Assembly (NCBI GenBank): GCA_026390115.1
Contig: JAPLGO010000038.1
Span: 62,001-126,000, forward strand
Length of the DNA: 64,000 bases
Direction: 5' to 3'
Source: Campylobacterales bacterium
GTDB taxonomy: Bacteria; Campylobacterota; Campylobacteria; Campylobacterales; Sulfurimonadaceae
Shown here piece by piece: positions 1-64,000 of the stretch; position 1 is the stretch's first letter; every line of letters starts with the position of its first letter. The notes beneath the pieces were generated by a model, which saw nothing but the letters and a program-made list of their open reading frames with translations, had not been told where the DNA came from and made no database searches. Both the position numbers and the translations under genes were made by a program.

Positions 1-1
1 T

Positions 2-403
2 GATCACGGCATCGAAGACCCTGATACAAGGGATGAAAACGGTAAAGATTTACAGGGAACAATCTCTTGCAGTTTTAAAGAGATTGGTAATATTATCGAA
101 ATAATTATTTCAGATGACGGTGCGGGAATAGACAAAGAAGAGGTAAAAGCAAAAGCCTTAGAAAAAGGGCTTCTTTCAGAAGAGCAGATGAATACACTGA
201 GCGATGATGAGATATATAATTTTATTTTTAGTGAGCAATTTTCTACAAAAGAAACTATTACCGATATTTCGGGGCGAGGTGTCGGGATGAATGCTGTTCA
301 AGTAGAATTGGAAAAAATCGGCGGAACAATAAAAATAAACACTCAAGAGAATAGCGGAACAACATTTATCTTTACAATACCAACACAAAAAGGAGAAATA
401 TAA
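2..403 (+). CDS. CheA-like histidine kinase, C-terminal part (5' end outside window)
   Basis: The reading frame is open from base 2 to the TAA at 401-403 and has no start in the window, so this is the 3' end of a longer gene. The visible 133 residues are the second half of a GHKL-type ATPase domain: DHGIE (an N-box-like start), DDGAGID (G1 box) and GRGVGM (G2 box), ending in FTIPTQKGEI. GRGVGM followed by a short beta-rich tail is usual in CheA-type chemotaxis kinases. The next two genes, CheX and a CheY-like regulator, follow within 1 base each, so the three form a kinase-phosphatase-regulator operon. Which sensor or P1 domains precede it cannot be seen. Confidence 0.85.
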   Translation, partial: DHGIEDPDTRDENGKDLQGTISCSFKEIGNIIEIIISDDGAGIDKEEVKAKALEKGLLSEEQMNTLSDDEIYNFIFSEQFSTKETITDISGRGVGMNAVQVELEKIGGTIKINTQENSGTTFIFTIPTQKGEI

Positions 404-404
404 T

Positions 405-932
405 ATGAAAGAAAAAAAAGCCGGCGAGATAGAATCAGAAATTTTGTTACCGATGCTAGAAAGAGCCATTAGCTTTTTAACGGATGACATGCAGATAAAA
501 GTGACATCCAATAGCGCAGAAGTTTTTTGTCCAAATCAGGTAGAGCTCAAAAAAAATACTGCAATGATAGGCACAGGCGGAAGTATTCAAGTTATTATTA
601 CTATGAGTTATGATGATCAGCTGCTTGAAAAATTGGTAGAAGCATTTTTAGAAGGAGAGAAAGCGGATGAAGATGAATTGGATGAAATCAGGGAAAGCGT
701 CTCTTCTGAAATTGTAAATACGGTAGTAGGAAATGCTTTGACAAATCCGCTAGATGGCACAATGCTGACAATAACACCGCCTATTTTAATATATGAAGCA
801 AAATCTCTTTTTAAACATAAAAGCTCTAGAATTGCGGCCGCAATTGTAACCACAGAGTTCGGCGACATGCTTTTAACTGTTATCGGACCAAAAGAATCTT
901 TTGCCAATGCATTAAACTTCAAGGAATTATAG
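405..932 (+). CDS. cheX: CheX-family chemotaxis phosphatase
   Basis: A 175-residue protein of the CheC/CheX/FliY class, which dephosphorylates CheY-type regulators. The family's active-site pattern E-x2-N is visible as E102 and N105 (SEIVNTVVGNAL). There is one such motif, as in CheX rather than the duplicated arrangement of CheC. It starts one base after the kinase stop and ends one base before the response regulator. The order suggests it resets the phosphorylated regulator encoded next. Related CheX-like domains of unknown activity exist, so the phosphatase activity is inferred from the conserved residues. Confidence 0.85.
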   Translation: MKEKKAGEIESEILLPMLERAISFLTDDMQIKVTSNSAEVFCPNQVELKKNTAMIGTGGSIQVIITMSYDDQLLEKLVEAFLEGEKADEDELDEIRESVSSEIVNTVVGNALTNPLDGTMLTITPPILIYEAKSLFKHKSSRIAAAIVTTEFGDMLLTVIGPKESFANALNFKEL

Positions 933-933
933 A

Positions 934-1350
934 ATGCTAAATGTTTTGATTGTTGATGATTCTCTAATCATTAGAAAGAATGTTAAAAAATATATTACCT
1001 CTCTCGGGCATAATGTTGTCGGCGAGGCTCAAAATGGTGCGCAGGCGATAGAAGCTTGCAAAAAACTCAAGCCAGATCTTATTACCATGGATATAACGAT
1101 GCCGGACATGGATGGTATAACGGCTGTAAAAAATATAAGAGTGTTTGACAAAGATGTAAATGTTATTATGGTAACTTCGCATGGTCAGGAAGAGATGATT
1201 GTCTCTTCACTTAAAGCAGGTGCAAAAGGGTATATCTTAAAGCCTGTTAGTGAAGAAAAGCTTGCTAAATCCATTGGAACTATATTTAAAGAGTACAATA
1301 AAGAGGTGGGTGATTCTGATGATGACCTTATGGATGATTTGGATGACTAA
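934..1350 (+). CDS. CheY-like single-domain response regulator with acidic tail
   Basis: A 138-residue receiver domain. The acidic pocket D8-D9, the phospho-acceptor D53 (TMDITMPDMD), the switch T81 (VTSHGQ) and K103 (LKP) are all present, so it should be phosphorylatable. There is no output domain. The last dozen residues are almost entirely acidic (DSDDDLMDDLDD), which canonical CheY lacks. It is the last gene of the kinase-cheX-regulator operon and is followed by a hairpin at 1351-1369. It may be the main CheY or a dedicated regulator of this cassette; the sequence does not decide. Confidence 0.85.
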   Translation: MLNVLIVDDSLIIRKNVKKYITSLGHNVVGEAQNGAQAIEACKKLKPDLITMDITMPDMDGITAVKNIRVFDKDVNVIMVTSHGQEEMIVSSLKAGAKGYILKPVSEEKLAKSIGTIFKEYNKEVGDSDDDLMDDLDD

Positions 1351-1369
1351 TAGAGCTGGCAAAGCTCTA
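1351..1369. terminator. Hairpin between convergent genes
   Basis: TAGAGCT and AGCTCTA form a perfect 7-bp stem with a 5-base loop directly after the regulator stop codon. There is no clear U-tract on either strand, so it may be a weak bidirectional terminator for the chemotaxis operon and the convergent pseudouridine synthase. Confidence 0.45.
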
Positions 1370-1394
1370 TATTAGGCTTATAAAAGAGCGTATT

Positions 1395-2111
1395 TTAGTT
1401 CACTGAATAATTAATAATTCTGTACTCAGCGGGGTTTAAATCTTCAATGCTGAAGGTTCCAAAATTGAGACGATGAAGCTTTAAAACTTTGTTTCCAACT
1501 GCTCCAAACATCCTTTTGACCTGATGGTACCTCCCTTCACAAATTTCAAGTCTTACGAGTGTTGGATTAAGTATCTCCATCTTGGCAGGCAGAAGCGGTT
1601 TCTTTTCCCCGTTCAACATAAGCGTACCGCTTAAAAATATCTCTGCCTCATCCCCTCTGAGTGGTTGTGCAAGAGTAGCCTCATATATTTTAAAAATTTC
1701 ACTTTTTGGACTTGTAAGCTTGTGGTTTAACGCACCATTATCCGTAAGCAATATCGCACCTGTCGTGTCCATGTCAAGCCTGCCGATTGTAGAAATTTTT
1801 GAACTTCTCCTCTGCCATCTCTCTGGCAAAAGCGAGTAAATTAGCACTCCGGCATCTTCATGTGAACATATTACGCCGCTGGGTTTATTCATAAGAATAA
1901 GTAAACTTTCCGAGTCAAGTGGCTCATCTTCGACTGTAATATCGCTGTGATACGCTTTTTTTGTCGCATCATAAACCCGAACACCGCCAATAGAAACTCT
2001 AAATTTGTTTAAAAACTTTTTTGATTCGCTTCTCGTGCAGTAGCCTAAGCTGGAGAGGTGGGCATCGATTCTTTTGTAGCTATTTTGCATTTTTTTATTT
2101 ATCTCTTTCAA
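1395..2111 (-). CDS. RsuA/RluB-family rRNA pseudouridine synthase
   Basis: A 238-residue enzyme that isomerises a uridine in rRNA to pseudouridine. An N-terminal S4 RNA-binding domain (about residues 13-60, RIDAHLSSLGYCTRSE) is followed by the catalytic domain. The catalytic aspartate lies in the GRLDMDTTG motif and the family signature EGRYHQVKRMF lies near the C-terminus. The length fits RsuA (16S rRNA U516), but RluB, RluE and RluF share these motifs, so the exact target is not certain. It is transcribed convergently with the chemotaxis genes and divergently from leuC. Confidence 0.88.
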   Translation of the reverse strand: MKEINKKMQNSYKRIDAHLSSLGYCTRSESKKFLNKFRVSIGGVRVYDATKKAYHSDITVEDEPLDSESLLILMNKPSGVICSHEDAGVLIYSLLPERWQRRSSKISTIGRLDMDTTGAILLTDNGALNHKLTSPKSEIFKIYEATLAQPLRGDEAEIFLSGTLMLNGEKKPLLPAKMEILNPTLVRLEICEGRYHQVKRMFGAVGNKVLKLHRLNFGTFSIEDLNPAEYRIINYSVN

Positions 2112-2167
2112 GTCATTATTTTGAGAAATATTATCATTTTAAAATTATTTTACTCTTAACTCCAGAA

Positions 2168-2176
2168 TGGTATAAT
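2168..2176 (+). promoter_or_regulatory. Extended -10 promoter of leuC
   Basis: TGGTATAAT is a perfect extended -10 element about 95 bases upstream of leuC, in an AT-rich stretch with no recognisable -35, as is common in Campylobacterota. The leader that follows contains a short possible stem-loop (AGCC/GGCT near 2230). Confidence 0.5.
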
Positions 2177-2269
2177 TCCAGAATCAAAAATCAAAAAAAC
2201 TCTGACACGCAAGTATCAAGCTTTGTAGCCTCCGCGGCTTTAGCAAAATAAAATTAAGGAATTTCACCT

Positions 2270-3532
2270 ATGGGACAAACTATAACAGAAAAAATATTTT
2301 CCGAGCATGTCGGTAAAAAAGTGTATGCAGGTGAAATTATCCGCTCACACATCGACATGGTTATCGGAAACGATATTACAACACCTATCTCTATTTATGC
2401 ATTTGAAGAGAGCGGTGCCACTGCGCTTGCAAATCCGGATGGTTTTTCTATCGTGTTGGATCATTTTATTCCCGCGAAAGATATAGCTTCTGCAAATCAA
2501 GCCAGAATCAGCCGTGATTTTGCTAAAAAGCATAGTCTCAAAAACTTTTTTGATGAAAAAGATATGGGAATAGAGCATGCACTTTTGCCGGAAAAAGGTC
2601 TTGTTGTTCCGGGGGATGTAATTATCGGTGCCGACAGCCACACATGTACACATGGAGCATTGGGAGCATTTTCTACTGGAATGGGTTCTACCGACTTGGC
2701 ATTTGCCATGGTGACGGGTGGAAACTGGTTTAAAATTCCTGAATCTATCAAGGTTAATCTGAGTGGAAAGCCCGGTAAATATACAACCGGAAAAGATATC
2801 ATCTTAGAGATTATCCGCATGATTGGCGTTGACGGGGCTCTTTATAAAACATTAGAATTCACCGGAAGCACGATAGAATATTTAACAATGGACGATAGAT
2901 TTTCTATGTGCAACATGGCGATAGAGGCAGGTGCAAAAAGCGGAATAGTTGCTTACGATGAAACTACAAAAGAGTTTTTGAGTGATAAAAATTTGGCAAG
3001 AGAGCCAAAAATACACTACTCTGACACAGATGCAAAATATGAGACGGTGCTTGAAATTGATGTGGAAAAACTCGACCCTGTTATTGCTTACCCATTCTTG
3101 CCGTCCAATGGACATAGCGTTGTCCAGGCTCAAATCGACCATATAAAAATTGATCAGGCATTTATCGGAAGCTGTACAAATGGAAGATTGAGCGATTTGA
3201 AAGTTGCTGCAGAGATTCTTAAAGGAAAAAGAGTGCATCAGGATGTTCGCTTAATCGTTACTCCAGGCACACAGATGATTCTTAGAGAGGCAAACAAGCT
3301 TGGCTACATTGACATTATTGTAGATGCAGGCGGAGTGGTAAGTAATCCTACATGCGGAGCCTGTCTCGGAGGATATATGGGAATTTTAGGGGATAACGAA
3401 GTAGCAGTCTCTACTACAAACCGTAACTTTGTAGGTCGAATGGGAAGCAGAAGTTCTAAAGTTTATTTGGCAAATTCGGCTGTTGCGGCTATCTCTGCAA
3501 TAACCGGATATATTACAGACCCTAGGAATTAG
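2270..3532 (+). CDS. leuC: 3-isopropylmalate dehydratase large subunit
   Basis: A 420-residue aconitase-family protein that, with LeuD, interconverts 2- and 3-isopropylmalate in leucine biosynthesis. The three cysteines that bind the [4Fe-4S] cluster are visible: C302 in IGSCTNGR, and C362 and C365 in TCGACLGG. The DSHTCTHG motif near residues 123-130 is also typical. The length matches the shorter bacterial/archaeal LeuC type rather than the 460-470 residue enterobacterial form. LeuD is not in the window; the gene stands alone with its own promoter and leader. Homoaconitase is a possible alternative within the family, but leucine synthesis is the more likely role. Confidence 0.92.
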   Translation: MGQTITEKIFSEHVGKKVYAGEIIRSHIDMVIGNDITTPISIYAFEESGATALANPDGFSIVLDHFIPAKDIASANQARISRDFAKKHSLKNFFDEKDMGIEHALLPEKGLVVPGDVIIGADSHTCTHGALGAFSTGMGSTDLAFAMVTGGNWFKIPESIKVNLSGKPGKYTTGKDIILEIIRMIGVDGALYKTLEFTGSTIEYLTMDDRFSMCNMAIEAGAKSGIVAYDETTKEFLSDKNLAREPKIHYSDTDAKYETVLEIDVEKLDPVIAYPFLPSNGHSVVQAQIDHIKIDQAFIGSCTNGRLSDLKVAAEILKGKRVHQDVRLIVTPGTQMILREANKLGYIDIIVDAGGVVSNPTCGACLGGYMGILGDNEVAVSTTNRNFVGRMGSRSSKVYLANSAVAAISAITGYITDPRN

Positions 3533-3543
3533 TTAATAATAAT

Positions 3544-3560
3544 TAGCTAATTATTAGCTA
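3544..3560. terminator. Hairpin after leuC
   Basis: TAGCTAAT and ATTAGCTA are perfect 8-bp arms around a single central base, followed by GTTTTG on the plus strand. It probably ends leuC transcription and lies immediately upstream of the next promoter. Confidence 0.45.
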
Positions 3561-3564
3561 GTTT

Positions 3565-3573
3565 TGCTAAAAT
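3565..3573 (+). promoter_or_regulatory. Extended -10 promoter of the OmpA-family gene
   Basis: TGCTAAAAT is an extended -10 element 30 bases upstream of the ATG at 3603. A strong ribosome site (AAAGGA) follows at about 3592-3597. Confidence 0.5.
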
Positions 3574-3602
3574 TTCGAAAATATTTTAGATAAAGGAACA
3601 AA

Positions 3603-4565
3603 ATGAAAAAATCAATCGTTTTATCAGCAGTTTTGCTTGGTACTTTGGCTATGGCATCTACACACGACTTCGAGATTAGTCCTGTTGCGGGGTATAACTT
3701 TTCGGAGGGTAATACTAATATAGAAAACCAAGCAGTATATGGCGCAGAGGTTCAATATAATGGTTTAAACTCTGTAATTAAACCTGAGCTTTCCGTACTT
3801 CAATCGAATGCAGCGAGTGAGAAGTTAGTTCCAAGTGTTACAAACAATGAGATATACCGCACAGCTTTAAACGGTGTGTATGAGTATAACAAAATAGGCA
3901 TGTTTATTCCATCGACAAAAGCCGGACTTGGTTATGAGACTATGAGTAAGCACTACTCTGAAAATAAAGACGGTATCTTTTTTGACGCCGGTGCTAGCAC
4001 AAAAGTTTCATTAACTGAAGCAGTAGCTTTAAAACTTGAAGCTGTTTACATGGCAAAACCAAATCATACAAGATGGGATAGTAATACAGCAGTATTAGCT
4101 GGTGTTACTATCGCCCTTGGCACTCAAGAAAAGGCTAAGCCAGTAGCGGCAACACCTGCTCCGGTAGTTGTTAAAGCTCCAGCACCTGCTCCGGTTGTTA
4201 AAAAAGTAGTTGAAGTAAAAGCTGAAAAAGTAAATTTACATATTAACTTTGAAACTGACTCTGCAAAAATTGCAAAAGAGTCAATTCCTCGTGTAGAAAA
4301 GTTTTCAACTTTCTTGAAAAATGCACCGGAGTATAAAGCAGAAATCATAGGTCATACAGATAGCACTGGTTCTGATGCTCATAATGATGCACTTTCTGCT
4401 AACCGCGCAACTGCAGTAAAAGAGATGATTATCAAAAACGGTGTTGCAGCTGATAGAGTTAGAGCAGTAGGCAAGGGTGAAAAAGAGCCTGTTGCTTCAA
4501 ATAAAACTAAAGATGGTCGTGCAGCAAATAGAAGAATTGAAGCGCAGCTTATAGAGACTAAATAA
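3603..4565 (+). CDS. OmpA-family outer membrane protein
   Basis: A 320-residue envelope protein. It starts with a Sec signal peptide (MKKSIVLSAVLLGTLAMA), followed by a beta-barrel-like N-terminal half of about 160 residues. A Pro/Ala-rich linker at about 180-205 follows (APAPAPVVKK), and then a C-terminal OmpA peptidoglycan-binding domain. That domain shows NFETDSAKI, IGHTDSTGSDAHND, LSANRA and AANRRIE. The fold anchors the outer membrane to peptidoglycan and may form a small pore. It has its own promoter; mobA starts 7 bases downstream, so some readthrough is likely. Confidence 0.85.
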   Translation: MKKSIVLSAVLLGTLAMASTHDFEISPVAGYNFSEGNTNIENQAVYGAEVQYNGLNSVIKPELSVLQSNAASEKLVPSVTNNEIYRTALNGVYEYNKIGMFIPSTKAGLGYETMSKHYSENKDGIFFDAGASTKVSLTEAVALKLEAVYMAKPNHTRWDSNTAVLAGVTIALGTQEKAKPVAATPAPVVVKAPAPAPVVKKVVEVKAEKVNLHINFETDSAKIAKESIPRVEKFSTFLKNAPEYKAEIIGHTDSTGSDAHNDALSANRATAVKEMIIKNGVAADRVRAVGKGEKEPVASNKTKDGRAANRRIEAQLIETK

Positions 4566-4572
4566 AAGTTAA

Positions 4573-5151
4573 ATGATAGAAACTCCTTGCGTCATCTTTG
4601 CAGGTGGCAAAAGTAGCAGAATGGGAGAAGATAAATCTCTTCTTCCTTTTGGTGACTTCGAAACTCTCACACAGTTCCAACTTTCCCGTCTTGGTAAAAT
4701 TTTCAAAACAGTCTATATCTCATGTAAAAGCAAAGATAAATTTAATTTTGATGCAAATTTTATTGAAGATGCTTTAACTGACTCTGTTTTTGCTCCAACA
4801 GCAGGATTTGTTGCAATTTTCAAAGAGTTACAAGATGAGAGTTTTTTTGCACTGAGTGTTGATGCTCCCTTTATAAGCGAGAAGATAATCGTTAAACTTT
4901 TGGAAGAGGATACTAAAAATTTGAATGTTGATGCTTCAATCGCAACTTCATCTCATGGAATAGAACCTATGTGTGGAATCTATCACCGTTCGCTAGAGAG
5001 TGGATTTGTTAACATGTTAGAGACAAATAACCATAAACTTGGAATTTTGCTAAAAAATGCAAATACAATATTTGTTCATTTTGAAGATGTGCAGCCGTTT
5101 TTGAATGTAAACAGCCCTGATGAGTATAAAGAGGCATTAAAGCTTATTTAA
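4573..5151 (+). CDS. mobA: Molybdenum cofactor guanylyltransferase
   Basis: A 192-residue nucleotidyltransferase that joins GMP from GTP to molybdopterin, giving the guanine dinucleotide form of Mo cofactor. The signature loop [19 protein letters not shown] occupies residues 9-27, the acidic metal site is around SVDAPF, and [10 protein letters not shown] is typical of the family. MobA is needed for DMSO-reductase-type enzymes such as the periplasmic nitrate reductase of these bacteria. moaC lies about 5 kb away, with the tRNA-Ala element and an acyltransferase gene between them. Confidence 0.88.
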
Positions 5152-5188
5152 AAAATTAAAATAGTAGAATTCACTTCCCAAATATTTT

Positions 5189-5264
5189 GGGGCATTAGCT
5201 CATCTGGGAGAGCGCTTCGCTGGCAGTGAAGAGGTGAGCGGTTCGAGCCCGCTATGCTCCACCA
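5189..5264 (+). tRNA. tRNA-Ala (anticodon GGC)
   Basis: A 76-base cloverleaf with encoded CCA. The 7-bp acceptor stem (GGGGCAT with ATGCTCC) includes the G3-U70 wobble that identifies alanine tRNAs. The anticodon arm is CTTCG-CTGGCAG-TGAAG, so the anticodon is GGC, and the T-arm is AGCGG-TTCGAGC-CCGCT. Its 3' part is duplicated at 8934-8979, so the gene has served as an integration site and is restored intact by the element. Confidence 0.95.
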
Positions 5265-5265
5265 C
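5220..5265 (+). repeat. attL: 46-bp direct repeat (tRNA 3' end)
   Basis: The stretch from the anticodon loop to one base past CCA is identical to 8934-8979. Bases outside diverge at once on both sides. This is the expected signature of tyrosine-integrase insertion in a tRNA gene. Confidence 0.92.
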
Positions 5266-5280
5266 CTATTTTAGGTAGTT

Positions 5281-6363
5281 TCAAGCCCCTATCAATTTAT
5301 CAGATTTATTAAGTGGGACTGTTGTGGGACAGCTCTTTTTAAATAAATCAATACTTGTGTCAATCTTTAAATGATTATCTTTGATAAAACCTGCATAGTT
5401 CTTCATAATCATTTGTGGTGAAGCATGTCTAACGATAGCGGCAATCTCCATAATTTTAAACTTTCCGCTATTTAACATAGCCGTTATAAAAGTATGTCTT
5501 GTGCTATAAAGTTTTCTATACTCTATTCCAGATTTTTCAATGAGTTGATGCCATCTTCCTTTGAAAAATGATGCATCTTTTATAAAACCATTATTTATAT
5601 CAAAAAGATACAAAGATTTACTTATCTTCCTCTGACTTTCAATATACGGCTTTACAAGTTCAAATATTGGAATATCTCGAACACTCCCAAGCATTTTTGG
5701 CGAAGTAATACGACCATTTGAAATAGAGCGTTTAACGGTAATTCTATCTTCTAAAATATCACTATGCATTAAACCTAATATTTCACCAGTTCTCATGCCG
5801 GTATGCAGTGCTATTCCAAGATAGTTTTTAAACATGCCTTCTGACTTTTCAAGCAATAGTGAGACATCATCTTCTGAAAAAGGTTCAATAGATACCTTTT
5901 CTTCTCTCTTAAATCTAATACCAAAAGCTACATTTCTTTCAATAGCTTCATCATCTAGTGCAATATCGAGTGTACCTCTAATACAACCGAGGTACTCTTT
6001 TTTTGTACTATTTCGTAAATCGAGAGATGCCAGATATTCCTTGACTGCAAGAGTCCTAACTTCAGTAACAAACATATTTCCAAAGAACTTGTTTACTCTA
6101 TTATAAAGAGTAACTCGATTGTGAAAACTTTTGTCATTTTCATGAAGTTTCACAAACTTTTCAAAATAATACGAAAACTTTTTATTGTCTGGTTTTCGTA
6201 AATCATTCATATAAATTTTTTTCATAAGCTCTGGAATAATCTCTTGTTCCAGCATCTTACGATTTGCCTTAGTATCATTAAGCCCTGTTGTTCTCTTAAT
6301 TCTTCGTGAATCAATGTAATAATCAAGATATAAGATACCATTTCTTGGACGGATGGTTGCCAT
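5281..6363 (-). CDS. int: Tyrosine recombinase (integrase) of the tRNA-Ala element
   Basis: The start is taken as MATIRPRNG (ATG at 6363) because AAAGGA lies 6 bases upstream and many integrases begin this way. An upstream in-frame TTG at 6426, overlapping the previous stop, would add 21 residues. The product is about 360 residues: an N-terminal arm-binding region, a SAM-like core-binding domain near 60-150, and a C-terminal catalytic domain. Catalytic elements visible are TGMRTGEILGL (first Arg), YSTRHTF (second Arg, with Tyr in place of the common His), IVRHASPQM and the nucleophile in KNYAGF. The gene lies 15 bases inside attL and should recombine the 46-bp repeats. Confidence 0.9.
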   Translation of the reverse strand: MATIRPRNGILYLDYYIDSRRIKRTTGLNDTKANRKMLEQEIIPELMKKIYMNDLRKPDNKKFSYYFEKFVKLHENDKSFHNRVTLYNRVNKFFGNMFVTEVRTLAVKEYLASLDLRNSTKKEYLGCIRGTLDIALDDEAIERNVAFGIRFKREEKVSIEPFSEDDVSLLLEKSEGMFKNYLGIALHTGMRTGEILGLMHSDILEDRITVKRSISNGRITSPKMLGSVRDIPIFELVKPYIESQRKISKSLYLFDINNGFIKDASFFKGRWHQLIEKSGIEYRKLYSTRHTFITAMLNSGKFKIMEIAAIVRHASPQMIMKNYAGFIKDNHLKIDTSIDLFKKSCPTTVPLNKSDKLIGA

Positions 6364-6422
6364 AGTTTTCCTTTTGGCAACCGCAGATAACATTGACATA
6401 ATACAACCTTTTAATTTACATT

Positions 6423-6653
6423 TCAATCTGGTAAGATTTTATTTAAAATTTTATCTATCTCACTTGATGAAAAATTTGAGCCTCTCCACCATCTTTCAAT
6501 AGCCTTAAAATCCCATCTGATAGTATTTGCTTGTTTTACATAATGCTCATTTATAATAAACTCGCCGCTCTGTATTCTTCTTTGAAAAAAGTCTCTGCTA
6601 ACTTCATATATTTCACATATTGCGGATGTAGATTTGTATATATGCATATTCAT
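6423..6653 (-). CDS. Small helix-turn-helix protein, excisionase-like
   Basis: A 76-residue protein whose C-terminal half (IRWDFKAIERWWRG) fits the winged-helix pattern of AlpA/excisionase-type proteins. It lies directly upstream of the integrase; its stop overlaps a possible TTG integrase start, and a good ribosome site (AGGTGG) precedes its ATG. By position it may steer recombination toward excision or regulate the integrase. Identity rests on pattern and context only. Confidence 0.6.
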   Translation of the reverse strand: MNMHIYKSTSAICEIYEVSRDFFQRRIQSGEFIINEHYVKQANTIRWDFKAIERWWRGSNFSSSEIDKILNKILPD

Positions 6654-6664
6654 AAAAATACCAC

Positions 6665-7624
6665 CTAAAAAACATCATCTAAAAGACCACGACGAACTAA
6701 CTCTGCATTTACAGCTTCATAAACTTCACTAATATCTTTATAAAGCTGAGAATCTATAGGCATACTCTCTAAATCACTATAAAGTCTTGCTTCATAGTTT
6801 TGCAGACCTTCATCTGAGTAGTTTTTCAGTTCATCTGTAATGGACGGCTCACTGTTTTGCCCTTGTGTGCTCTCTCTTTTGAGTTCTTTATAACTATCTC
6901 TTAGTGCAAACTCTTCTTTTGCGTTTTGCAGTAGTTCATAAAAGTAAAAAACTGTCGGGGAGTTGTCATGTAACAACAATCTCATAATTTGTCGTTTGAT
7001 TGGTTTACGAGCATCTTCAAGAGAATATCTATAAGAGATTTTTTCTATCTTTTCAAGAGGAGTTTCAATCTGCATAAAATATTTGTTGTCGTAGTGAGTT
7101 GATATATATTCCCATATCGGAAGTATGTCAGCTCTCTTTCTGTTTGTAGAGTTTATCTGTTCCTCTGTCAGTGATGATGTATCTATGACTTTTATAAACT
7201 TACAGCCAAGCTCAAATAAGCTCTTAGAGCGACTTAATGCATCTTCGACTGTATCTATGTCGTAAAGTTTTAAAAACTCTCTGTGATACTCAAATTCTAC
7301 ATTAAAGATAGGTTTTCTGGTATCGAGATTATTTACTAAAAAGTAGTTGTGCATCAACTCTCTTTTTATCTCTGATGCAGTTTCTAGCTCTTTGAGTTTA
7401 TTGTAGATTCTGAGTAAGAAAGGTTTTTTGCCTACATAGTACGTTTCAAGTTCATATCCAGTGGAACGCTCCGATATATTGGCAGAGTGGTTTTTCTTTT
7501 TAGAAAGTATCATCTCTTTTTTAAGATAGTTAAAATTATGTTGGATAAACATATTTACATCTATGCGAGTTACTGGAAAGTAGTTTGTGCTGAGTAATGA
7601 GCCTTTGAGCAGTTTGGTGTTAAT
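6665..7624 (-). CDS. Rolling-circle replication initiator-like protein (Rep_trans type)
   Basis: The frame is open from the stop at 7631-7633 down to 6665. The first ATG is at 7552 (295 residues), but the codons just upstream read FPVTRIDVN and continue into MFIQHNFNYLKK. That resembles the conserved TRID motif of Rep_trans initiators, so the true start is probably upstream, perhaps ATT at 7622-7624 overlapping the parA stop. Further in, ETYYVGKKPFLLRIYNKLKE matches the motif carrying the nicking tyrosine. The protein would nick the double-strand origin to start rolling-circle replication. The unusual start may also mean 5' truncation. The C-terminal 90 residues are helical and charged. Confidence 0.6.
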   Translation of the reverse strand: MNTKLLKGSLLSTNYFPVTRIDVNMFIQHNFNYLKKEMILSKKKNHSANISERSTGYELETYYVGKKPFLLRIYNKLKELETASEIKRELMHNYFLVNNLDTRKPIFNVEFEYHREFLKLYDIDTVEDALSRSKSLFELGCKFIKVIDTSSLTEEQINSTNRKRADILPIWEYISTHYDNKYFMQIETPLEKIEKISYRYSLEDARKPIKRQIMRLLLHDNSPTVFYFYELLQNAKEEFALRDSYKELKRESTQGQNSEPSITDELKNYSDEGLQNYEARLYSDLESMPIDSQLYKDISEVYEAVNAELVRRGLLDDVF

Positions 7625-8459
7625 GTTCCTTTATAGGTTTACTAATAACTTCTTCTATTAGTTTTAAAAATTGTATATATGAAACATAAAATTTCTTTAA
7701 AGTGTGCTTATTTTTCTTAGTTTCAGAATAAATTTGAAGAAAGCCTTTTGCGTAAGTATCGAGATAAAATTCTTCGTGCCTCTTTTCTTTTAATATTTTT
7801 GCATCATATATATAATTAGAATTGTATATTTTAGAATCATTTATATGAACATAGTAGATATTTTTATAATCTTCTTTAAGCTCAATTTCTAAATTTTTTA
7901 ATATTTCTAAATTTTTCTTCTTTTGAGGGGTGTATTCACCATGCGAAAAAATTATAATAGGCTTGTTATATTTACTTATATCTTTTATAGTATTAGTATG
8001 AACAGACTTATAAGCTCCTTGTAATTCATGTGATTTAGCCGGAAGTATAAATAAGTTAACATCGTTTAATATATCATCAATGTCATTTAAGTTGGTATAT
8101 CTACACAGGTCATAAATAGCTGATAAGCCTTTTTTTGGTTTCAAATTACTATTTTTTACCACTTTTGGAAATATTTGACAGTATTTGTATTCAGAACGTC
8201 CCATTGTGAAATCTGTTCTGTAATAACAATCAGCATCTAAATCTTTATAGAGACCAAGTGATGTTGTTGTTTTTCCAACACCACCTTTACGACTAAAAAC
8301 AGCAATTTTATATTTTTTCGTTTCCTTGAAATGCTGATAATTTTTGAAACCATTTTTTTCTGCAACGATATCAAGTGCCTGCATATGTCTAATGTGGCTT
8401 GTTTTTTGAATAGTCTCTGCTTGCTTTGTAATTGTTTTTTTAGATAAAGTAGATATCAT
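7620..8459 (-). CDS. ParA-like P-loop ATPase with small N-terminal domain
   Basis: A 279-residue protein. Residues 1-46 (with HMQALDIVAEKNGFKNYQHFK) match a short helical domain often fused to plasmid and toxin proteins. A deviant Walker A of the ParA/MinD type, SRKGGVGKTTT, follows at about 57-66. Later motifs are weak, and the C-terminal half is rich in Lys and Tyr. A strong ribosome site (GAGGA) precedes the ATG. ParA ATPases segregate plasmids; no ParB gene follows, so the partner may be supplied elsewhere or the role may be in replication control. The stop overlaps the open frame of the rep gene. Confidence 0.7.
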   Translation of the reverse strand: MISTLSKKTITKQAETIQKTSHIRHMQALDIVAEKNGFKNYQHFKETKKYKIAVFSRKGGVGKTTTSLGLYKDLDADCYYRTDFTMGRSEYKYCQIFPKVVKNSNLKPKKGLSAIYDLCRYTNLNDIDDILNDVNLFILPAKSHELQGAYKSVHTNTIKDISKYNKPIIIFSHGEYTPQKKKNLEILKNLEIELKEDYKNIYYVHINDSKIYNSNYIYDAKILKEKRHEEFYLDTYAKGFLQIYSETKKNKHTLKKFYVSYIQFLKLIEEVISKPIKEH

Positions 8460-8933
8460 GTAAGTTCCTCAATATTTGAATTATTTGAATGTTATTGTTC
8501 TCGTTATAACAAAATAACCAAATCTTTGATTACACAATATATAAGCAGCATTGACAGATTTACCATACCTTATAAAGGTGAGAACGGTAGGAGAGCTGTA
8601 GTCCTTCTAAAAATGATAACTACTTAATAATTAATTTTACCTTAAATTAAAAACAATATTTTTTATTTTACTGTGCTAAAAAAATGATTTATTATGAAGA
8701 TGTTGAAAGATTTTGATAGAGTTACAAAGTCCTTGTTTTAGGTCTTTTATATGTTAATTAAGAATTTCCAGTATTCGAAGCCACTAGATAAAAATTTGTA
8801 TACATTGTATTTTATTTATCTATGTATTTGTAATAATTATATGTCGCTATTATGCAATCGAAAGCGGTTATCTGCGGTTGCACTATTTTAATAAAGCTCC
8901 CTATTTAGGGCTCTATAGAGTTTATTCAAGGGA
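8460..8933. other. Gene-free AT-rich region of the element, possible origin
   Basis: No convincing gene is seen on either strand. The stretch holds a small hairpin (ACCTT, ATA, AAGGT at 8567-8579) within a less AT-rich patch of about 70 bases. It also holds a duplicated GCGGTT at 8864-8879 and an inverted repeat CCCTA/TAGGG near 8900. Its position upstream of parA-rep and beside attR would suit a replication origin and recombinase arm sites, but this is inference. Confidence 0.35.
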
Positions 8934-8979
8934 CTGGCAGTGAAGAGGTGAGCGGTTCGAGCCCGCTATGCTCCACCAC
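8934..8979 (+). repeat. attR: second copy of the tRNA-Ala 3' end
   Basis: These 46 bases are identical to 5220-5265. The copy lacks the 5' half of the tRNA and so is not a functional tRNA gene. Confidence 0.92.
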
Positions 8980-9041
8980 AATATAGGGATTTTAAGCCTC
9001 TTTCAACTCTTTAACTTCAAAATCTCACTATTGTGCCCTTA

Positions 9042-10178
9042 TTATTTGCTATCTATCCAAATACCCAAAGGAACTATGAACTTTTGCAAGAGCCAGCCGA
9101 TAGCGATAAATGACAGTAGCCACATGAATAGTGCCAACCATGCAGGCAGAGAGTGAAATAAAGTATCATAACGTGCCATGAGCGGCCAATGCAGCAGATA
9201 AATTTCGTAAGAGTAAACCCCAAATACATAGAAAAATTTATTGTCTAATTTTTTCAGAGAAAAGACGATAATCAGCGCAAACATCACCAATAAATTACTG
9301 CTTTGATTAATAAAAGTATGACTGCTTATATGGAACTTTTCCACCAGCATTGAAAGAAAAGGCCAATCATTTGGCGTAGCATGTGAGACCATGTAAGCAG
9401 CAAGAAAGAGCATCGAGGCAATGATTGTATAGCGCAAGAGAGTTGATTCACTGCGAAACAACTTCAGTTTTTCTACAAAGTTCTTTTTATAACTCAAAAA
9501 CCAAGCTAACAGCATACCAAGAGAAAAAGCAAAGGTATGCAAGCTGTGCAGCCAATTAGCTTGAAGATTAAAAGGATTAAGTATTGCAATAAAATTGGCA
9601 ATAACGGCAAGAATAATTGCTGCTATCCAAGGTCGCCGTGCATTAAAGAACAATGGAAACAGTATATAAAATATCAAGATCCAAGTTATATACCAAAAAG
9701 GGGAGTTAACATCCGTGTCAGCATTGGCATTAGGAAACCAGCCAAGAGTAGATTGAGCCATATAGAACGGTGAATAATTGATATGGAGCAAACCTGCATC
9801 CGCAATAAAAAGCAGAAACAACACTATCCAAAAAGGAATGAATACTTTAATCAAGCGGCGTTTATAAAATTCTATGACAGATAATGTTTTTTTCATCATC
9901 CCTACTGTCAGCCCAAAGCCAGATATAAAAAGAAATAAATCTACTCCTGTTCCAGCCGCAATTGAAAGTGGATAAAGAAACTGACTATCACTCACTAGCA
10001 TATATGCAATATGTGCAAAGACAATACTTAGTATGCCAAAGCCTTTTAGCTCCTGCGTCACTCTAATTGGAAACAGATCGCTATGCTCTGTTTTACGCAA
10101 GCTAAGAAAGAAAATTGTCAGCAAAATAAAAATTACAATAGCGGTGGATTGGGCAACATTTGTAATAGGGATGGTCAT
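9042..10178 (-). CDS. Acyltransferase family 3 membrane protein
   Basis: A protein of about 378 residues with roughly ten hydrophobic helices, of the OafA/YrhL-like acyltransferase-3 family. These enzymes acetylate or otherwise acylate surface sugars. Family features seen are ELKGFGILSIVFAH near the N-terminus (usual R/H-x10-H region), FLFISGFGLTVG, and FYKRRLIKVFIPFWIV. ATG at 10178 is preferred over TTG at 10187 because AAAGGA is well placed only for the former. It is a single gene next to attR and carries no link to a sugar cluster in this window, so the substrate is unknown. Confidence 0.8.
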   Translation of the reverse strand: MTIPITNVAQSTAIVIFILLTIFFLSLRKTEHSDLFPIRVTQELKGFGILSIVFAHIAYMLVSDSQFLYPLSIAAGTGVDLFLFISGFGLTVGMMKKTLSVIEFYKRRLIKVFIPFWIVLFLLFIADAGLLHINYSPFYMAQSTLGWFPNANADTDVNSPFWYITWILIFYILFPLFFNARRPWIAAIILAVIANFIAILNPFNLQANWLHSLHTFAFSLGMLLAWFLSYKKNFVEKLKLFRSESTLLRYTIIASMLFLAAYMVSHATPNDWPFLSMLVEKFHISSHTFINQSSNLLVMFALIIVFSLKKLDNKFFYVFGVYSYEIYLLHWPLMARYDTLFHSLPAWLALFMWLLSFIAIGWLLQKFIVPLGIWIDSK

Positions 10179-10366
10179 AGGTTGCAATCCTTTCTGTTAT
10201 GTAAATTCGCGAATTATAGCTTTTTGTATCATAATTGTTGTAATCTTATTTTTATAAATCTACTAATTCATAAACTAAGTAAAACAGGTGATAAACTTTT
10301 GCGGTGCTAGATAACTATTTAACACCATTGGATATAATATAAAAATATTAACAGAGATGAGGATTC

Positions 10367-10837
10367 ATGAACTTAACACATCTTGATGAGAAAGATAGAC
10401 CGAAAATGGTAGATGTTTCTGACAAAATTCAGACGACAAGAGTTGCTGTTGCGAGTGGAATAATTGAGATGAGCAGAGATGCTTATGACGCAATTGTAAC
10501 TGAGAAGACCAAGAAGGGTCCAGTGCTTCAAACAGCAGTTATAGCGGCGATAATGGGTGCTAAAAAGACAAGTGAGCTTATTCCCATGTGCCATCCATTA
10601 AATCTTAGTGGAATTAATTGTGATGTTGAGGAACTTCCAGCCCTTCCAGGATTTAAACTTATTTTGACTGCAAAACTAACGGGTCAAACCGGAGTAGAGA
10701 TGGAAGCACTTACAGGAACAAGCATAGGTCTTTTGACAATTTACGATATGGTAAAAGCGATAGACAAGAGCATGATTATTAGAAATGTTCAACTTGAAAC
10801 TAAATCAGGAGGCAAAAGTGGAGATTATCAACGATAG
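10367..10837 (+). CDS. moaC: Cyclic pyranopterin monophosphate synthase
   Basis: A 156-residue protein that converts the MoaA product into cyclic pyranopterin monophosphate, the first stable intermediate of Mo cofactor. Conserved motifs are MVDVSDK near the N-terminus, LIPMCHPL and the C-terminal [12 protein letters not shown]. The catalytic Lys-rich region is in [10 protein letters not shown]. The length is typical. A DUF493 gene overlaps its last codons. Mo cofactor is required by SoxC encoded 9 kb away. Confidence 0.92.
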
Positions 10838-11087
10838 TGTTCAGAAACTCGAATTAACTTACCCATGTACTTGGTCTTATAAACTTATAGGTTATGAAAA
10901 AGAGACGATACAAAAGGCAATTCATGAGGTTATTTTGGGAAGGGAGCATAATTTAAACCATTCAAATGTCAGTAAAACAAATAAATATATTAGTATGAAT
11001 CTTGATTTGCTTGTCCATAATGAAGATGATAGAAACTTTATTTATGAGGCTCTGAAAAGCCATCAATATATTAAAATGGTACTCTAA
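10818..11087 (+). CDS. DUF493 (YbeD-like) protein
   Basis: Start chosen at GTG 10818 because AGGAGG lies 5 bases upstream inside the end of moaC; the longer frame to 10785 would overlap moaC further. The 89-residue product fits the small DUF493 family: [15 protein letters not shown], a central helix and a C-terminal [20 protein letters not shown]. The fold resembles ACT/ferredoxin-like regulatory domains. Function in these bacteria is unknown. It is translationally coupled to moaC and is followed after 10 bases by the next gene. Confidence 0.75.
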
Positions 11088-11097
11088 GGAGAGTAAT

Positions 11098-12159
11098 ATG
11101 GATTTAGAAAAATTACAGAGAGACTTGAAAAACTCGTATAAAAGAGACCTTCCAACTGTGAATGAAAGAGTTGAGGATATTGTAAAACACTTAGTGACAG
11201 AGTGGAATGTTGATGCAAATGCTCTCAATCTGCATGAAATAAAAACATTGGCAACTGCAATTTTGGACATCGAAACCAAAACTCTTCAGGATGAAGTTGA
11301 AATACTTTTAGCTAAGAAAGAGCAGATAGAGCGGAATCTTGACAGAAAATCTGAAGTACTCCAAGAGTTAAAATATCGCGTTTTTAACGCTATGGAGATG
11401 CAAGTAAATCCTGATGATACTCAAATCTTATCAAAACTGCATCAGGTCAAACTGCAATCCATTGATTTATTTGATTTACTTGGAGAAATGGTTGAATCTG
11501 CGATTATTACGGCTCTTGAAAAGGATACAGACGGTGATATAAAGGAAGCAACAGAGGAGATGATTAAGGAGTTAACTTTTGAAGCTATTAAAGAAGGTTC
11601 TCTTAATACAATTAGAATCAGAAAAATCCTTTCTACTATTTTGCAATCGGCAATAGATGTGGCAGAAGCGACTCCTACAAGAGCAGAGGAGATTCTAAAT
11701 GCAACTCTTAAGGGAATGAGAAGCGGTCTTATTCGCTCCATTGATAGATTTAAAAAACGTCTTGCATACATGCCAATTGAAGCAAAACATATTTTAATTG
11801 AGGATTACGACACAATAATTGAGGATTTAAGCCAAACGGACATTCTCTTCTCACAAGTCATTCAAACGCAAGCCTCTCAGAGTTTATCCAGTACTGAAAA
11901 AATACTTTTAGAGATAAATAAAAATATGTCCTATGATCTTGAAGAATTAGTTCATATTTCAAAAGAAGCTGCTGAAATAATGAGAGAGAGATTCTCGGCT
12001 CTTGCTAAATCGGCTGTCAGAAAAGCTGATAATGCTCTAAAGTCTCAAACAGCGCAAGAGGCAAAAAGAATGGGCAAGCAGGCTTGGGGAATAGCAAAAA
12101 CAGCTCTAGAGAGTGCTATAAAATCTGCAAAATCTGCGGCTGAGTCAAAAGATAAGTAG
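11098..12159 (+). CDS. Helical protein of unknown function
   Basis: A 353-residue protein that I do not recognise. It has no signal peptide or transmembrane segment and is almost wholly helical with many heptad-like stretches (notably 60-110 and 270-350). The tail is rich in Ala, Lys and Ser (SAIKSAKSAAESKDK), reminiscent of histone-H1-like or apolipoprotein-like amphipathic helices. A strong AAGGAG site precedes the ATG. It is the third gene of the moaC operon, separated by 10 bases. Possible roles as a structural or polymer-associated cytoplasmic protein are guesses. Confidence 0.6.
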   Translation: MDLEKLQRDLKNSYKRDLPTVNERVEDIVKHLVTEWNVDANALNLHEIKTLATAILDIETKTLQDEVEILLAKKEQIERNLDRKSEVLQELKYRVFNAMEMQVNPDDTQILSKLHQVKLQSIDLFDLLGEMVESAIITALEKDTDGDIKEATEEMIKELTFEAIKEGSLNTIRIRKILSTILQSAIDVAEATPTRAEEILNATLKGMRSGLIRSIDRFKKRLAYMPIEAKHILIEDYDTIIEDLSQTDILFSQVIQTQASQSLSSTEKILLEINKNMSYDLEELVHISKEAAEIMRERFSALAKSAVRKADNALKSQTAQEAKRMGKQAWGIAKTALESAIKSAKSAAESKDK

Positions 12160-12169
12160 CAGTTTTGAT

Positions 12170-12192
12170 ATGCCAATTTTTATTATTGGCAT
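12170..12192. terminator. Hairpin between convergent operons
   Basis: ATGCCAAT and ATTGGCAT form a perfect 8-bp stem with a 7-base loop, 11 bases after the stop of the plus-strand operon. A T-tract is not obvious. Confidence 0.45.
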
Positions 12193-12269
12193 GTCAAAAA
12201 CATGTCACTTGCTAAAGTAAGAAAAACGCCAATTTCAATTTTCTAAACTGTTCACTTGGCTACAACATA

Positions 12270-12291
12270 TCAATACTTTTTACAGTATTGA
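12270..12291. terminator. Second hairpin between convergent operons
   Basis: TCAATACT and AGTATTGA form a perfect 8-bp stem with a 6-base loop, about 65 bases before the end of the minus-strand sox operon. It probably helps to separate the two convergent transcripts. Confidence 0.4.
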
Positions 12292-12356
12292 TTGTATATG
12301 CTTTACGAAGACAATCGCAAATTCACATGCACTATGAATTGGCAATAGGTATAATT

Positions 12357-12947
12357 TTAAAATTCGCCCTTAGCGCCTAAGTCCATCATTTTATACATAG
12401 TTGACCTAACATGATTAGCTTTTTCTAACATTTCAGGAGGCAATGTATGTCCACCAAAAAGCATAAGTTCCATTGCCATTGTAACTAACCATCTATCTCC
12501 TTTATCATCTTCTACGATAAGAATTCTACAAGGCATAAATGCACCATATGCCACAGAATAATCAATAAATGTTTTTGCTATACCAGGACTACAGTAGTGA
12601 AGAATTCGAATATATCTCTGTCTTTTACCCTCATAGTCCTTTTCTTCTGCCATATGTGAATCACCAACTTGAAGCATGTTGGCATCAGTCGCTATACTCT
12701 TCATTGCTTCTACAACCGCTTCAGTAGAAACATCAGGATCTATTTTAACTTTTCTTATCATAGCTTCTGCAGAGTTGCCTGTAGTAAGAACACCATCAGC
12801 CATTTTCATATAAGCACCCATTGCCTGAGGGTCTAATTTTGAAGCTTGCTTTATCCTTGTGCCTAAGTCAAACTTTACAAATGCAAAAAGCATACCTACA
12901 ATTACTACACCGCCAATAACAGCTAATATATTTCTTATTGGATTCAT
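12357..12947 (-). CDS. Membrane-anchored DUF302 protein, last gene of the sox operon
   Basis: A 196-residue protein with one N-terminal hydrophobic segment (residues 6-25) and a DUF302-type domain in the rest: RILHYCSPGIAKTFIDYSV, AFMPCRILIVEDDKG and WLVTMAMELMLFGG. The domain would face the periplasm. Two cysteines (in HYCSPG and MPCRI) lie where other DUF302 proteins often keep Cys or hydrophobic residues. The DUF302 family has no firmly assigned function but recurs next to sulfur-oxidation genes. It is the third DUF302 domain in this operon. Confidence 0.7.
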   Translation of the reverse strand: MNPIRNILAVIGGVVIVGMLFAFVKFDLGTRIKQASKLDPQAMGAYMKMADGVLTTGNSAEAMIRKVKIDPDVSTEAVVEAMKSIATDANMLQVGDSHMAEEKDYEGKRQRYIRILHYCSPGIAKTFIDYSVAYGAFMPCRILIVEDDKGDRWLVTMAMELMLFGGHTLPPEMLEKANHVRSTMYKMMDLGAKGEF

Positions 12948-12973
12948 TTTTTTCCTTTTTTCTTTATTTTTTT

Positions 12974-14317
12974 TTATTTATCAAACATGTCTGAATACAG
13001 GGTATTAGCCCAAGCATAAATAGAATTTGCATTTGCAACTCCATCTTTTTTCCAGTCCTCACTACTGCTCGTAGATGCAAAATCAAATGTTTCATTTGTT
13101 TTGTTATAAGCATACTGAGTATAGATGTATATAGCTCTTTCAGGATTAATAGAAATAGCAGAAAAGCAAGTGGTTGTAGGTGGATACCATTTAATTTCTT
13201 CTGTTTTATTTATTTTTTGTGCAATTAATTGAGCTACGTGATGACCCTCAGAGTTTGAAGTATTCCCTGATTTAGAAAAGCCCATTGGTCTAGAATCTCC
13301 AGTCACATATATATTTTTTTCACCCTTTACTTCGTATGTTAAAGGATTTATATTTCCTTCTAGTTTATTTTGCCCATCTTTAGCAATACCAACTTTCTCT
13401 AAAATTTTAGCTCCTCTAACATGCGGATAAAATGCAGCTTCTTCGAAGTGAATATCTTCAAATTCAGTTTCAACTATTTTCTTTTCTAGGTCAATTTTCT
13501 TTATAGATGTGTTAGGGCGATAGTCAATATACTCGCTATAGAGTTCATCAAAAGCAGATTGAAAGCCTTTTTTCTTAATAGTTATAGCATTATTTTCATC
13601 TAATAATATAATTTTTGCTTTTATCCCCTTTTGTTTGAAATAATCTGCGATAACACAAGCTCTCTCATACGGTGCTGGAAGGCATCTATAATTCCCGCTT
13701 GGAACTGTCAGAATAAAGTTTCCACCTTTAAAGGTTAAAACCTTGTTTCTTAGACTAATATGTTCAGATCCAGGAATAAAACCAGCCGGATACTCTTGTC
13801 TTAGTCTAGTCTCAAAAGCTATATCATCTGTCCAACGTGAGTAGTCATAATCAATACCAGGTGCAAAAACCAGATAGTCAAAACTAATATCACCATCACT
13901 AGTATGTAAAAGGCGATTTTTTCTATCTAAACCAATAGCAGTTGCATGAAAGTATGTATAGTTATTCTCTCTTGCAGCCTGAAGATAATCATGCGTTAAA
14001 TATTCTAATTTTATCTTATCTACAAGCCATAAGTTGCTCAGTGGACAAGAAATAAATTCATGTCTTTGCTCAACCAAAATTACATCAGCATTCGGAGCAA
14101 ATATTTTTGTATATTTCGCAATTGATAATCCAGACCATCCACCACCAACAACAACAACTCTAGGACCTTTTGCATCTGCGATTGGCGCACTGTTGATTGA
14201 TTTAGTTTTAGGTGTTTGATTTGGTTTCAGCTTTTCCGCTTCACTATATCCACTTACTGCAGTTGTTGCGAGAAATAGACCTGAAAGTTGTAAAGCCTTT
14301 CTTCTTGATATAGCCAT
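12974..14317 (-). CDS. FCSD-like flavoprotein with Tat signal (SoxF-type)
   Basis: A 447-residue flavoprotein resembling the sulfide dehydrogenase subunit of flavocytochrome c. It has a twin-arginine leader (SRRKALQLSG), an FAD-binding start VVVVGGGWSGLS, and a second dinucleotide region. CPLSNLWL and YRCLPAPYE each contain a cysteine, which could form the redox-active disulfide seen in FCSD, and GDSRPMGFSKSGN binds FAD near the C-terminus. No c-type cytochrome subunit sits next to it, so it would need another electron acceptor. Sulfide or polysulfide as substrate is inferred from the family and the sox context. Confidence 0.78.
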   Translation of the reverse strand: MAISRRKALQLSGLFLATTAVSGYSEAEKLKPNQTPKTKSINSAPIADAKGPRVVVVGGGWSGLSIAKYTKIFAPNADVILVEQRHEFISCPLSNLWLVDKIKLEYLTHDYLQAARENNYTYFHATAIGLDRKNRLLHTSDGDISFDYLVFAPGIDYDYSRWTDDIAFETRLRQEYPAGFIPGSEHISLRNKVLTFKGGNFILTVPSGNYRCLPAPYERACVIADYFKQKGIKAKIILLDENNAITIKKKGFQSAFDELYSEYIDYRPNTSIKKIDLEKKIVETEFEDIHFEEAAFYPHVRGAKILEKVGIAKDGQNKLEGNINPLTYEVKGEKNIYVTGDSRPMGFSKSGNTSNSEGHHVAQLIAQKINKTEEIKWYPPTTTCFSAISINPERAIYIYTQYAYNKTNETFDFASTSSSEDWKKDGVANANSIYAWANTLYSDMFDK

Positions 14318-14337
14318 TGGGACTTCCTCTATTTATA

Positions 14338-15276
14338 TTACTCTGTTACTTCTTTTACTACTTTTATCATAAGTTCTTGTGCATCTTCGAGTACTTTTAT
14401 AGATGGTTTGTCTTCAATTGCTAAAGAGCTAATCCAGTTATATACAGATGGATATGCCATATTTACAACTGAAGAACCTTTTTCTTTATACATGTAGAAA
14501 GTACAAGGAGCAAATGCACCAGCTTCAGGATGGTTTTTTGCTACTTCAAATATAACTGGAAGTTTACAAATAGAGTATGCATCAAAAAAATCATATTTGT
14601 CGTATCCAGCTTCTTTAAACCCATTTCCAAGTTTATTGTATCCAGCTATAACAAATCCAACAGTTTCAAGTGAACCCTCTAGCTCGGTCTGAAGACCCTC
14701 TAACTTATCTTGAATAGCATCACCTTGAGCTTCCATCTCTGTAGTAAAGGTTGTTGCTAATTCACCCTTAGCTTCTAATGGCTTATATGCTATTTTTTCA
14801 AAATGACCATTTGGAAGAGCTTTTGCAAGAGTATCAATAACAAGTTTGCTGTACTCCTTCATATGCTTATTTTCTGCAGATATGCCAGTGATTTTTGCCA
14901 TACCATCTATAGATAGGGATGAAATTGAGATATTATTTGAATCTTTGTTCATATATATTGACATACTTAAAGGTGCAAATAGTGCAGCTTTAGGAGATTC
15001 TTTAACTAGTGCTAATACTAAGTCTTTTTTATAAAGAGTAAAAAGATGGTACATCCTATGATTTGTTTTTTGAAACTTTGATTCAAAGGCTTTATTCATA
15101 TCATTGTTTCCAGAAATAGTAAACCCTGCATCCGCAAAAGTTTTTTCTATTGTTGCGCCTGTTACGTTACCTTTAGCATTATCAGTAGTGTATATCTGAA
15201 TATCTTGCGCTGCACTCGCAGTAACTCCAGCCGCAAGCAAGAGGGTCGCAATCAAACCTTTTATAATCGACTTCAT
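14338..15276 (-). CDS. Periplasmic protein with two DUF302 domains
   Basis: A 312-residue protein with a Sec signal peptide (MKSIIKGLIATLLLAAGVTASA) and two DUF302-like halves. The first has NHRMYHLFTLYK and ALFAPLSMSIYMNK; the second has FFDAYSICKLPVIFEVAK and GAFAPCTFYMYKEKG. The halves match each other in order and spacing, so the gene arose by internal duplication. Only the second half has the paired cysteines. It is probably a soluble periplasmic protein; ligand and function are unknown. Confidence 0.72.
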   Translation of the reverse strand: MKSIIKGLIATLLLAAGVTASAAQDIQIYTTDNAKGNVTGATIEKTFADAGFTISGNNDMNKAFESKFQKTNHRMYHLFTLYKKDLVLALVKESPKAALFAPLSMSIYMNKDSNNISISSLSIDGMAKITGISAENKHMKEYSKLVIDTLAKALPNGHFEKIAYKPLEAKGELATTFTTEMEAQGDAIQDKLEGLQTELEGSLETVGFVIAGYNKLGNGFKEAGYDKYDFFDAYSICKLPVIFEVAKNHPEAGAFAPCTFYMYKEKGSSVVNMAYPSVYNWISSLAIEDKPSIKVLEDAQELMIKVVKEVTE

Positions 15277-15309
15277 TTCTTTTCCTTTTTTGATTTTACG
15301 AAACTATTG

Positions 15310-15744
15310 CTATTCATTTAAAAGATAAACTAAATCATTTTTTTTAATAGTTGCACCATTAATTACCTTTGCAAAAATTCCCCTACCATCTTCAAGTATT
15401 TTTGGTAATTTTGCATCTACCTTAGCAAGACTTTCGCAAAGCGTGCAATTTTGACTAATCTCTAATACAAGTTCACCTATCATAACTTTTGCGCCTGGTT
15501 TTAAATGATATGGATTGTAATCTATTAGTATATTCTCACCCAATGAGCTATATGGTGCATCTATACCATGCTTCTTAGCCAACCAATAACTATCTTGCGA
15601 AGTCATCAAAACTGATCTTTGTAAGTTTTTATTGTAATATTTATCTTTCATAACACCCTTATTATCAAGAGCTAACTCTGCTGTGCTTATTCTGCCGTCA
15701 TTTGTAGAATAAAACAGTTCTAAAACTTTTCCAACTAGTAACAT
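15310..15744 (-). CDS. MOSC-domain protein
   Basis: A 144-residue stand-alone MOSC domain, the fold found at the C-terminus of Mo cofactor sulfurases and in YiiM-type enzymes. GRISTAELALDNKGVMKDKYYN, SLGENILID, and a conserved-position cysteine in NCTLCESLAKV support the assignment. There is no signal peptide, so it is cytoplasmic. MOSC proteins carry sulfur or bind Mo cofactor. Beside soxC, a Mo enzyme, it could adjust cofactor sulfur or relay persulfide; this is inference. The gap to the upstream thioredoxin gene is 12 bases. Confidence 0.75.
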   Translation of the reverse strand: MLLVGKVLELFYSTNDGRISTAELALDNKGVMKDKYYNKNLQRSVLMTSQDSYWLAKKHGIDAPYSSLGENILIDYNPYHLKPGAKVMIGELVLEISQNCTLCESLAKVDAKLPKILEDGRGIFAKVINGATIKKNDLVYLLNE

Positions 15745-15756
15745 ATAAACCCTTAG

Positions 15757-16206
15757 TTATTTGAACTCTTCTATACCCATTTCTTGATATGAGTGACTAT
15801 CTATATAGCTCAGAATCTTGAAATATTTATCTTCATCTTGATATCCAGGCTGTGAATATACTATTTCTTTTTTGTTGTTCATAAATATAGTGCTGGGGTA
15901 AAAATCATAACCTAAATATTTTGCAAAGTCTCGTCTGCTTCCCTCAAAGTTCTTAAAACTAACCTTTCCGGTATCTGCAATATTAATATCTACAAAAACA
16001 AAGTCTTTTTTTATTTTAAATGCTATTCTTTCATTTTGTAATGTGAAATCTATCATTCTTTCACAGTATCCACAATTTGGCTTGTGCAGAAAAATCAACA
16101 CATGCTTATGTGATTTTTCTGCTTCGCTAAAAAGTGTATCAACTTTAATATCTTCAGCACTAATAATACTGAAAATAAAAACCAATAAGATAAAAACTTT
16201 AATCAT
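15757..16206 (-). CDS. Periplasmic thioredoxin-fold protein (SoxW-like position)
   Basis: A 149-residue protein with a signal peptide (MIKVFILLVFIFSIISA), then a thioredoxin fold with the active site CGYC in HKPNCGYCERM and a cis-Pro region FYPSTIFMN. Thioredoxins of this kind (SoxW/DsbE-like) keep sulfur-carrier cysteines reduced, here probably that of SoxY. It lies between the MBL and MOSC genes in the sox operon. A general thiol-disulfide role cannot be excluded. Confidence 0.75.
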   Translation of the reverse strand: MIKVFILLVFIFSIISAEDIKVDTLFSEAEKSHKHVLIFLHKPNCGYCERMIDFTLQNERIAFKIKKDFVFVDINIADTGKVSFKNFEGSRRDFAKYLGYDFYPSTIFMNNKKEIVYSQPGYQDEDKYFKILSYIDSHSYQEMGIEEFK

Positions 16207-16229
16207 ATTAACTTTATAGAGTGTAATTC

Positions 16230-17270
16230 TTACTTCTCATCATCATCGCCACTATACATTTCTAGCTCTTCATAAGCTCTAAATACATTTTGCGCACTAA
16301 GAGTGTAATATAAATCTTTATCTCTAAACTCTTCTAGAGTAACAGTTTTTGTAATATCATCTGCTTTGACACCATCTTCAACAGCTTGTAAAACTCTTTT
16401 TTTAGTTAAATCAAAATATTGAATAGATTCATCAGCAGCTGTTTTATCTGTAACAAAACCGTGACCTGGTACCAAATGATTCCAATCTCTAGATTTTATC
16501 GCCTTAAGTGCCTCAATCTGACCGATAACTATGCCATCTCTATTTGAGGTAACTCTTCCATTCATAACTACATCAGCAACTAAAACGACTTTATCATCTG
16601 GTAAATATAGGAACCAATCATCTTCAGAGTGTGCGTATCCAACATGAACATATTCTAGATTTACACCAGAGACAGTAAATTTTGTTGTCTCTTTAAATGA
16701 TTTATCAACAGGAACAAGTTCTGTTCCTCTAATAGCATCTTGATACAAGGTTTTAACCATTCTTGTTTGGTCACCCTTGTGATAGTTCACATTTATAGAT
16801 GGTGTGCCTATAATTTCAGCACCATGAACTTGTTTATAGTAGTTGTTTCCTAACCAGTGATCATCATGCTCATGACTTACTATAACCGTCTTAACAGGAA
16901 GATTTGCAATTTTACTCATTGCAGCATATGCCTGTTTTGCAAAATTATAGGATGGACCACTATCCCATGCTATCCAACTATCATCACCTTTAATGTAACA
17001 ACTATTCGACATATCTCCAGCATTTTCTTTTGTCGGCATTTCTAATGTGCCAAAGAAACACCAAACTCTATCACTTACTTTTACTGGCTTTAAGTTATAA
17101 TTCCAGTCTGGAGCCGCGCTTTCGCGTGGTTCCACCCATTCATTAATAATAAAGTTATCATCAGCATCAAGTTTATGTGGATCTGTAATTGTAACACTTT
17201 TATTAAATATGAACGGCATCGACAAAACAAATGCCAATATTGAGAATAAAAGAATTAATTTAATTTTCAT
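16230..17270 (-). CDS. Metallo-beta-lactamase-fold hydrolase (SoxH-like)
   Basis: A 346-residue exported or membrane-anchored MBL-fold protein with an N-terminal hydrophobic leader. The metal-binding motif HEHDDHWLGN is intact. Further ligands are HVGYAHSEDDWFLY, VVLVADVVMNGR and the H in LVPGHGFVTD. The arrangement resembles SoxH-type and other thioester or persulfide hydrolases in sox clusters. It starts 8 bases after soxZ with a good AAGGA site, so it is co-translated with it. The substrate is unknown; a thioester, sulfane-sulfur or glutathione-like compound is plausible. Confidence 0.75.
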   Translation of the reverse strand: MKIKLILLFSILAFVLSMPFIFNKSVTITDPHKLDADDNFIINEWVEPRESAAPDWNYNLKPVKVSDRVWCFFGTLEMPTKENAGDMSNSCYIKGDDSWIAWDSGPSYNFAKQAYAAMSKIANLPVKTVIVSHEHDDHWLGNNYYKQVHGAEIIGTPSINVNYHKGDQTRMVKTLYQDAIRGTELVPVDKSFKETTKFTVSGVNLEYVHVGYAHSEDDWFLYLPDDKVVLVADVVMNGRVTSNRDGIVIGQIEALKAIKSRDWNHLVPGHGFVTDKTAADESIQYFDLTKKRVLQAVEDGVKADDITKTVTLEEFRDKDLYYTLSAQNVFRAYEELEMYSGDDDEK

Positions 17271-17278
17271 AAGAATCC

Positions 17279-17578
17279 TTATTTAACTACTTCTGTCTCA
17301 GTCTCTGTTTTTCCACCGTTATCTGTTGTAGTTATTTCTAATTTATCGCCTGCCTTGCCTTTATACGAAAACTTAAAAAGAGGGTTTTCAGCCATAAATC
17401 CACTTGTTGTTACTTCAAATACCACATTTCCATTGTTTTTTGCAACAATTTGAGTAATAAACTCCGATGCTATTTTCTTTTTTTCTGCTTCTTCTTTATC
17501 TGCCATCAAGCTTGTAAACATTGCTTTTACACCTACAACGCCATCTTTTTCTTTTGCTTTAATTTTCATATTTGCCAT
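17279..17578 (-). CDS. soxZ: Thiosulfate-oxidation carrier subunit SoxZ
   Basis: A 99-residue SoxZ protein, partner of SoxY in the periplasmic sulfur-carrier heterodimer. It has the usual immunoglobulin-like beta sequence (MANMKIKAKEKDGVVGVKAM, ITQIVAKNNGNVVFE, NPLFKFSYKGKAGDKLEI) and no signal peptide, since SoxZ is exported with SoxY through the Tat pathway. Its ribosome site lies directly next to a TAAAA tandem repeat (see repeat entry). Other sox clusters in this group carry further soxYZ copies; none is in this window. Confidence 0.92.
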   Translation of the reverse strand: MANMKIKAKEKDGVVGVKAMFTSLMADKEEAEKKKIASEFITQIVAKNNGNVVFEVTTSGFMAENPLFKFSYKGKAGDKLEITTTDNGGKTETETEVVK

Positions 17579-17587
17579 TTTATTGCC

Positions 17588-17615
17588 TTTTATTTTATTT
17601 TATTTTATTTTATTT
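17588..17615 (-). repeat. Pentanucleotide tandem repeat in the soxY-soxZ gap
   Basis: Five full TTTTA units plus TTT (TAAAA on the coding strand) abut the AAAAGG ribosome site of soxZ. The repeat lies in the 65-base spacer, with the soxZ start 10 bases away. Copy-number changes would alter soxZ leader length, not a reading frame. Confidence 0.85.
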
Positions 17616-17643
17616 GTGTTGTATTATGATTGGTGATGATAAA

Positions 17644-18102
17644 TCAACCACCACATCCGCCAATAGAAACATCTATTTCTTTAAATGTTGTATATAATAC
17701 ACCATCTCTTCCTTTAGCTACGATTGTTACTACTGCTGTTTTTCTCAATTTAATTCTAAATTCGTAATCAATGATTGCATCTTTTGGAATTGTAAACACA
17801 GCTGTTGTACTTCTTGGGTTTGCATCTTGGAAGATTGCAATAGACTCAAGATCTAAATCACTTTGAATTGTAAGTGGGATTGATCCGCCGTTTTCTGCAA
17901 GTTTTGGTGCTGTAAACTTGATTTTATCAGTTTCTTTCAATCCAGCTGTACCAAACATCTCTTTGATTGCTTCAGGAACATGCTCTGCAGCGAATGCTTT
18001 TGGTGAAGTAGCTCTAAAGTCTACCGCTTTTAACTCTGTTACCGGAGCAATAAGTGCAGCTGCTGCTGCAATACTTACGCCTAAAAATTTTCTTCTATCC
18101 AT
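17644..18102 (-). CDS. soxY: Thiosulfate-oxidation carrier subunit SoxY
   Basis: A 152-residue SoxY. A Tat leader (MDRRKFLGVSIAAAAALIAP) precedes a beta-sandwich domain, and the protein ends in IGGCGG, the swinging arm whose cysteine carries the sulfur substrate as thioether-bound thiosulfonate or sulfane. SoxCD, encoded just upstream, oxidises that sulfane. The order C-D-Y-Z on one strand with short gaps supports co-expression. Fully confident identification. Confidence 0.95.
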   Translation of the reverse strand: MDRRKFLGVSIAAAAALIAPVTELKAVDFRATSPKAFAAEHVPEAIKEMFGTAGLKETDKIKFTAPKLAENGGSIPLTIQSDLDLESIAIFQDANPRSTTAVFTIPKDAIIDYEFRIKLRKTAVVTIVAKGRDGVLYTTFKEIDVSIGGCGG

Positions 18103-18119
18103 TTTATTTTCCTTTTTGT

Positions 18120-19295
18120 TTAATGTTTTTTCTTACTTGAGTCTATCATAAATTCAACTATCATTTGAACTTCACTGTTTGTAAAGTTTTCATAGCCACC
18201 TTTAGGAGGCATTCCGCCCACACCATCTATTGCGTTATGCACAACATTGTCAAAACCTTTTTGTGTAACTTTGTTCCATGCCTCTACGTCTCCAACAACT
18301 GGAGCACCCATTTTGTCACTTCCATGGCAAAGTTTACAAGAATCATTATACATTTTTTCAGCTTTTGATTCAAGTTTATTTTCCACTTCAGGTGGTAAAT
18401 CTCTAGCCATAGAGTATGGAGGTACAACATCTGTAATTTCATTATCTATTTTCATTACAGTAGGCTCATTTCCTTTACTGCTTAAATCTTTACAATCTTT
18501 CATGCAGCGTGTACCTGCGCCAATATTTTTAGCACGATCAGAGAAAAATTTTCTTACATTCTCTACTCCATTCGGACCATCTATATTTGGATAAAAACCA
18601 TTTTCATTAGGCATTTTTATCTTCATTAATTTTTCTCTATTTAATACAGAGTCATCATCCATTTCTTGACCATCAATAAGGATATTGTCTTGTTTTAATA
18701 AATATGCAGTAATTGCATAAATATCATTATTTGTTAAGCTTTTTGGATGTGCATATGGCATAGCATCTCTAATATACCAAATAAGTGTAGTAGCCTTTGG
18801 CCAGTATGTACCAATAGTTCTTTTTGGAGCTTCCATTCCTGGTTCTATTCTTTGATTAGTAAGAGTTTTAATCACTCCATTTGGTAATTTCTCTTGATTC
18901 CCACCTGTTAATGTTGGGTAACCCTTACCACCAGCACCGAACTCACCATGACAAGAAGAACATTGTTTTTCATAAAGCTCATCACCTTCTGAAACTGAAC
19001 CTTCACCATCCGGCAAACCAGTACCATCCGGCATTATATCAACATCCCAAGCTTTTAATTCATTAGCAGTTGGAACTCGACCAAAATTCACACCTTTAGT
19101 ACTCTGTTCATTATAACGATAAGCAGTGTAAGTACCATCTTTTCTTGGATATATAACACCGCCGTCAACGGCTCCCATCTTAGAAATATATTTTCCAGGA
19201 AGAGCATTTGTGTCGCTTCCTCCATAAAGAAGAGTTGAGCTTAACACCAAAGCAACACTAGTTGTAATTAACTTAAATAGATCTAACTTGAACAT
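18120..19295 (-). CDS. soxD: SoxD, dihaem cytochrome c subunit of sulfane dehydrogenase
   Basis: A 391-residue periplasmic cytochrome with a signal peptide (residues 1-25) and two c-haem sites: CSSCH at 112-116 and CKLCH at 320-324. Distal ligands probably lie in the methionine-containing segments after each site. SoxD takes electrons from the Mo centre of SoxC. Its start overlaps the soxC end by 23 bases, indicating translational coupling. A pair of extra cysteines at about 264-268 (RCMKDC) is not a haem motif. Confidence 0.92.
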   Translation of the reverse strand: MFKLDLFKLITTSVALVLSSTLLYGGSDTNALPGKYISKMGAVDGGVIYPRKDGTYTAYRYNEQSTKGVNFGRVPTANELKAWDVDIMPDGTGLPDGEGSVSEGDELYEKQCSSCHGEFGAGGKGYPTLTGGNQEKLPNGVIKTLTNQRIEPGMEAPKRTIGTYWPKATTLIWYIRDAMPYAHPKSLTNNDIYAITAYLLKQDNILIDGQEMDDDSVLNREKLMKIKMPNENGFYPNIDGPNGVENVRKFFSDRAKNIGAGTRCMKDCKDLSSKGNEPTVMKIDNEITDVVPPYSMARDLPPEVENKLESKAEKMYNDSCKLCHGSDKMGAPVVGDVEAWNKVTQKGFDNVVHNAIDGVGGMPPKGGYENFTNSEVQMIVEFMIDSSKKKH

Positions 19296-20577
19296 TATTC
19301 ACCTCCCCTTTTTTAGTAACTTCCCAAGTACAAATTGAGTTTCTGTGATAAACGCCCTCAACACCCATAACCTCTTTTTCTTGATTTACTGTTGGCTGTA
19401 CATTTTTACTATCATCAACTGCGCGACTTTGAAGTAATAATGGCTTTCCTGTAAATTTATGCATATAAGAGAACCTAGTCCAAGATTTTGGAAGGACTAA
19501 ACCTTTTAGATTTGCTTCAACCCAATTCTTTCCGCCATCTAAACTGATATCAACATTTGTAATCGTTCCATGTCCACTCCATGCTAAACCTTCAATTTCA
19601 ACTAACTCCCCTCCTGTTAGATCAGTCCAAGGTCTTTCAGGACAAGGCGATGTAATAATAGAGTTTACTTCGAGCGCATAAAAGTGTTGTATAGCTCTTC
19701 CACTTGCCGTTAATGCAGTATATTTAGAAGTTTCTTCTTTTGCGTACCATGGTTTGTCACTGAATTCTAATCTTTTTAGCCATTTAACACAAAGATTTGC
19801 TTCCCAACCTGGAAGCATTAAACGAACTGGATAACCTTGCTCTGGACGAAGAGCTTCACCATTTTGTCCCCAAACTATCATAGCATCATCTAGAACTTTT
19901 TCAACAGGAACACTTCTCCCCATCTCAGAACCATCACTACCTTCTGCCAGCATCCATTTAGCTGTTGGTTTAAGACCTAGCTCATCTAGAATAGTTTTCA
20001 GACGAACTCCCGTCCACTCTGAAGCACTCATCATTCCTTTTAAAAATTGTAAAGAGTTGAATTGTGGACCTTTCCACTCGCCAGCTCCATTTGAAGGACA
20101 TTCTAAAAAGTGAATTCTACTTTCGCTTGGGTATCTTTTCAATTGTTCCAAAGTAAGAACAATTGGCTTGTCCACTAGCCCATGAATCATTAGTCTATAC
20201 TTGTTTGGATCAATTTGAGCTATGCCATTATGTGTTCGAGTAAAATGCAAACCATTAGGAGTGATTATTCCTTTAAGCTCATGTAATGGCGTCATAGATA
20301 CCGCAGCATGCATATCTCCAGCAGATGACATAAGACTTGATGTTCTTCTTACAACATTGTGCTCATATTTTGATGGTAACCCATAAGGATGTTCATTTAG
20401 TTCATTTCCTAAAGTAGTTCCCCATTGTGTATGGTGTATGATATTTTCATCATCTGCGAATAATGAGCTTGGCGACATAATAGCCGCGGCGGCAACAGCA
20501 CTCACAGATGCAGTTTTCTTAAAAAATTCTCTTCTGCTAAGAGAGTTTAATTCTTCAGTTTTGAATGTTTTATCCAC
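19273..20577 (-). CDS. soxC: SoxC, molybdenum subunit of sulfane dehydrogenase
   Basis: The start is taken at GTG 20577 because AAAGGAG lies 6 bases upstream and the product then begins 12 residues before the Tat motif SRREFFKK; the longer frame lacks a good start. The 434-residue protein belongs to the sulfite oxidase family. The Mo-binding cysteine is C160 in FLECPSNGAGEW, and MLPGWEANLCVKWLKRLE and the C-terminal dimerisation domain (NVDISLDGGKNW) follow. With SoxD it oxidises SoxY-bound sulfane without releasing sulfite. It is the first gene of the operon. Confidence 0.93.
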   Translation of the reverse strand: MDKTFKTEELNSLSRREFFKKTASVSAVAAAAIMSPSSLFADDENIIHHTQWGTTLGNELNEHPYGLPSKYEHNVVRRTSSLMSSAGDMHAAVSMTPLHELKGIITPNGLHFTRTHNGIAQIDPNKYRLMIHGLVDKPIVLTLEQLKRYPSESRIHFLECPSNGAGEWKGPQFNSLQFLKGMMSASEWTGVRLKTILDELGLKPTAKWMLAEGSDGSEMGRSVPVEKVLDDAMIVWGQNGEALRPEQGYPVRLMLPGWEANLCVKWLKRLEFSDKPWYAKEETSKYTALTASGRAIQHFYALEVNSIITSPCPERPWTDLTGGELVEIEGLAWSGHGTITNVDISLDGGKNWVEANLKGLVLPKSWTRFSYMHKFTGKPLLLQSRAVDDSKNVQPTVNQEKEVMGVEGVYHRNSICTWEVTKKGEVNNVQVRSI

Positions 20578-21119
20578 ATCTTCTCCTTTGTAATTTACTT
20601 GTTTTTTTTTCAATATTTTAACTTTGGATATTTTTATCACAAAGTTGGCACGAAAAGAATTATACACTTTTTAAAATAAATTTTATGTGCTGTTTTAAAT
20701 AATAAGGTAATAAATAAATATATTAAGAGATTCAGGACAAATGTGTTACTTATCGGTACATATATTTTATAATTTAAGCTAAATTTATAGTATTATTTAG
20801 CAACTTAAATGATGTTACAATAAAAAAGTGCTTAATGAGATTTTGAGAACTAAAATAATCATTTTTAACTTAATGAAAATAGTGGACACATAAATAATCA
20901 TTTTTTTTGAACACAATAGCTGTTTGTCAAACATATTTAACTTTAAACTTTTACTAACTTATAGCAGTTTCTTCATAAGTTAAATACTATATTTAGTCAA
21001 TAGTATATGAGTGTTATTATATGAATGTAAAATTCATTATTATTTGCACTTTATTTCTTTGTGAATAGCGCACAAAAACTTAGTAAATTTAGTAGCTATT
21101 CTTAAAGTTTTGCACAAGT
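20578..21119. other. AT-rich intergenic region upstream of the sox operon
   Basis: No gene is supported in these 540 bases. They must contain the promoter of soxC on the minus strand. Visible structure: TGTTTG-T-CAAACA at 20921-20933, an operator-sized palindrome, and a 14-base direct repeat AAATAATCATTTTT at 20853-20866 and 20892-20905. Neither can be tied to a known regulator. Confidence 0.5.
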
Positions 21120-21365
21120 TTAATGAGTTTTTTTCTCAAATATACCTATTATAAAATCTATAGTTTTTCTAAGAATTAAAATTGCACAATAGATGACAAA
21201 AGAGTACAAAAAGGGATGAAAAAAATTTTCTTTTTCATACATATTGTGAAGTCTTAATAATGGATTGTTCAACAAGTCGTTGTGCATTATTAGAGCCAAT
21301 GCCAATAGTGTAAATAAATAATAAAGAACCTCTTTTTTTATTGTAAGTTTAAATTTTTCTACCAT
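21120..21365 (-). CDS. Small membrane protein of unknown function
   Basis: An 81-residue protein with two predicted transmembrane helices (about 12-32 and 50-72) and a basic C-terminus (FEKKTH). A good AAAAGG site precedes the ATG. I do not recognise the family. It stands alone between the sox operon and the next hypothetical gene. Confidence 0.5.
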   Translation of the reverse strand: MVEKFKLTIKKEVLYYLFTLLALALIMHNDLLNNPLLRLHNMYEKENFFHPFLYSFVIYCAILILRKTIDFIIGIFEKKTH

Positions 21366-21515
21366 TTAGTTTTCCTTTTCGTTTTTCTTGTAGGGTTATC
21401 TTATATTTTTTGATTATTCAATTGATGGGGTTTAGTAGTACGTTGAGATTAAAATTTTAGGGCAAAATAACAAGTGCTTTGCTTAGTGCCCATAACAATG
21501 TTTGAAAATAAACTT

Positions 21516-21974
21516 TTATTTAGACGTTTTCGAATTACTATCTTTAGTATCACCTTCTTTCAACTCGATTATAAGTTCTCGTCGCTTAATTAGAAGGCGT
21601 TCTAAAATCTGTTCACCAACTTCTTCTCTGTCTTGCCAATTTGCTTCATGAAAAATATCAAAAAGCTTTTTGAAATATTCATAATGAATATCGCCACTTG
21701 TGACTTTAAAAAAATAAAATCTTAAAAAAAGAATATCATCAATTACGCTAATTGCTATTTTTTTGCCTATGCTTTGAGGGTATACATTTTCTTTTATCCA
21801 AGTTATAAAAAATTCAGACTCTTGGAACCAGTTGTATAAATATAAATCTTTATCTTTTAAAAGATTGTAGGTCAGTATTTGTTCGTCGTTCAGCTCTAAA
21901 AGATATACATTGTCATCTTGTTCAAATTTATCAAGAGTCTCATCATAGATAACAAACTCAAATTTTACTTGCAT
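21516..21974 (-). CDS. Hypothetical acidic protein
   Basis: A 152-residue soluble protein that I do not recognise. It is rich in Asp, Glu and aromatic residues, with several beta-like segments in the first 110 residues and a charged helical C-terminus (VGEQILERLLIKRRELIIELKEG). There is no signal peptide. An AGGA site lies 7 bases before the start. It is downstream of the SQR-like gene on the same strand, with a 138-base gap. Confidence 0.5.
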   Translation of the reverse strand: MQVKFEFVIYDETLDKFEQDDNVYLLELNDEQILTYNLLKDKDLYLYNWFQESEFFITWIKENVYPQSIGKKIAISVIDDILFLRFYFFKVTSGDIHYEYFKKLFDIFHEANWQDREEVGEQILERLLIKRRELIIELKEGDTKDSNSKTSK

Positions 21975-22112
21975 ATAAAATCCTGAATATAAAATTTTTT
22001 TGTTTAAAATTTTCTAAAGAAACATTTTTGCTATACAAAAAGTGATTCTCTTTTTTTGTGAAAGAATAAAAACGCGAGAGAAAGAAAAGGAAATTTTTCC
22101 TTCTCTTATTAA

Positions 22113-23588
22113 TTATGCTCGACCAGAGAGCATACCGTACATTGTCATAGGTTTAAGAGCATATACTTTCATCAACCAAAATACCCATCTTTCAACTAGT
22201 GGATCAAGTGGGAATGAAGGTGTTGGCTTAACAGTCCAATCAAACTCAGCTAACATAACAGTGCCAATACTCGTTATCAATGGACAAACTGTGTAACCAG
22301 CATATTTAGATGGCATTTTTTTCCCTTCCATTTTAGCTATCAAGTTATCTACAAGAACCTTATATTGTTTTCTTACAGAACCACCTGTTTTACCCATTGG
22401 TACTTGAGCAATATCACCAATAGCAAATATATTTGCAAATTTGATATGTTGAAGAGTCTCTTTATTTACCGGTATCCAGCCACCAGCTGAACCTATATCA
22501 GACTCCGCAATTTCTCTTGGAGCTATTTGTGGAGGAGTGATATGTAAAAAATCATAAGGAACTCTTAGTTTTTCATGTTTGCCAATAACTTCAAAATCTC
22601 TCATCATTGGATCCCATCTACCTTTTTCTTGCCATTTAGAATCAAAAACAGCAATTTTATTCTCGAGCTCCACTTCTACCAGATTATGTCTATAATGCCA
22701 TTTAAAACCTTCTCTTTTAAATTGTTCTAAAATAGCGTCATGGTATTCTGGAATACCAAACATTAGTCCACCATTTGGATAGTATGTAAGTTCGGCATTT
22801 TCTCTCGCACCAGCTTCTTTAAGTCTAGAATTTGTAAGATAAACAATCTTTTTAGGAGCTCCACCACATTTAACAGGGGTATCAGGATCCGTAAATACAA
22901 ATTGAGTTTTTTTGCCAGATTTCGCCTGAGCTACATACTTTTGCATTTGCTCCCAAGTTTTAGTAGCGCCTTCGGCAGTATATATTGAGCATACGCCACT
23001 GTCGCCTAAAACTTTAAGAAGTTTTGAATTGTCTCCAGAAGAATAAGCTCTGCCAGCTGCTTCTAAGCCTTTGATTCTCTCAAAATCAAGCTGTAAGCCA
23101 GTTGCTACAATCAAATAGTCATAAGAAACTACTTCTCCACTAGCCGTAGTTACTTTGTTGTTATTAGGATCAAATCCTATTACTTTGTCCTTAATAAGTT
23201 TTACACCACTTGGAACAAAGTCATCTCTTTTATAAGCAATATCACTTTCTTTCCAGATACCGCCAGCGACCAAAGTTTGCCCTGGCTGGTAAGACACCGA
23301 TAAAGCTTGAGGCTCAATAACGGTAATATCAGGGTTTGCAAGATTAAGTGTTAATCTTGCAGCAGTTGACATGCCTGCAAGCCCACCACCAACAATTACA
23401 ATTTTACCTTTAGCAGTAGAAACAGCTGGAGCTGCTTCAGTAGATGCTTCAGCGCTAGAAGCACCGCCCATTATAAGACTTGCACCAGAAATACCCGCCA
23501 ACTTCATAGCATCTCTTCTACTGAGGCCTTTTGAAGATAAATCCTTGTCCATCTCTGCTAACATTTTATTAATATATTTATAATCCAT
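22113..23588 (-). CDS. Sulfide:quinone oxidoreductase-like flavoprotein with Tat signal
   Basis: A 491-residue flavoprotein. Residues 1-50 hold a Tat-like leader in an unusual position after 22 residues (SRRDAMKLAGISG...SSAEA). FAD binding starts at KIVIVGGGLAGMSTAARL. Three cysteines sit in typical SQR contexts: GVCSIYTAEGATKTW, DTPVKCGGAPKK and YTVCPLITSIG. The pattern is closest to type II SQR. The C-terminal helices (WVFWLMKVYALKPMTMYG) would dip into the membrane. It oxidises sulfide to sulfane sulfur and reduces quinone, on the periplasmic side if the leader works. Confidence 0.85.
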   Translation of the reverse strand: MDYKYINKMLAEMDKDLSSKGLSRRDAMKLAGISGASLIMGGASSAEASTEAAPAVSTAKGKIVIVGGGLAGMSTAARLTLNLANPDITVIEPQALSVSYQPGQTLVAGGIWKESDIAYKRDDFVPSGVKLIKDKVIGFDPNNNKVTTASGEVVSYDYLIVATGLQLDFERIKGLEAAGRAYSSGDNSKLLKVLGDSGVCSIYTAEGATKTWEQMQKYVAQAKSGKKTQFVFTDPDTPVKCGGAPKKIVYLTNSRLKEAGARENAELTYYPNGGLMFGIPEYHDAILEQFKREGFKWHYRHNLVEVELENKIAVFDSKWQEKGRWDPMMRDFEVIGKHEKLRVPYDFLHITPPQIAPREIAESDIGSAGGWIPVNKETLQHIKFANIFAIGDIAQVPMGKTGGSVRKQYKVLVDNLIAKMEGKKMPSKYAGYTVCPLITSIGTVMLAEFDWTVKPTPSFPLDPLVERWVFWLMKVYALKPMTMYGMLSGRA

Positions 23589-23783
23589 GCTTATCCTTTT
23601 TTACTTAATTAACTTACAATATTCAAGTGTACACTATCGTAAAATATTTAATTTCAGACTTAAATAAAAGTATTTAAAAATAAAAAAACTAAATAGATAG
23701 CGATTATACACATCTTTTACGAATGGCACAACTTTAAACTCAAATAAGCTCATACCAAAATTCTGCTTATTTACACTACTTCT

Positions 23784-24146
23784 TTATGTGCTTAATAAGC
23801 CTAAAAGAACATAAACTTTCTTTTTTTCATCAATATAAAATGGTATAGTGTAGCCTTGATTTTCTATATCTTTTATATTTTCATCATTAAAATAAATTGA
23901 TTGTTTATATTTTTTAATCTTAGTTTGCATATTAACTATAACGGTATCAAGATACAACTCAAAACTTTTTGCATTAGATGCATTATCTTTTTCTAAAAGT
24001 TTTAAAATTTCTTTTAGCTGCTTTTTGTAGAGATTTGAAGCAAGAATGCTCATTCCTGGATAATAAGGTGAAAATTCGACCTTAGAACCAAGATAGTTTT
24101 CTAATTCTTTGTGTAATCTTATATTCTGTATGTTTTCCATGAGCAA
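23784..24146 (-). CDS. Small protein, RelE/ParE-toxin-like
   Basis: A 120-residue protein. The C-terminal part (SIYFNDENIKDIENQGY, TIPFYID, KVYVLLGLL) resembles the beta-sheet end of RelE/ParE-type toxins from Campylobacterota, and the middle is helical. No antitoxin gene is adjacent: the gene upstream in the same operon, 2 bases away, encodes a DUF2231 membrane protein. It could be an orphan or unrelated protein of similar fold. ATG at 24140 is an alternative start. Confidence 0.45.
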   Translation of the reverse strand: MLMENIQNIRLHKELENYLGSKVEFSPYYPGMSILASNLYKKQLKEILKLLEKDNASNAKSFELYLDTVIVNMQTKIKKYKQSIYFNDENIKDIENQGYTIPFYIDEKKKVYVLLGLLST

Positions 24147-24148
24147 TG

Positions 24149-24751
24149 CTACTCTTTTTCTTTGTTTTGTACTTCTTGCACTAATGGATTTCCGTAAATT
24201 TTATCCACTTTTTGTGAGAATGCGTCTATTTCATAAATAGCATCTTCATAAAACTCTACTTTTTCATCGGTGCTTTCAGATTCTCCAGCAGTTACAGAGG
24301 CTTTTTTTAGCGTCTTTAGTATTGTGTACGATTTAAAAGGCATACCATAATTATAAACTAACTCTCCACCCATTTTTCCCTGAGCAAAAGTAGTTGCTGT
24401 TGCTGCAAAAAGTAAAATTACCGCAAGTGCTTCAAGTCCAAATTTTTTCATTTTACAACCAATTATTTTTAAAAGAGCAATTACACCCATCGCTATTGCA
24501 AGATAAAGCCCGAGGGTCTTATGTTCAATTAGCTCATGTTGTCCTTGTTCACTTAAAAAATCATAAATTTGTGGACCTGCCTCATTACCCGTGTACCAAA
24601 TTCCAATCATTGCAAGTGCTGCAAAAAGTGTTGCTCGTGATGAAATTTTTGACATCCCCTCATCTTTTCTAAAAAGGTATATAAATCCGAAAACTGAGGC
24701 AACAATTGGCAAAACCATTGCAAAGTGGACTGTGGCTGGATGTAACATCAT
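24149..24751 (-). CDS. DUF2231 membrane protein
   Basis: The start is taken at ATG 24751 (AGAAGG upstream; ATG at 24748 is also possible). The product of about 200 residues has four predicted membrane helices and the DUF2231 signature at the N-terminus, MLHPATVHFAMVLPIVASVFG, with two His that may bind haem or metal. EHKTLGLYLAIAMGV carries a further His. The last 60 residues are a soluble acidic tail. Related proteins accompany cytochromes, but the function is unknown. Confidence 0.7.
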   Translation of the reverse strand: MMLHPATVHFAMVLPIVASVFGFIYLFRKDEGMSKISSRATLFAALAMIGIWYTGNEAGPQIYDFLSEQGQHELIEHKTLGLYLAIAMGVIALLKIIGCKMKKFGLEALAVILLFAATATTFAQGKMGGELVYNYGMPFKSYTILKTLKKASVTAGESESTDEKVEFYEDAIYEIDAFSQKVDKIYGNPLVQEVQNKEKE

Positions 24752-24796
24752 AATAAATCCTTCTGTGTTATAAATTTGCCAAATTATAACATTCAA

Positions 24797-25154
24797 TTCA
24801 AAAAAATTATTTAAATATATTTGAGTGCTTGAAAATTCATCATATAAAAATCTTTTTTAGGTTTTATTTAGCTTAAATAGTAAGTAATTTTTAGTAATTG
24901 CAAGTGTGTCGGGTGTATCGAATGCATGTAAGTTGTTTGCTTTAAAAGCCTATACATAGCCTTTCTATTTAATAGAATAAGCAAAATATATTTATAAATT
25001 CAATGTTTTTTTACCTGTCTTAATTGCATTGGTGCCATACTAAGTTATAAAGTAACATGTTGTGCAAAATTAACGAAAAGAAAGATATTTTTTTAGTTAA
25101 TTAAAGATTTTGTGATTATAATAATAGATAAATTTAATTATTTGAGGTTTTGGA
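24797..25154. other. Intergenic region with promoter of the cytochrome gene
   Basis: No gene is seen in these 358 bases. TATAAT at 25117-25122 is a good -10 element, placed about 33 bases before the ATG of the cytochrome c gene. Nothing else stands out. Confidence 0.4.
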
Positions 25155-25496
25155 ATGAAAAAGATTATTCTTTCTGCATTAGTAGCGAGTGTTACTTTAA
25201 TTGCAGCAGACAGTGCAGCAGTATATAAATCAGGTTTGCTGTTGCCGGCAAATGGTGCAGCAATTTATAAAAAAAATTGTGCGTTATGCCATGGTGAAAA
25301 AGGTGAAAAAATTGCTTTTGAAGGGTCTATTGCAATTGCTGGTATGGATAAAGTTAAACATGCAAAAGAGTTAAAAGACTATAGATACGGAAGTATTAAC
25401 AAATATGGTTATGGTGCTCAGATGAAAGGAAAGCTAGTTGACCTTTCTTGGGATGAAATTGATGCTGTTGCTGAATATGTTCAAGGCTTAAAATAA
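25155..25496 (+). CDS. Monohaem cytochrome c, periplasmic
   Basis: A 113-residue class I cytochrome c with a signal peptide (MKKIILSALVASVTLIAA). The haem site is CALCH near residues 42-46 (KKNCALCHGEKG). A likely distal Met is in GAQMKGKLVDLS, and the C-terminal helix is DEIDAVAEYVQGLK. Such small cytochromes shuttle electrons to terminal oxidases. It could serve as acceptor for the SQR/FCSD or Sox proteins encoded nearby, but it is a separate transcription unit. Confidence 0.85.
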   Translation: MKKIILSALVASVTLIAADSAAVYKSGLLLPANGAAIYKKNCALCHGEKGEKIAFEGSIAIAGMDKVKHAKELKDYRYGSINKYGYGAQMKGKLVDLSWDEIDAVAEYVQGLK

Positions 25497-25581
25497 TTTA
25501 AGTATATGCTAATGGGAGAAATCCTATCACGCAAGAACTTCAAGCTTCTGCTGATATAATTTATATTAAGCAGAGCGGAAG

Positions 25582-26748
25582 TTAAATTCCATCCACTCTA
25601 AGAAGTTTTACTTTTCCAACCATAAGTTCTACAGTCATATATGCTCTTTTAAAAACGCTCTCTTGACGATACTCTAAATTGTGTTTTCTACAAATCTCTT
25701 TTACAATTGGTTGCATTTTTTGATATTGAGAAAGTGGCAGATTTGGAAAAAGGTGATGTTCTACTTGGTAGTTTAACCAGCCATGTGTAAAATCAATAAG
25801 ATCAGAACCTGTATTGTAGTTTACACTTCCCATAATCTGTCTTAGATAAAACTCACCTTGACTTTTATGAGGCTCATTAAACATGTAGATATCTTCGGCG
25901 GAGTGATTTGGCACTATCACTAAAAAAGAGTGAAGATTTGCTATGTATTCAGCTATTAAAATGATAATAAAAGCATTAAAAACAGCATTCATTCCAAGAG
26001 GGAAAAATAGAAAAGGGATGAGAATAAATTTGACAAGAGTGTACGGCATGTAGTAGTTTTTCCATAGCTCAAAACCATTTTTGCTAAAAGGACTCCAAGC
26101 ATAGTCAGATACCTCGGCTTCTTTTCTCTTTCGTCTCTCTTTATTTTCTAAAATTCTCAGTGTGTTTGGGGCATAGTAAGTAAATTTCCAGGTTCCTGCA
26201 AATGCGTAGATAAAGATATATCTTAACCACATTGGCATGCTGGATTGAATCAGCCACTGGAGGTTATTTTCAACATTATCTGGGTCATCAACTTCGCCCA
26301 AATGGTAATGATGCATGATGTTATGTTCATACTCCCAAGCTTCAGGTTTTATCCAATCAAGCCAATGAAAATATCTGTTTATTCCTCTTGAATAGCCACC
26401 TTTTGTATATTTGAGAGGGATATTAGGAACTTTGTCATATGCTCCATGTAAAATTGGATGTGTTGTATTTGCCCATCTTGAAACATTTCCGACACCAATA
26501 AGAGTAGCTGCCAAAATTGCAATACCCCAAAAACCAAAGGATGATATTCCATATTGCGATATTTCTAAATAATTAATTAAAAGTATTAGTAAAAAGCCAA
26601 CAATCGTTGAGCCTCTTCCCCATCTCTCTAACTTGAGCAAATGTTGAAAATCTTCTTCAGTTGGTGAACCGATGGTTTCTTTTATTTTTTCTATATCTAT
26701 TTGAAGTTGTTCTTTATCAATATCTTCATATTTAGCATATTTTTGCAT
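25582..26748 (-). CDS. Membrane fatty acid desaturase
   Basis: A 388-residue protein starting at ATG 26748 (AAAGGA upstream). The three histidine boxes of the di-iron desaturase family are visible: HPILHGAYDK, HNIMHHYHLGEVDDPD and QVEHHLFPNLP. There are two pairs of membrane helices (about 55-95 and 235-285). QVEHH in the third box is typical of front-end and related desaturases and of DesA-type enzymes that introduce double bases into acyl lipids using O2. The substrate is not predictable. It is a single gene. Confidence 0.85.
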   Translation of the reverse strand: MQKYAKYEDIDKEQLQIDIEKIKETIGSPTEEDFQHLLKLERWGRGSTIVGFLLILLINYLEISQYGISSFGFWGIAILAATLIGVGNVSRWANTTHPILHGAYDKVPNIPLKYTKGGYSRGINRYFHWLDWIKPEAWEYEHNIMHHYHLGEVDDPDNVENNLQWLIQSSMPMWLRYIFIYAFAGTWKFTYYAPNTLRILENKERRKRKEAEVSDYAWSPFSKNGFELWKNYYMPYTLVKFILIPFLFFPLGMNAVFNAFIIILIAEYIANLHSFLVIVPNHSAEDIYMFNEPHKSQGEFYLRQIMGSVNYNTGSDLIDFTHGWLNYQVEHHLFPNLPLSQYQKMQPIVKEICRKHNLEYRQESVFKRAYMTVELMVGKVKLLRVDGI

Positions 26749-26921
26749 CAAATTTTATCCTTTGTTTGAAAATCAGAGATATGAATTATATATGATTTAA
26801 CTTAAGAATTAACAAATACAGAATTGATTAAGTTTTGAAAGAGTATTTATTAATGCAATATAAATATCAATTTAGATAAAATGCCCAACTTTAAAAATAT
26901 AATAAATTGCTGGAGATTTGT

Positions 26922-27842
26922 ATGGATGCTGCTAAATATATTTGGATGAATGGCGAGTTTAAGGGATGGTTCGATGCCCAAACACATGTTTTGTCACACA
27001 CGCTTCATTATGGAAATGGCGTAATTGAAGGAACTAAGGCTTATAAAACTGCGAAAGGGTATGCTATTTTTCGCCTCAATGATCATACCGTGAGACTTAA
27101 AGAGTCTGCAAAAATGACTCTCATGGATATTCCATACAGCATTGAAGAGCTAAATACTGCTCAAATTGAACTCATCAGAAAAAATGAGTTTCAAGGAGAT
27201 AATGTATATCTTCGTCCTCTGGCATTTTTAGGCTATGGAGTTATGGGTGTTTATCATAAAGGTGCTCCTGTTGAAACTGTTGTAGCCGCATGGGAGTGGG
27301 GTGCTTATCTCGGTGAAGAGGGTATGAAAAAAGGTATAAAACTTAAAATAGCTTCAATGACACGCCCAGCAAATACTTCAAATATGGGTAAGGCAAAAGC
27401 AACTGCAAATTATTTAAATTCTCAAATGGCAAAATTTGAAGCGATTGACTGCGGATATGATGAAGCGCTTCTTTTAGACGACCAAGGATATGTGGCAGAA
27501 GCAAGCGGTGCAAGTTTTTTTATGGTTAAAAACGGAAAACTTATAACGCCTCCAAATGATAATTCACTCGAATCAATTACGCAAAAAACAGTTATTGAGA
27601 TGGCTGAAAATCTTGGGATAGTGGTTGAACGCCGCCGTATTACGAGAGAAGAGGTTTACATCGCAGATGAAGCATTTTTAACAGGAACTGCAGCTGAAAT
27701 TACACCTGTTCGTATCGTGGATGCAAGAGAAATCGGTTGTGGTTCTCGTGGTGCAATGACAGAAAAATTGCAAACACTTTACTTTGATATAGTGTTTGGA
27801 CGCAATAAAGAGTATGAACATTACCTCACTTATGTCAACTAG
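26922..27842 (+). CDS. ilvE: Branched-chain amino acid aminotransferase
   Basis: The start is ATG 26922, with GGAG 8 bases before it; the in-frame TTG at 26907 is unlikely. The 306-residue fold-type IV PLP enzyme transfers amino groups between glutamate and the keto acids of Leu, Ile and Val. Motifs are SHTLHYGNGVIEGTKAY, RPLAFLGYG, the PLP lysine in KATANYLNSQ, GYDEALLLD and GTAAEITPV. Placed just upstream of the SPFH gene, 39 bases apart. Confidence 0.92.
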   Translation: MDAAKYIWMNGEFKGWFDAQTHVLSHTLHYGNGVIEGTKAYKTAKGYAIFRLNDHTVRLKESAKMTLMDIPYSIEELNTAQIELIRKNEFQGDNVYLRPLAFLGYGVMGVYHKGAPVETVVAAWEWGAYLGEEGMKKGIKLKIASMTRPANTSNMGKAKATANYLNSQMAKFEAIDCGYDEALLLDDQGYVAEASGASFFMVKNGKLITPPNDNSLESITQKTVIEMAENLGIVVERRRITREEVYIADEAFLTGTAAEITPVRIVDAREIGCGSRGAMTEKLQTLYFDIVFGRNKEYEHYLTYVN

Positions 27843-27881
27843 AGTTCGTAACAAAAAATAGCATAGAAACAAAGGAAAATT

Positions 27882-28982
27882 ATGGCGTCGGACATGAATG
27901 ATTATTTTAACAAGAAGAAAAGTGAAGAAACTGGATCTGAAAAAAAATCTAGCGGCGGTTCTAGCGGTGGTGGCGGAGGTGTCCCACAAATGCCAAAAAT
28001 AGATTTAAATCTTGGTGGAGCGAAAGCCGGCATAGTTTATTTTGTTATTGCATTAATGGTGCTTCTTGCTTTATCTAAACCTTTTACAATCATTGAAGAG
28101 GGAGAGAGAGGAATTTTAAGTACAAATGGTAAATATCAAGATCAAGCACTTCTTCCGGGGCTTCATTTTATTATGCCGGTTATTCAAAAAGTGTATGTTG
28201 TAGATACAAAAGTGCGCATTATCAACTATGCAGCTCAAACGGAGCTTGGCACGAGCACAGCGGCAGGCATAGCTGTAAAACCGGCAATTACTGTTCTTGA
28301 TAAAAGAGGTCTTCCTGTTTCAATTGAACTTACAGTTCAGTACAGACTTAACTCTCAGTTTGCAGCACAAACTATTTCAAACTGGGGCTTTAGCTGGGAA
28401 GATAAAATCATCAATCCTGTTGTGAGAGACGTTGTTCGTAATGTTGTCGGCAAGTACGATGCAGAGTCTCTTCCTCAACAGCGAAATACAATTGCAGTCG
28501 CTATTGAAGCGGGAGTGAGAGATAGCGTTGCTGGGCTTGCAAATACACCTGCAGAGCTTCAATCAGTGCAACTACGAGAGATACTGTTGCCTCAAAAAGT
28601 GAAAGAGCAGATTGAAAGCGTTCAAATAGCAAAACAACAGGTTCAAAAAGCAGAACAGGAAGTTGAAAAAGCAAAACAAGAAGCATTTCAAAGAGCTGCA
28701 GAAGCTGAAGGTATGGCTCAAAAAGCTAGAATTGAAGCACAGGGTATTGCAGATGCAGTTACGATTGAAGCGGATGCAAAATCAAAAGCGAATTACTTGA
28801 TTGCAAAATCACTTACATCCGAGTTGCTACAGCTTGAGCAGATGAAGGTACAGGGACAGTTTAACGATGCTCTTAGAGAAAACAAAGATGCTAAAATTTT
28901 TCTGACTCCTGGTGGTTCAACACCAAATATTTGGGTTGACATGAAAGATGCTAAACAAAGAACTTCTATAGACCATAAGTAA
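27882..28982 (+). CDS. SPFH/prohibitin-like membrane protein
   Basis: A 366-residue band-7 protein. A Gly/Ser-rich cytoplasmic head (about 15-35) precedes one membrane helix (residues 50-67, AGIVYFVIALMVLLALS). The SPFH domain follows (about 70-240, EEGERGILSTNGKY, LPGLHFIMPVIQKV). A long Ala/Glu/Lys/Gln coiled coil ends the protein (about 245-310). Family members form rings that scaffold membrane proteases such as FtsH. ATG at 27894 is a possible alternative start. hisIE follows after 5 bases. Confidence 0.85.
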   Translation: MASDMNDYFNKKKSEETGSEKKSSGGSSGGGGGVPQMPKIDLNLGGAKAGIVYFVIALMVLLALSKPFTIIEEGERGILSTNGKYQDQALLPGLHFIMPVIQKVYVVDTKVRIINYAAQTELGTSTAAGIAVKPAITVLDKRGLPVSIELTVQYRLNSQFAAQTISNWGFSWEDKIINPVVRDVVRNVVGKYDAESLPQQRNTIAVAIEAGVRDSVAGLANTPAELQSVQLREILLPQKVKEQIESVQIAKQQVQKAEQEVEKAKQEAFQRAAEAEGMAQKARIEAQGIADAVTIEADAKSKANYLIAKSLTSELLQLEQMKVQGQFNDALRENKDAKIFLTPGGSTPNIWVDMKDAKQRTSIDHK

Positions 28983-28987
28983 AAAAC

Positions 28988-29668
28988 ATGCAAAAAATAA
29001 TAGATAAAATAGACTGGCAAAAGTGTGAGCTTTTACCGGTAATAGTTCAAGATATTCAAACCAATGAAGTTCTTATGATGGCTTACATGGATAAAGAAGC
29101 TCTTGAACTCTCTCTCTCAACAAAAATAGCACACTACTTTTCCCGCTCAAAACAGCGCATCTGGAAGAAGGGTGAGAGTAGCGGGCACACACAAGAAATT
29201 CTCTCTTTTCACATCGATTGCGACAATGATACACTTCTTATTAAAGTAACGCAAAATGGCGTTGCTTGTCACACAGGTAGGCACTCATGCTTTTTTACAG
29301 AACTTGAGAGCGGCGAAATAAACTCTGAAGCTCTGATAAATTCTGAAGCCATGTACGGAGTAATAGACACACTCTATCATACGATTCAAGAGAGAAAAAA
29401 TGCCGACCCTGACTCTTCATGGACAGCAAAACTCTTTGCAAAAGGTGACAATACAATTTTGAAAAAAGTTGTAGAAGAAGCCGGAGAGTTTACATTCGCT
29501 TTCAAAGATAATGATGAGAAAGAGATGATTTATGAGGCAGCAGATTTAACCTATCACATGCTTGTAGCACTCGCGAGTAAAAATATATCACCTGACAGAG
29601 TTAAACAAGAGCTTTCACGAAGGTTTAACATGAGCGGTATAGCGGAAAAGGATGCCAGAAAATCATGA
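28988..29668 (+). CDS. hisIE: Bifunctional phosphoribosyl-AMP cyclohydrolase / phosphoribosyl-ATP pyrophosphatase
   Basis: A 226-residue fusion catalysing the second and third steps of histidine synthesis. The HisI part (1-~115) shows SRSKQRIWKKGESSGH, the metal-binding HIDCDNDTLLIKV and CHTGRHSCF. The HisE part (~125-226) shows AKLFAKGDNTILKKVVEEAGE and YEAADLTYHMLVAL. Length fits the usual fusion. The stop overlaps the next start (ATGA). Confidence 0.93.
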   Translation: MQKIIDKIDWQKCELLPVIVQDIQTNEVLMMAYMDKEALELSLSTKIAHYFSRSKQRIWKKGESSGHTQEILSFHIDCDNDTLLIKVTQNGVACHTGRHSCFFTELESGEINSEALINSEAMYGVIDTLYHTIQERKNADPDSSWTAKLFAKGDNTILKKVVEEAGEFTFAFKDNDEKEMIYEAADLTYHMLVALASKNISPDRVKQELSRRFNMSGIAEKDARKS

Positions 29669-30189
29669 TGAAAGAGAAAATTGTTGCTTTTATACATGAG
29701 TTGATTATTTATGATTATATTCTTTTTGGTAGCTCTTTTATACTTTTTATACTTTTTATTACTCTTGCAATTGTTGTGCGAAAAAGAGTCGGCTTCTCTC
29801 TATTTTTAGTATTATTTTCTTTTATCCTGTTATTGGCATTGCCGAGTCTCGGATATGTGAAAATGCATGCGTACCTTTTCAAAAACAATATCCAAGTGAT
29901 ATCTGAAAAAAAACTTGTTTTTACTGAGGCTATTGTAGTTAAAGGCACTCTTACTAATGAGTCGAAATTCGATTTTAAGACATGTCGTATTACTGCAAAA
30001 GTTTGTAAAGCTACGGGGAACGGATATAAAGATTTCATATTTACATTTAAGCCAATCATGAAGATGTCAATTCTTGAAGAAGACCTGAAAATTGGAGAGA
30101 CAAGAGAGTTTAAAATAATTGTTGAACCTTTTACGTATGCTAATGACTATAATGTTTCTGTCATGGCTGACTGTAATGCCTTCCATTAA
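29665..30189 (+). CDS. DUF2393-type membrane protein
   Basis: A 174-residue protein with two N-terminal membrane helices (about 20-42 and 45-67) and a periplasmic beta-rich domain of about 100 residues (VVKGTLTNESKFDFKTCRI, REFKIIVEPF). It matches the pattern of DUF2393, found mainly in Campylobacterota, which also resembles FxLYD-type domains. It overlaps hisIE by 4 bases. Function unknown. Confidence 0.65.
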   Translation: MMKEKIVAFIHELIIYDYILFGSSFILFILFITLAIVVRKRVGFSLFLVLFSFILLLALPSLGYVKMHAYLFKNNIQVISEKKLVFTEAIVVKGTLTNESKFDFKTCRITAKVCKATGNGYKDFIFTFKPIMKMSILEEDLKIGETREFKIIVEPFTYANDYNVSVMADCNAFH

Positions 30190-30301
30190 TCTTACCAACA
30201 TTCCGATTATACTTTTCTCAGAAAATCATTTAAAATAAACAATTAATTTTGAACTAGAACTTCGCTTGATAAATGTATTCTCAGGCAACGAGTTAAGAAA
30301 T

Positions 30302-30721
30302 TTACTCGGCACTCTTTAGTTTGTCATACAACTCTATACAGGCTTCAACATCTTTTCTGTTTGGAACTCTTCTAATTGAAAGGTATATTGCTTCGCCTTT
30401 GGCGTTTATCTTTCTAAGAGCTGTGGCATGCACCCAGTAGTACCCGCCATCTTTTCGCTGATTTTTTACTATGCCTATCCAAAATCCCTTTGATTGTAAA
30501 TCATCCCATAGCCCTTTAAAAGCAATTTTAGGCATATCACTATGTCTGACGATGTTGTGAGGCTCTCCTATAAGCTCTTCAATTTTATAGCCGGCCATCT
30601 CGCAAAAAAGATCATTCGCATAAGTGATAAGACCTTTAGAGTCTGTTTCACTCAATATATATTTGTCTGCAGGAAAAAACCACTCCGCTGTTTTTGCGTC
30701 TTTATATATTTCAGATGACAT
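30302..30721 (-). CDS. Single PAS-domain protein (CetB/Aer-like)
   Basis: The start is ATG 30721 (AAGGAG 5 bases upstream). The 139-residue protein is one PAS domain: YILSETDSKGLITYANDLF, GYKIEELIGEPHNIVRHSDMP, FWIGIVKNQRKDGGYYWVHA and RRVPNRKDVE. The pattern is that of the FAD-binding PAS of Aer and the Campylobacter CetB proteins, which sense redox state for energy taxis. It lacks a signalling domain and would need a CetA-like partner not found here. The upstream aroC is 9 bases away. Confidence 0.78.
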   Translation of the reverse strand: MSSEIYKDAKTAEWFFPADKYILSETDSKGLITYANDLFCEMAGYKIEELIGEPHNIVRHSDMPKIAFKGLWDDLQSKGFWIGIVKNQRKDGGYYWVHATALRKINAKGEAIYLSIRRVPNRKDVEACIELYDKLKSAE

Positions 30722-30730
30722 CACTACTCC

Positions 30731-31804
30731 TTAATTATAATATTTGCTAACGCCATTCATGTTTGAACCCATGTTTAAAAGTAGCATGTCTGCTATAACC
30801 AAAGCGGACATAGCTTCGCAAACGATAGTTCCTCGAATTGCTACACATGGGTCATGTCTGCCTTTTAATGAAAAATCAACCTCTTCATTCGCGCATGTGA
30901 CAGTTTTTTGCTCTTTAAAAATGGACGGGGTCGGCTTAAAATATATGTTTATTATTATATCATCGCCATTACTTATTCCGCCTAAAATTCCGCCGGAATG
31001 ATTAGTTACAAATCCATTGACTCTTATCTCATCATTATTCTCTGAGCCATACATGGAAGCACTTAAAATGCCATCGCCGATTTCAACAGCTTTCACTGCA
31101 TTTATGCCCATCATGGCATCCGCTAATACAGCGTCAAGTTTGTAGTAAAGCGGCTGACCCAGACCAACAGGAGCACCTTTTATGAGAACTCTTGAAACGC
31201 CGCCCACTGAGTCGTGAGAGTTTTTAGCAGTCAAAATCGCCTCTTTTTGAGCTTCTTGTTTATCTGCATCAAGAGCATATATTATGCTGCTCTTAGCATG
31301 GGAGTAGTCGAATTGTTCAGATTTTATTCCATGCACTTCGCTGATTCCGCTAAAAATTTCAATGTTCAGAGTTTTTAGCATGAGCTTTGCAATTGCTCCT
31401 GCTGCAACTCTGGCGGCAGTTTCTCTTGCAGATGAGCGACCTCCACCGCGATAATCTCTTATTCCGTACTTGTGAAAATAGGTAAAATCTGCATGCCCAG
31501 GACGAAAAATATCTTTTATGTTTGAATAATCTTTTGATTTTTGATTTGTATTGTAAATTATCATAGCTATCGGTGTACCAGTGCTTTGACCCTCAAAAAC
31601 ACCGCTGAGTATCTCTACGACATCCTCCTCTTTTCTGGTAGTTTCAAACTCACTTTTACCGGGTTTTCTACGGTCTAATTCGCTTTGTATGTACGCTTCA
31701 TCTATAAAAAGTCCAGCTGGAACTCCATCTACAATGCAGCCAATTGCTTTGCCATGAGATTCTCCAAAAGTACTGAATCTTAACTTTTGTCCAAAACTAT
31801 TCAC
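30731..31804 (-). CDS. aroC: Chorismate synthase
   Basis: A 357-residue enzyme that makes chorismate from EPSP with reduced FMN. Signatures are FSTFGESHGKAIGCIVDG at the N-terminus, DYRGGGRSSARETAARVA, and GRHDPCVAIRG near the C-terminus. It starts with GTG at 31804, whose first base is the last base of the rnc stop (TAGTG), so the two genes are translationally coupled. Confidence 0.95.
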   Translation of the reverse strand: MNSFGQKLRFSTFGESHGKAIGCIVDGVPAGLFIDEAYIQSELDRRKPGKSEFETTRKEEDVVEILSGVFEGQSTGTPIAMIIYNTNQKSKDYSNIKDIFRPGHADFTYFHKYGIRDYRGGGRSSARETAARVAAGAIAKLMLKTLNIEIFSGISEVHGIKSEQFDYSHAKSSIIYALDADKQEAQKEAILTAKNSHDSVGGVSRVLIKGAPVGLGQPLYYKLDAVLADAMMGINAVKAVEIGDGILSASMYGSENNDEIRVNGFVTNHSGGILGGISNGDDIIINIYFKPTPSIFKEQKTVTCANEEVDFSLKGRHDPCVAIRGTIVCEAMSALVIADMLLLNMGSNMNGVSKYYN

Positions 31805-32484
31805 TATTTTTCCTTCTTAAGCATCTCAAGAGCCATTTGCGCTGCTTCTTGCTGTGCTATTTTTTTACTCTTTCCGCTCGCTCTTGCATACTCTTTACCT
31901 TCAATCACAACTGCCAGTTCAAACTCTTTTTTATGATCCGGTCCGCGGCTTGCAATAACATTATATTCTGGCGTTATGCCGAATCTTGCCTGTGTAAGCT
32001 CCTGAAGCGTTGTTTTGTAGTCTCTAAATAAAGAGTCCAGAGAAATGTCATCATAATTTTTTTCCAATAAATCAATTGCTATTTTGTTTACAGCTTCAAG
32101 ACCAGATTCAAGATAAATAGCTCCCATTATCGCTTCAAAAGCATTTGACAAAAGTGATGCTTTATCCCTTCCTCCATTGTTCTCTTCGGCATTAGAGAGA
32201 AAAATGTATTCACCCAGATTTATTGACCTAGCCAGTTTGTCAAAGCCTGCCTCATTTACAATAGAGGCTCTTATTTTTGAGAGCTTTCCTTCATCTGATT
32301 TTGAAAACTTTTTAAAAAGATACTCTCCGACAATAAGGTCTAAAACCGCATCGCCTAAGAATTCTAATCGCTCATTATCGTAGGGCTGTTTGAAACTTTT
32401 ATGTGTTAGCGCTTCGATAATGAGCTTTTTATCTTTAAAACTATAATTTAGAATCTCTTCTAAAACTTCTATATTACTATCCAT
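31804..32484 (-). CDS. rnc: Ribonuclease III
   Basis: The start is ATG 32484 (GAGG upstream); this start overlaps the end of rnhA by 8 bases, and the longer frame would lie inside rnhA. The 226-residue enzyme cleaves double-stranded RNA in rRNA maturation. The RNase III signature [14 protein letters not shown] contains the metal-binding Glu/Asp residues, and [13 protein letters not shown] completes the site. The C-terminal dsRNA-binding domain is about 155-226 ([24 protein letters not shown]). Confidence 0.93.
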
Positions 32485-32920
32485 TTTTTCCTCTTTTTTC
32501 CTCTTTAATTTTTTCTGCCGCATCACGTGCGAGTTTGTCGCATCGTTCATTCTCTACATGTCCGTTATGCCCTCTCACCCAGATACCGTTTACTTTGTGC
32601 GTAACTGAAACCTCTATGTATAATTTCCATAAATCAGGGTTTTTAACTTTTGCAAAATCTCTTTTTATCCACGCGCTAAGCCACTCATTTATTCCCTTGA
32701 TCACATAAGAAGAGTCAGAGATAATATCTACAATGCAGGGCTCTTTTAAAGCTTTTAATCCCTCAATTACCCCCAACAACTCCATTCTGTTGTTCGTTGT
32801 GTGCGCTTCAGAGCCTACAATTATTTTCTCATTTGCACCGAATTTTAAAATTGTTCCGAATCCACCTGGACCTGGGTTTCCTAGTGCACTTCCGTCACTG
32901 AAAAGAGTTATTTTCTTCAC
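32477..32920 (-). CDS. rnhA: Ribonuclease HI
   Basis: A 147-residue RNase HI that removes RNA from RNA-DNA hybrids. The catalytic residues D9 ([14 protein letters not shown]), E47 (NNRMELLG), D69 (ISDSSYV), H118 (VRGHNGH) and D128 (RCDKLA) are all present. It starts with GTG at 32920 inside the end of the upstream TPR gene, with AGGGA 5 bases ahead, and overlaps rnc at the other end, in a tightly packed string. Confidence 0.94.
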
Positions 32921-33941
32921 TGAAATCCCTATAATAGTTTTTGCTCAAAATGAGTTCAATCTCTTGTGTATTTATGGAGTGACAACTGCTGCATCTATTA
33001 AATGCGAAAGGATAAACCTGCTTGCAGCCATTGCAAATATACTCAAAACTGAGTGTTGCACAACACTCTTTTTTTAGATTAATCAAAACATCAAACTCAA
33101 AAATGGAACTTTTTGTTGCAAAATCGACATCCCCTCTGGCGGTGTACAACTCGCTTAAATAGCCATTTTGACGAATTATATCCAAATCTAAATCTTGTTT
33201 CTTAAGTCTCCATAGCACATCGCTTATCAGGTGGGCATTTGCACTATTGAAATTTTCCCATGCAAGCTTAGGATTTACTCTAAAAAGATAGTCATAAACC
33301 AGATAGGTAAGCTGGTATGAATGTTTATAAATATCAAGAAGGTTATCTGCTTTATATCGGATTGTTGTATTTGCATCATTTATTATTGCCAACGATTTCA
33401 GATATGCACTGTCGCTGAGAATATCTTTTTTTAGCTCATCCAGAGAGTCTAAAACCTCTAATGCCGATTTATAATCCTTCATGTACTCATAGACTAAAAG
33501 CAGATAGGTGAGAGCCTGTGGTGTTCGCGGACTATTTTTTAAGATTTCTAAAAAAATATTTTTGGCTCTTTCTAAAAATCCTGCTCTGAAATAGGTTCGT
33601 CCAAGCAAGAACATTGTCTCTTTGGAATTCGTTTTATCTCCAATTTTTAACATCTCGTTATAAATATCTATGCTCTTCTCATAATCTCCATTCTTGGAGT
33701 ACGAGTGGGCTAGAAGAAGCCAAGATTTTTCTGGCAGTTCACCCTTTGTTATCAGCCCTTTTAACTCTTGCTGTGAGGGAAGAGAGCGAAACTGTTTTAA
33801 GAAGGTATCAAGATGTCTATAATCCTCTTTTCGCTTGTATCTTCCCCACCAGTAGGAGAAAAATGTGACTACAAAAATGAGAGCAAAAAAAATGATAATT
33901 GAAAAGAGCGGATCACGAAATTCTATAAAAAAAGTATTCAA
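32895..33941 (-). CDS. TPR protein with C-terminal zinc ribbon (LapB/YciM-like)
   Basis: A 348-residue protein with an N-terminal membrane anchor (about 13-31), TPR-like helical pairs through about 65-280 (SWLLLAHSYSKNGDYEKSIDIY, MFLLGRTYFRAGFLERA), and a C-terminal rubredoxin-like ribbon with C-x2-C pairs (CNGCKQVYPF, RCSSCHS). This order is that of LapB, which controls lipopolysaccharide synthesis through LpxC proteolysis in enterobacteria. That role is unproven here. The start is TTG at 33941; no better start exists. Overlaps rnhA by 26 bases. Confidence 0.72.
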   Translation of the reverse strand: MNTFFIEFRDPLFSIIIFFALIFVVTFFSYWWGRYKRKEDYRHLDTFLKQFRSLPSQQELKGLITKGELPEKSWLLLAHSYSKNGDYEKSIDIYNEMLKIGDKTNSKETMFLLGRTYFRAGFLERAKNIFLEILKNSPRTPQALTYLLLVYEYMKDYKSALEVLDSLDELKKDILSDSAYLKSLAIINDANTTIRYKADNLLDIYKHSYQLTYLVYDYLFRVNPKLAWENFNSANAHLISDVLWRLKKQDLDLDIIRQNGYLSELYTARGDVDFATKSSIFEFDVLINLKKECCATLSFEYICNGCKQVYPFAFNRCSSCHSINTQEIELILSKNYYRDFSEENNSFQ

Positions 33942-33945
33942 AATG

Positions 33946-34413
33946 TTACTCGTAAACGACTATTCCGTAGTCGTTTTTTAGATTATAAAATGTTGAGTTT
34001 GCCGTTATCTCTAAATCTTTTATCTTGCCAAGTTGAATTATGGAGTTTTTTCCGACTCTTATGCCGTTTTCTATAAAAAATTTTTTAATATTTACGAACT
34101 TCACATCCTCTACAAATTTATACTCAAACTCTTTATAAAGTCTCATCTTCTCATACGAAAATACATGCTCATTCACATGAAGTCTATCTGAGGCATATTT
34201 GATTGGAAGATGCCCAGAGAGATCTGTTAGTGAGTTCTCAACAAACGCATACTTCTCAGGGAGAGTCTCTTTTTGAATAAAAATATATTTGTTGTTCAGC
34301 TTCAAATTCGGTGTATTTTTCCAATATCGGTAGACCGGATTTGAAACACCGAGCTTTGAAGAGACTTCTCTCCAGAGCCAAAATGAGTTCAATGTGTTTG
34401 GAAGGTAAGACAT
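33946..34413 (-). CDS. Hypothetical protein
   Basis: A 155-residue soluble protein that I do not recognise. The first 100 residues are rich in Lys, Tyr and Phe; the last 50 look beta-rich (VGKNSIIQLGKIKDLEIT). A strong AAAGGAG site lies 9 bases upstream. It heads the minus-strand string that continues with the TPR protein, rnhA, rnc and aroC, with a gap of 4 bases to the TPR gene. Confidence 0.55.
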   Translation of the reverse strand: MSYLPNTLNSFWLWREVSSKLGVSNPVYRYWKNTPNLKLNNKYIFIQKETLPEKYAFVENSLTDLSGHLPIKYASDRLHVNEHVFSYEKMRLYKEFEYKFVEDVKFVNIKKFFIENGIRVGKNSIIQLGKIKDLEITANSTFYNLKNDYGIVVYE

Positions 34414-34539
34414 CTATTTTGGCTCCTTTTGCGAGATTTTGACAGTAACTAATAAAGAATTGTATAATTTTTTTATTAATAGTCTTATTAAGTGTTTAAG
34501 CGGAGCTTGTCGTATCCTTAAAAATTTAAAGATATGTTG

Positions 34540-34548
34540 TGATACAAT
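34540..34548 (+). promoter_or_regulatory. Extended -10 element almost at the start codon
   Basis: TGATACAAT is an extended -10 element ending 6 bases before the ATG at 34555. Transcription would begin at or next to the A of the start codon, and no ribosome site is present, which suggests a leaderless mRNA. Confidence 0.4.
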
Positions 34549-34554
34549 CAATCC

Positions 34555-35268
34555 ATGGATTTAAACAGCATTGGTGATGAAATTGATAATTTTGATAATC
34601 TTTTTTTTGAGGAGATTGGGCTAATTCTTGAAGAAGAAGTGGAATTTATAGAGGCGAACAATTTGATTCAACCCAAAGATAACTTTATCTTTCTTCTTGA
34701 GTATTTGAATACCGTAACAAATCATTTCAAAAATTTGGACCATACAATAATGGAAGGAACATTTAAAAAATTACATGCGGATGTTAATTTTTTATATAGT
34801 ATATATCTGAAAAAAAAGAAACAGTCTTCTGATATTGAGGGAGTATTTCAAAATAAATTTTTTAAAGAATCTCCTAGCTGCACTCTCTTGTCCGCAGAGA
34901 TAGTAAAGTACGAGAATATGCCAAACATCTCTATCCAAGACAAAGAAGAGTACGAAAGGTTAGTTAAAATGTACAAAAACCTTCAATCTGTTTATTTTGA
35001 AAATTTCAAAACAATTTTTACTGAAGATAGAAAATATTTTTTGAGCTCTCTGCAAAGAGTAATAAATACTAAAACATATTATCTGGATAAATTTCTTTGG
35101 ATTGAAGCTGCCAACTCTAAAATTATAATGAGCAAGCTAAGTGATGTAAAAATAGCGCTCAATAGTCATATAGACTCAAAAAGTTATATCAAGCATAGAT
35201 TGCAAAATATGATGCTGGACTCAAAAGATTATCCTTATCTACAAAAATGTTTAAAGGTTTACAAGTGA
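34555..35268 (+). CDS. Hypothetical helical protein paired with a cNMP-domain protein
   Basis: A 237-residue protein that I do not recognise. It is wholly helical by composition, acidic at the N-terminus (NFDNLFFEEIGLILEEEVEF), and has no signal peptide or membrane segment. No ribosome site precedes the ATG and a -10 element ends 6 bases before it. The downstream cyclic-nucleotide-binding-domain gene overlaps its stop, so the two are translated together and may act as a pair. Confidence 0.6.
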   Translation: MDLNSIGDEIDNFDNLFFEEIGLILEEEVEFIEANNLIQPKDNFIFLLEYLNTVTNHFKNLDHTIMEGTFKKLHADVNFLYSIYLKKKKQSSDIEGVFQNKFFKESPSCTLLSAEIVKYENMPNISIQDKEEYERLVKMYKNLQSVYFENFKTIFTEDRKYFLSSLQRVINTKTYYLDKFLWIEAANSKIIMSKLSDVKIALNSHIDSKSYIKHRLQNMMLDSKDYPYLQKCLKVYK

Positions 35269-35774
35269 ATTACTCAATAAATGATATAGCAAATTTCTTA
35301 GAGGTAACTAGGATTGTTAAGGAGCAGCCTAACAGTAAAAGCTTAGATAAACTTCTGAGTGTTCAGGACAAAATTTCTATTTTTAAAAATATTGACCCAT
35401 TAGAGTTAAAAGCGATAGTCTCCGATTTGAAATTTGTAAAGTATAAATTTAAAGACTATGTAGTTAAGCAAAATGATGAGAGTCTTGAAGTTTTTTTTAT
35501 TATAAACGGTGAGTGTCATGTATTTCGTGATAAAAACAAGATAGGAGTTCTTAAACCTGGGGCAGTCTTCGGTGAAGCAGGAGTCATCTTTAAAACAAAA
35601 AGAAATGCGAGCGTAGTTTGTGCATCCGAAGAAGCCACTATGCTCTCTTTTTGTATAGATGAAGAGAACATAGAATTTTGTGCTCCGGCTTTAGCTATCT
35701 TTTATAAGAACTTAGCATCTCAAATAAATGATAAACTGGAAAGCCTTAATCAATCATTCGCTGCTAAAACGTAG
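35265..35774 (+). CDS. Cyclic nucleotide-binding domain protein
   Basis: The start is given as GTG 35265, which overlaps the previous stop as GTGA; ATG 35247 is an alternative. The 169-residue protein has an N-terminal helix pair (about 1-45) and a cNMP-binding beta-roll: NIDPLELKAIVSDL, FKDYVVKQNDES, FFIINGECHVF, LKPGAVFGEAGVI and RNASVVCASEEATML. The phosphate-binding cassette (GEAG followed by RNASV) keeps the Arg. No DNA-binding domain is attached, so it may control the partner protein. It ends 11 bases inside the convergent YeiH gene. Confidence 0.7.
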   Translation: MNYSINDIANFLEVTRIVKEQPNSKSLDKLLSVQDKISIFKNIDPLELKAIVSDLKFVKYKFKDYVVKQNDESLEVFFIINGECHVFRDKNKIGVLKPGAVFGEAGVIFKTKRNASVVCASEEATMLSFCIDEENIEFCAPALAIFYKNLASQINDKLESLNQSFAAKT

Positions 35775-36828
35775 CTACAACAAATTTAGTAACTAAAAAT
35801 CCACCTACAATCAGCCAAATAAACATTGCACCTCCGGTATAAAGCGGTGCTAAACCCAAACCTTTGAACTTAGCAAAAATAGTACCCATACCTAGTGCCG
35901 TCATGGCCATAGTTAGTAAAAATGTATCTATCTCATTTATCACAGAGACTATATTCTGTGGAACTAAACCAAGTGAATTAAAACCTGCCATACCGATAAA
36001 ATATACTGCAAACCAAGGAATAACAAGTTTAACCGCACTTCCGGCACCGCCACTCTTTTTAGCGGCATATGAAAGATAAAGACCCAGAACAATCAGCATA
36101 GGAGCTATCATAATAACTCTTGTCATCTTGACGATAACAGCCGAGTTCGCCATCTCTTGCGGAGCACCTAAAATAGAGGCAGGAACAGCTACAACCTGAG
36201 CAACTTCATGGATAGTTCCACCTACATAGATACCAAATACTTCAGGCGTCATGTGTAAAAATCCAACAGCAGGTTCAATAATAGATGCGTATAAAACCGG
36301 ATACAAAAACATTGAAATAGTTCCAAAAAGAACAACCATTGAGACAGCAACCGCAGTTTTATGTCCTTCTGCCTTTAAAACAGGCTCCGTTGCAAGAACA
36401 GCGGCTGCACCGCAAACAGCTGCACCTGCGGCGGTAAGCATAGATGTGTCTCTATCCATTTTGAATGCTTTTACGCCAAGGTAGGTGCCAAGTAAAAAAG
36501 TTGTACTTAGCATGATGAGAGAAACCATGAATCCGTCAATCCCTACATCTGCAATCTGCTGAAAAGTTATACGAAATCCATAAAAAACAATAGCAAATCT
36601 TAATATTTTTTTACCGGAGAAAGTTATACCAGTTCCCCACGCACTTGGAATATGGTTATGAAGTGTATTTGCATAGAAAATACCCATAACGATACCGATA
36701 ACAAGCGGTGAAATACCTAATGATTTTACAAACTGTATATCTGCTATCATTGTGGCTGCCGCTGCAAAAATGGCTACAAAGAGTATACCGCTCATTGTAC
36801 CCTTGCGATTTTGTGCTGAAAATGCCAT
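35764..36828 (-). CDS. YeiH/UPF0324 family membrane protein (putative sulfate exporter)
   Basis: A 354-residue protein with about ten membrane helices. Family motifs are GISPLVIGIVMGIFYANTL, ILRFAIVFYGFRITFQQI, LTAAGAAVCGAAAVLATEPV and GGTIHEVAQVVAVP. YeiH-like proteins are annotated as putative sulfate or sulfonate exporters, which would suit a sulfur oxidiser that must dispose of sulfate, but the substrate has not been firmly shown. AAAGGA lies 7 bases before the ATG. Confidence 0.8.
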   Translation of the reverse strand: MAFSAQNRKGTMSGILFVAIFAAAATMIADIQFVKSLGISPLVIGIVMGIFYANTLHNHIPSAWGTGITFSGKKILRFAIVFYGFRITFQQIADVGIDGFMVSLIMLSTTFLLGTYLGVKAFKMDRDTSMLTAAGAAVCGAAAVLATEPVLKAEGHKTAVAVSMVVLFGTISMFLYPVLYASIIEPAVGFLHMTPEVFGIYVGGTIHEVAQVVAVPASILGAPQEMANSAVIVKMTRVIMIAPMLIVLGLYLSYAAKKSGGAGSAVKLVIPWFAVYFIGMAGFNSLGLVPQNIVSVINEIDTFLLTMAMTALGMGTIFAKFKGLGLAPLYTGGAMFIWLIVGGFLVTKFVVATF

Positions 36829-36868
36829 TTAAATCCTTTAATTTTAAAAAAAGCAATTATATCAAAAC

Positions 36869-39187
36869 TTATTTTACTTCTACTTGCAACTTTGTTTTAA
36901 CTAATTTGTCTTTATTTTCTTCTGCTTTTATGGCATCAAGAACTTTTACCCTCAAAGGGTTTATCCCATGTCTCTCAATCAAATAAGATTGAATTGCGGC
37001 AGCTCTTTTTTTTGCCAAAATTACCATCTCCTCTTCTGTCGCTTCCTGAAACTTCACACACTCTTCAAATACGGCGCTTGTATAAACTCTGTCAAACTCT
37101 TCACCCTTGTATTTTTTACTTAGTTCATCTTTTATAATATTGAGTTTGTTGTCGTTTGAAAATTCTCTGTAAATATCCTCAAGCAGACCCGCACTTGCCA
37201 TGTTTGAATTGTTTCCTATATTTTTGGCTCCGCTTTTTCTGAGTACCATGGCAGAGAGCTTCTCTTTCTGCAGAGCTCTTTTATCGATTCTTATATCGTA
37301 GCTTCCACTAAGTGCTATAGAAATTTTTACTCTTTTCGCCAAAAGTTTTGCAAGATTGTCAAGTTTTTCCTGTTCAGGCGGCAAAATTTTTGTAGAGCCT
37401 CCTTCGAATTCCACATACTCCATTTTATCGCCTTCAATTCCCATAATTGAACCTAATATACTTAATGGCGAACGTACAGTTTTTATAATTAAGTTGCCGA
37501 ATGTTTTCCACAAAAGAGCCTTGTACTCAAAATCAGGCGCATCCACATTTCCCTTTACGGGCATATTGATATCTATTATTTTATCGTTATCTTCAAGCAG
37601 TGCTATTACAAATTCAAGAGGAATAGAGCTTTGATTTGTCTCTTTTATTTTGCTTCCCAGTTTTATGTCTTTAATTACTATTTTATTTTCGCCTTGCATT
37701 TCTGAGTTCAAGATGTCATACTCTAAATCAAGGAAAAGCTTTCCTTTATCTATTTTATACCCTGCCAAAGAGGCGCTGTAGCCACTCATGGCTTCAAGAT
37801 TTAAGTTCTTAAAATTTAAATCCAAATCCGCATATGCTTTTGGATTTCCGCTGTTTATACTTCCTTTGAGCTTTGCAGAGCCATATCTGTCAACTTCGCC
37901 CGACATATCAATATAACTTGTATCATTGGGAACATTTGAGACACCGTATATTGCGCCGTTGAGGTCATGTATATTTGTTTTAAACTTTACAGGCAGTGAG
38001 AGATCAGAAAAATCGGCACTTCCGAGGGCAACATTTATCTGCATAATTTTTAGCGGGAAACTCTCTTTTGTCTCATTAACATCTGCCGGCTTTTTCATTA
38101 AAGAGGAGAGATTCATCTTTTTTTGATCATCAATAAGGGCATTGACATAAAATGAGTTTACATCTGCTTTCTCTACAAAAAGTTTGTTAGGAAGCATTTC
38201 ATAGGTAAGCGGATTCAATTTAAGTTCACTGATAGTGAGTATCGGAGTCTTATCTCGGCTGTCGCTCACAAAAAGTTCTTCAAGAATGAGAGAACCGACT
38301 GCTTTTAAATTGGCATCCGTTGAAGATTCCGCATAAGTTGTATCTGTCTTTAGACTCAAATAGCCATCATCAATAGTCAAAAATGCCATCTCTTGAAGAT
38401 AGGGAGTTAATTCTTTGAGCGAAACTTTTTTTAACTCTAAGAAGCCTTTTTGTTTGAGAGGAGCATAACTTAAACTTCCACCAGAGCTTAGCGTTCCACC
38501 GTTATTTACTCTTAGCGAAAGAGTATATTGAATCCTGTCCTCTTTTTTAGAACTTATATTATTTGCACTCAAACTTATTTTGTCAATGTCTGTTTTAGCG
38601 CTTGGTACAACTGTTTTATCATCAAAAGTCAACTCACTGTCGCTCAGTTGTGCATGTTTGAGTAAAAAAGTGTATTCACTCTTTTTTTCTGATTTTTCTG
38701 ATTCACTTTTAAGATATTTGATCCAGTTGATTACTCCGTTTTTATCTCTCTCTAGGGTGGCATGGAGAGATCTTAAACTGACTTTTTCTATAGTGATCTC
38801 TTGCGCTATCGGTTTGATAAGTGTATTGTTGACATCAAAAGAGTCGAGGGTGAGGAGTGTTTTACTATTATTATCATGGATTGCGACACTCTTTAAAATA
38901 AACTCTTTTACAAGAAGCTCCAAACGAAGCAGAGCAACTGCATCTAAACTCAGAGTTGCCGATGGCAGAGAAAGAAGCGTGTCAGGTGACTTTACTTCAA
39001 TACCCTGAATATTTAAATAAAAAGTAAAAGGGTTAAAAGAGAGAGTTTTTATCGTCATATTTGCAGTTGTTTCTTTGGTAACACTTTTAATAATTAGAGA
39101 TTTTAAAACAAAAGATAAAGCTATAAAGCCTAAAAAAGTATAAACAGCCAATGAAAAAAGTATGATTTTAAAAGTTTTTTTAAGCAT
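36869..39187 (-). CDS. Large DUF748 (AsmA-like) envelope protein
   Basis: The start is ATG 39187 (GGAG 6 bases ahead). The 772-residue protein has one N-terminal membrane helix (about 7-27) and long repetitive beta structure typical of DUF748/AsmA-like proteins (NPFTFYLNIQGIEVKSPDTL, DMSGEVDRYGSAKLKGSIN). The last 120 residues are helical and charged. Such proteins span the periplasm and are linked to lipid transport to the outer membrane in other bacteria; here this is inference. It stands alone. Confidence 0.75.
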   Translation of the reverse strand: MLKKTFKIILFSLAVYTFLGFIALSFVLKSLIIKSVTKETTANMTIKTLSFNPFTFYLNIQGIEVKSPDTLLSLPSATLSLDAVALLRLELLVKEFILKSVAIHDNNSKTLLTLDSFDVNNTLIKPIAQEITIEKVSLRSLHATLERDKNGVINWIKYLKSESEKSEKKSEYTFLLKHAQLSDSELTFDDKTVVPSAKTDIDKISLSANNISSKKEDRIQYTLSLRVNNGGTLSSGGSLSYAPLKQKGFLELKKVSLKELTPYLQEMAFLTIDDGYLSLKTDTTYAESSTDANLKAVGSLILEELFVSDSRDKTPILTISELKLNPLTYEMLPNKLFVEKADVNSFYVNALIDDQKKMNLSSLMKKPADVNETKESFPLKIMQINVALGSADFSDLSLPVKFKTNIHDLNGAIYGVSNVPNDTSYIDMSGEVDRYGSAKLKGSINSGNPKAYADLDLNFKNLNLEAMSGYSASLAGYKIDKGKLFLDLEYDILNSEMQGENKIVIKDIKLGSKIKETNQSSIPLEFVIALLEDNDKIIDINMPVKGNVDAPDFEYKALLWKTFGNLIIKTVRSPLSILGSIMGIEGDKMEYVEFEGGSTKILPPEQEKLDNLAKLLAKRVKISIALSGSYDIRIDKRALQKEKLSAMVLRKSGAKNIGNNSNMASAGLLEDIYREFSNDNKLNIIKDELSKKYKGEEFDRVYTSAVFEECVKFQEATEEEMVILAKKRAAAIQSYLIERHGINPLRVKVLDAIKAEENKDKLVKTKLQVEVK

Positions 39188-39279
39188 GATAAGCTCCAAG
39201 ATATTAATTTTTGAGTTTATCTAGTTCTCTATTAAATGTTTATAAGTATCTGAGGCAAGCCCTAGCATAAGATAGGCTT

Positions 39280-40710
39280 TTATTTCGCAGATTTGACTAT
39301 ATCTGCTCTTGGGAATGTAAATGTTGATTCTCTGAAGACTACTATTTTTTCTTCATGTCCAACAGCATAAGCGCGAATTGTAATCGGAATAACAGTGTCT
39401 TTTCTCTCATCATCCACAAGCATTTCAGTTGCACTCAGAACAACAATTTTTTTCTTCTTAATCCCAGGAACAGCCGTAAAAACTTCCGTAGGTTTTGTTA
39501 TAACTATCTTGCCCTCCATCCCTTTTGGAGGAATAACTTCAAAGAAATATTGTAAATTTTCATTTTCTGTATTTTGAAGTAAAAATTCATAGGCGTTGTC
39601 AACTCTCACTGTACCGTTTGACTCTTTTTCTACCGAATAGAGGCGGTTTTCTTTGTTGATATTTAGGAGCATGTGTTCTTTTTTACTTCCCATCATTCCA
39701 AGAATAATAGAAATAATTACTAAGAGAGCAGCATAAGCTAAAACTTTAGGGCGGAAATATTTTGTTTTGCCTTTTTGATCAATTGTCTCATAATCGCTCG
39801 ACCAAGTAACGAGCGACTCTTTTCCGAGTTTACCCATAACGGCTGTACATGCATCCACACACTCAAGACAGTTGATGCACTCCAACTGAAAACCTTTTCG
39901 GATGTCGATGTGCGTTGGACAAACAGTAACACAACTCTCACATGCCGTACACTCAGCAGTTGGCATAAATGCCTGTAAATCTTTTTGTTTAGTGAACTGT
40001 TTTTCTTTGTGCTCATCGTAAATATTTCCGCCACGGTGCGTATTGTAGAGCGCCATAACTGTATGTTCATCGTAGAGAACAGACTGAACTCTTGAGTATG
40101 GGCAGACATAAATACAATAGTTCTCTTGTAAAAATATTATGTCATAGATTAAAAATAGGGCTGTTCCAATAAGTGTTCCAAATAGAGTCATATGTTCTGA
40201 AGGGTCTGTTAAATAGGCAAAAAAATCTTCAGGTGGAACAAAATACCATAATAAATCGGCACTGGAGATGAGTGCTAATAGTGTCCAGATTAGAACGGCG
40301 ATAACTCTTTTAATTTTATTTTCTATCTTGCTCATGTCGGGCTCTTGCTGCTTGTTTTTTATTCGTTTGCGAAGACCTAAAATTTTTGTCTCAATCAAAT
40401 CACGATAAATTACACGAAAAATTGTTTGAGGGCATATCCAACCACAAAAAACCCTTCCGCCCACAACCGTCATACCAAAGATACCTAAAAATATTATCAT
40501 TAGCAAGAACGGCAACAAATAGAGCTCTTGCATGTCAAACTGAATAAATGCAAGGTGTAACTTTAGTTTATCAAAACTTAGTAGGAAGAAGTGATTTCCT
40601 TCTATTGTTATCCATGGCAATATTAGAGCAATAACAGTTACAATCGTAAAGAAATAATATCGCTTCATTCTCCACGCCGTTGGTATCTTTATACTTTTAT
40701 CTTCACTCAT
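39280..40710 (-). CDS. ccoG: Cytochrome c oxidase accessory protein CcoG (RdxA/FixG)
   Basis: A 476-residue membrane protein with about five helices in the first 340 residues, two [4Fe-4S] ferredoxin motifs (CTACESCVTVCP and CINCLECVDAC), upstream cysteine pairs (CGWICPQ, YCIYVCPYS), and a C-terminal Ig-like domain. It reduces copper for assembly of cbb3 oxidase. ccoNOPQ are not in the window. A serine-recombinase-fold gene lies 21 bases upstream on the same strand. Confidence 0.9.
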   Translation of the reverse strand: MSEDKSIKIPTAWRMKRYYFFTIVTVIALILPWITIEGNHFFLLSFDKLKLHLAFIQFDMQELYLLPFLLMIIFLGIFGMTVVGGRVFCGWICPQTIFRVIYRDLIETKILGLRKRIKNKQQEPDMSKIENKIKRVIAVLIWTLLALISSADLLWYFVPPEDFFAYLTDPSEHMTLFGTLIGTALFLIYDIIFLQENYCIYVCPYSRVQSVLYDEHTVMALYNTHRGGNIYDEHKEKQFTKQKDLQAFMPTAECTACESCVTVCPTHIDIRKGFQLECINCLECVDACTAVMGKLGKESLVTWSSDYETIDQKGKTKYFRPKVLAYAALLVIISIILGMMGSKKEHMLLNINKENRLYSVEKESNGTVRVDNAYEFLLQNTENENLQYFFEVIPPKGMEGKIVITKPTEVFTAVPGIKKKKIVVLSATEMLVDDERKDTVIPITIRAYAVGHEEKIVVFRESTFTFPRADIVKSAK

Positions 40711-40731
40711 TTTTTGTTCTCCTAAAGTAAA

Positions 40732-41367
40732 TTAATCTGGACAGCTAATCGTATTGATTAGATTCTCTTCTGCATTTTCTAACGACTGAGGTAGTAAAGA
40801 ACTGAAAGCTACCTGTTTAAGTTCTCGAGACTCTATATAATCTTTGAGTGAACTTCTGCTTTGACCTAGGATTCGTGCTATTTCACTCACGCTTTTTTTC
40901 TCTTTGATTAGCGAAATAATCTCATTTACATTTTTGTCAAATTTAGAGTTTGATTTGCTTCCCAGCGGTCGCCCGATGACTCTTTTTGACTCATTTTGCA
41001 ATTTTTGACGAAGCTGGTCGATAAGCCCCAGTACAACCACCGCGTTGCTCTGCTCCGATATTATAACAGACTGCTTAATAAAATGGATTGAGAATCTCTT
41101 TTTTAAGAGACAGCTAAACATCTGGATAAGGTCTTCCATGTCTGTACTTAAAACCCACACATCATATATTAAAAGAGTAGCCCCCTCGTTACCTCTGAAA
41201 TATTCGGTAACATTTTTGCGTTGCTCTAGGCGTTTATTTTGAGAAGTATGGTCTATAAACTCATTATCAATAACAATCCCTTTTGAGTGTGCATAAGAGT
41301 TTATAAGCTGCAACTGCTCACCTGCCGCATCAAAGTTTTTATCTGGACGAATATAAGTTACTACCAT
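40732..41367 (-). CDS. Serine-recombinase-fold protein lacking catalytic residues, with helix-turn-helix
   Basis: A 211-residue protein with a resolvase-type N-terminal domain (YIRPDKNFDAAGEQLQLINSYAHSKG) and a C-terminal GRPLGSK linker followed by a helix-turn-helix (KSVSEIARILGQSRSSLKDYI). The catalytic serine that normally follows the first Arg (RVS) is Pro here, and the usual RLGRS Arg pair in the fifth strand reads WVLST. It is probably not a recombinase but a DNA-binding regulator. It lies 21 bases upstream of ccoG and is probably co-transcribed, which hints at control of oxidase assembly. Confidence 0.75.
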   Translation of the reverse strand: MVVTYIRPDKNFDAAGEQLQLINSYAHSKGIVIDNEFIDHTSQNKRLEQRKNVTEYFRGNEGATLLIYDVWVLSTDMEDLIQMFSCLLKKRFSIHFIKQSVIISEQSNAVVVLGLIDQLRQKLQNESKRVIGRPLGSKSNSKFDKNVNEIISLIKEKKSVSEIARILGQSRSSLKDYIESRELKQVAFSSLLPQSLENAEENLINTISCPD

Positions 41368-41552
41368 AATTAACGGTTAAACTCCTCTATATTTTTGATT
41401 TTCATCGTCATTGTACTGTTTTATGACGCTTAAAGTCAATAGTATTTATACTTTGTTCGTCATATAGAAATTGTTTGATTTAAGAATTAGAGAGAATAAG
41501 AGAGTTTCTACATGCCATGGCATGTAGAAATGGAATGAAATAAAAGAGAAGG

Positions 41553-42737
41553 TTACCAGCCGATTCCCATATGTACCATGTACCTTCTATCCGGTATATT
41601 AACACTGCCGGTTCCAATCTGCTCTTGGTAGGTTGCAAAGTTTAATTTTAAAACTGATAATTCTAAGTTAAGACCTGCTGTATAAGTGCTTTGGTACATA
41701 CCAACATTGAGAGTAGTTGAAAAGAATGTTGAGTCAAATAAACCAAGTCCGGCACCTAGACGAACTCTTTTCATAAAATCTGACTCTGCATAATCACTAT
41801 AGAGCACGCTGTTATTGATGCCGTTATAATTAAAGAGACGCACTTTGTTGGCATTAAACATGTCAACATAATCTACGGCCAATACGAGTTTCTCGAAGAG
41901 CGGAACTTCTGGGGAAACTGATGCCCCAATATTTACAGTAAGTGGCTGTCCTCCATAACTGCTAGACATTCCCATTGACCCTATGTTTAAAACACTTAAA
42001 CCTACGGCTGGATGCCACAAGCTGTCTGTAAACGGATGGTAAGTAACACCCAAATCCACGCCGAATCCCGAAGATGTAGTTTCATATTTATCTTGAAACT
42101 GCTTTTGCAAGTCAATAGAATTATTTAGAAGTTCTGATATAGTCAAAGCCCCTTCATAAGATTTTTGTGAAATATATTTTAGCCCTACACCAACATCCAC
42201 ACGACCAATTTCTGTTTCATAGGGCTTTGCAGCACCGAGAACTAATCCGCCATACCCTCTTGACGTTGTTTGAAGTAATCCGCCACTGTCGCTGCCGTTG
42301 CCATGCGCCATCAAATTGACATCCGCTGCTGCTAGCAGACCAATACTCCATGCAAAATCGTCAGAATTTTTAGAGACAGAACTGTAATTATCAGCTCCCA
42401 TGTGAAAGTTTTTGCCAGAATATTTTTGTAAAACTTTTGCCATATCTGAATCTTTTCCACTATTAGATGCATCATTGATATCACTTATAAGATTCGAGAA
42501 GTCAGAACTGCCTGAGAGTCCGATGCCCAGTAAATCTACAACATAACCATTCTCTTTATTAATAGTTGCAAGTCCTGCAGGATTTGAAAAAACAGATGTT
42601 GAGTAGGAACCAACCGCAACGTTCGCTCCACCCATCCCCATAATCCGCGGATCTTTGTAAAGATAAGCTTGCTCGGCATACATAGCCATTAGTGAAGTCG
42701 TTGCACCTAAAAGTGCCAATGATATTATTTTTTTCAT
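41553..42737 (-). CDS. Outer membrane beta-barrel protein (TraF/PorV-like)
   Basis: A 394-residue protein with a signal peptide (MKKIISLALLGATTSLMA). The N-terminal MGMGGANVAVGSYSTSVFSNPAGLA is typical of the FadL/PorV/TraF-2 barrel group, and the remainder has alternating beta strands ending in aromatic HMGIGW. It probably forms an outer membrane channel or secretion accessory. The lipoprotein gene lies 15 bases upstream on the same strand, so the two are likely partners. Confidence 0.7.
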   Translation of the reverse strand: MKKIISLALLGATTSLMAMYAEQAYLYKDPRIMGMGGANVAVGSYSTSVFSNPAGLATINKENGYVVDLLGIGLSGSSDFSNLISDINDASNSGKDSDMAKVLQKYSGKNFHMGADNYSSVSKNSDDFAWSIGLLAAADVNLMAHGNGSDSGGLLQTTSRGYGGLVLGAAKPYETEIGRVDVGVGLKYISQKSYEGALTISELLNNSIDLQKQFQDKYETTSSGFGVDLGVTYHPFTDSLWHPAVGLSVLNIGSMGMSSSYGGQPLTVNIGASVSPEVPLFEKLVLAVDYVDMFNANKVRLFNYNGINNSVLYSDYAESDFMKRVRLGAGLGLFDSTFFSTTLNVGMYQSTYTAGLNLELSVLKLNFATYQEQIGTGSVNIPDRRYMVHMGIGW

Positions 42738-42752
42738 TCTTTAATCCCCCTC

Positions 42753-43751
42753 TTAATTCTGGCTGTTGATATAGTTAACTATTTTTGTAATAGTTATTGT
42801 GCCGCTTGAACTGCCGGTTATCTCGGTTCTATATTTTTCTATGTCTGTAGCTATACTGCTATCTGTGCCACCCACGGCTGCTACTACAGAGTTAAAACTA
42901 TCATTCAGAACATCAACTAAAACATTTGCCGCAGTCAACTCTGCAGTATTCGCACTTTTATTGACAGGACAAACATAGGCGCCTGCTGTTTTATTAGCGT
43001 CCACAGTGTTGATGTCATTTAATTTACAATAGCCATCTGTTAGAGCCGTTTGTTTTATATTTGTTCCGGCAAGAGGCTCTGTCATTAGATACTCAAACTC
43101 ATGAGCGTTTACAATAGCTTGCAGAGGAGTATAAGTTCTATTTGTATCGGTAAAAGTTATCTTACTGCTTGTAGTAATTGTACATCCTGCCAATTGTACT
43201 CCGTTGTATGCATACTGCATAGCGCATGCGGAGGCTGTAAGCTGATTGTCATTAGCATTCGCTCCGAAATTTGTAACATCTCCTAAATAGCTTAGAGTTT
43301 TTGCGGCTTTCATACTGCTTGATAATCCAATGAAGAGACAGATGTCTTTTTGTGAATCTGTAATAGCTATTGGATTAGAACAGGCACCATCCACAACTAG
43401 CTTATAGTTATCTATGGCTTTGCCGAGGTCAGCAAGAGCTGTGTTACTGCTTTGAGTCTTTATTCTTTGTATAAAGTTTGCAAACCCGTCACCGCCATTA
43501 GCGTTACTGTTTGCAATAACGGCTGTTACATCGGCGAAACCGAGTCCTGCTTTTCCCATATATGCAGCTGCCAGTGATAAACGGTCCGCATTTGTAACGG
43601 CTCTACCTTCTAGTTTAGCTACTACGCCGGCGTAATTCCCACTATCCAACATATCCTGGGCACTTAAGCGAGACTCGCCTCCACTATCCCCACAACCGAT
43701 TAACAGCATCGATGCTGTTAAAAGTGAAGCTACGAATGCTTTTTTTATCAT
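42753..43751 (-). CDS. Lipoprotein of unknown function
   Basis: A 332-residue protein with a lipobox (LLIGCGDSGG, Cys at about residue 20). The body is helical in the first third with TPR-like character (LDSGNYAGVVAKLEGRAV) and Thr/Asn-rich later. Several Cys (ACSNPI, CAMQYAY, GCTITT, YCKLND, VCPVNK) may form disulfides. It is followed by the outer membrane barrel gene and is probably co-transcribed with it. I know no firm family. Confidence 0.6.
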   Translation of the reverse strand: MIKKAFVASLLTASMLLIGCGDSGGESRLSAQDMLDSGNYAGVVAKLEGRAVTNADRLSLAAAYMGKAGLGFADVTAVIANSNANGGDGFANFIQRIKTQSSNTALADLGKAIDNYKLVVDGACSNPIAITDSQKDICLFIGLSSSMKAAKTLSYLGDVTNFGANANDNQLTASACAMQYAYNGVQLAGCTITTSSKITFTDTNRTYTPLQAIVNAHEFEYLMTEPLAGTNIKQTALTDGYCKLNDINTVDANKTAGAYVCPVNKSANTAELTAANVLVDVLNDSFNSVVAAVGGTDSSIATDIEKYRTEITGSSSGTITITKIVNYINSQN

Positions 43752-43894
43752 GATTAACTCCTCTCATTTTTATATGAATGAGTTAAATTGTAGCGAAAAG
43801 ATTTATAAAAATACAATTCCGTTTACAAGCCATGATATGAATCTATAGAAAGTAACTTTATTGCACATGTTTTATAAAAACAAATTCTAATAAT

Positions 43895-46060
43895 TTAATG
43901 GTGTTCTTTAATCATATTATCCAGTGTTGTAAATAGCTCTTTAGAATTTTTCTCAGCCGTCTGAAATAGTTCTATTATTTTATTTGTATTTTCTATTGTT
44001 CCTAAGTTAATAAGAGATGGAAGCGCTTTCATGCTTTCATGTACAATTTTGTGAGATTCGTTAATCTTAGCATATGAAGCCGTTGCTGAATATACATCTT
44101 TTCCATCTCCTCTATACCACTTGCCGAATCTACACTCAGTATCAGCGGAACATGTATATTGTTTATTATTTTGAAAGATTGAGTCATATCCGGAGAGTTT
44201 GAATATAACATGATCTAGCTTTGCAAGATTTACAAATATCTCATGTGAGGTCTGGTTCATAGAGTTTTGAATTACACTTGAACTATCTATAAGAGAGTGT
44301 AGTGAACTGTTAAATGTTTCTAGTTTTTCTTGTGAGTCATCAATCTCTTTGCTCATATGCTCTGAGAACTCCTGTATAGCGGCGCTATTTTGTTTAAGAA
44401 GATTAATATTGATTTCTACTTCACTTGTGGCTTTTTGTATTCTCTCAGCCAGCTTTCTAACTTCATCGGCAACCACGGCAAAACCTCTTCCATGCTCACC
44501 CGCTCTCGCGGCTTCAATTGCCGCATTTAAAGCCAAAAGATTTGTTTGGTCTGATATATCTTTAATAAGGGAGATGACACTTGTTATTGCATTCACACTG
44601 TTATTTAACTGATCTGAATTTGTTTTGCTGTCATTCATCTGTTGTGAAATGATATTTAGAGAAGCACCGATATCTGTTGTAGATTTTGTAACGTCCAGCA
44701 CGATTGATTCCGTTTGTGCGCTTTTTTCGTTTATGGTTTGAAGCGATTGCATATTGTCCGAAAGTCCATGTTGCGTAGAGGCAACACCTAGATTAACGCC
44801 TGTTGTAAGCAGCTCAGTAAGTGCTAAAGTTAATCTATTTTTTAAGAGTTGTCCAGCTCTCTCTTCAGAGTGTTTATTTGACTCTTTCAAATGCTCTTCT
44901 GCACTGTTAATCGCCTCATTTGCCACTTGAATAGTATGATTGACTGCATTCTGAATAGAAGATATCTCATCACTTCCGGTTTGTGTAATCTTCTGTGAAA
45001 AATCTTTAGAAGAAATTATCTCATCGAGTTCATGTCTAAGCAGTGAAATTCTTTTTATTAATCCATTTGCAACTAAAAAACCAAATGTGATTATGAAAAA
45101 TAGTATTATAATATTTGCCGCAATATTGAGCATCATGTCTGACTGTGCACTATTCTTTAAGCTATTAACATCAGTTAAAACAGATTCGGAGAGATAGTCT
45201 TCAACCTTTTTCAGTAAGTTTATTTTTGCTGTTATAGTTTTAAACCAATACGCCGCATCAATCTCAAAGTTGCCATTCATGTGTGTCATAGCAATATCTC
45301 TCATTCGGTTCACTTCATCAATATCATTTCCAACAAGAGTGCTTTTATAAAAATCACCATTAGCTTTAGAGGTCAAGAATAAAAATCTACCCATAAATAC
45401 ATCTTGCTCGCTTATGAGTTTAATAAATTTCGGATAGAAACCATCAGGAAAAGAGTTCTTTGCAAATGTTCCCGTCATTACAGCTCTCTCAATTCCGGCT
45501 CTCTCTTTGGAGTATAAGAAGTTACTATACGCATTTAAAGAGGTACTCATCTCTTGATTTGTGCTCATTTTGGCTACGTAGGCGACGGCATCCAAAAAAG
45601 AGGCATTCATATTTGTATAATAAGCTACGGTATCCGGAACACTTATTTTTAAAGAGCTGATTTGCTCTCTTTTATCTTTTAATTGAGACAGCTGCTGCAT
45701 TGCATCACCCATTCTCTCTTGCATCTCTTTTGGATATTTGCTGAAATTCATACTCTTGTAAAATAGTTCCATGTCCGTTTTTGTATCATCGGTATTTTTT
45801 CTTATATTGGCTAAATCATCAGCAAATTGCACCCCTTTTGAGCCAACAAAACCAGAAGAAGCACCCCTCTCTTTTTGGCTATTGTGAAGCATCGCACCGA
45901 TTTTTGTTGATAAAATGGATACCTCTTTTATCGTTGAGAGTTCCTCAACCTTTTTATAGCTTTTGTATCCATTTAATCCAAGCAATATAAAAATTATAAG
46001 TACAGAAATAAACACCATAAACACCATTTTTACTCTTATAGAAACACTCTCTAACATCAT
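43895..46060 (-). CDS. Methyl-accepting chemotaxis protein with NIT sensor and C-terminal CZB domain
   Basis: A 721-residue chemoreceptor. A first membrane helix (about 12-30) precedes a nitrate- and nitrite-sensing NIT-type periplasmic domain ([19 protein letters not shown], about 45-300). A second helix (about 310-335), a HAMP-like region and a methyl-accepting signalling domain with the hairpin tip [27 protein letters not shown]-type sequence follow. The C-terminal CZB zinc-binding domain has [11 protein letters not shown] and later His ([10 protein letters not shown]). The likely role is taxis toward or away from nitrate or related oxyanions, with modulation by zinc or hypochlorous acid. 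Confidence 0.85.
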
Positions 46061-46205
46061 AAACCCCTAAAGTTTTATTCAAAATTACGAAAGAATAATA
46101 TAGCATAAAAAATTCTAAATTATATTGTGCAGTTTCCTATTTTTTAGTTCCTTTTTTAGCTATTAAGGTTCATAAGAGATGCTAGCCTCTTTTTATGCTC
46201 ATTTT

Positions 46206-46214
46206 TGATAGAAT
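46206..46214 (+). promoter_or_regulatory. Extended -10 promoter of metH
   Basis: TGATAGAAT is an extended -10 element 34 bases upstream of the metH ATG. No cobalamin riboswitch or SAM riboswitch can be recognised in the 190-base gap. Confidence 0.4.
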
Positions 46215-46247
46215 AACCTTCCATAATTTAATAAAAGATTTTGAACA

Positions 46248-49200
46248 ATGAGAACAAAAGAGTATATTTTAAATATAATAAAAAGTCGTCCGCTCATCAT
46301 AGATGGTGCCATGGGAACACAGCTTCAGCAGCGGGACGATAAAATTCCGAGCACAGCGTGGGAGGGAAATGAGGGGTGTAATGAGCTTCTTAATGTTACA
46401 TGTCCCGAGGTTTTGAGTGAGATTTTTCATGCGTATCTGACAGCGGGTGCCGACTTTATCACAACAAATACATTTGGCTCATTCTCTTGGGTGCTGGATG
46501 AATACCAAATCGGGCATCGTGCGTATGAATTGACAAAGGCAGGAGCGGAGCTAGTAAAACAAGAGTGTTTAAAGTTTAGCACACCTGAACATCCCCGTTT
46601 TGTTTTAGGATCTATCGGTCCTGGAACAAAACTTCCATCCCTTGGGCATATTCACTATGATGAGATGTTTGCTGGTTACACTGAGTTTTGTTTGGCGCTT
46701 ATCGATGGCGGAGTGGATGTTTTTTTACTAGAGACATGTCAAGACCCGCTTCAAATTAAAGCTGCTCTGCATGCCTGCGCTGAGGCCAACAGAGAAAGAA
46801 ATACTCAAATCCCCATTATGGTTTCCGTCACGATTGAACTCAGTGGAACAATGCTTATCGGAACAGATGCTGCAACAATCGCAACAATTTTAGAACCTTT
46901 TGATATTTTAAGCTTAGGCTTTAATTGCGGAACTGGGCCTGAACAGGTTTTAAAACATGTAAAAACTCTTAGTGAACTTTGGGGAAAACCGATAAGTGTG
47001 CATGCCAACGCAGGGCTTCCTCAAAACCGTGGAGGATACACCTATTATCCGATGGCACCAGAAGAATTTGCGGGTCAGCAAGAGGCATTTTTAGACTTTA
47101 GCGGTGTATGTTTTCTGGGCGGATGCTGCGGAACTACACCGCAACATATTCGTGCCTTAGTCAATCGCGTGAGCAGTAAAATACCAAAGCCGGCATGTGG
47201 GACTCAGGCAAACTCTCTTGCTTCGCTCTTCTCAATAGTGCCGCTTATGCAAGAACCGGCTCCACTTCTCATCGGAGAACGAAGCAACGCTACGGGTTCA
47301 AAAGCTTTTAGAGAACTTCTTTTGGCGGAAGATTATGAGGGAACACTTAGTGTTGGGCAACAGCAAGTCCGTGTGGGAGCGCATGTTCTGGATGTAAGCG
47401 TTGGTTTTGCAGGGCGCGATGAGACAAAAGATATGAAGGAGGTTTTAAGCCTTTATGCTCAGAAATTGGTTCTTCCTCTTATGCCTGATTCTACACAAAC
47501 TCCGGCACTTGAAGAGGCACTCAAACTCATCGGTGGAAAGCCAATTATAAACTCTGTAAACCTTGAAGATGGGATAGAAAAGTTTGACACGGTTTGTCAG
47601 CTCGCCAAAAAGTATGGTGCAGCATTGGTTTGTTTAACCATAGACGAGATTGGCATGGCAAAAACAGTTGAGAGAAAAATAGAGATTGCTGAGCGAATCT
47701 ACGAACTTGCCACTCAGAAACATGGCATAAATCCACAAGATTTAGTTTTTGATTTACTCACATTCACCCTTGGAAGCGGTGATGAGGAGTATAGAGATGC
47801 CGGAATAAATACTATCGAGGCTATACGAGAATTACGAAAGCGACACCCAGAAGTGGGCGCAGTTTTGGGGCTTTCAAATATCTCATTCGGGCTTGATAAA
47901 GATGCAAGACCCTACCTAAACTCTATGTTTCTGAATCATTGTATCGAAGCAGGTTTGACAAGCGTAATTATAAATGTGCAACACATTATTCCCTTAAATA
48001 AAATCAGCCAAGAAGACCAAGACCTATGTGATGATCTGATTTTTAACCGCAAACCAAATGGAGAGGCCCTTTTTACATTTATAGAGCATTTCAGTACCAA
48101 AGAAGCGGTGGATAATGTGGCAGAAGATGCGGCGTACTTGGCAATGAATGATGCGCAAAAAATTGCAAAACTTCTTATGGATGGAGACAAAGAGAGAATG
48201 ATTCCTCTGGTAGAAGAAGCGCGAAAAACAATAGCGCCTGAGAAAATTGTCAATGAGATTCTGATTGATGCGATGAAGGTTGTGGGAGAACTTTTTGGTT
48301 CAGGGCAGATGCAACTCCCCTTTGTACTTCAGAGTGCCGAGACTATGAAAAAAACAGTTGATTATCTCAACCCCTATCTGCCGAAGATAGACAAAGCTGT
48401 CGATACAACCTTGATTTTGGGCACGGTTAAAGGGGATGTACATGATGTGGGCAAAAATCTTGTAGATATTATTTTGTCAAATAACGGCTTTAAAGTTATA
48501 AATCTTGGGATAAAAGTAGATTTAGAAAACTTTGTAAAAACCCTCAAAGAGTCTAATGCAAGTGCCATCGGCATGAGCGGGCTTTTGGTAAAATCAACGC
48601 AGGTGATGAAAGAGAACCTCGAAGCTCTCAAGGCCGCCGGAATAAGTGTGCCTGTTCTTTTAGGCGGAGCGGCACTTACCCGTGCATTTATAGATGATTT
48701 TTGCCGACCTTATTATGATGGAGCCATCTTTTACTGCAAAGATGCTTTTGACGGTGTGACTGCCATGAGTAGAATCGAAAAAGGGAATCTAGATACGGAT
48801 TTACATGGCAAAGAGGGAGAAGAAAAAGTAGTAAAAGAGAAAAAAAAGATAGTAATTCCTCCCTTTCAAGAACTCCACATGCCAAGCCGTGATGTAAAAA
48901 TTCCCACTCCGCCATTTTGGGGAAGAAGAGAGATGAAGCTCACTCCAGCTCAAAAAGAGTTGGCATTTGAATGGGTGAATCATAAAATTCTCTTTAAATC
49001 GCGTTGGGGCTATAGCTCAAAGGGGATGACAAAAGAAGCGTATAAAAAGCAGATGGATGAAGTTATTTACCCTGCGTATGAGAAACTGAAAAAAAGATTT
49101 TTGGATGAAAATCTCTTTGATCCGACCATCATCTACGGATACTGGCCATGCAGGAGCGATGACAACACCCTGCTGATTTTTGATGAGAGAGAGGGGTATA

Positions 49201-49739
49201 ATTCGCCGAATGAAGTAAACCGCGAACCGCTTGCAAGTGTCATAGGAAGAGCCGAAACTATGTTTACATTTCCACGACAGAGCAAGCCGCCTCACCGTGC
49301 TTTGAGTGACTTTTTTCACTCCGACAGACACGATGTAATTGCGCTGACATGTGTAAGTGCAGGGGCAAAACTGAGCGAAGCTGAGCGAGAGATTTATGAA
49401 AGCGGTAACTACACTGAGTATTATCAGTTTCATGGTTTGGGAGTGGAACTGGCGGAAGCACTCGCAGAGATGGTTCATAAACAGATAAGACTTGATTTGA
49501 ATATATGTGAAAATGAGGGAAGCAAACTTGGGGATGTGCAGATGAACAAGTATCAGGGTGCAAGATACTCGTTCGGTTACGCTGCATGTCCTGATTTAGA
49601 ACTTAACCGCCCACTCTTTGATCTGCTTAAACCCGAAGAGTTCGGGATAGAGTTGAGTGAAACTTTCCAGATTCATCCTGAACAATCAACGAGTGCTTTG
49701 GTTGTCTATCATCCAAATGCCACTTATTATAATGTGTAG
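46248..49739 (+). CDS. metH: Cobalamin-dependent methionine synthase
   Basis: A 1163-residue enzyme that transfers a methyl group from methyltetrahydrofolate to homocysteine via methylcobalamin. Domains in order: homocysteine-binding (1 to ~310, with zinc cysteines in FNCGTG and GGCCGT), pterin-binding (~335-600, ERSNATGSKAF, VNLEDG), cap and B12-binding (~640-860, cobalt ligand H732 in GDVHDVGKN), and the SAM-binding activation domain (~890-1163, PPHRALSDFFHS, YQGARYSFGYAACPD). Length is typical of full-length MetH. It is a single-gene transcript, convergent with the comM fragment. Confidence 0.95.
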   Translation: MRTKEYILNIIKSRPLIIDGAMGTQLQQRDDKIPSTAWEGNEGCNELLNVTCPEVLSEIFHAYLTAGADFITTNTFGSFSWVLDEYQIGHRAYELTKAGAELVKQECLKFSTPEHPRFVLGSIGPGTKLPSLGHIHYDEMFAGYTEFCLALIDGGVDVFLLETCQDPLQIKAALHACAEANRERNTQIPIMVSVTIELSGTMLIGTDAATIATILEPFDILSLGFNCGTGPEQVLKHVKTLSELWGKPISVHANAGLPQNRGGYTYYPMAPEEFAGQQEAFLDFSGVCFLGGCCGTTPQHIRALVNRVSSKIPKPACGTQANSLASLFSIVPLMQEPAPLLIGERSNATGSKAFRELLLAEDYEGTLSVGQQQVRVGAHVLDVSVGFAGRDETKDMKEVLSLYAQKLVLPLMPDSTQTPALEEALKLIGGKPIINSVNLEDGIEKFDTVCQLAKKYGAALVCLTIDEIGMAKTVERKIEIAERIYELATQKHGINPQDLVFDLLTFTLGSGDEEYRDAGINTIEAIRELRKRHPEVGAVLGLSNISFGLDKDARPYLNSMFLNHCIEAGLTSVIINVQHIIPLNKISQEDQDLCDDLIFNRKPNGEALFTFIEHFSTKEAVDNVAEDAAYLAMNDAQKIAKLLMDGDKERMIPLVEEARKTIAPEKIVNEILIDAMKVVGELFGSGQMQLPFVLQSAETMKKTVDYLNPYLPKIDKAVDTTLILGTVKGDVHDVGKNLVDIILSNNGFKVINLGIKVDLENFVKTLKESNASAIGMSGLLVKSTQVMKENLEALKAAGISVPVLLGGAALTRAFIDDFCRPYYDGAIFYCKDAFDGVTAMSRIEKGNLDTDLHGKEGEEKVVKEKKKIVIPPFQELHMPSRDVKIPTPPFWGRREMKLTPAQKELAFEWVNHKILFKSRWGYSSKGMTKEAYKKQMDEVIYPAYEKLKKRFLDENLFDPTIIYGYWPCRSDDNTLLIFDEREGYNSPNEVNREPLASVIGRAETMFTFPRQSKPPHRALSDFFHSDRHDVIALTCVSAGAKLSEAEREIYESGNYTEYYQFHGLGVELAEALAEMVHKQIRLDLNICENEGSKLGDVQMNKYQGARYSFGYAACPDLELNRPLFDLLKPEEFGIELSETFQIHPEQSTSALVVYHPNATYYNV

Positions 49740-49768
49740 GTTGTTTGAGATCTTTTAGAAGCGATAGC

Positions 49769-50356
49769 TTATCTTCTTCTATAGCTAAGTGCTTCCAGAA
49801 GATGGTCTTTTTGTATAATCTCACTGCTCTCCAAATCGGCGATGGTTCGAGCTACTTTTTGAACTTTTTTGATACTTCTAAAAGAGAGTGCAAATCTGCT
49901 TATTGCCATCTCTAAAGTAGCTTTTGCCTCATCACTCAAGAGACAAAACTTCTCTATTTCACTGTCGTTCAACTTTGCATTAAAACTATTTTGACCTCTA
50001 TTTTTAGTGAAAATATGCACCTCTACCACTTTTTTGTGAAACTCTTTCGAGCTGAAACTTGCTCTATCATCCGGATTTGCACTCTGCATGACCACTGTTA
50101 AATCAATTCTATCCAAAAATGGGTCGGAGAGTCTGTTCTTGTATCTCTGTATCTCTAAATCACTGCATCTGCACTCAAGTTTTTCATTTAAAAGATTTCC
50201 GCATGGGCATGGGTTCATAGCTCCAATAAAGAGAAAGTCACTCGGGTATTCCACCTTTGAATTAACTCTTGAAATTCTGATTTTATTGTCCTGCATAGGC
50301 TCTCTCATGGCTTCGAGTACACTCTTTGAGAAGTGCGGAAGCTCATCTAAAAAAAG
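49769..50356 (-). pseudogene. comM: comM, C-terminal fragment (interrupted gene)
   Basis: The C-terminal part of the ComM/YifB AAA+ ATPase (branch-migration helicase for natural transformation). The frame continues upstream of its first ATG (50308) and reads LFLDELPHFSKSVLEA before MREPMQDNK, so the Walker B motif (FLDEL) is included. The zinc-binding CPCGN...CRCS follows, then the sensor regions. The missing N-terminal part is at 53577-54503. Between them lies a mobile island, so the gene product cannot be made whole. Confidence 0.9.
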
Positions 50357-50500
50357 TTCTAGGTATAATTAACTATTAGATTATTAAATGCATAAATACA
50401 CACAATCAAGGAGTTGTATATAATAATGTATAGCATAAATTTTAAAAAGATTATATTTTTAAATCGCATTAGGTATTGTTTACTATTATGCAATATAATA

Positions 50501-50532
50501 TTGACTGGTAAAGTTTTACCATTAAATTATAT
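50501..50532 (+). promoter_or_regulatory. Promoter with palindromic operator
   Basis: TTGACT (50501-50506) and TTATAT (50527-50532) are placed 20 bases apart. The spacer is filled by TGGTAAA-GT-TTTACCA (50506-50521), a perfect palindrome of operator size. The promoter would drive the recombinase fragment starting at 50560 and could be repressed by a protein bound to the spacer. Confidence 0.4.
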
Positions 50533-50559
50533 TACTATTAACAGAATAAGGCTATCAAG

Positions 50560-50994
50560 ATGATAGCGAAGATTGACAAAGGGTACATAGTCGCTCACAA
50601 CTTTCATGGTAAAGTTAAGAAGCTATACAACTCATTAGAATGGACAATATGGCTAGCTACCATACGGAACTGTTCTGTCTCTACCATAAATATGTACGCA
50701 AGGACTATGGAGAGATTTTGGGTATGGACTCTTTATAATGATGTAAGAGAAAATGAGAGTTTTGCTTTTTACCTTGCAAGGTACAGAGAAGCTTTACTCA
50801 ACGGATACAAAATAGAAGAAAATGTTTTTGATACTTATCTGCAAGCAGATGTATCAGTTACAATAAATGACGAACAACCAAAAACTAAACAAACTGTAAA
50901 TAAAAGTCTAGCTGGCATTAAAAGCTATATGTACTATATTGATGAAAGCGAGTTAGTTGAAAACAAAAATTTCATAGATATCAACTCAGTATAG
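50560..50994 (+). pseudogene. Tyrosine-recombinase-like N-terminal fragment
   Basis: A 144-residue ORF resembling the N-terminal, SAM-like core-binding part of a large tyrosine recombinase (SLEWTIWLATIRNCSVSTIN, MERFWVWTLY, KSLAGIKSYMYYI). The catalytic domain is missing: the frame stops at 50994 and nothing similar follows. It probably represents the degraded recombinase that brought the island. The identification rests on pattern only. Confidence 0.45.
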
Positions 50995-51096
50995 TCACCT
51001 TTCATTAGGGGGCTATTATTACCATGCAGAGCGTAAGTTTGATGATAAAGCCAGTAGAAGTATCATTTGATTTTGAAGGATATTTACGCACTACGG

Positions 51097-51345
51097 ATGG
51101 TAGTAAAAAAGAGTCAAGATAGCATCGATGCACAGGAGATGCAAAGATGGCGTGATGGAGTTATGGTGTCAAACTCGCTTCACAATTGTGAAGCACTTCT
51201 TAGAGAGCATAAAGAAAACTTAGCCAGTATAGATAGAACAATCCATATTTTTGATACTTCCTACGACCTCAAAACCATAAAAGCAAAAAGAGTTTCAAAA
51301 GAGAGATATTTTAAAAATGGTGAAACAGTTGTTTTGATCTTAGAC
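51097..51345 (+). pseudogene. Truncated ORF of unknown function, cut by an IS remnant
   Basis: The frame begins at TTG 51067 or ATG 51097 (no good ribosome site) and runs MVVKKSQDSID...RWRDGVMVSNSLHN, then RVSKERYFKNGETVVLILDTL, where it meets the transposase remnant near 51346. The charged segment and RYF-K-GE pattern recall a family often found after recombinase genes in mobile elements, but I cannot name it. A short unrelated frame (51024-51122, 32 codons, preceded by AGGGGG) overlaps its start and is probably noise or a frameshifted piece. Confidence 0.35.
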
Positions 51346-52050
51346 ACTCTGAGCGTGGAAATGGTCGTAATCTACATTCTCATCAGAATGAAGAGTTGAA
51401 CCTAGTTCTACTCTATTATAAATAACTTCTTTAATGTCAGAAGTGTTCTCACCTTTTGTTATAAATGTTTTTGTTCTTACAGAGCCGACATTCTCAGAAT
51501 CCTCTTCAGCTCTTTGTCAGATTGAGGTTACAGTTCTTTTATTTGGTTTATAAGCCGTTCTTTATCAATTCTATTTTCAATTTTATTCGCTGGTTTGATA
51601 TAGTTGCCAATATAAACACCATCTACCTTACATACTCCGCTAAGTTTTGAATCATCTTGATTTAAAAAGAGTGATTCTCTGATTTTATGAGACAAAACCC
51701 ACGCAGTCTTATATTGAACATCAAGGTCACGACTGAATTGTAAAGCACTTATTGACTTTACAGCGTTTATGAATATTGCGATTGCTATCAAATAAACTTT
51801 TAAAGATTTTTTATGACTTGCAAACAGAGTTCCGCTTGTAACTGAAAAAGTATGAATACATGCTTTACCTCTGAATTGTTTTCTGGCACCTATAAAATAA
51901 GAAGTGTAACAGCTTCCACAACTAGCACAAACATGTATCACTCCATCTTACAGCTTTAAAGTTAAGAAAGGCTTCATCTTCACTCATATTAAAGAGTTTC
52001 ATTAACAATAAATCTCTTGCGTTTGCTGAGAGTAGGAAATGTTGTGCCAT
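51340..52050 (-). pseudogene. IS1595-family transposase remnant
   Basis: Three consecutive segments in different frames together read as an IS1595-type transposase. The start is at ATG 52050 (AAAGGA upstream): MAQHFLLSANARDLLLMKLF...AVRWSD. After a frameshift near 51945 comes VCASCGSC, HTFSVTSGTLFASHKKSLKVYL, SALQFSRDLDVQYKTAWVL. After a second frameshift near 51525 comes GSVRTKTFITKGENTSDI...GSTLHSDENVDYDHFHA. The C-terminal third with the last catalytic residue is missing. The element is inactive and cuts the ORF to its left. Confidence 0.75.
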
Positions 52051-52081
52051 TTTGAAGTCCTTTAATATTCTTCTTACTTAT

Positions 52082-52166
52082 ATTATACTCACTATTGAGT
52101 ATAATGTTAATAGATAAAATACTCTTTTTAGAGTATTAATATAATTGTTAAAGAGTATATTAATAC
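52082..52166. promoter_or_regulatory. Three nested palindromes, operator cluster before the DUF6471 gene
   Basis: Perfect inverted repeats: ATTATACTCA/TGAGTATAAT (52082-52105), AATACTCT/AGAGTATT (52118-52137) and GTATTAATAT/ATATTAATAC (52133-52166). The hexamer ATACTC or its complement GAGTAT occurs five times within 75 bases. A TATAAT (52176-52181) follows, 33 bases before the ATG at 52214. This is the layout of an autoregulated promoter. Confidence 0.55.
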
Positions 52167-52213
52167 TTATATAGTTATAATATTCAGATTTAGAAAATTG
52201 AGGTGAGTTTTAG

Positions 52214-52468
52214 ATGAAAGTTGAGATGGATACATACGCAAGTAGTAAGCTAAGAAGTGAAATGAGAGAGAAAAAAGTCACTACTAAGGCTATTTGTAAA
52301 ATGTTAAAAGAGACATTTGAAATTTCATTAAGTGAACAATCTTTTAACAATAAGATAAACAGAGCAAACTTTGCAGCTACATTCTTTTTTCAATGTATGT
52401 ATGTATTAAATATTAGACTTATCAATTTTGATATTGATAATATAGAGATAAAGAGTGAAAAGGCTTAG
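52214..52468 (+). CDS. DUF6471-type small DNA-binding protein
   Basis: An 84-residue protein: SKLRSEMREKKVTTKAICKMLKE, SLSEQSFNNKINRANFAATFFFQCMYVL. The helix pattern with FNNKI-R--FAA-FF-QC is that of DUF6471, a small helix-turn-helix-like family in mobile elements. Ribosome site GAGGTGAG upstream. It lies before the MT-A70 methyltransferase and behind a cluster of palindromes, and is probably an autorepressor and controller of the methyltransferase. Confidence 0.6.
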   Translation: MKVEMDTYASSKLRSEMREKKVTTKAICKMLKETFEISLSEQSFNNKINRANFAATFFFQCMYVLNIRLINFDIDNIEIKSEKA

Positions 52469-52519
52469 AGTTGGAGTGGCTTTTGCTTAGGTAACTAAAA
52501 GTTACTTAGATTAAATACT

Positions 52520-52538
52520 ATATGACAAATTGTCATAT
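52520..52538. promoter_or_regulatory. 19-base palindrome before the MT-A70 gene
   Basis: ATATGACAA-A-TTGTCATAT is a perfect palindrome with 9-base arms and one central base, 57 bases upstream of the methyltransferase ATG. Its sequence differs from the ATACTC repeats before the DUF6471 gene, so another regulator may act here. Confidence 0.5.
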
Positions 52539-52594
52539 AAATTTTAAAAACTGTAATTTTACTTTATAGTTTGACATAAAAAAATGGATTAAAG

Positions 52595-53251
52595 ATGAAT
52601 GCACTATGTGGAACAATACAACAAAAGACAATATTTGATTTCGATAAATCGATGTATGGGGAATATTCTACTATAGTTATAGACCCACCTTGGAATCAAG
52701 GCAAGACAGGCAAGAGAAAAGTTAGACCAAATCAGGGAACAACGCTTGATTATGATACCTTATCAAAAGAAGAATTATTACAGCTTCCTATTAATGAGCT
52801 TGGAGCAGAAAATTCATTTTTATTTTTATGGACTACAAACAGTAAAGATAAAAAGACTGGTGAGCCATTTTTAAAAACATCATTTGATTTAATGGAAGAG
52901 TGGGGATATAATTTTTACACTATGATTACATGGGACAAAAAGACAGGACCTTGTCCGTTTGGACCTTTTCAAATCGTAACGGAATATGTCTTGTTTGGGT
53001 ATAAAGGTAAGTGTACATTCAAAAAAGACAAACTAGGTTTTATGAAAAATATTTTTTCAGAAAGTGTCTCTGCTCATAGCGTTAAGCCTCAATCTTTTTA
53101 TGATGCTATCGCTGAAATGACGGATGGCAAAAGATTGGATATTTTTGCTCGTCAAACAAGAGAAGGTTTTGATGGATGGGGTAATGAATATGGTAAATTG
53201 GATACTGATACTGACTTAGTTGAAGAAATTAAAGAATTAAAAATAGCATAA
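52595..53251 (+). CDS. MT-A70 family adenine N6-methyltransferase
   Basis: A 218-residue protein with the catalytic motif IDPPWNQG (about residues 30-37; DPPW is diagnostic for MT-A70 and related m6A methylases) and FLWTTNSK, GYNFYTMITWDKKTG, ILTEYVLFGYKG-like sequence and HSVKPQSFYD, which binds SAM. It would methylate adenine in DNA (bacterial MT-A70 proteins) or possibly RNA. No restriction enzyme is adjacent, so it is an orphan methylase of a mobile island, perhaps for self-protection or epigenetic control. Confidence 0.82.
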   Translation: MNALCGTIQQKTIFDFDKSMYGEYSTIVIDPPWNQGKTGKRKVRPNQGTTLDYDTLSKEELLQLPINELGAENSFLFLWTTNSKDKKTGEPFLKTSFDLMEEWGYNFYTMITWDKKTGPCPFGPFQIVTEYVLFGYKGKCTFKKDKLGFMKNIFSESVSAHSVKPQSFYDAIAEMTDGKRLDIFARQTREGFDGWGNEYGKLDTDTDLVEEIKELKIA

Positions 53252-53370
53252 TGAAAAATATAATCACTGATATTCAACTCAATAAAGGCGAGAACAAAGA
53301 TAGAGTGTATGTTTATATTGATAATTCATATTGTGTTAGTATTAGAAAACTTCATGTCACTAAAATTTGA
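53251..53370 (+). pseudogene. RecX-like N-terminal fragment
   Basis: A 39-residue ORF whose start overlaps the methyltransferase stop (TAATG). The sequence IITDIQLNKGENKDRVYVYID resembles the first strand pair of RecX, the RecA inhibitor, and then ends. No further RecX sequence follows. It may be a residue of a longer gene or a real short peptide; confidence is low. Confidence 0.3.
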
Positions 53371-53421
53371 TGTCACTTCTTCAACTTCAACATGAATAAT
53401 ATACCTTTTTTTCTGGTTCAT
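53326..53421 (-). CDS. Small ORF antisense to the RecX-like fragment
   Basis: A 31-residue ORF (MNQKKRYIIHVEVEEVTSNF...) with a strong AAGGAAGG ribosome site 6-8 bases upstream. It overlaps the RecX-like fragment on the other strand, so at most one is likely to matter. It may be the truncated 5' end of a gene cut by a rearrangement. No family recognised. Confidence 0.25.
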   Translation of the reverse strand: MNQKKRYIIHVEVEEVTSNFSDMKFSNTNTI

Positions 53422-53466
53422 TGTAAGCCTTCCTTTTTGTTAATTAACTTTAGAAATTCACAAATT

Positions 53467-53554
53467 AATAGTAAAATAATCGAATCATAAATAGCTGAAT
53501 AGTAAAAATTTACTATTTGTAATTTCATACATAAGGTAACTATTCAATAGTAAA
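53467..53554. repeat. Repeated AATAGTAAA motif near the right end of the comM island
   Basis: AATAGTAAA occurs at 53467-53475, 53498-53506 and 53546-53554, and its complement TTTACTATT at 53509-53517, forming a palindrome with the second copy. TTTACTATT also occurs near the left end at 50479-50487, and one-mismatch versions at 50369-50377 and 50531-50539. The inverted placement at the two ends suggests binding sites for a transposase or recombinase. Confidence 0.45.
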
Positions 53555-53576
53555 ATAAACAGTTAATACTTAGTAA

Positions 53577-54503
53577 TCAAGATATGCCTCTATGTGCCAA
53601 GCCGACTTCGCCTATCATGGCACGGTGAGAACCGCCTCCAAACACGCTTGCCAGAGTGGATGTATGGTGCGGAGAGCGGATATTTCTGTGCGGTGTAAAG
53701 AGAGGCTCTTTTGCGTCTAGCACATCCAGCTTTGCAACATCAAGAATTTCATCGATGTGCATGGGCGGCAAAATATATCGAACTCTCTTTGCAATCATGC
53801 TCTTTCCACACCCTGGGCTTCCCTCAAAAAGTATGTTATGGAAACCTGCAGCACTAATGAGTGCCGCTCGTTTGGCCACTTCCTGTCCCTTTACATCTAT
53901 GAAATCTTCATCATACTCTTTAGTGTAGTAATATTTTTTGCCATCAATTTCATAAAATGGGTAAGCTATGTCACTATGTTGGATGCTCGGTATTACAGTT
54001 TCTTGATTTTTTAGAAGCTCTATTGCCTCATTTAAATTGTCGACACCATAAAACTCTACATTCGGAATTTTTGAAAGTTTTGTAAGTGCAGCATTCGGAA
54101 CTATCGCTTTTTTAATGATTTTTTGATTTGTAAGCGACAATATGAGCGGGTAGAGATGGAGATTCTCTTTTACATTTCCGTCAAGCCCTAACTCTCCAAA
54201 GACAAACCACTCGCTAAAGTCACTATTTAGATAATCAAGCGCTATCATAAGGGCGATGCTGAGGTCAAATTGAGAACCCTCTTTTTTGACATCACTTGGG
54301 GATAAATTGATTGTAATCCGTTTTGGCGGAAAGGAAAAGTCGTTGCTTAAAAGCGCAGATTTGACTCTTTCTTTTGCCTCAGTAATAGATGCAGATGCCA
54401 TACCGACAATAGAAAAAGAGGGAAGTCCTTTTGTAAGCGTTGATTCAACTTGAACAACTTTAGCATCAATCCCTTCATATGTGGCACAAAAAACTACTTT
54501 CAT
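53577..54503 (-). pseudogene. comM: comM, N-terminal fragment (interrupted gene)
   Basis: The first 305 codons or so of ComM/YifB: the ChlI-like N-terminal domain (MKVVFCATYEGIDAKVVQVE, SASITEAKERVKSALL, KRITINLSPSDVKKEGSQFDL), then the AAA+ Walker A (FEGSPGCGKSMIAKR). The frame ends abruptly at HRGIS-stop, just before the Walker B segment, which is at 50330-50356. The break is inside the ATPase core, so natural transformation branch migration by ComM should be lost. Confidence 0.9.
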
Positions 54504-54584
54504 AATACTAACCTTTTGTTTTAGTTAGCAGGATAGTATCATTTTGATTTGTTTATAGGAAAAAATATGACAGATTGTAATATT

Positions 54585-55106
54585 TTAAGAGCTTTTCTTT
54601 TCTTTTTGCACTCTCTTGAACTCTTTCTCAAATTTTTTTCTGCGAGCGTAGGATAATTTATCTATAAATAAAATACCTAACAGGTGATCCATTTCATGCT
54701 GAATAGCTATACTCAAAAGTCCTGTTGCTTCTAGGGTATTTGTATTTCCATTTCTGTCTTGATAATTAACCGTAACATTTTCATAGCGTGTGATGTCCTC
54801 ATAAAAACTAGGAACACTCAGGCATCCCTCTTGATAGACAGTTTCACCCTCTTTATAAACAAGAAGAGGATTAATCATCTCTATAAGATTTTCTATGGGC
54901 TGTTCACCGTCTTCTTCTGGAATATTCAAAATAAGGACTTGTTTCGCATGTGCTACTTGTATAGCAGCGAGCCCTATGCCGTTTGTCTTAATCATCACAG
55001 AGTGCATCGCATCCAAAAGCTTATGCAAATTCTGATCAAATTTTTCAACTTTAAGAGATTTTTCCCGTAGTTTTTTATCAGGATATTCTACAATACTCAA
55101 ATTCAT
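54585..55106 (-). CDS. def: Peptide deformylase
   Basis: The start is ATG 55106 (MNLSIVEYPD), 4 bases after the preceding stop; the longer frame lies inside the upstream gene. The 173-residue metalloenzyme removes the formyl group from nascent proteins. All three motifs are present: GIGLAAIQ, EGCLSVP (metal Cys) and QHEMDHLLG (two metal His and catalytic Glu). The basic Lys-rich C-terminus (RRKKFEKEFKRVQKEKK) may contact the ribosome. The operon is tig-clpP-GGDEF-like-def. Confidence 0.94.
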   Translation of the reverse strand: MNLSIVEYPDKKLREKSLKVEKFDQNLHKLLDAMHSVMIKTNGIGLAAIQVAHAKQVLILNIPEEDGEQPIENLIEMINPLLVYKEGETVYQEGCLSVPSFYEDITRYENVTVNYQDRNGNTNTLEATGLLSIAIQHEMDHLLGILFIDKLSYARRKKFEKEFKRVQKEKKSS

Positions 55107-55110
55107 TGGA

Positions 55111-56166
55111 TTACTCTTCTGATTCTGGTGTCTCGTCACCTCTTGTTACAACTGCATAATCTACTTTTTCCTCTTTGTATGCTTTTTCAATACCGCTCAA
55201 TGCACTTACTATTGTCTCTTCAACAGAGTATTCCGGAGCAACATTAGTAATGCCGATAGCGATTTTTAATTGAATCTCACGGTCAGCCAAGAAGAAGTTG
55301 CTGTTTGATACCAGCTCACAGAGTCTTCCGCTGGCATGTTTCGCACTAGCTATATCTGTATGTTTTAGTAACATCGAAAATATACCGTTCCCATAGTGTG
55401 CAACTATATCGCTTCTTCTTGAAGTTTTAAGTAAAAGTCTGGCTATTGTTCTTGTCATAAGTACAATTGCTTTTTCATTGTTTACGCTCTCTTGAAGATT
55501 GCGGTCAAGTTCTATCATGATAAGAGAGCTTTTGTGATTAAACTGCTTTATTAAGCCTATCTCATGAGCAATTTTTGTTAAAAGATATCTTTTATTGTAA
55601 ACTCCAAATCTATTGTCAAATATAGTTTCATTCTCTACACTTTTTACAACTACTGCTGTTTCATCATAAAGCTCTTTGAGTTGTGTGCTTTGTTTTGTCA
55701 ATATGGTGTTTAATTTGGAGATATCTCCTTCTAAAACACCAACAATTCCAGCTATTGATTGTACACCATTGCCTTGCTTTAGCTCTTCTTTTCTTTTTTC
55801 AAGAATTTTCGTCATTAAAGCCATATTCTTGTATAAACTTGCAGTTATAGATAAAATATTCTTTACTGATGAAAAACCTTGTTTGAGGCTTTGCTCAAGT
55901 ATAATGGTTTTTTCGCCATCATTATCTTCTTCTAGTTCTAGCATTGAAACTATCTGTTTACGGACATGTTCACTCTTTTTTTCCAAAAGTCTGTCAAAAT
56001 AAAGTGAAAAATTATTCGGAGTTGGCGGCAGGTTGTCATTAATAAGGGAATTCAGAACCTCTTTTGCATATATCTCTATATCGCTTGTCGGTTCTTCTAT
56101 CTCAAGAGCAGAATCACTATCACTTCCAATCTCACGACGATTTCTACTTCTTAATGTTCCTGCCAT
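55111..56166 (-). CDS. Degenerate GGDEF-domain protein
   Basis: A 351-residue protein with a charged N-terminus, a helical middle (about 60-190) and a C-terminal GGDEF-fold domain (DNRFGVYNKRYLLTKI, LIMIELDRNLQE, HYGNGIFSMLL). The catalytic signature GGDEF is replaced by YGNGIF and there is no I-site, so it should not make cyclic di-GMP. It may bind a nucleotide or interact with another protein. It lies between clpP and def with gaps of 9 and 4 bases, so it is co-transcribed with protein-quality genes. Confidence 0.75.
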   Translation of the reverse strand: MAGTLRSRNRREIGSDSDSALEIEEPTSDIEIYAKEVLNSLINDNLPPTPNNFSLYFDRLLEKKSEHVRKQIVSMLELEEDNDGEKTIILEQSLKQGFSSVKNILSITASLYKNMALMTKILEKRKEELKQGNGVQSIAGIVGVLEGDISKLNTILTKQSTQLKELYDETAVVVKSVENETIFDNRFGVYNKRYLLTKIAHEIGLIKQFNHKSSLIMIELDRNLQESVNNEKAIVLMTRTIARLLLKTSRRSDIVAHYGNGIFSMLLKHTDIASAKHASGRLCELVSNSNFFLADREIQLKIAIGITNVAPEYSVEETIVSALSGIEKAYKEEKVDYAVVTRGDETPESEE

Positions 56167-56175
56167 AGTATCCTC

Positions 56176-56766
56176 CTACTCTTTTTCGTTTTTAACTAAA
56201 ACTTCATCAATCATTCCATAATCAAGAGCTTCTTTAGCACTCATAAAATTATCGCGGTCTGTGTCTTTTTCTATTGTTTCAACACTTTGTCCTGTATTTT
56301 TTGCAATTAATTCATTGAGCTCAGCTTTCATTCGAAGAATCTCTTTTGCCTGAATTGCTATATCAGTAGCTTGACCTCTGGCACCGCCTAATGGTTGGTG
56401 TATCATGATTCTTGCATGTGGAAGTGCATACCTTTTGCCCTTTTGCCCGCTACAAAGTAAAAAAGCACCCATAGAAGCAGCTTGTCCTATACAGATAGTT
56501 GCAACATTCGGACGAATATAGTTCATAGTGTCATATATTGCCATTCCGGCTGTTACAACTCCACCTGGAGAGTTGATGTAGAAGTAAATATCTTTCTCTG
56601 GGTCTTCAGCCTCAAGAAACAGAAATTGTGCAACTATTGAAGAAGCAACAGAGTCGTTTACCTCCCCGCTTAGCATTACAATTCTATCTTTTAAAAGACG
56701 AGAGTAGATGTCATAAGAACGCTCTCCGCGTCCTGTTTTTTCTACTACATAAGGAATATAACTCAT
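56176..56766 (-). CDS. clpP: ATP-dependent Clp protease proteolytic subunit
   Basis: A 196-residue serine protease forming the ClpP tetradecamer, fed by ClpX/ClpA. Catalytic S98 (GQAASMGAF) and H123 ([10 protein letters not shown]) are visible, and the Asp follows in DRDNFMSA. Length is typical. It lies 4 bases after tig with an AAGGAT site, consistent with the conserved tig-clpP neighbourhood. Confidence 0.95.
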
Positions 56767-56770
56767 ATCC

Positions 56771-58072
56771 TTACGCCTCTTTCATCTTTGGATTTAAAAG
56801 TCCCGATAATACTCTGTCTTCTACCATTGACATCTGAATAGCAGGAATATATCCGGCTTTTTTGTAATGCTCATACGCCTGCTGAGGGTCTTGACCCATC
56901 TGCATTGCTTCATAGTAAATAGTTTGCATAACTTCTTGCTCATGTACTTTTACTTTTTCAGCTTGAGCGAGTGCGTCAATAATAAAGGTAGCTTTTACGC
57001 TTCTTAGTGCATCTTCACGGAAAGTGTCACGAAGTGCATTCAATTTCTCTTCACTGTTGCGAAGTTCTTCAATCTCATCTTCGCTCATTGTGCCGGCTTT
57101 TTTGTTGAGAGCCATATCTATCTCTTGTTCAACAACAAATTCCGGTAAATCGAATGTAAAAGTTTCAACAAACAGCTCTAAAAGGGCAGGCTTAAGTTCA
57201 TCATTATAGAGTTTTGACAACTCTTCATTTTCAATTTGAGTTTTTACCAAAGCTCTTAGTTTTTCTAAAGTTGCATCCTCTTCACCTGGAAGCATTTTTT
57301 TTGCAAGTTCATCATCAATAGTTACTGCTTCTTTTGTTTTGATACCATTTACTTTTACTTTAAATTCAGCATCTTTACCAGCGAGTTCTTTACCGCCGTA
57401 ATTTTCCGGGAATGTAACTTTTACTACTTTTTCTTCCTCTTTTTTCATACCAATAACTTGTTCTTCAAAGCCTGGAATAAATTGACCGGAACCTAAACGA
57501 AGAGCGAAATCTTTTGCTGCTCCGCCATCAAAAAGCTTGCCGTCTACTGAACCTTCAAAGTCGATTACAGCAGTGTCTCCATCTATCGTTGCACGATTTT
57601 CTGTAATATCAACAAGTGGAGCCTGAGCTTCAGCCAAACTTTTGATTCTTTCATCAATATCTGCATCACTTATAGCCGGTTTATCAAACTCTTTCACTAA
57701 TGCCGCGTAGTCACCCATCTCAATAACAGGACGCATGGCAATTTTAACAGTAACTTCGATTTTATCAGCACTTTTGTCAAATACAGAAATAGTCGGCTCT
57801 CCGATTAAAGAGTCGTTAGATATACCCATCTCCTCTAAACCTTTGCTCAAAACATCACGAAGAGCTTCAGCTTCAGCATCCTGAACCAACTTCTCGCCAT
57901 ACTGTTTTTTAATAGTAGCCATAGGAACTTTTCCCTTGCGAAAACCAGCTATTTTAGCAGTTTTTGTTAGGCTTTTAGCGATTTTGTCCACATTTGCATT
58001 CACTTCATCCATTGAGATTGTAGCTTTAATCTCAGCATTCGCACTGTTGATTTTGTTTGATTTGATTTCCAT
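56771..58072 (-). CDS. tig: Trigger factor
   Basis: Start at ATG 58072 (AAAGGA upstream), 433 residues. The N-terminal ribosome-binding domain has the signature [17 protein letters not shown]. The peptidyl-prolyl isomerase domain (~155-235) follows ([35 protein letters not shown]), then the helical chaperone domain. It folds nascent chains at the ribosome exit. First gene of the tig-clpP operon. Confidence 0.94.
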
Positions 58073-58141
58073 CAATTTCCTTTAGTCAGTTTTTAATTTT
58101 AACTATTATTTTTGGCAATATTACCAAAAAAGTGCTTTTAA

Positions 58142-58597
58142 TTAGCTTTTACACAGGTTTGGTTTAAAATTCAGCAAAAGTATCCATGCAACTGCTACAT
58201 CAATCATTACATCGGCAAAGTTAAATACAGCAAAATTAAATCCGCAGTGCCAATAGACCATATCAACTACCCCGCCATGAATAAATCTGTCATATATGTT
58301 TGAAAATGCGCCCCCCAACATAAGACCTGCAGGAAACGCGTAACAAATTTTTTGCAAGTAAATCATGTAGATTAAAATTCCGCTTACCATAATCAGCTGT
58401 ATATATTTCAGAGATTCATCTAAAAAAGAGAGCATAGAAAATGCAACACCTTTGTTGTAAACTAAAATAAAGTCTATGCATTGTGTGTAATATCTAAAAC
58501 CATCCACAAAGAGCATTTTAATGTACTGATCTATTATAAAAATTCCACTAAGAGCTAAAAGCAGTATCGTGATAAGACGAATTGTATGGTTACGCAT
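58142..58597 (-). CDS. lspA: Signal peptidase II (lipoprotein)
   Basis: A 151-residue inner membrane aspartyl protease with four helices. Active-site motifs are visible: [21 protein letters not shown] with the first catalytic Asp, and [15 protein letters not shown] with the second. [14 protein letters not shown] replaces the usual VxNxGAAFS with a conservative change. It cleaves lipoprotein precursors such as the one at 42753-43751. The ATG overlaps the glmM end by 8 bases. Confidence 0.92.
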
Positions 58598-59930
58598 TCA
58601 AAGCTTTTTGAAAAAACTCTACAATAAGTGGCATGTGAAAATTCATGGCTTTGGCATCTTTACACTCGAGCAAAATTCTTAGCTTATTTTCTGTTCCTGA
58701 GTAGCGAATCAGATGCCGAATATTATTGTCATCCAACTCTTTTAACTTTAAATCCAAACCCTCTATAATATTAAGCGGTTTTTTTACTTTAACATTTATA
58801 TTTACAAGTTTTTGCGGATAGAGCTTAAATGGGCGAAGCGCTTTAGAAGCTTGCTGTTTTGTCTTAATCAGAAGAGCCAATGTCTGCAGAGCGCTCACAA
58901 GCCCATCCCCTGTTTTTGCATAATCATTGATTATTACATGCCCGCTTTGCTCTCCGCCAAAGTTTATTTTCTCTTTTTTCATGATTTCTAAAACATTTTT
59001 ATCACCTACATCGGAGCGGAATAGCTTGAGCCCTTGAGAGTTCATAAAATCTTCTAAAGCTTGATTACTCATAACAGTTGAGACAATTCCTCCCCCCTTT
59101 AGAGTACCCTGTTTTTTCATATATGCACCCAATGCACCCAAAAGCTGGTCGCCATCCACAACCTCTCCCCTCTCATCGACTACCACAAGTCTATCTGCAT
59201 CACCGTCAAGTGCAACACCTAAATCGGCTCTAAATTTTACAACTGCTTCGCAAAGATCCTTTGTATGAAGCGCTCCGCATGCCTCATTTATATTAAATCC
59301 ATCCGGTTTATTGTGAAGTACAATCACATCTGCCCCCAACTCTTCCAAAACGGTCGGACCCACTTTATAGCCGGCTCCGTTAGCGGCATCTAAAACTATT
59401 CTTATTCCCTTGAGTGAAATCTCCCTTGGAAATGAGTTTTTGAGTTGAACAATATATCGACCTATTACATCATCAATTCTTTTTGCTTTACCGATTTTTT
59501 TAGCCGTAACTTGAGCATCTTGAAGAGCTTCGGCATCCCTATAAATAGATTCTATCTCCTCTTCTGCTTCGCTTGAGAGTTTATCTCCATGTCCGTCAAA
59601 AAATTTTATACCGTTATCTTCAAAGGAGTTGTGTGAAGCACTTATCATGATTCCTGCATCACAACGCATATTTTCAGTGATAAAAGCTATAGCAGGGGTT
59701 GGCATGGGACCTATTTGAATCACATCATAGCCAATAGCAGTCAAGCCGCTTACGATTGCATTTTCAATCATATAGCCGCTTCTTCTAGTGTCTTTGCCTA
59801 TTAAAATCTTGTTAGTTGTTGAGTGCTTTTTAAAGTATATCCCGGCTGCCATAGCAACTTTCATGGCAAGCTCGGCACTTAAATAAGAGCCGGCTTCTCC
59901 TCTAACTCCGTCAGTTCCAAATAATTTCAT
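58590..59930 (-). CDS. glmM: Phosphoglucosamine mutase
   Basis: A 446-residue phosphohexomutase that makes glucosamine-1-phosphate for peptidoglycan and LPS. The phosphoserine S99 (GIMISASHN), the metal-binding [12 protein letters not shown] and the sugar-binding GGEQSGHVI are intact, and the N-terminal [14 protein letters not shown] is canonical. A TGTTAAAAT extended -10 lies upstream on the minus strand (complement of 59958-59966). Followed by lspA. Confidence 0.95.
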
Positions 59931-60074
59931 AGTATATTTCCATTTTTAAAGTGTTGTATTTTAACACAATAAAAGGAGAAATAGAAAATATTTCCATTTT
60001 AGCTTGTCTTTAACTTAAATTTAATTATTTTTAAGCTAATATTCCGCACTAAATTTCATGAGAAGGACTCATAC

Positions 60075-60335
60075 ATGGCAAATCACAAGTCATCAATTAA
60101 GAGAATTCGCCAGACTATCGTTCGTGCAGAACGAAATCGTTTCTACAGAACTCGTCTTAAGAACATTGTAAAAGGTGTTAATTCTGCAGTTGAAGCAGGT
60201 AACAAAGAAGAAGCTACAGCAGCATTTAAATTAGCGAACCAACAAATTCACAAATTTGTTAGCAAAGGTATCTTAAAAAAAGCTACAGCAGCAAGAAAAG
60301 TTAGCCGTCTTCACAAATCTGTTAACGCTCTCTAA
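60075..60335 (+). CDS. rpsT: 30S ribosomal protein S20
   Basis: An 86-residue basic helical protein that binds 16S r[42 protein letters not shown]-like helix and [16 protein letters not shown]. Length is typical. AGAAGGA lies upstream, and a TAATAT -10 is at 60037-60042. prfA follows 12 bases downstream, as in many Campylobacterota. Confidence 0.95.
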
Positions 60336-60347
60336 GGTTAACAATTA

Positions 60348-61415
60348 ATGTTAGCCGATAAACTTACACCGTTTATCAACCGTTATAACGAACTTAGCAA
60401 CTTGCTAAGTTCTCCTGACATCGCCTCTGACATCAAACGAATGACAGCTCTTTCCAAAGAACAATCTTCACTTTTAAAAATCGTTGAAAAAGCTCACGAG
60501 TATAAAGATACTCTCAATGAAATCAAAGATGCAAAAGCTATGCTTGGCGATCCAGAAATGATTGACATGGCAAAAGAAGAGTTAAAAGAGCTTGAGCCTA
60601 AAATTCTTTTGATAGAAGAGCAGATAAAACTTTTACTCTTGCCAAAAGACCCAAATGATGATAGAAATATCATCGTGGAACTTCGTGCTGGTGCGGGTGG
60701 AGACGAGGCTGCAATCTTTGTTGGAAATCTTTTTGATGCTTATGTCCGTTATGCTGACCTCAAAGGTTGGAGCGTTGAAATTATGAGCACTTCACCTTCC
60801 GATGCTGGTGGATATAAAGAAGTTATTGCACTCATAAAAGGTGATCAGGTATATAGCAGGTTGAAATACGAAGGTGGAACACACCGCGTACAAAGAGTTC
60901 CTGCAACAGAATCACAGGGGCGTGTTCACACTTCTGCGATTACCGTTGCAGTTATGGCTGAAGTTGAAGATGTTGAAGTTCAGATAAATGAAAATGATTT
61001 GAAAATCGATGTTATGCGTTCAAGTGGATGTGGCGGACAAAGTGTTAACACAACCGACTCTGCTGTTCGTATTACGCACTTGCCTACAGGTATAGTAGTA
61101 ACGAATCAAGACCAAAAGTCTCAGCACAAAAACAAAGACAAGGCTATGAAAGTTCTAAAAGCTAGACTTTATGACCTTGAAATGCAAGAAGCACTTGCAA
61201 AAGATAGTGCTAACCGTGCTTCTCAGGTTGGAACAGGCGACAGAAGTGGAAGAATTAGAACCTATAATTATCCGCAGAATCGCATAAGTGACCATAGAAT
61301 CACTCTAACACTTTACAGACTTGCTGAGATTATGCAAGGCGGACTCTTAGATGAGATTATAGAGCCTTTAATTACAGACCATCAAGCTAAAATAGTAGAA
61401 GCTGCAGGACTGTAG
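60348..61415 (+). CDS. prfA: Peptide chain release factor 1
   Basis: A 355-residue RF1 that ends translation at UAA and UAG. The GGQ motif ([16 protein letters not shown]) contacts the peptidyl-transferase centre; the codon-reading PxT-type motif is in [31 protein letters not shown] and [15 protein letters not shown] are also canonical. Co-transcribed with rpsT. Confidence 0.95.
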
Positions 61416-61434
61416 TTTCTCTCTATATGTTTTC

Positions 61435-61489
61435 ACATGTGCCCGAGCGAAGCGACAAATGCCCTCGGGTGCCGATACTTAACATGTGG
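61435..61489. terminator. Nested stem-loop between prfA and dapF
   Basis: CACATGT (61435-61441) pairs with ACATGTG (61483-61489), and directly inside GCCCGAG (61442-61448) pairs with CTCGGGT (61465-61471), leaving an 11-base bulge on the 3' side. The GC-rich core with CGAGCGAAGCGAC is unlike the surrounding DNA. It separates convergent genes and may be a terminator or REP-like element. Confidence 0.5.
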
Positions 61490-61495
61490 AGATAG

Positions 61496-62254
61496 TTAAA
61501 TCTCCGCTATAAAAACCTTTTTTACTTCACCGCGAAAAGTTATAGTTCTTTCGTTCATTCCAAGATAAAGTGTATCGCCGCTTCTAGGATAGACTTCTAT
61601 GTTGTTTGAAACTAAACCCTCTTCATATGCTCTGTAAAAACAAGCTGCCATTCCGGTTCCGCATGCCAAGGTTTCATCTTCTACCCCTCTTTCATATGTG
61701 CGAACTTTTAAATTTTTACCTTCAACAAAAGCAATATTTACATTAGCGTTGTATTTATATCTTAGTGCTCTCGCTTCTTCTATATCAAATATATCTATAT
61801 TCTCTGTGAAATGAACCAAATGGGGAACACCGGTATCTATTTTCCACCATGATTTGCTATTTTCTATAATTGTTTTATCCAAAATTTTTGGAGGGGTGAG
61901 TTCACTCAAGACCATATTGTCTTCTACTTCAGCATGTATAACACCTGCCAAAGTCAAAAAGCTCATTTTACTAGGCGCAAGATAGTTCACAAATGCATAG
62001 TGGGCACATGCACGACTTCCATTGCCACACATTTCAGCAACGCTTCCATCTGAGTTATAAAACTGCCATTCAAAATCAATGTTTTTTTGATTTCCCTGCT
62101 CTGCAAAATAAGGAATTAAAACTATTAAACCGTCTGCCCCTACGCCATTTTGTCTATGGCAAAGTTCTTTAGCAGTTTGGCTTCTGTCTTTTTTTATAAA
62201 TGTATGAAAAACAACAAAGTCATTTCCATTTGCGCTGTATTTAGATACCGTCAC
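61496..62254 (-). CDS. dapF: Diaminopimelate epimerase
   Basis: A 252-residue PLP-independent racemase converting LL- to meso-diaminopimelate for lysine and cell wall. The two catalytic cysteines are in MCGNGSRACAHY (C76) and LACGTGMAACFYRA; NDFVVF and GADGLIVL are also conserved. It starts with GTG at 62254 (TGGAG upstream) and overlaps coaE by 14 bases. Confidence 0.94.
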   Translation of the reverse strand: MTVSKYSANGNDFVVFHTFIKKDRSQTAKELCHRQNGVGADGLIVLIPYFAEQGNQKNIDFEWQFYNSDGSVAEMCGNGSRACAHYAFVNYLAPSKMSFLTLAGVIHAEVEDNMVLSELTPPKILDKTIIENSKSWWKIDTGVPHLVHFTENIDIFDIEEARALRYKYNANVNIAFVEGKNLKVRTYERGVEDETLACGTGMAACFYRAYEEGLVSNNIEVYPRSGDTLYLGMNERTITFRGEVKKVFIAEI

Positions 62255-62855
62255 TATTTTTCTCCAGATATTTTGCTTTTATTTTATCAACAAACTCTTC
62301 ACACTCTTTTTGAAGATGTTTTAAATCTTTTGAGTTGTCTATAACCCATGTAGCTCTTTTCTTCTTCTCTTCTATAGGCATTTGAGAATTAATTCTTTTT
62401 ATTGATTCCTCTTTTGAGTAGCCATTGCGTTTCATAAATCGCTCAAGTTGTATATCTCTCGGAGTATAAACTACAACACTATTCTTTATATCATAAGAGC
62501 CTTTTTCAAAAAAAAGCGGAATGTCTATAAGGTATGGAAATTTAAAACTATCCTGTTTTATGCTTCTTTGCTCTATTTCGGCTCTTATTTTAGGGTGCAA
62601 AAACTTTTCTAAAATTCTTTTTTTCTTCTCATCTGAAAAAATTAAACTTCCCAATTTTGTACGATTTACTTTTGCACCATCAACGAACTCTTTTCCAAAA
62701 GTCTCTTCAACCCAAGAAACGGATGCATCTAATATTTCATGAGAAATTGTATCTGCATCTATAACTCTCATACCGTTGAGTGCCAGTAAAGAGGCAACAG
62801 TACTCTTTCCGGTAGCAATTCCTCCGGTTAAGGCAATAGCATAACAAAAAGGCAT
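62241..62855 (-). CDS. coaE: Dephospho-CoA kinase
   Basis: A 204-residue P-loop kinase of the last step in coenzyme A synthesis. The Walker A is ALTGGIATGKSTVA; DADTISHEIL and LIDIPLFFEKG bind substrate; the LID region is RFMKRNGYSKEE. The start overlaps the upstream stop by one base (TGATG), and its end overlaps dapF. Confidence 0.92.
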   Translation of the reverse strand: MPFCYAIALTGGIATGKSTVASLLALNGMRVIDADTISHEILDASVSWVEETFGKEFVDGAKVNRTKLGSLIFSDEKKKRILEKFLHPKIRAEIEQRSIKQDSFKFPYLIDIPLFFEKGSYDIKNSVVVYTPRDIQLERFMKRNGYSKEESIKRINSQMPIEEKKKRATWVIDNSKDLKHLQKECEEFVDKIKAKYLEKNSDGI

Positions 62856-63400
62856 CAGTTTTTTATAATTCCTAGATATTCTTTACGAATATAGTTGGGC
62901 ATTGCAAAAGAGGCAAGATGAATTTCAGTATTGTAGTAGTTCAAATTATCAAGCATGTCCGCTCTTTGTAAAATAATATCTGCTGTCGGATGGTACTCTT
63001 TTGATGCGAGTATCGCACTGTTGTCATTGCCTAAATTGTAAGGCATTATAATTTTAAAATAGTTAGCTAAATCTTGCATCAGCACCTTATTTGACTCTAC
63101 ATCTTCTAAAGGTTTATTATTGATTACAAGCTGTCCATCTGCTTTTAATATACGGTTTATATGTGCTAAAACAGCGCTGTCTCCGTACATTTCGCTTATA
63201 ACAACATCATAGCTTCCATCAGCTTCATCTCGAAGTTCATCAAGAGTGCATCCAATAACTTTTGAAGAAACTTCACCATATTTTTTCATTTCATCCATCA
63301 GTAATTCAGCGTTATTGCTAATGATTAAAACATTTTCTGGTGCTTTGCTCGTGCATAAGGCTACGTGCACCATCATTTCCGGGTAAATAAAAGATTTCAT
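62855..63400 (-). CDS. Short spermidine synthase-like protein
   Basis: A 181-residue protein with a Rossmann-like methyltransferase/spermidine-synthase fold: SFIYPEMMVHVALCTSKAPENVLIISNN-type start, EMKKYGEV, YDVVISEMYGDSA. The YxEMMxH motif recalls SpeE, but the protein is about 100 residues shorter than normal SpeE, and the glycine-rich SAM loop is altered (ENVLIISNNAELL). Polyamine synthesis is possible but not certain; it may be a divergent paralogue. It heads the minus-strand operon with coaE and dapF. Confidence 0.6.
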   Translation of the reverse strand: MKSFIYPEMMVHVALCTSKAPENVLIISNNAELLMDEMKKYGEVSSKVIGCTLDELRDEADGSYDVVISEMYGDSAVLAHINRILKADGQLVINNKPLEDVESNKVLMQDLANYFKIIMPYNLGNDNSAILASKEYHPTADIILQRADMLDNLNYYNTEIHLASFAMPNYIRKEYLGIIKN

Positions 63401-63568
63401 TTGAAAATTCCTTATATATAATTAAAAGTGATTTTAGCATATTTGCACTGATTATTTTTCAAAAGATTACAACTTACGGATAGATAAATAAAAGATGTGA
63501 ATCAGGCGTATTTTCTTTTACAAATAAGAGATATAATTGCACAAAATTTTATTTAAAAGGTGCAAGAA

Positions 63569-63760
63569 ATGGATTTCAATAAAATAAGAAAATTTTGTAG
63601 AGTTTTTCGTATTATTATAGGTTTAGGATTGATAGTTGCAGGTTTTATAACAGGAATATATTGGTTTTATTTGGGAATACTTCCTCTTGTTGCAGGCATC
63701 GCAGATTTTTGTCCACTTTGTATAATCAGTAAAAAGTGCGATTTGCCAGAAGCAAAGTAG
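63569..63760 (+). CDS. Small DUF2892-like membrane protein
   Basis: The start is ATG 63569 (AAAAGG 8 bases upstream), not the in-frame GTG at 63560. The 63-residue protein has two hydrophobic helices and a C-terminal CPLC (FCPLCIISKKC) of the kind seen in the DUF2892 family (YgaP membrane part), often linked to rhodanese or sulfur transfer. It stands alone before purM. Confidence 0.65.
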   Translation: MDFNKIRKFCRVFRIIIGLGLIVAGFITGIYWFYLGILPLVAGIADFCPLCIISKKCDLPEAK

Positions 63761-63860
63761 CACCAATAGAGATTCCATTTTCTTGGAATCTCCTCACTCT
63801 TCTTAACACTTCTCTCAACTCTCATAAGCTATAATTTCGCATTTTAAAATGGAGTCTTTT

Positions 63861-64000
63861 ATGAGCCAAATAAGCTATAAAGATGCCGGCGTTGACATAG
63901 ATGCCGGTAACAGTTTTGTAGAAAACATCAAACCTTTAGTTAAATCTACCAAAATACCCGGAGTTATCGGTGGAATAGGCTCTTTTGCAGGAGCTTTTGA
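63861..64000 (+). CDS. purM: Phosphoribosylformylglycinamidine cyclo-ligase, N-terminus (cut by window end)
   Basis: The visible 46 codons ([45 protein letters not shown]) match the start of PurM, the fifth enzyme of purine synthesis. GGAG lies 7 bases upstream. The remainder is beyond the window. Confidence 0.88.

Follow-up and report, generated by a model that had tools for sequence, protein, structure and literature searches.

A separate soxCDYZ cluster, its synteny with an adjacent MBL hydrolase gene, and DUF302 genes near sox genes in Sulfitobacter and Acidithiobacillia are already known. In Sulfurovum indicum, soxCDY2Z2-soxH2 combines soxCDYZ with an adjacent MBL gene in a synteny that was called conserved; the cluster was up-regulated on S0 and assigned to S0 oxidation, and its soxH2-like MBL protein was proposed to release sulfate (PMC10045233). 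The words MOSC, FadL and DUF are absent from the text of that paper, which leaves the rest of the tail undescribed under those names. Strains with soxCDY2Z2 alone are reported to use S0, not thiosulfate (PMC12403661). In Paracoccus, soxXYZABCDEFGH with soxVW (locus L135) forms one full cluster that includes soxXAB. There, soxC-soxD is followed by an FAD oxidoreductase in the SoxF position and MBL hydrolases in the SoxG and SoxH positions, a thioredoxin in the SoxW position lies upstream, and no MOSC or DUF302 gene is annotated within 19 kb. Sox clusters of other phyla and classes also contain DUF302 genes, as soxF-DUF302-soxH in Sulfitobacter, a member of the Alphaproteobacteria (PMC11034169), and as soxA-DUF302-soxB in Acidithiobacillia, where the product is a 191-aa DUF302 protein (PMC5037610).

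We analyzed a window of 64,000 nucleotides, positions 62001-126000 of its contig, from a member of the Sulfurimonadaceae whose 2.64 Mb genome was rated 100% complete. Ten co-directional minus-strand genes occupy 12357-20577 in the order soxCDYZ-MBL-thioredoxin-MOSC-double DUF302-FCSD-DUF302 (Table 1), and the short gaps reported in the initial annotation were borne out, with intergenic distances of -23, 17, 65, 8, 23, 12, 33, 20 and 26 bases. Most starts in the cluster are preceded by an AG-rich, Shine-Dalgarno-like stretch, and the GTG start of soxC at 20577 has AAAGGAG in front of it. Terminator-like matches on the minus strand fall within genes, and their number barely exceeds that in shuffled sequences. 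The same gene order was found again in named relatives, mostly at 55-96% identity, and the ten-gene arrangement is therefore not a product of chance.

Table 1. Genes of the predicted ten-gene operon, in order of transcription
Gene or product	Coordinates	Strand	Supporting features
soxC, Mo-containing sulfane dehydrogenase subunit	19273..20577	-	TIGR04555, 616 bits; GTG start
soxD, di-haem cytochrome c	18120..19295	-	two cytochrome c stretches; conserved order
soxY, sulfur carrier, C-terminal GGCGG arm	17644..18102	-	PF13501; TIGR04488, 123.4 bits
soxZ	17279..17578	-	TIGR04490, above cut-off
Periplasmic MBL hydrolase, SoxH-like (soxH2), intact HxHxDH zinc motif	16230..17270	-	PF00753
Periplasmic thioredoxin-fold protein, SoxW-like, CxxC	15757..16206	-	PF13098 (Thioredoxin_2)
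Stand-alone cytosolic MOSC protein, C100-x-x-C103	15310..15744	-	PF03473
Periplasmic double DUF302 protein, C237 and C258 in second half	14338..15276	-	PF03625, second half
FCSD/SoxF-like flavoprotein	12974..14317	-	PF21706 and PF09242 (FCSD_central, FCSD-flav_bind)
Membrane-anchored single DUF302 protein, C119 and C140	12357..12947	-	PF03625, 38.7 bits

The cluster is convergent with a plus-strand group at 10367-12159 consisting of moaC, a DUF493 gene and a DUF6781 gene, and moaC thus lies beyond its 3′ end on the opposite strand. In relatives, the soxCD cluster is flanked by leuC and, in many of them, by moaC and a mobA-like gene, so that cofactor genes adjoin an operon for a molybdenum enzyme. 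Upstream of soxC, 22113-23588 on the minus strand encodes another FAD flavoprotein, which stands at 28% to the FCSD of the cluster; small conserved unknown genes at 21516-21974 and 21120-21365 and a cytochrome c gene at 25155-25496 accompany it.

The SoxC score lies well above the TIGR04555 equivalog cut-off of 420 bits; profile matches place the protein among molybdopterin-binding oxidoreductases of the sulfite-oxidase family, and it carries a twin-arginine signal with the motif LSRREFF. SoxY scores slightly below the TIGR04488 cut-off of 125 bits and ends in SIGGCGG, the carboxy-terminal arm. Pairwise comparison with Paracoccus gave 23% for the MBL protein against the SoxH position (E 1e-20), 25% for the thioredoxin against the SoxW position (E 7e-12) and 27% for the FCSD against the SoxF position. 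The MBL protein resembles SoxH in similarity and in its HxHxDH motif but scores below the TIGR04558/9 cut-offs; it keeps the zinc motif HEHDDH where the Paracoccus protein has the aligned segment NENGQGH, and H-HDDHWLGN is conserved in 38 sequences. C45 and C48 of the thioredoxin are invariant. The FCSD aligned to 1fcd (E 3.5e-36) with both cysteines matching, as expected of a SoxF/FccB flavoprotein. Its relatives at 68-96% identity are mostly Sulfurimonas and Sulfurimonadaceae MAGs, which makes the host a Sulfurimonas-like member of the Campylobacterota. By position and pairwise similarity, the MBL, thioredoxin and FCSD proteins are the counterparts of Paracoccus SoxH, SoxW and SoxF. The absence of a cytochrome partner for the flavoprotein was confirmed: no fccA or soxE adjoins it, the nearest cytochromes being SoxD and the separate gene at 25155, and the cytochrome subunit of a flavocytochrome c sulfide dehydrogenase was not found next to the FCSD. 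An extra MBL gene, whose product stands at 24% to the window MBL, occurs in two relatives (L084:6091-6927 and L057:11550-12386), either between the MOSC and double DUF302 genes or right after the MOSC gene near a contig end.

Three DUF302 domains had been proposed, and at the level of fold all three can be recognized; in Pfam the first half of the double protein falls under the threshold. The model of this protein (mean pLDDT 91.7) repeats in its first half the strand and helix order of the second, and the second half has the DUF302 fold (1q9u, Z 10.9; 1j3m, Z 10.3). The initial annotation had correctly confined cysteine to the second half but had counted one residue where there are two. C237 and C258 (96% conserved in 55 sequences) lie 21 residues apart, and a pair at the same spacing occurs in the single DUF302 protein and in the solved DUF302 structure 1q9u.

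Relatives carry a second cluster, soxXYZAB-OprD porin-MBL-SoxW-like thioredoxin-DsrE-double DUF302, with members missing in some genomes. Its MBL, thioredoxin and double DUF302 genes are separate paralogues of the copies on the soxCD side, and in the DUF302 tree the soxAB-cluster copies form their own clade (100/99) apart from the soxCD copies. The two clusters differ in that MOSC is found at soxCD and DsrE at soxAB. Since paralogous MBL, thioredoxin and double DUF302 genes accompany SoxYZ at both, we infer from sequence relationships that the three may form a SoxYZ-service set. Whereas the Acidithiobacillia protein is a 191-aa DUF302, the one here is double and goes with soxCDYZ, and relatives have a paralogue of it at soxXYZAB. 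A search of a literature collection that covers few subscription papers returned no soxCDYZ with DUF302 and no double DUF302 paralogues at two sox clusters.

Members of a third double DUF302 clade either accompany a FadL/Toluene_X protein plus an unnamed protein or form a second copy that closes soxCD clusters. At L087:14824-18528 and L105:12278-16393, the FadL/Toluene_X outer-membrane protein, the double DUF302 and the unnamed 280-aa protein are encoded together, sometimes beside FCSD, and this unit might serve to take up hydrophobic sulfur. In a Sulfurovum-like genome (G304:C1:1763639-1775333), the double DUF302 occurs three times with identical score, 3.9 kb apart, near SoxB and together with partial MBL copies; this is a tandem amplification or an assembly repeat.

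Linkage of the accessory genes to soxC was followed in a family sample of 101 genomes and a phylum sample of 279 Campylobacterota genomes. Whole-region loci in named relatives mostly read soxCDYZ-MBL-(thioredoxin)-MOSC-double DUF302-FCSD-(single DUF302), with FCSD apart in several. More than 50 soxC neighborhood maps share the core soxCDYZ-thioredoxin-MOSC-double DUF302; MBL and thioredoxin recur next to soxCDYZ in many loci, and among the soxC loci (>50) MBL occurs chiefly in two settings, the lineage of the window and a group whose MOSC is divergent from soxC. Of the 101 family genomes, 61 contain both soxC and MOSC, which lie ≤12 kb apart in 52/52 same-contig cases; the double DUF302 gene is near soxC in 35/37. 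Of the 34 genomes with both soxC and FCSD, only 6 have the two close together; in 6 more they share a contig at a distance, and in the remaining 22 they are on separate contigs. In five genomes the distance is ~300 kb or more. The linkage expected of the accessory genes thus holds for MOSC, largely holds for the double DUF302 and fails for FCSD, and the proposal that the tail is one sulfide-handling module is not supported. A tail acting as a single unit was rejected, as FCSD and the single DUF302 are unlinked in most relatives. It falls instead into three parts: MOSC; MBL, thioredoxin and double DUF302; and FCSD with the anchored DUF302, the last two genes being optional components.

The double DUF302 was also considered as a strict SoxC partner, and this was rejected. 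Many SoxC genomes of the phylum sample lack it; strong copies were found in 31 of the 279 genomes, and by hand count 29 of these 31 have SoxB or SoxC, including 10/10 SoxB-only genomes.

SoxB gave no match in the window genome in a search that exceeded the cut-off in 62 of the 101 family genomes, and the SoxB component of a complete thiosulfate-oxidizing Sox system was therefore not found there. A SoxA search of the same genome, run without a positive control, also gave no match. By analogy with strains that carry soxCDY2Z2 alone, the bacterium is predicted to use S0 but not thiosulfate. The explanation that we favor, and consider fairly probable as a whole, is that of a stand-alone SoxCDYZ operon for the oxidation of SoxYZ-bound sulfane sulfur in which the MOSC protein handles Moco for SoxC. 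Its steps are those that we infer for the gene products, Moco handling by MOSC included. Sulfur would be loaded onto the arm cysteine of SoxY and oxidized there by the molybdenum protein SoxC, with the SoxD haems accepting the electrons; sulfate would be released by the SoxH-like zinc hydrolase in place of SoxB, and the SoxW-like thioredoxin would re-reduce SoxY. The periplasmic double DUF302 protein, with its two cysteines, may serve SoxYZ by holding or transferring sulfane sulfur, and the SoxF-like FCSD would be an optional add-on that oxidizes sulfide and supplies sulfur. As an obligatory replacement for SoxB the MBL protein is weakened, since it is absent from five of the ten SoxC-only genomes (G003, G030, G142, G280 and G302, in which SoxC and MOSC are present and SoxB was not found), and another route of sulfate release is required in those five.

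The MOSC protein has 144 residues, and its model (pLDDT 94.2) matches known MOSC structures at Z 14 to 19, among them YuaD (19.2), YiiM (16.4) and mARC1 (16.3). Profile searches against PDB sequences returned chance matches only, and the relationship was settled by the fold search. C100 and C103 show no variation across 62 sequences, and the protein thus has both the fold and the invariant cysteine of MOSC Moco-binding proteins. YiiM binds Moco, and its invariant cysteine was modeled near the metal (PMC5818509). The residue numbers in that study (Q115, R117, S118, C120) imply a QxRSxC pattern in YiiM where the window protein has CxxC; at the level of motifs, C103 would then match the family cysteine and C100 would take the place of R117. 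The window protein further differs from YuaD, YiiM and mARC1 in being only 144 aa long and in its tie to SoxC.

The distribution of MOSC is that of SoxC. Both are present in 46 of the 279 Campylobacterota genomes, both are absent from 233, and none has only one; because genomes share ancestry, the Fisher value of 9e-54 overstates their independence and should not be taken as a true probability. Thresholds are not delicate here, the weakest per-genome best match being 5.8e-23 for MOSC and about 5e-150 for SoxC. The two genes lie on different contigs in four pairs and are 90 kb and 292 kb apart in genomes G153 and G155, and in several genomes of the phylum sample MOSC is divergent from soxC. MOSC is present in 0/10 genomes with SoxB and without SoxC, and in 10/10 with SoxC and without SoxB. 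MOSC protein distances correlate with those of SoxC (r 0.58) and SoxD (0.62), and less with those of the neighboring MoaC (0.40). In the family sample SoxC lacked a MOSC match in four genomes and MOSC lacked SoxC in one; all five assemblies are incomplete, and in one of 80% completeness (G041) a different ORF occupies the expected MOSC place. Because MOSC is found in exactly those surveyed Campylobacterota genomes that have SoxC, SoxC probably requires it in order to function. In a plasmid collection, 40 records from Alpha- and Betaproteobacteria contain SoxC and none contains this MOSC, which speaks against a general need of SoxC for MOSC; as far as tested, with plasmids as the outside comparison, the dependence is a feature of this phylum.

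The best reading of the distribution, the modeled fold and the sequence motifs is that MOSC would act in the cytosol, handling Moco for SoxC ahead of Tat export. As a molybdenum protein with a twin-arginine motif, SoxC should receive its cofactor in the cytosol, the compartment in which MOSC is placed; there MOSC would bind the Mo-MPT cofactor and load or protect it for SoxC until export. The further proposal, that MOSC is a dedicated cofactor-insertion or protection factor on which Campylobacterota depend for sulfane oxidation, is tentative, and we hold it at not quite even weight. The literature search described above gave no link between MOSC and SoxC, which is weak evidence of novelty.

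The tail could also be read, as in the initial annotation, as a sulfur relay or sulfide-handling module; in it the FCSD would make persulfide from sulfide, and MOSC and the DUF302 proteins would pass the persulfide sulfur on. In favor are the invariant CxxC of MOSC, a published prediction that MOSC domains act as sulfur carriers (Anantharaman and Aravind 2002, cited in PMC2997495), the conserved cysteine pair of DUF302 and the two aligned cysteines of the FCSD. Yet in most relatives FCSD lies outside the cluster, and MOSC accompanies SoxC also in genomes whose FCSD is remote or missing. The MOSC model opens with a beta strand and shows no recognizable export signal, so the protein should not come into direct contact with periplasmic sulfur. 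As MOSC follows SoxC and not FCSD or SoxB, Moco handling fits better, and we regard the relay as unlikely. Somewhat more doubtful still is an independent YiiM- or mARC-like Moco enzyme that detoxifies SoxCD by-products (N-oxides, peroxide) and is not a maturation factor: fold and family do match Moco-binding reductases (PMC5818509), but restriction to SoxC genomes would be unexpected, and presence in 46/46 genomes with SoxC and 0/233 without argues for SoxC dependence. That the accessory genes are passengers moving with soxCD by horizontal transfer and sharing no role is very improbable, for while the cluster appears to have moved between families (the Sulfurovum-like G304, an Arcobacteraceae MAG) and FCSD and the single DUF302 behave as passengers would, MOSC is kept when far from soxC or divergent from it, and distinct double DUF302 paralogues stand at both sox clusters.

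SoxCD-only Campylobacterota oxidize S0 by a poorly understood route. DUF302, a domain of unassigned function, recurs with MBL and thioredoxin at both sox clusters and can therefore be tested as a partner of SoxYZ. To our knowledge, no dedicated maturation factor is known for an enzyme of the sulfite-oxidase family. If the Moco-handling reading is true, MOSC would be such a factor, and a gene that shares the presence and absence pattern of SoxC in all genomes of the phylum sample offers a direct handle on how SoxC is made.
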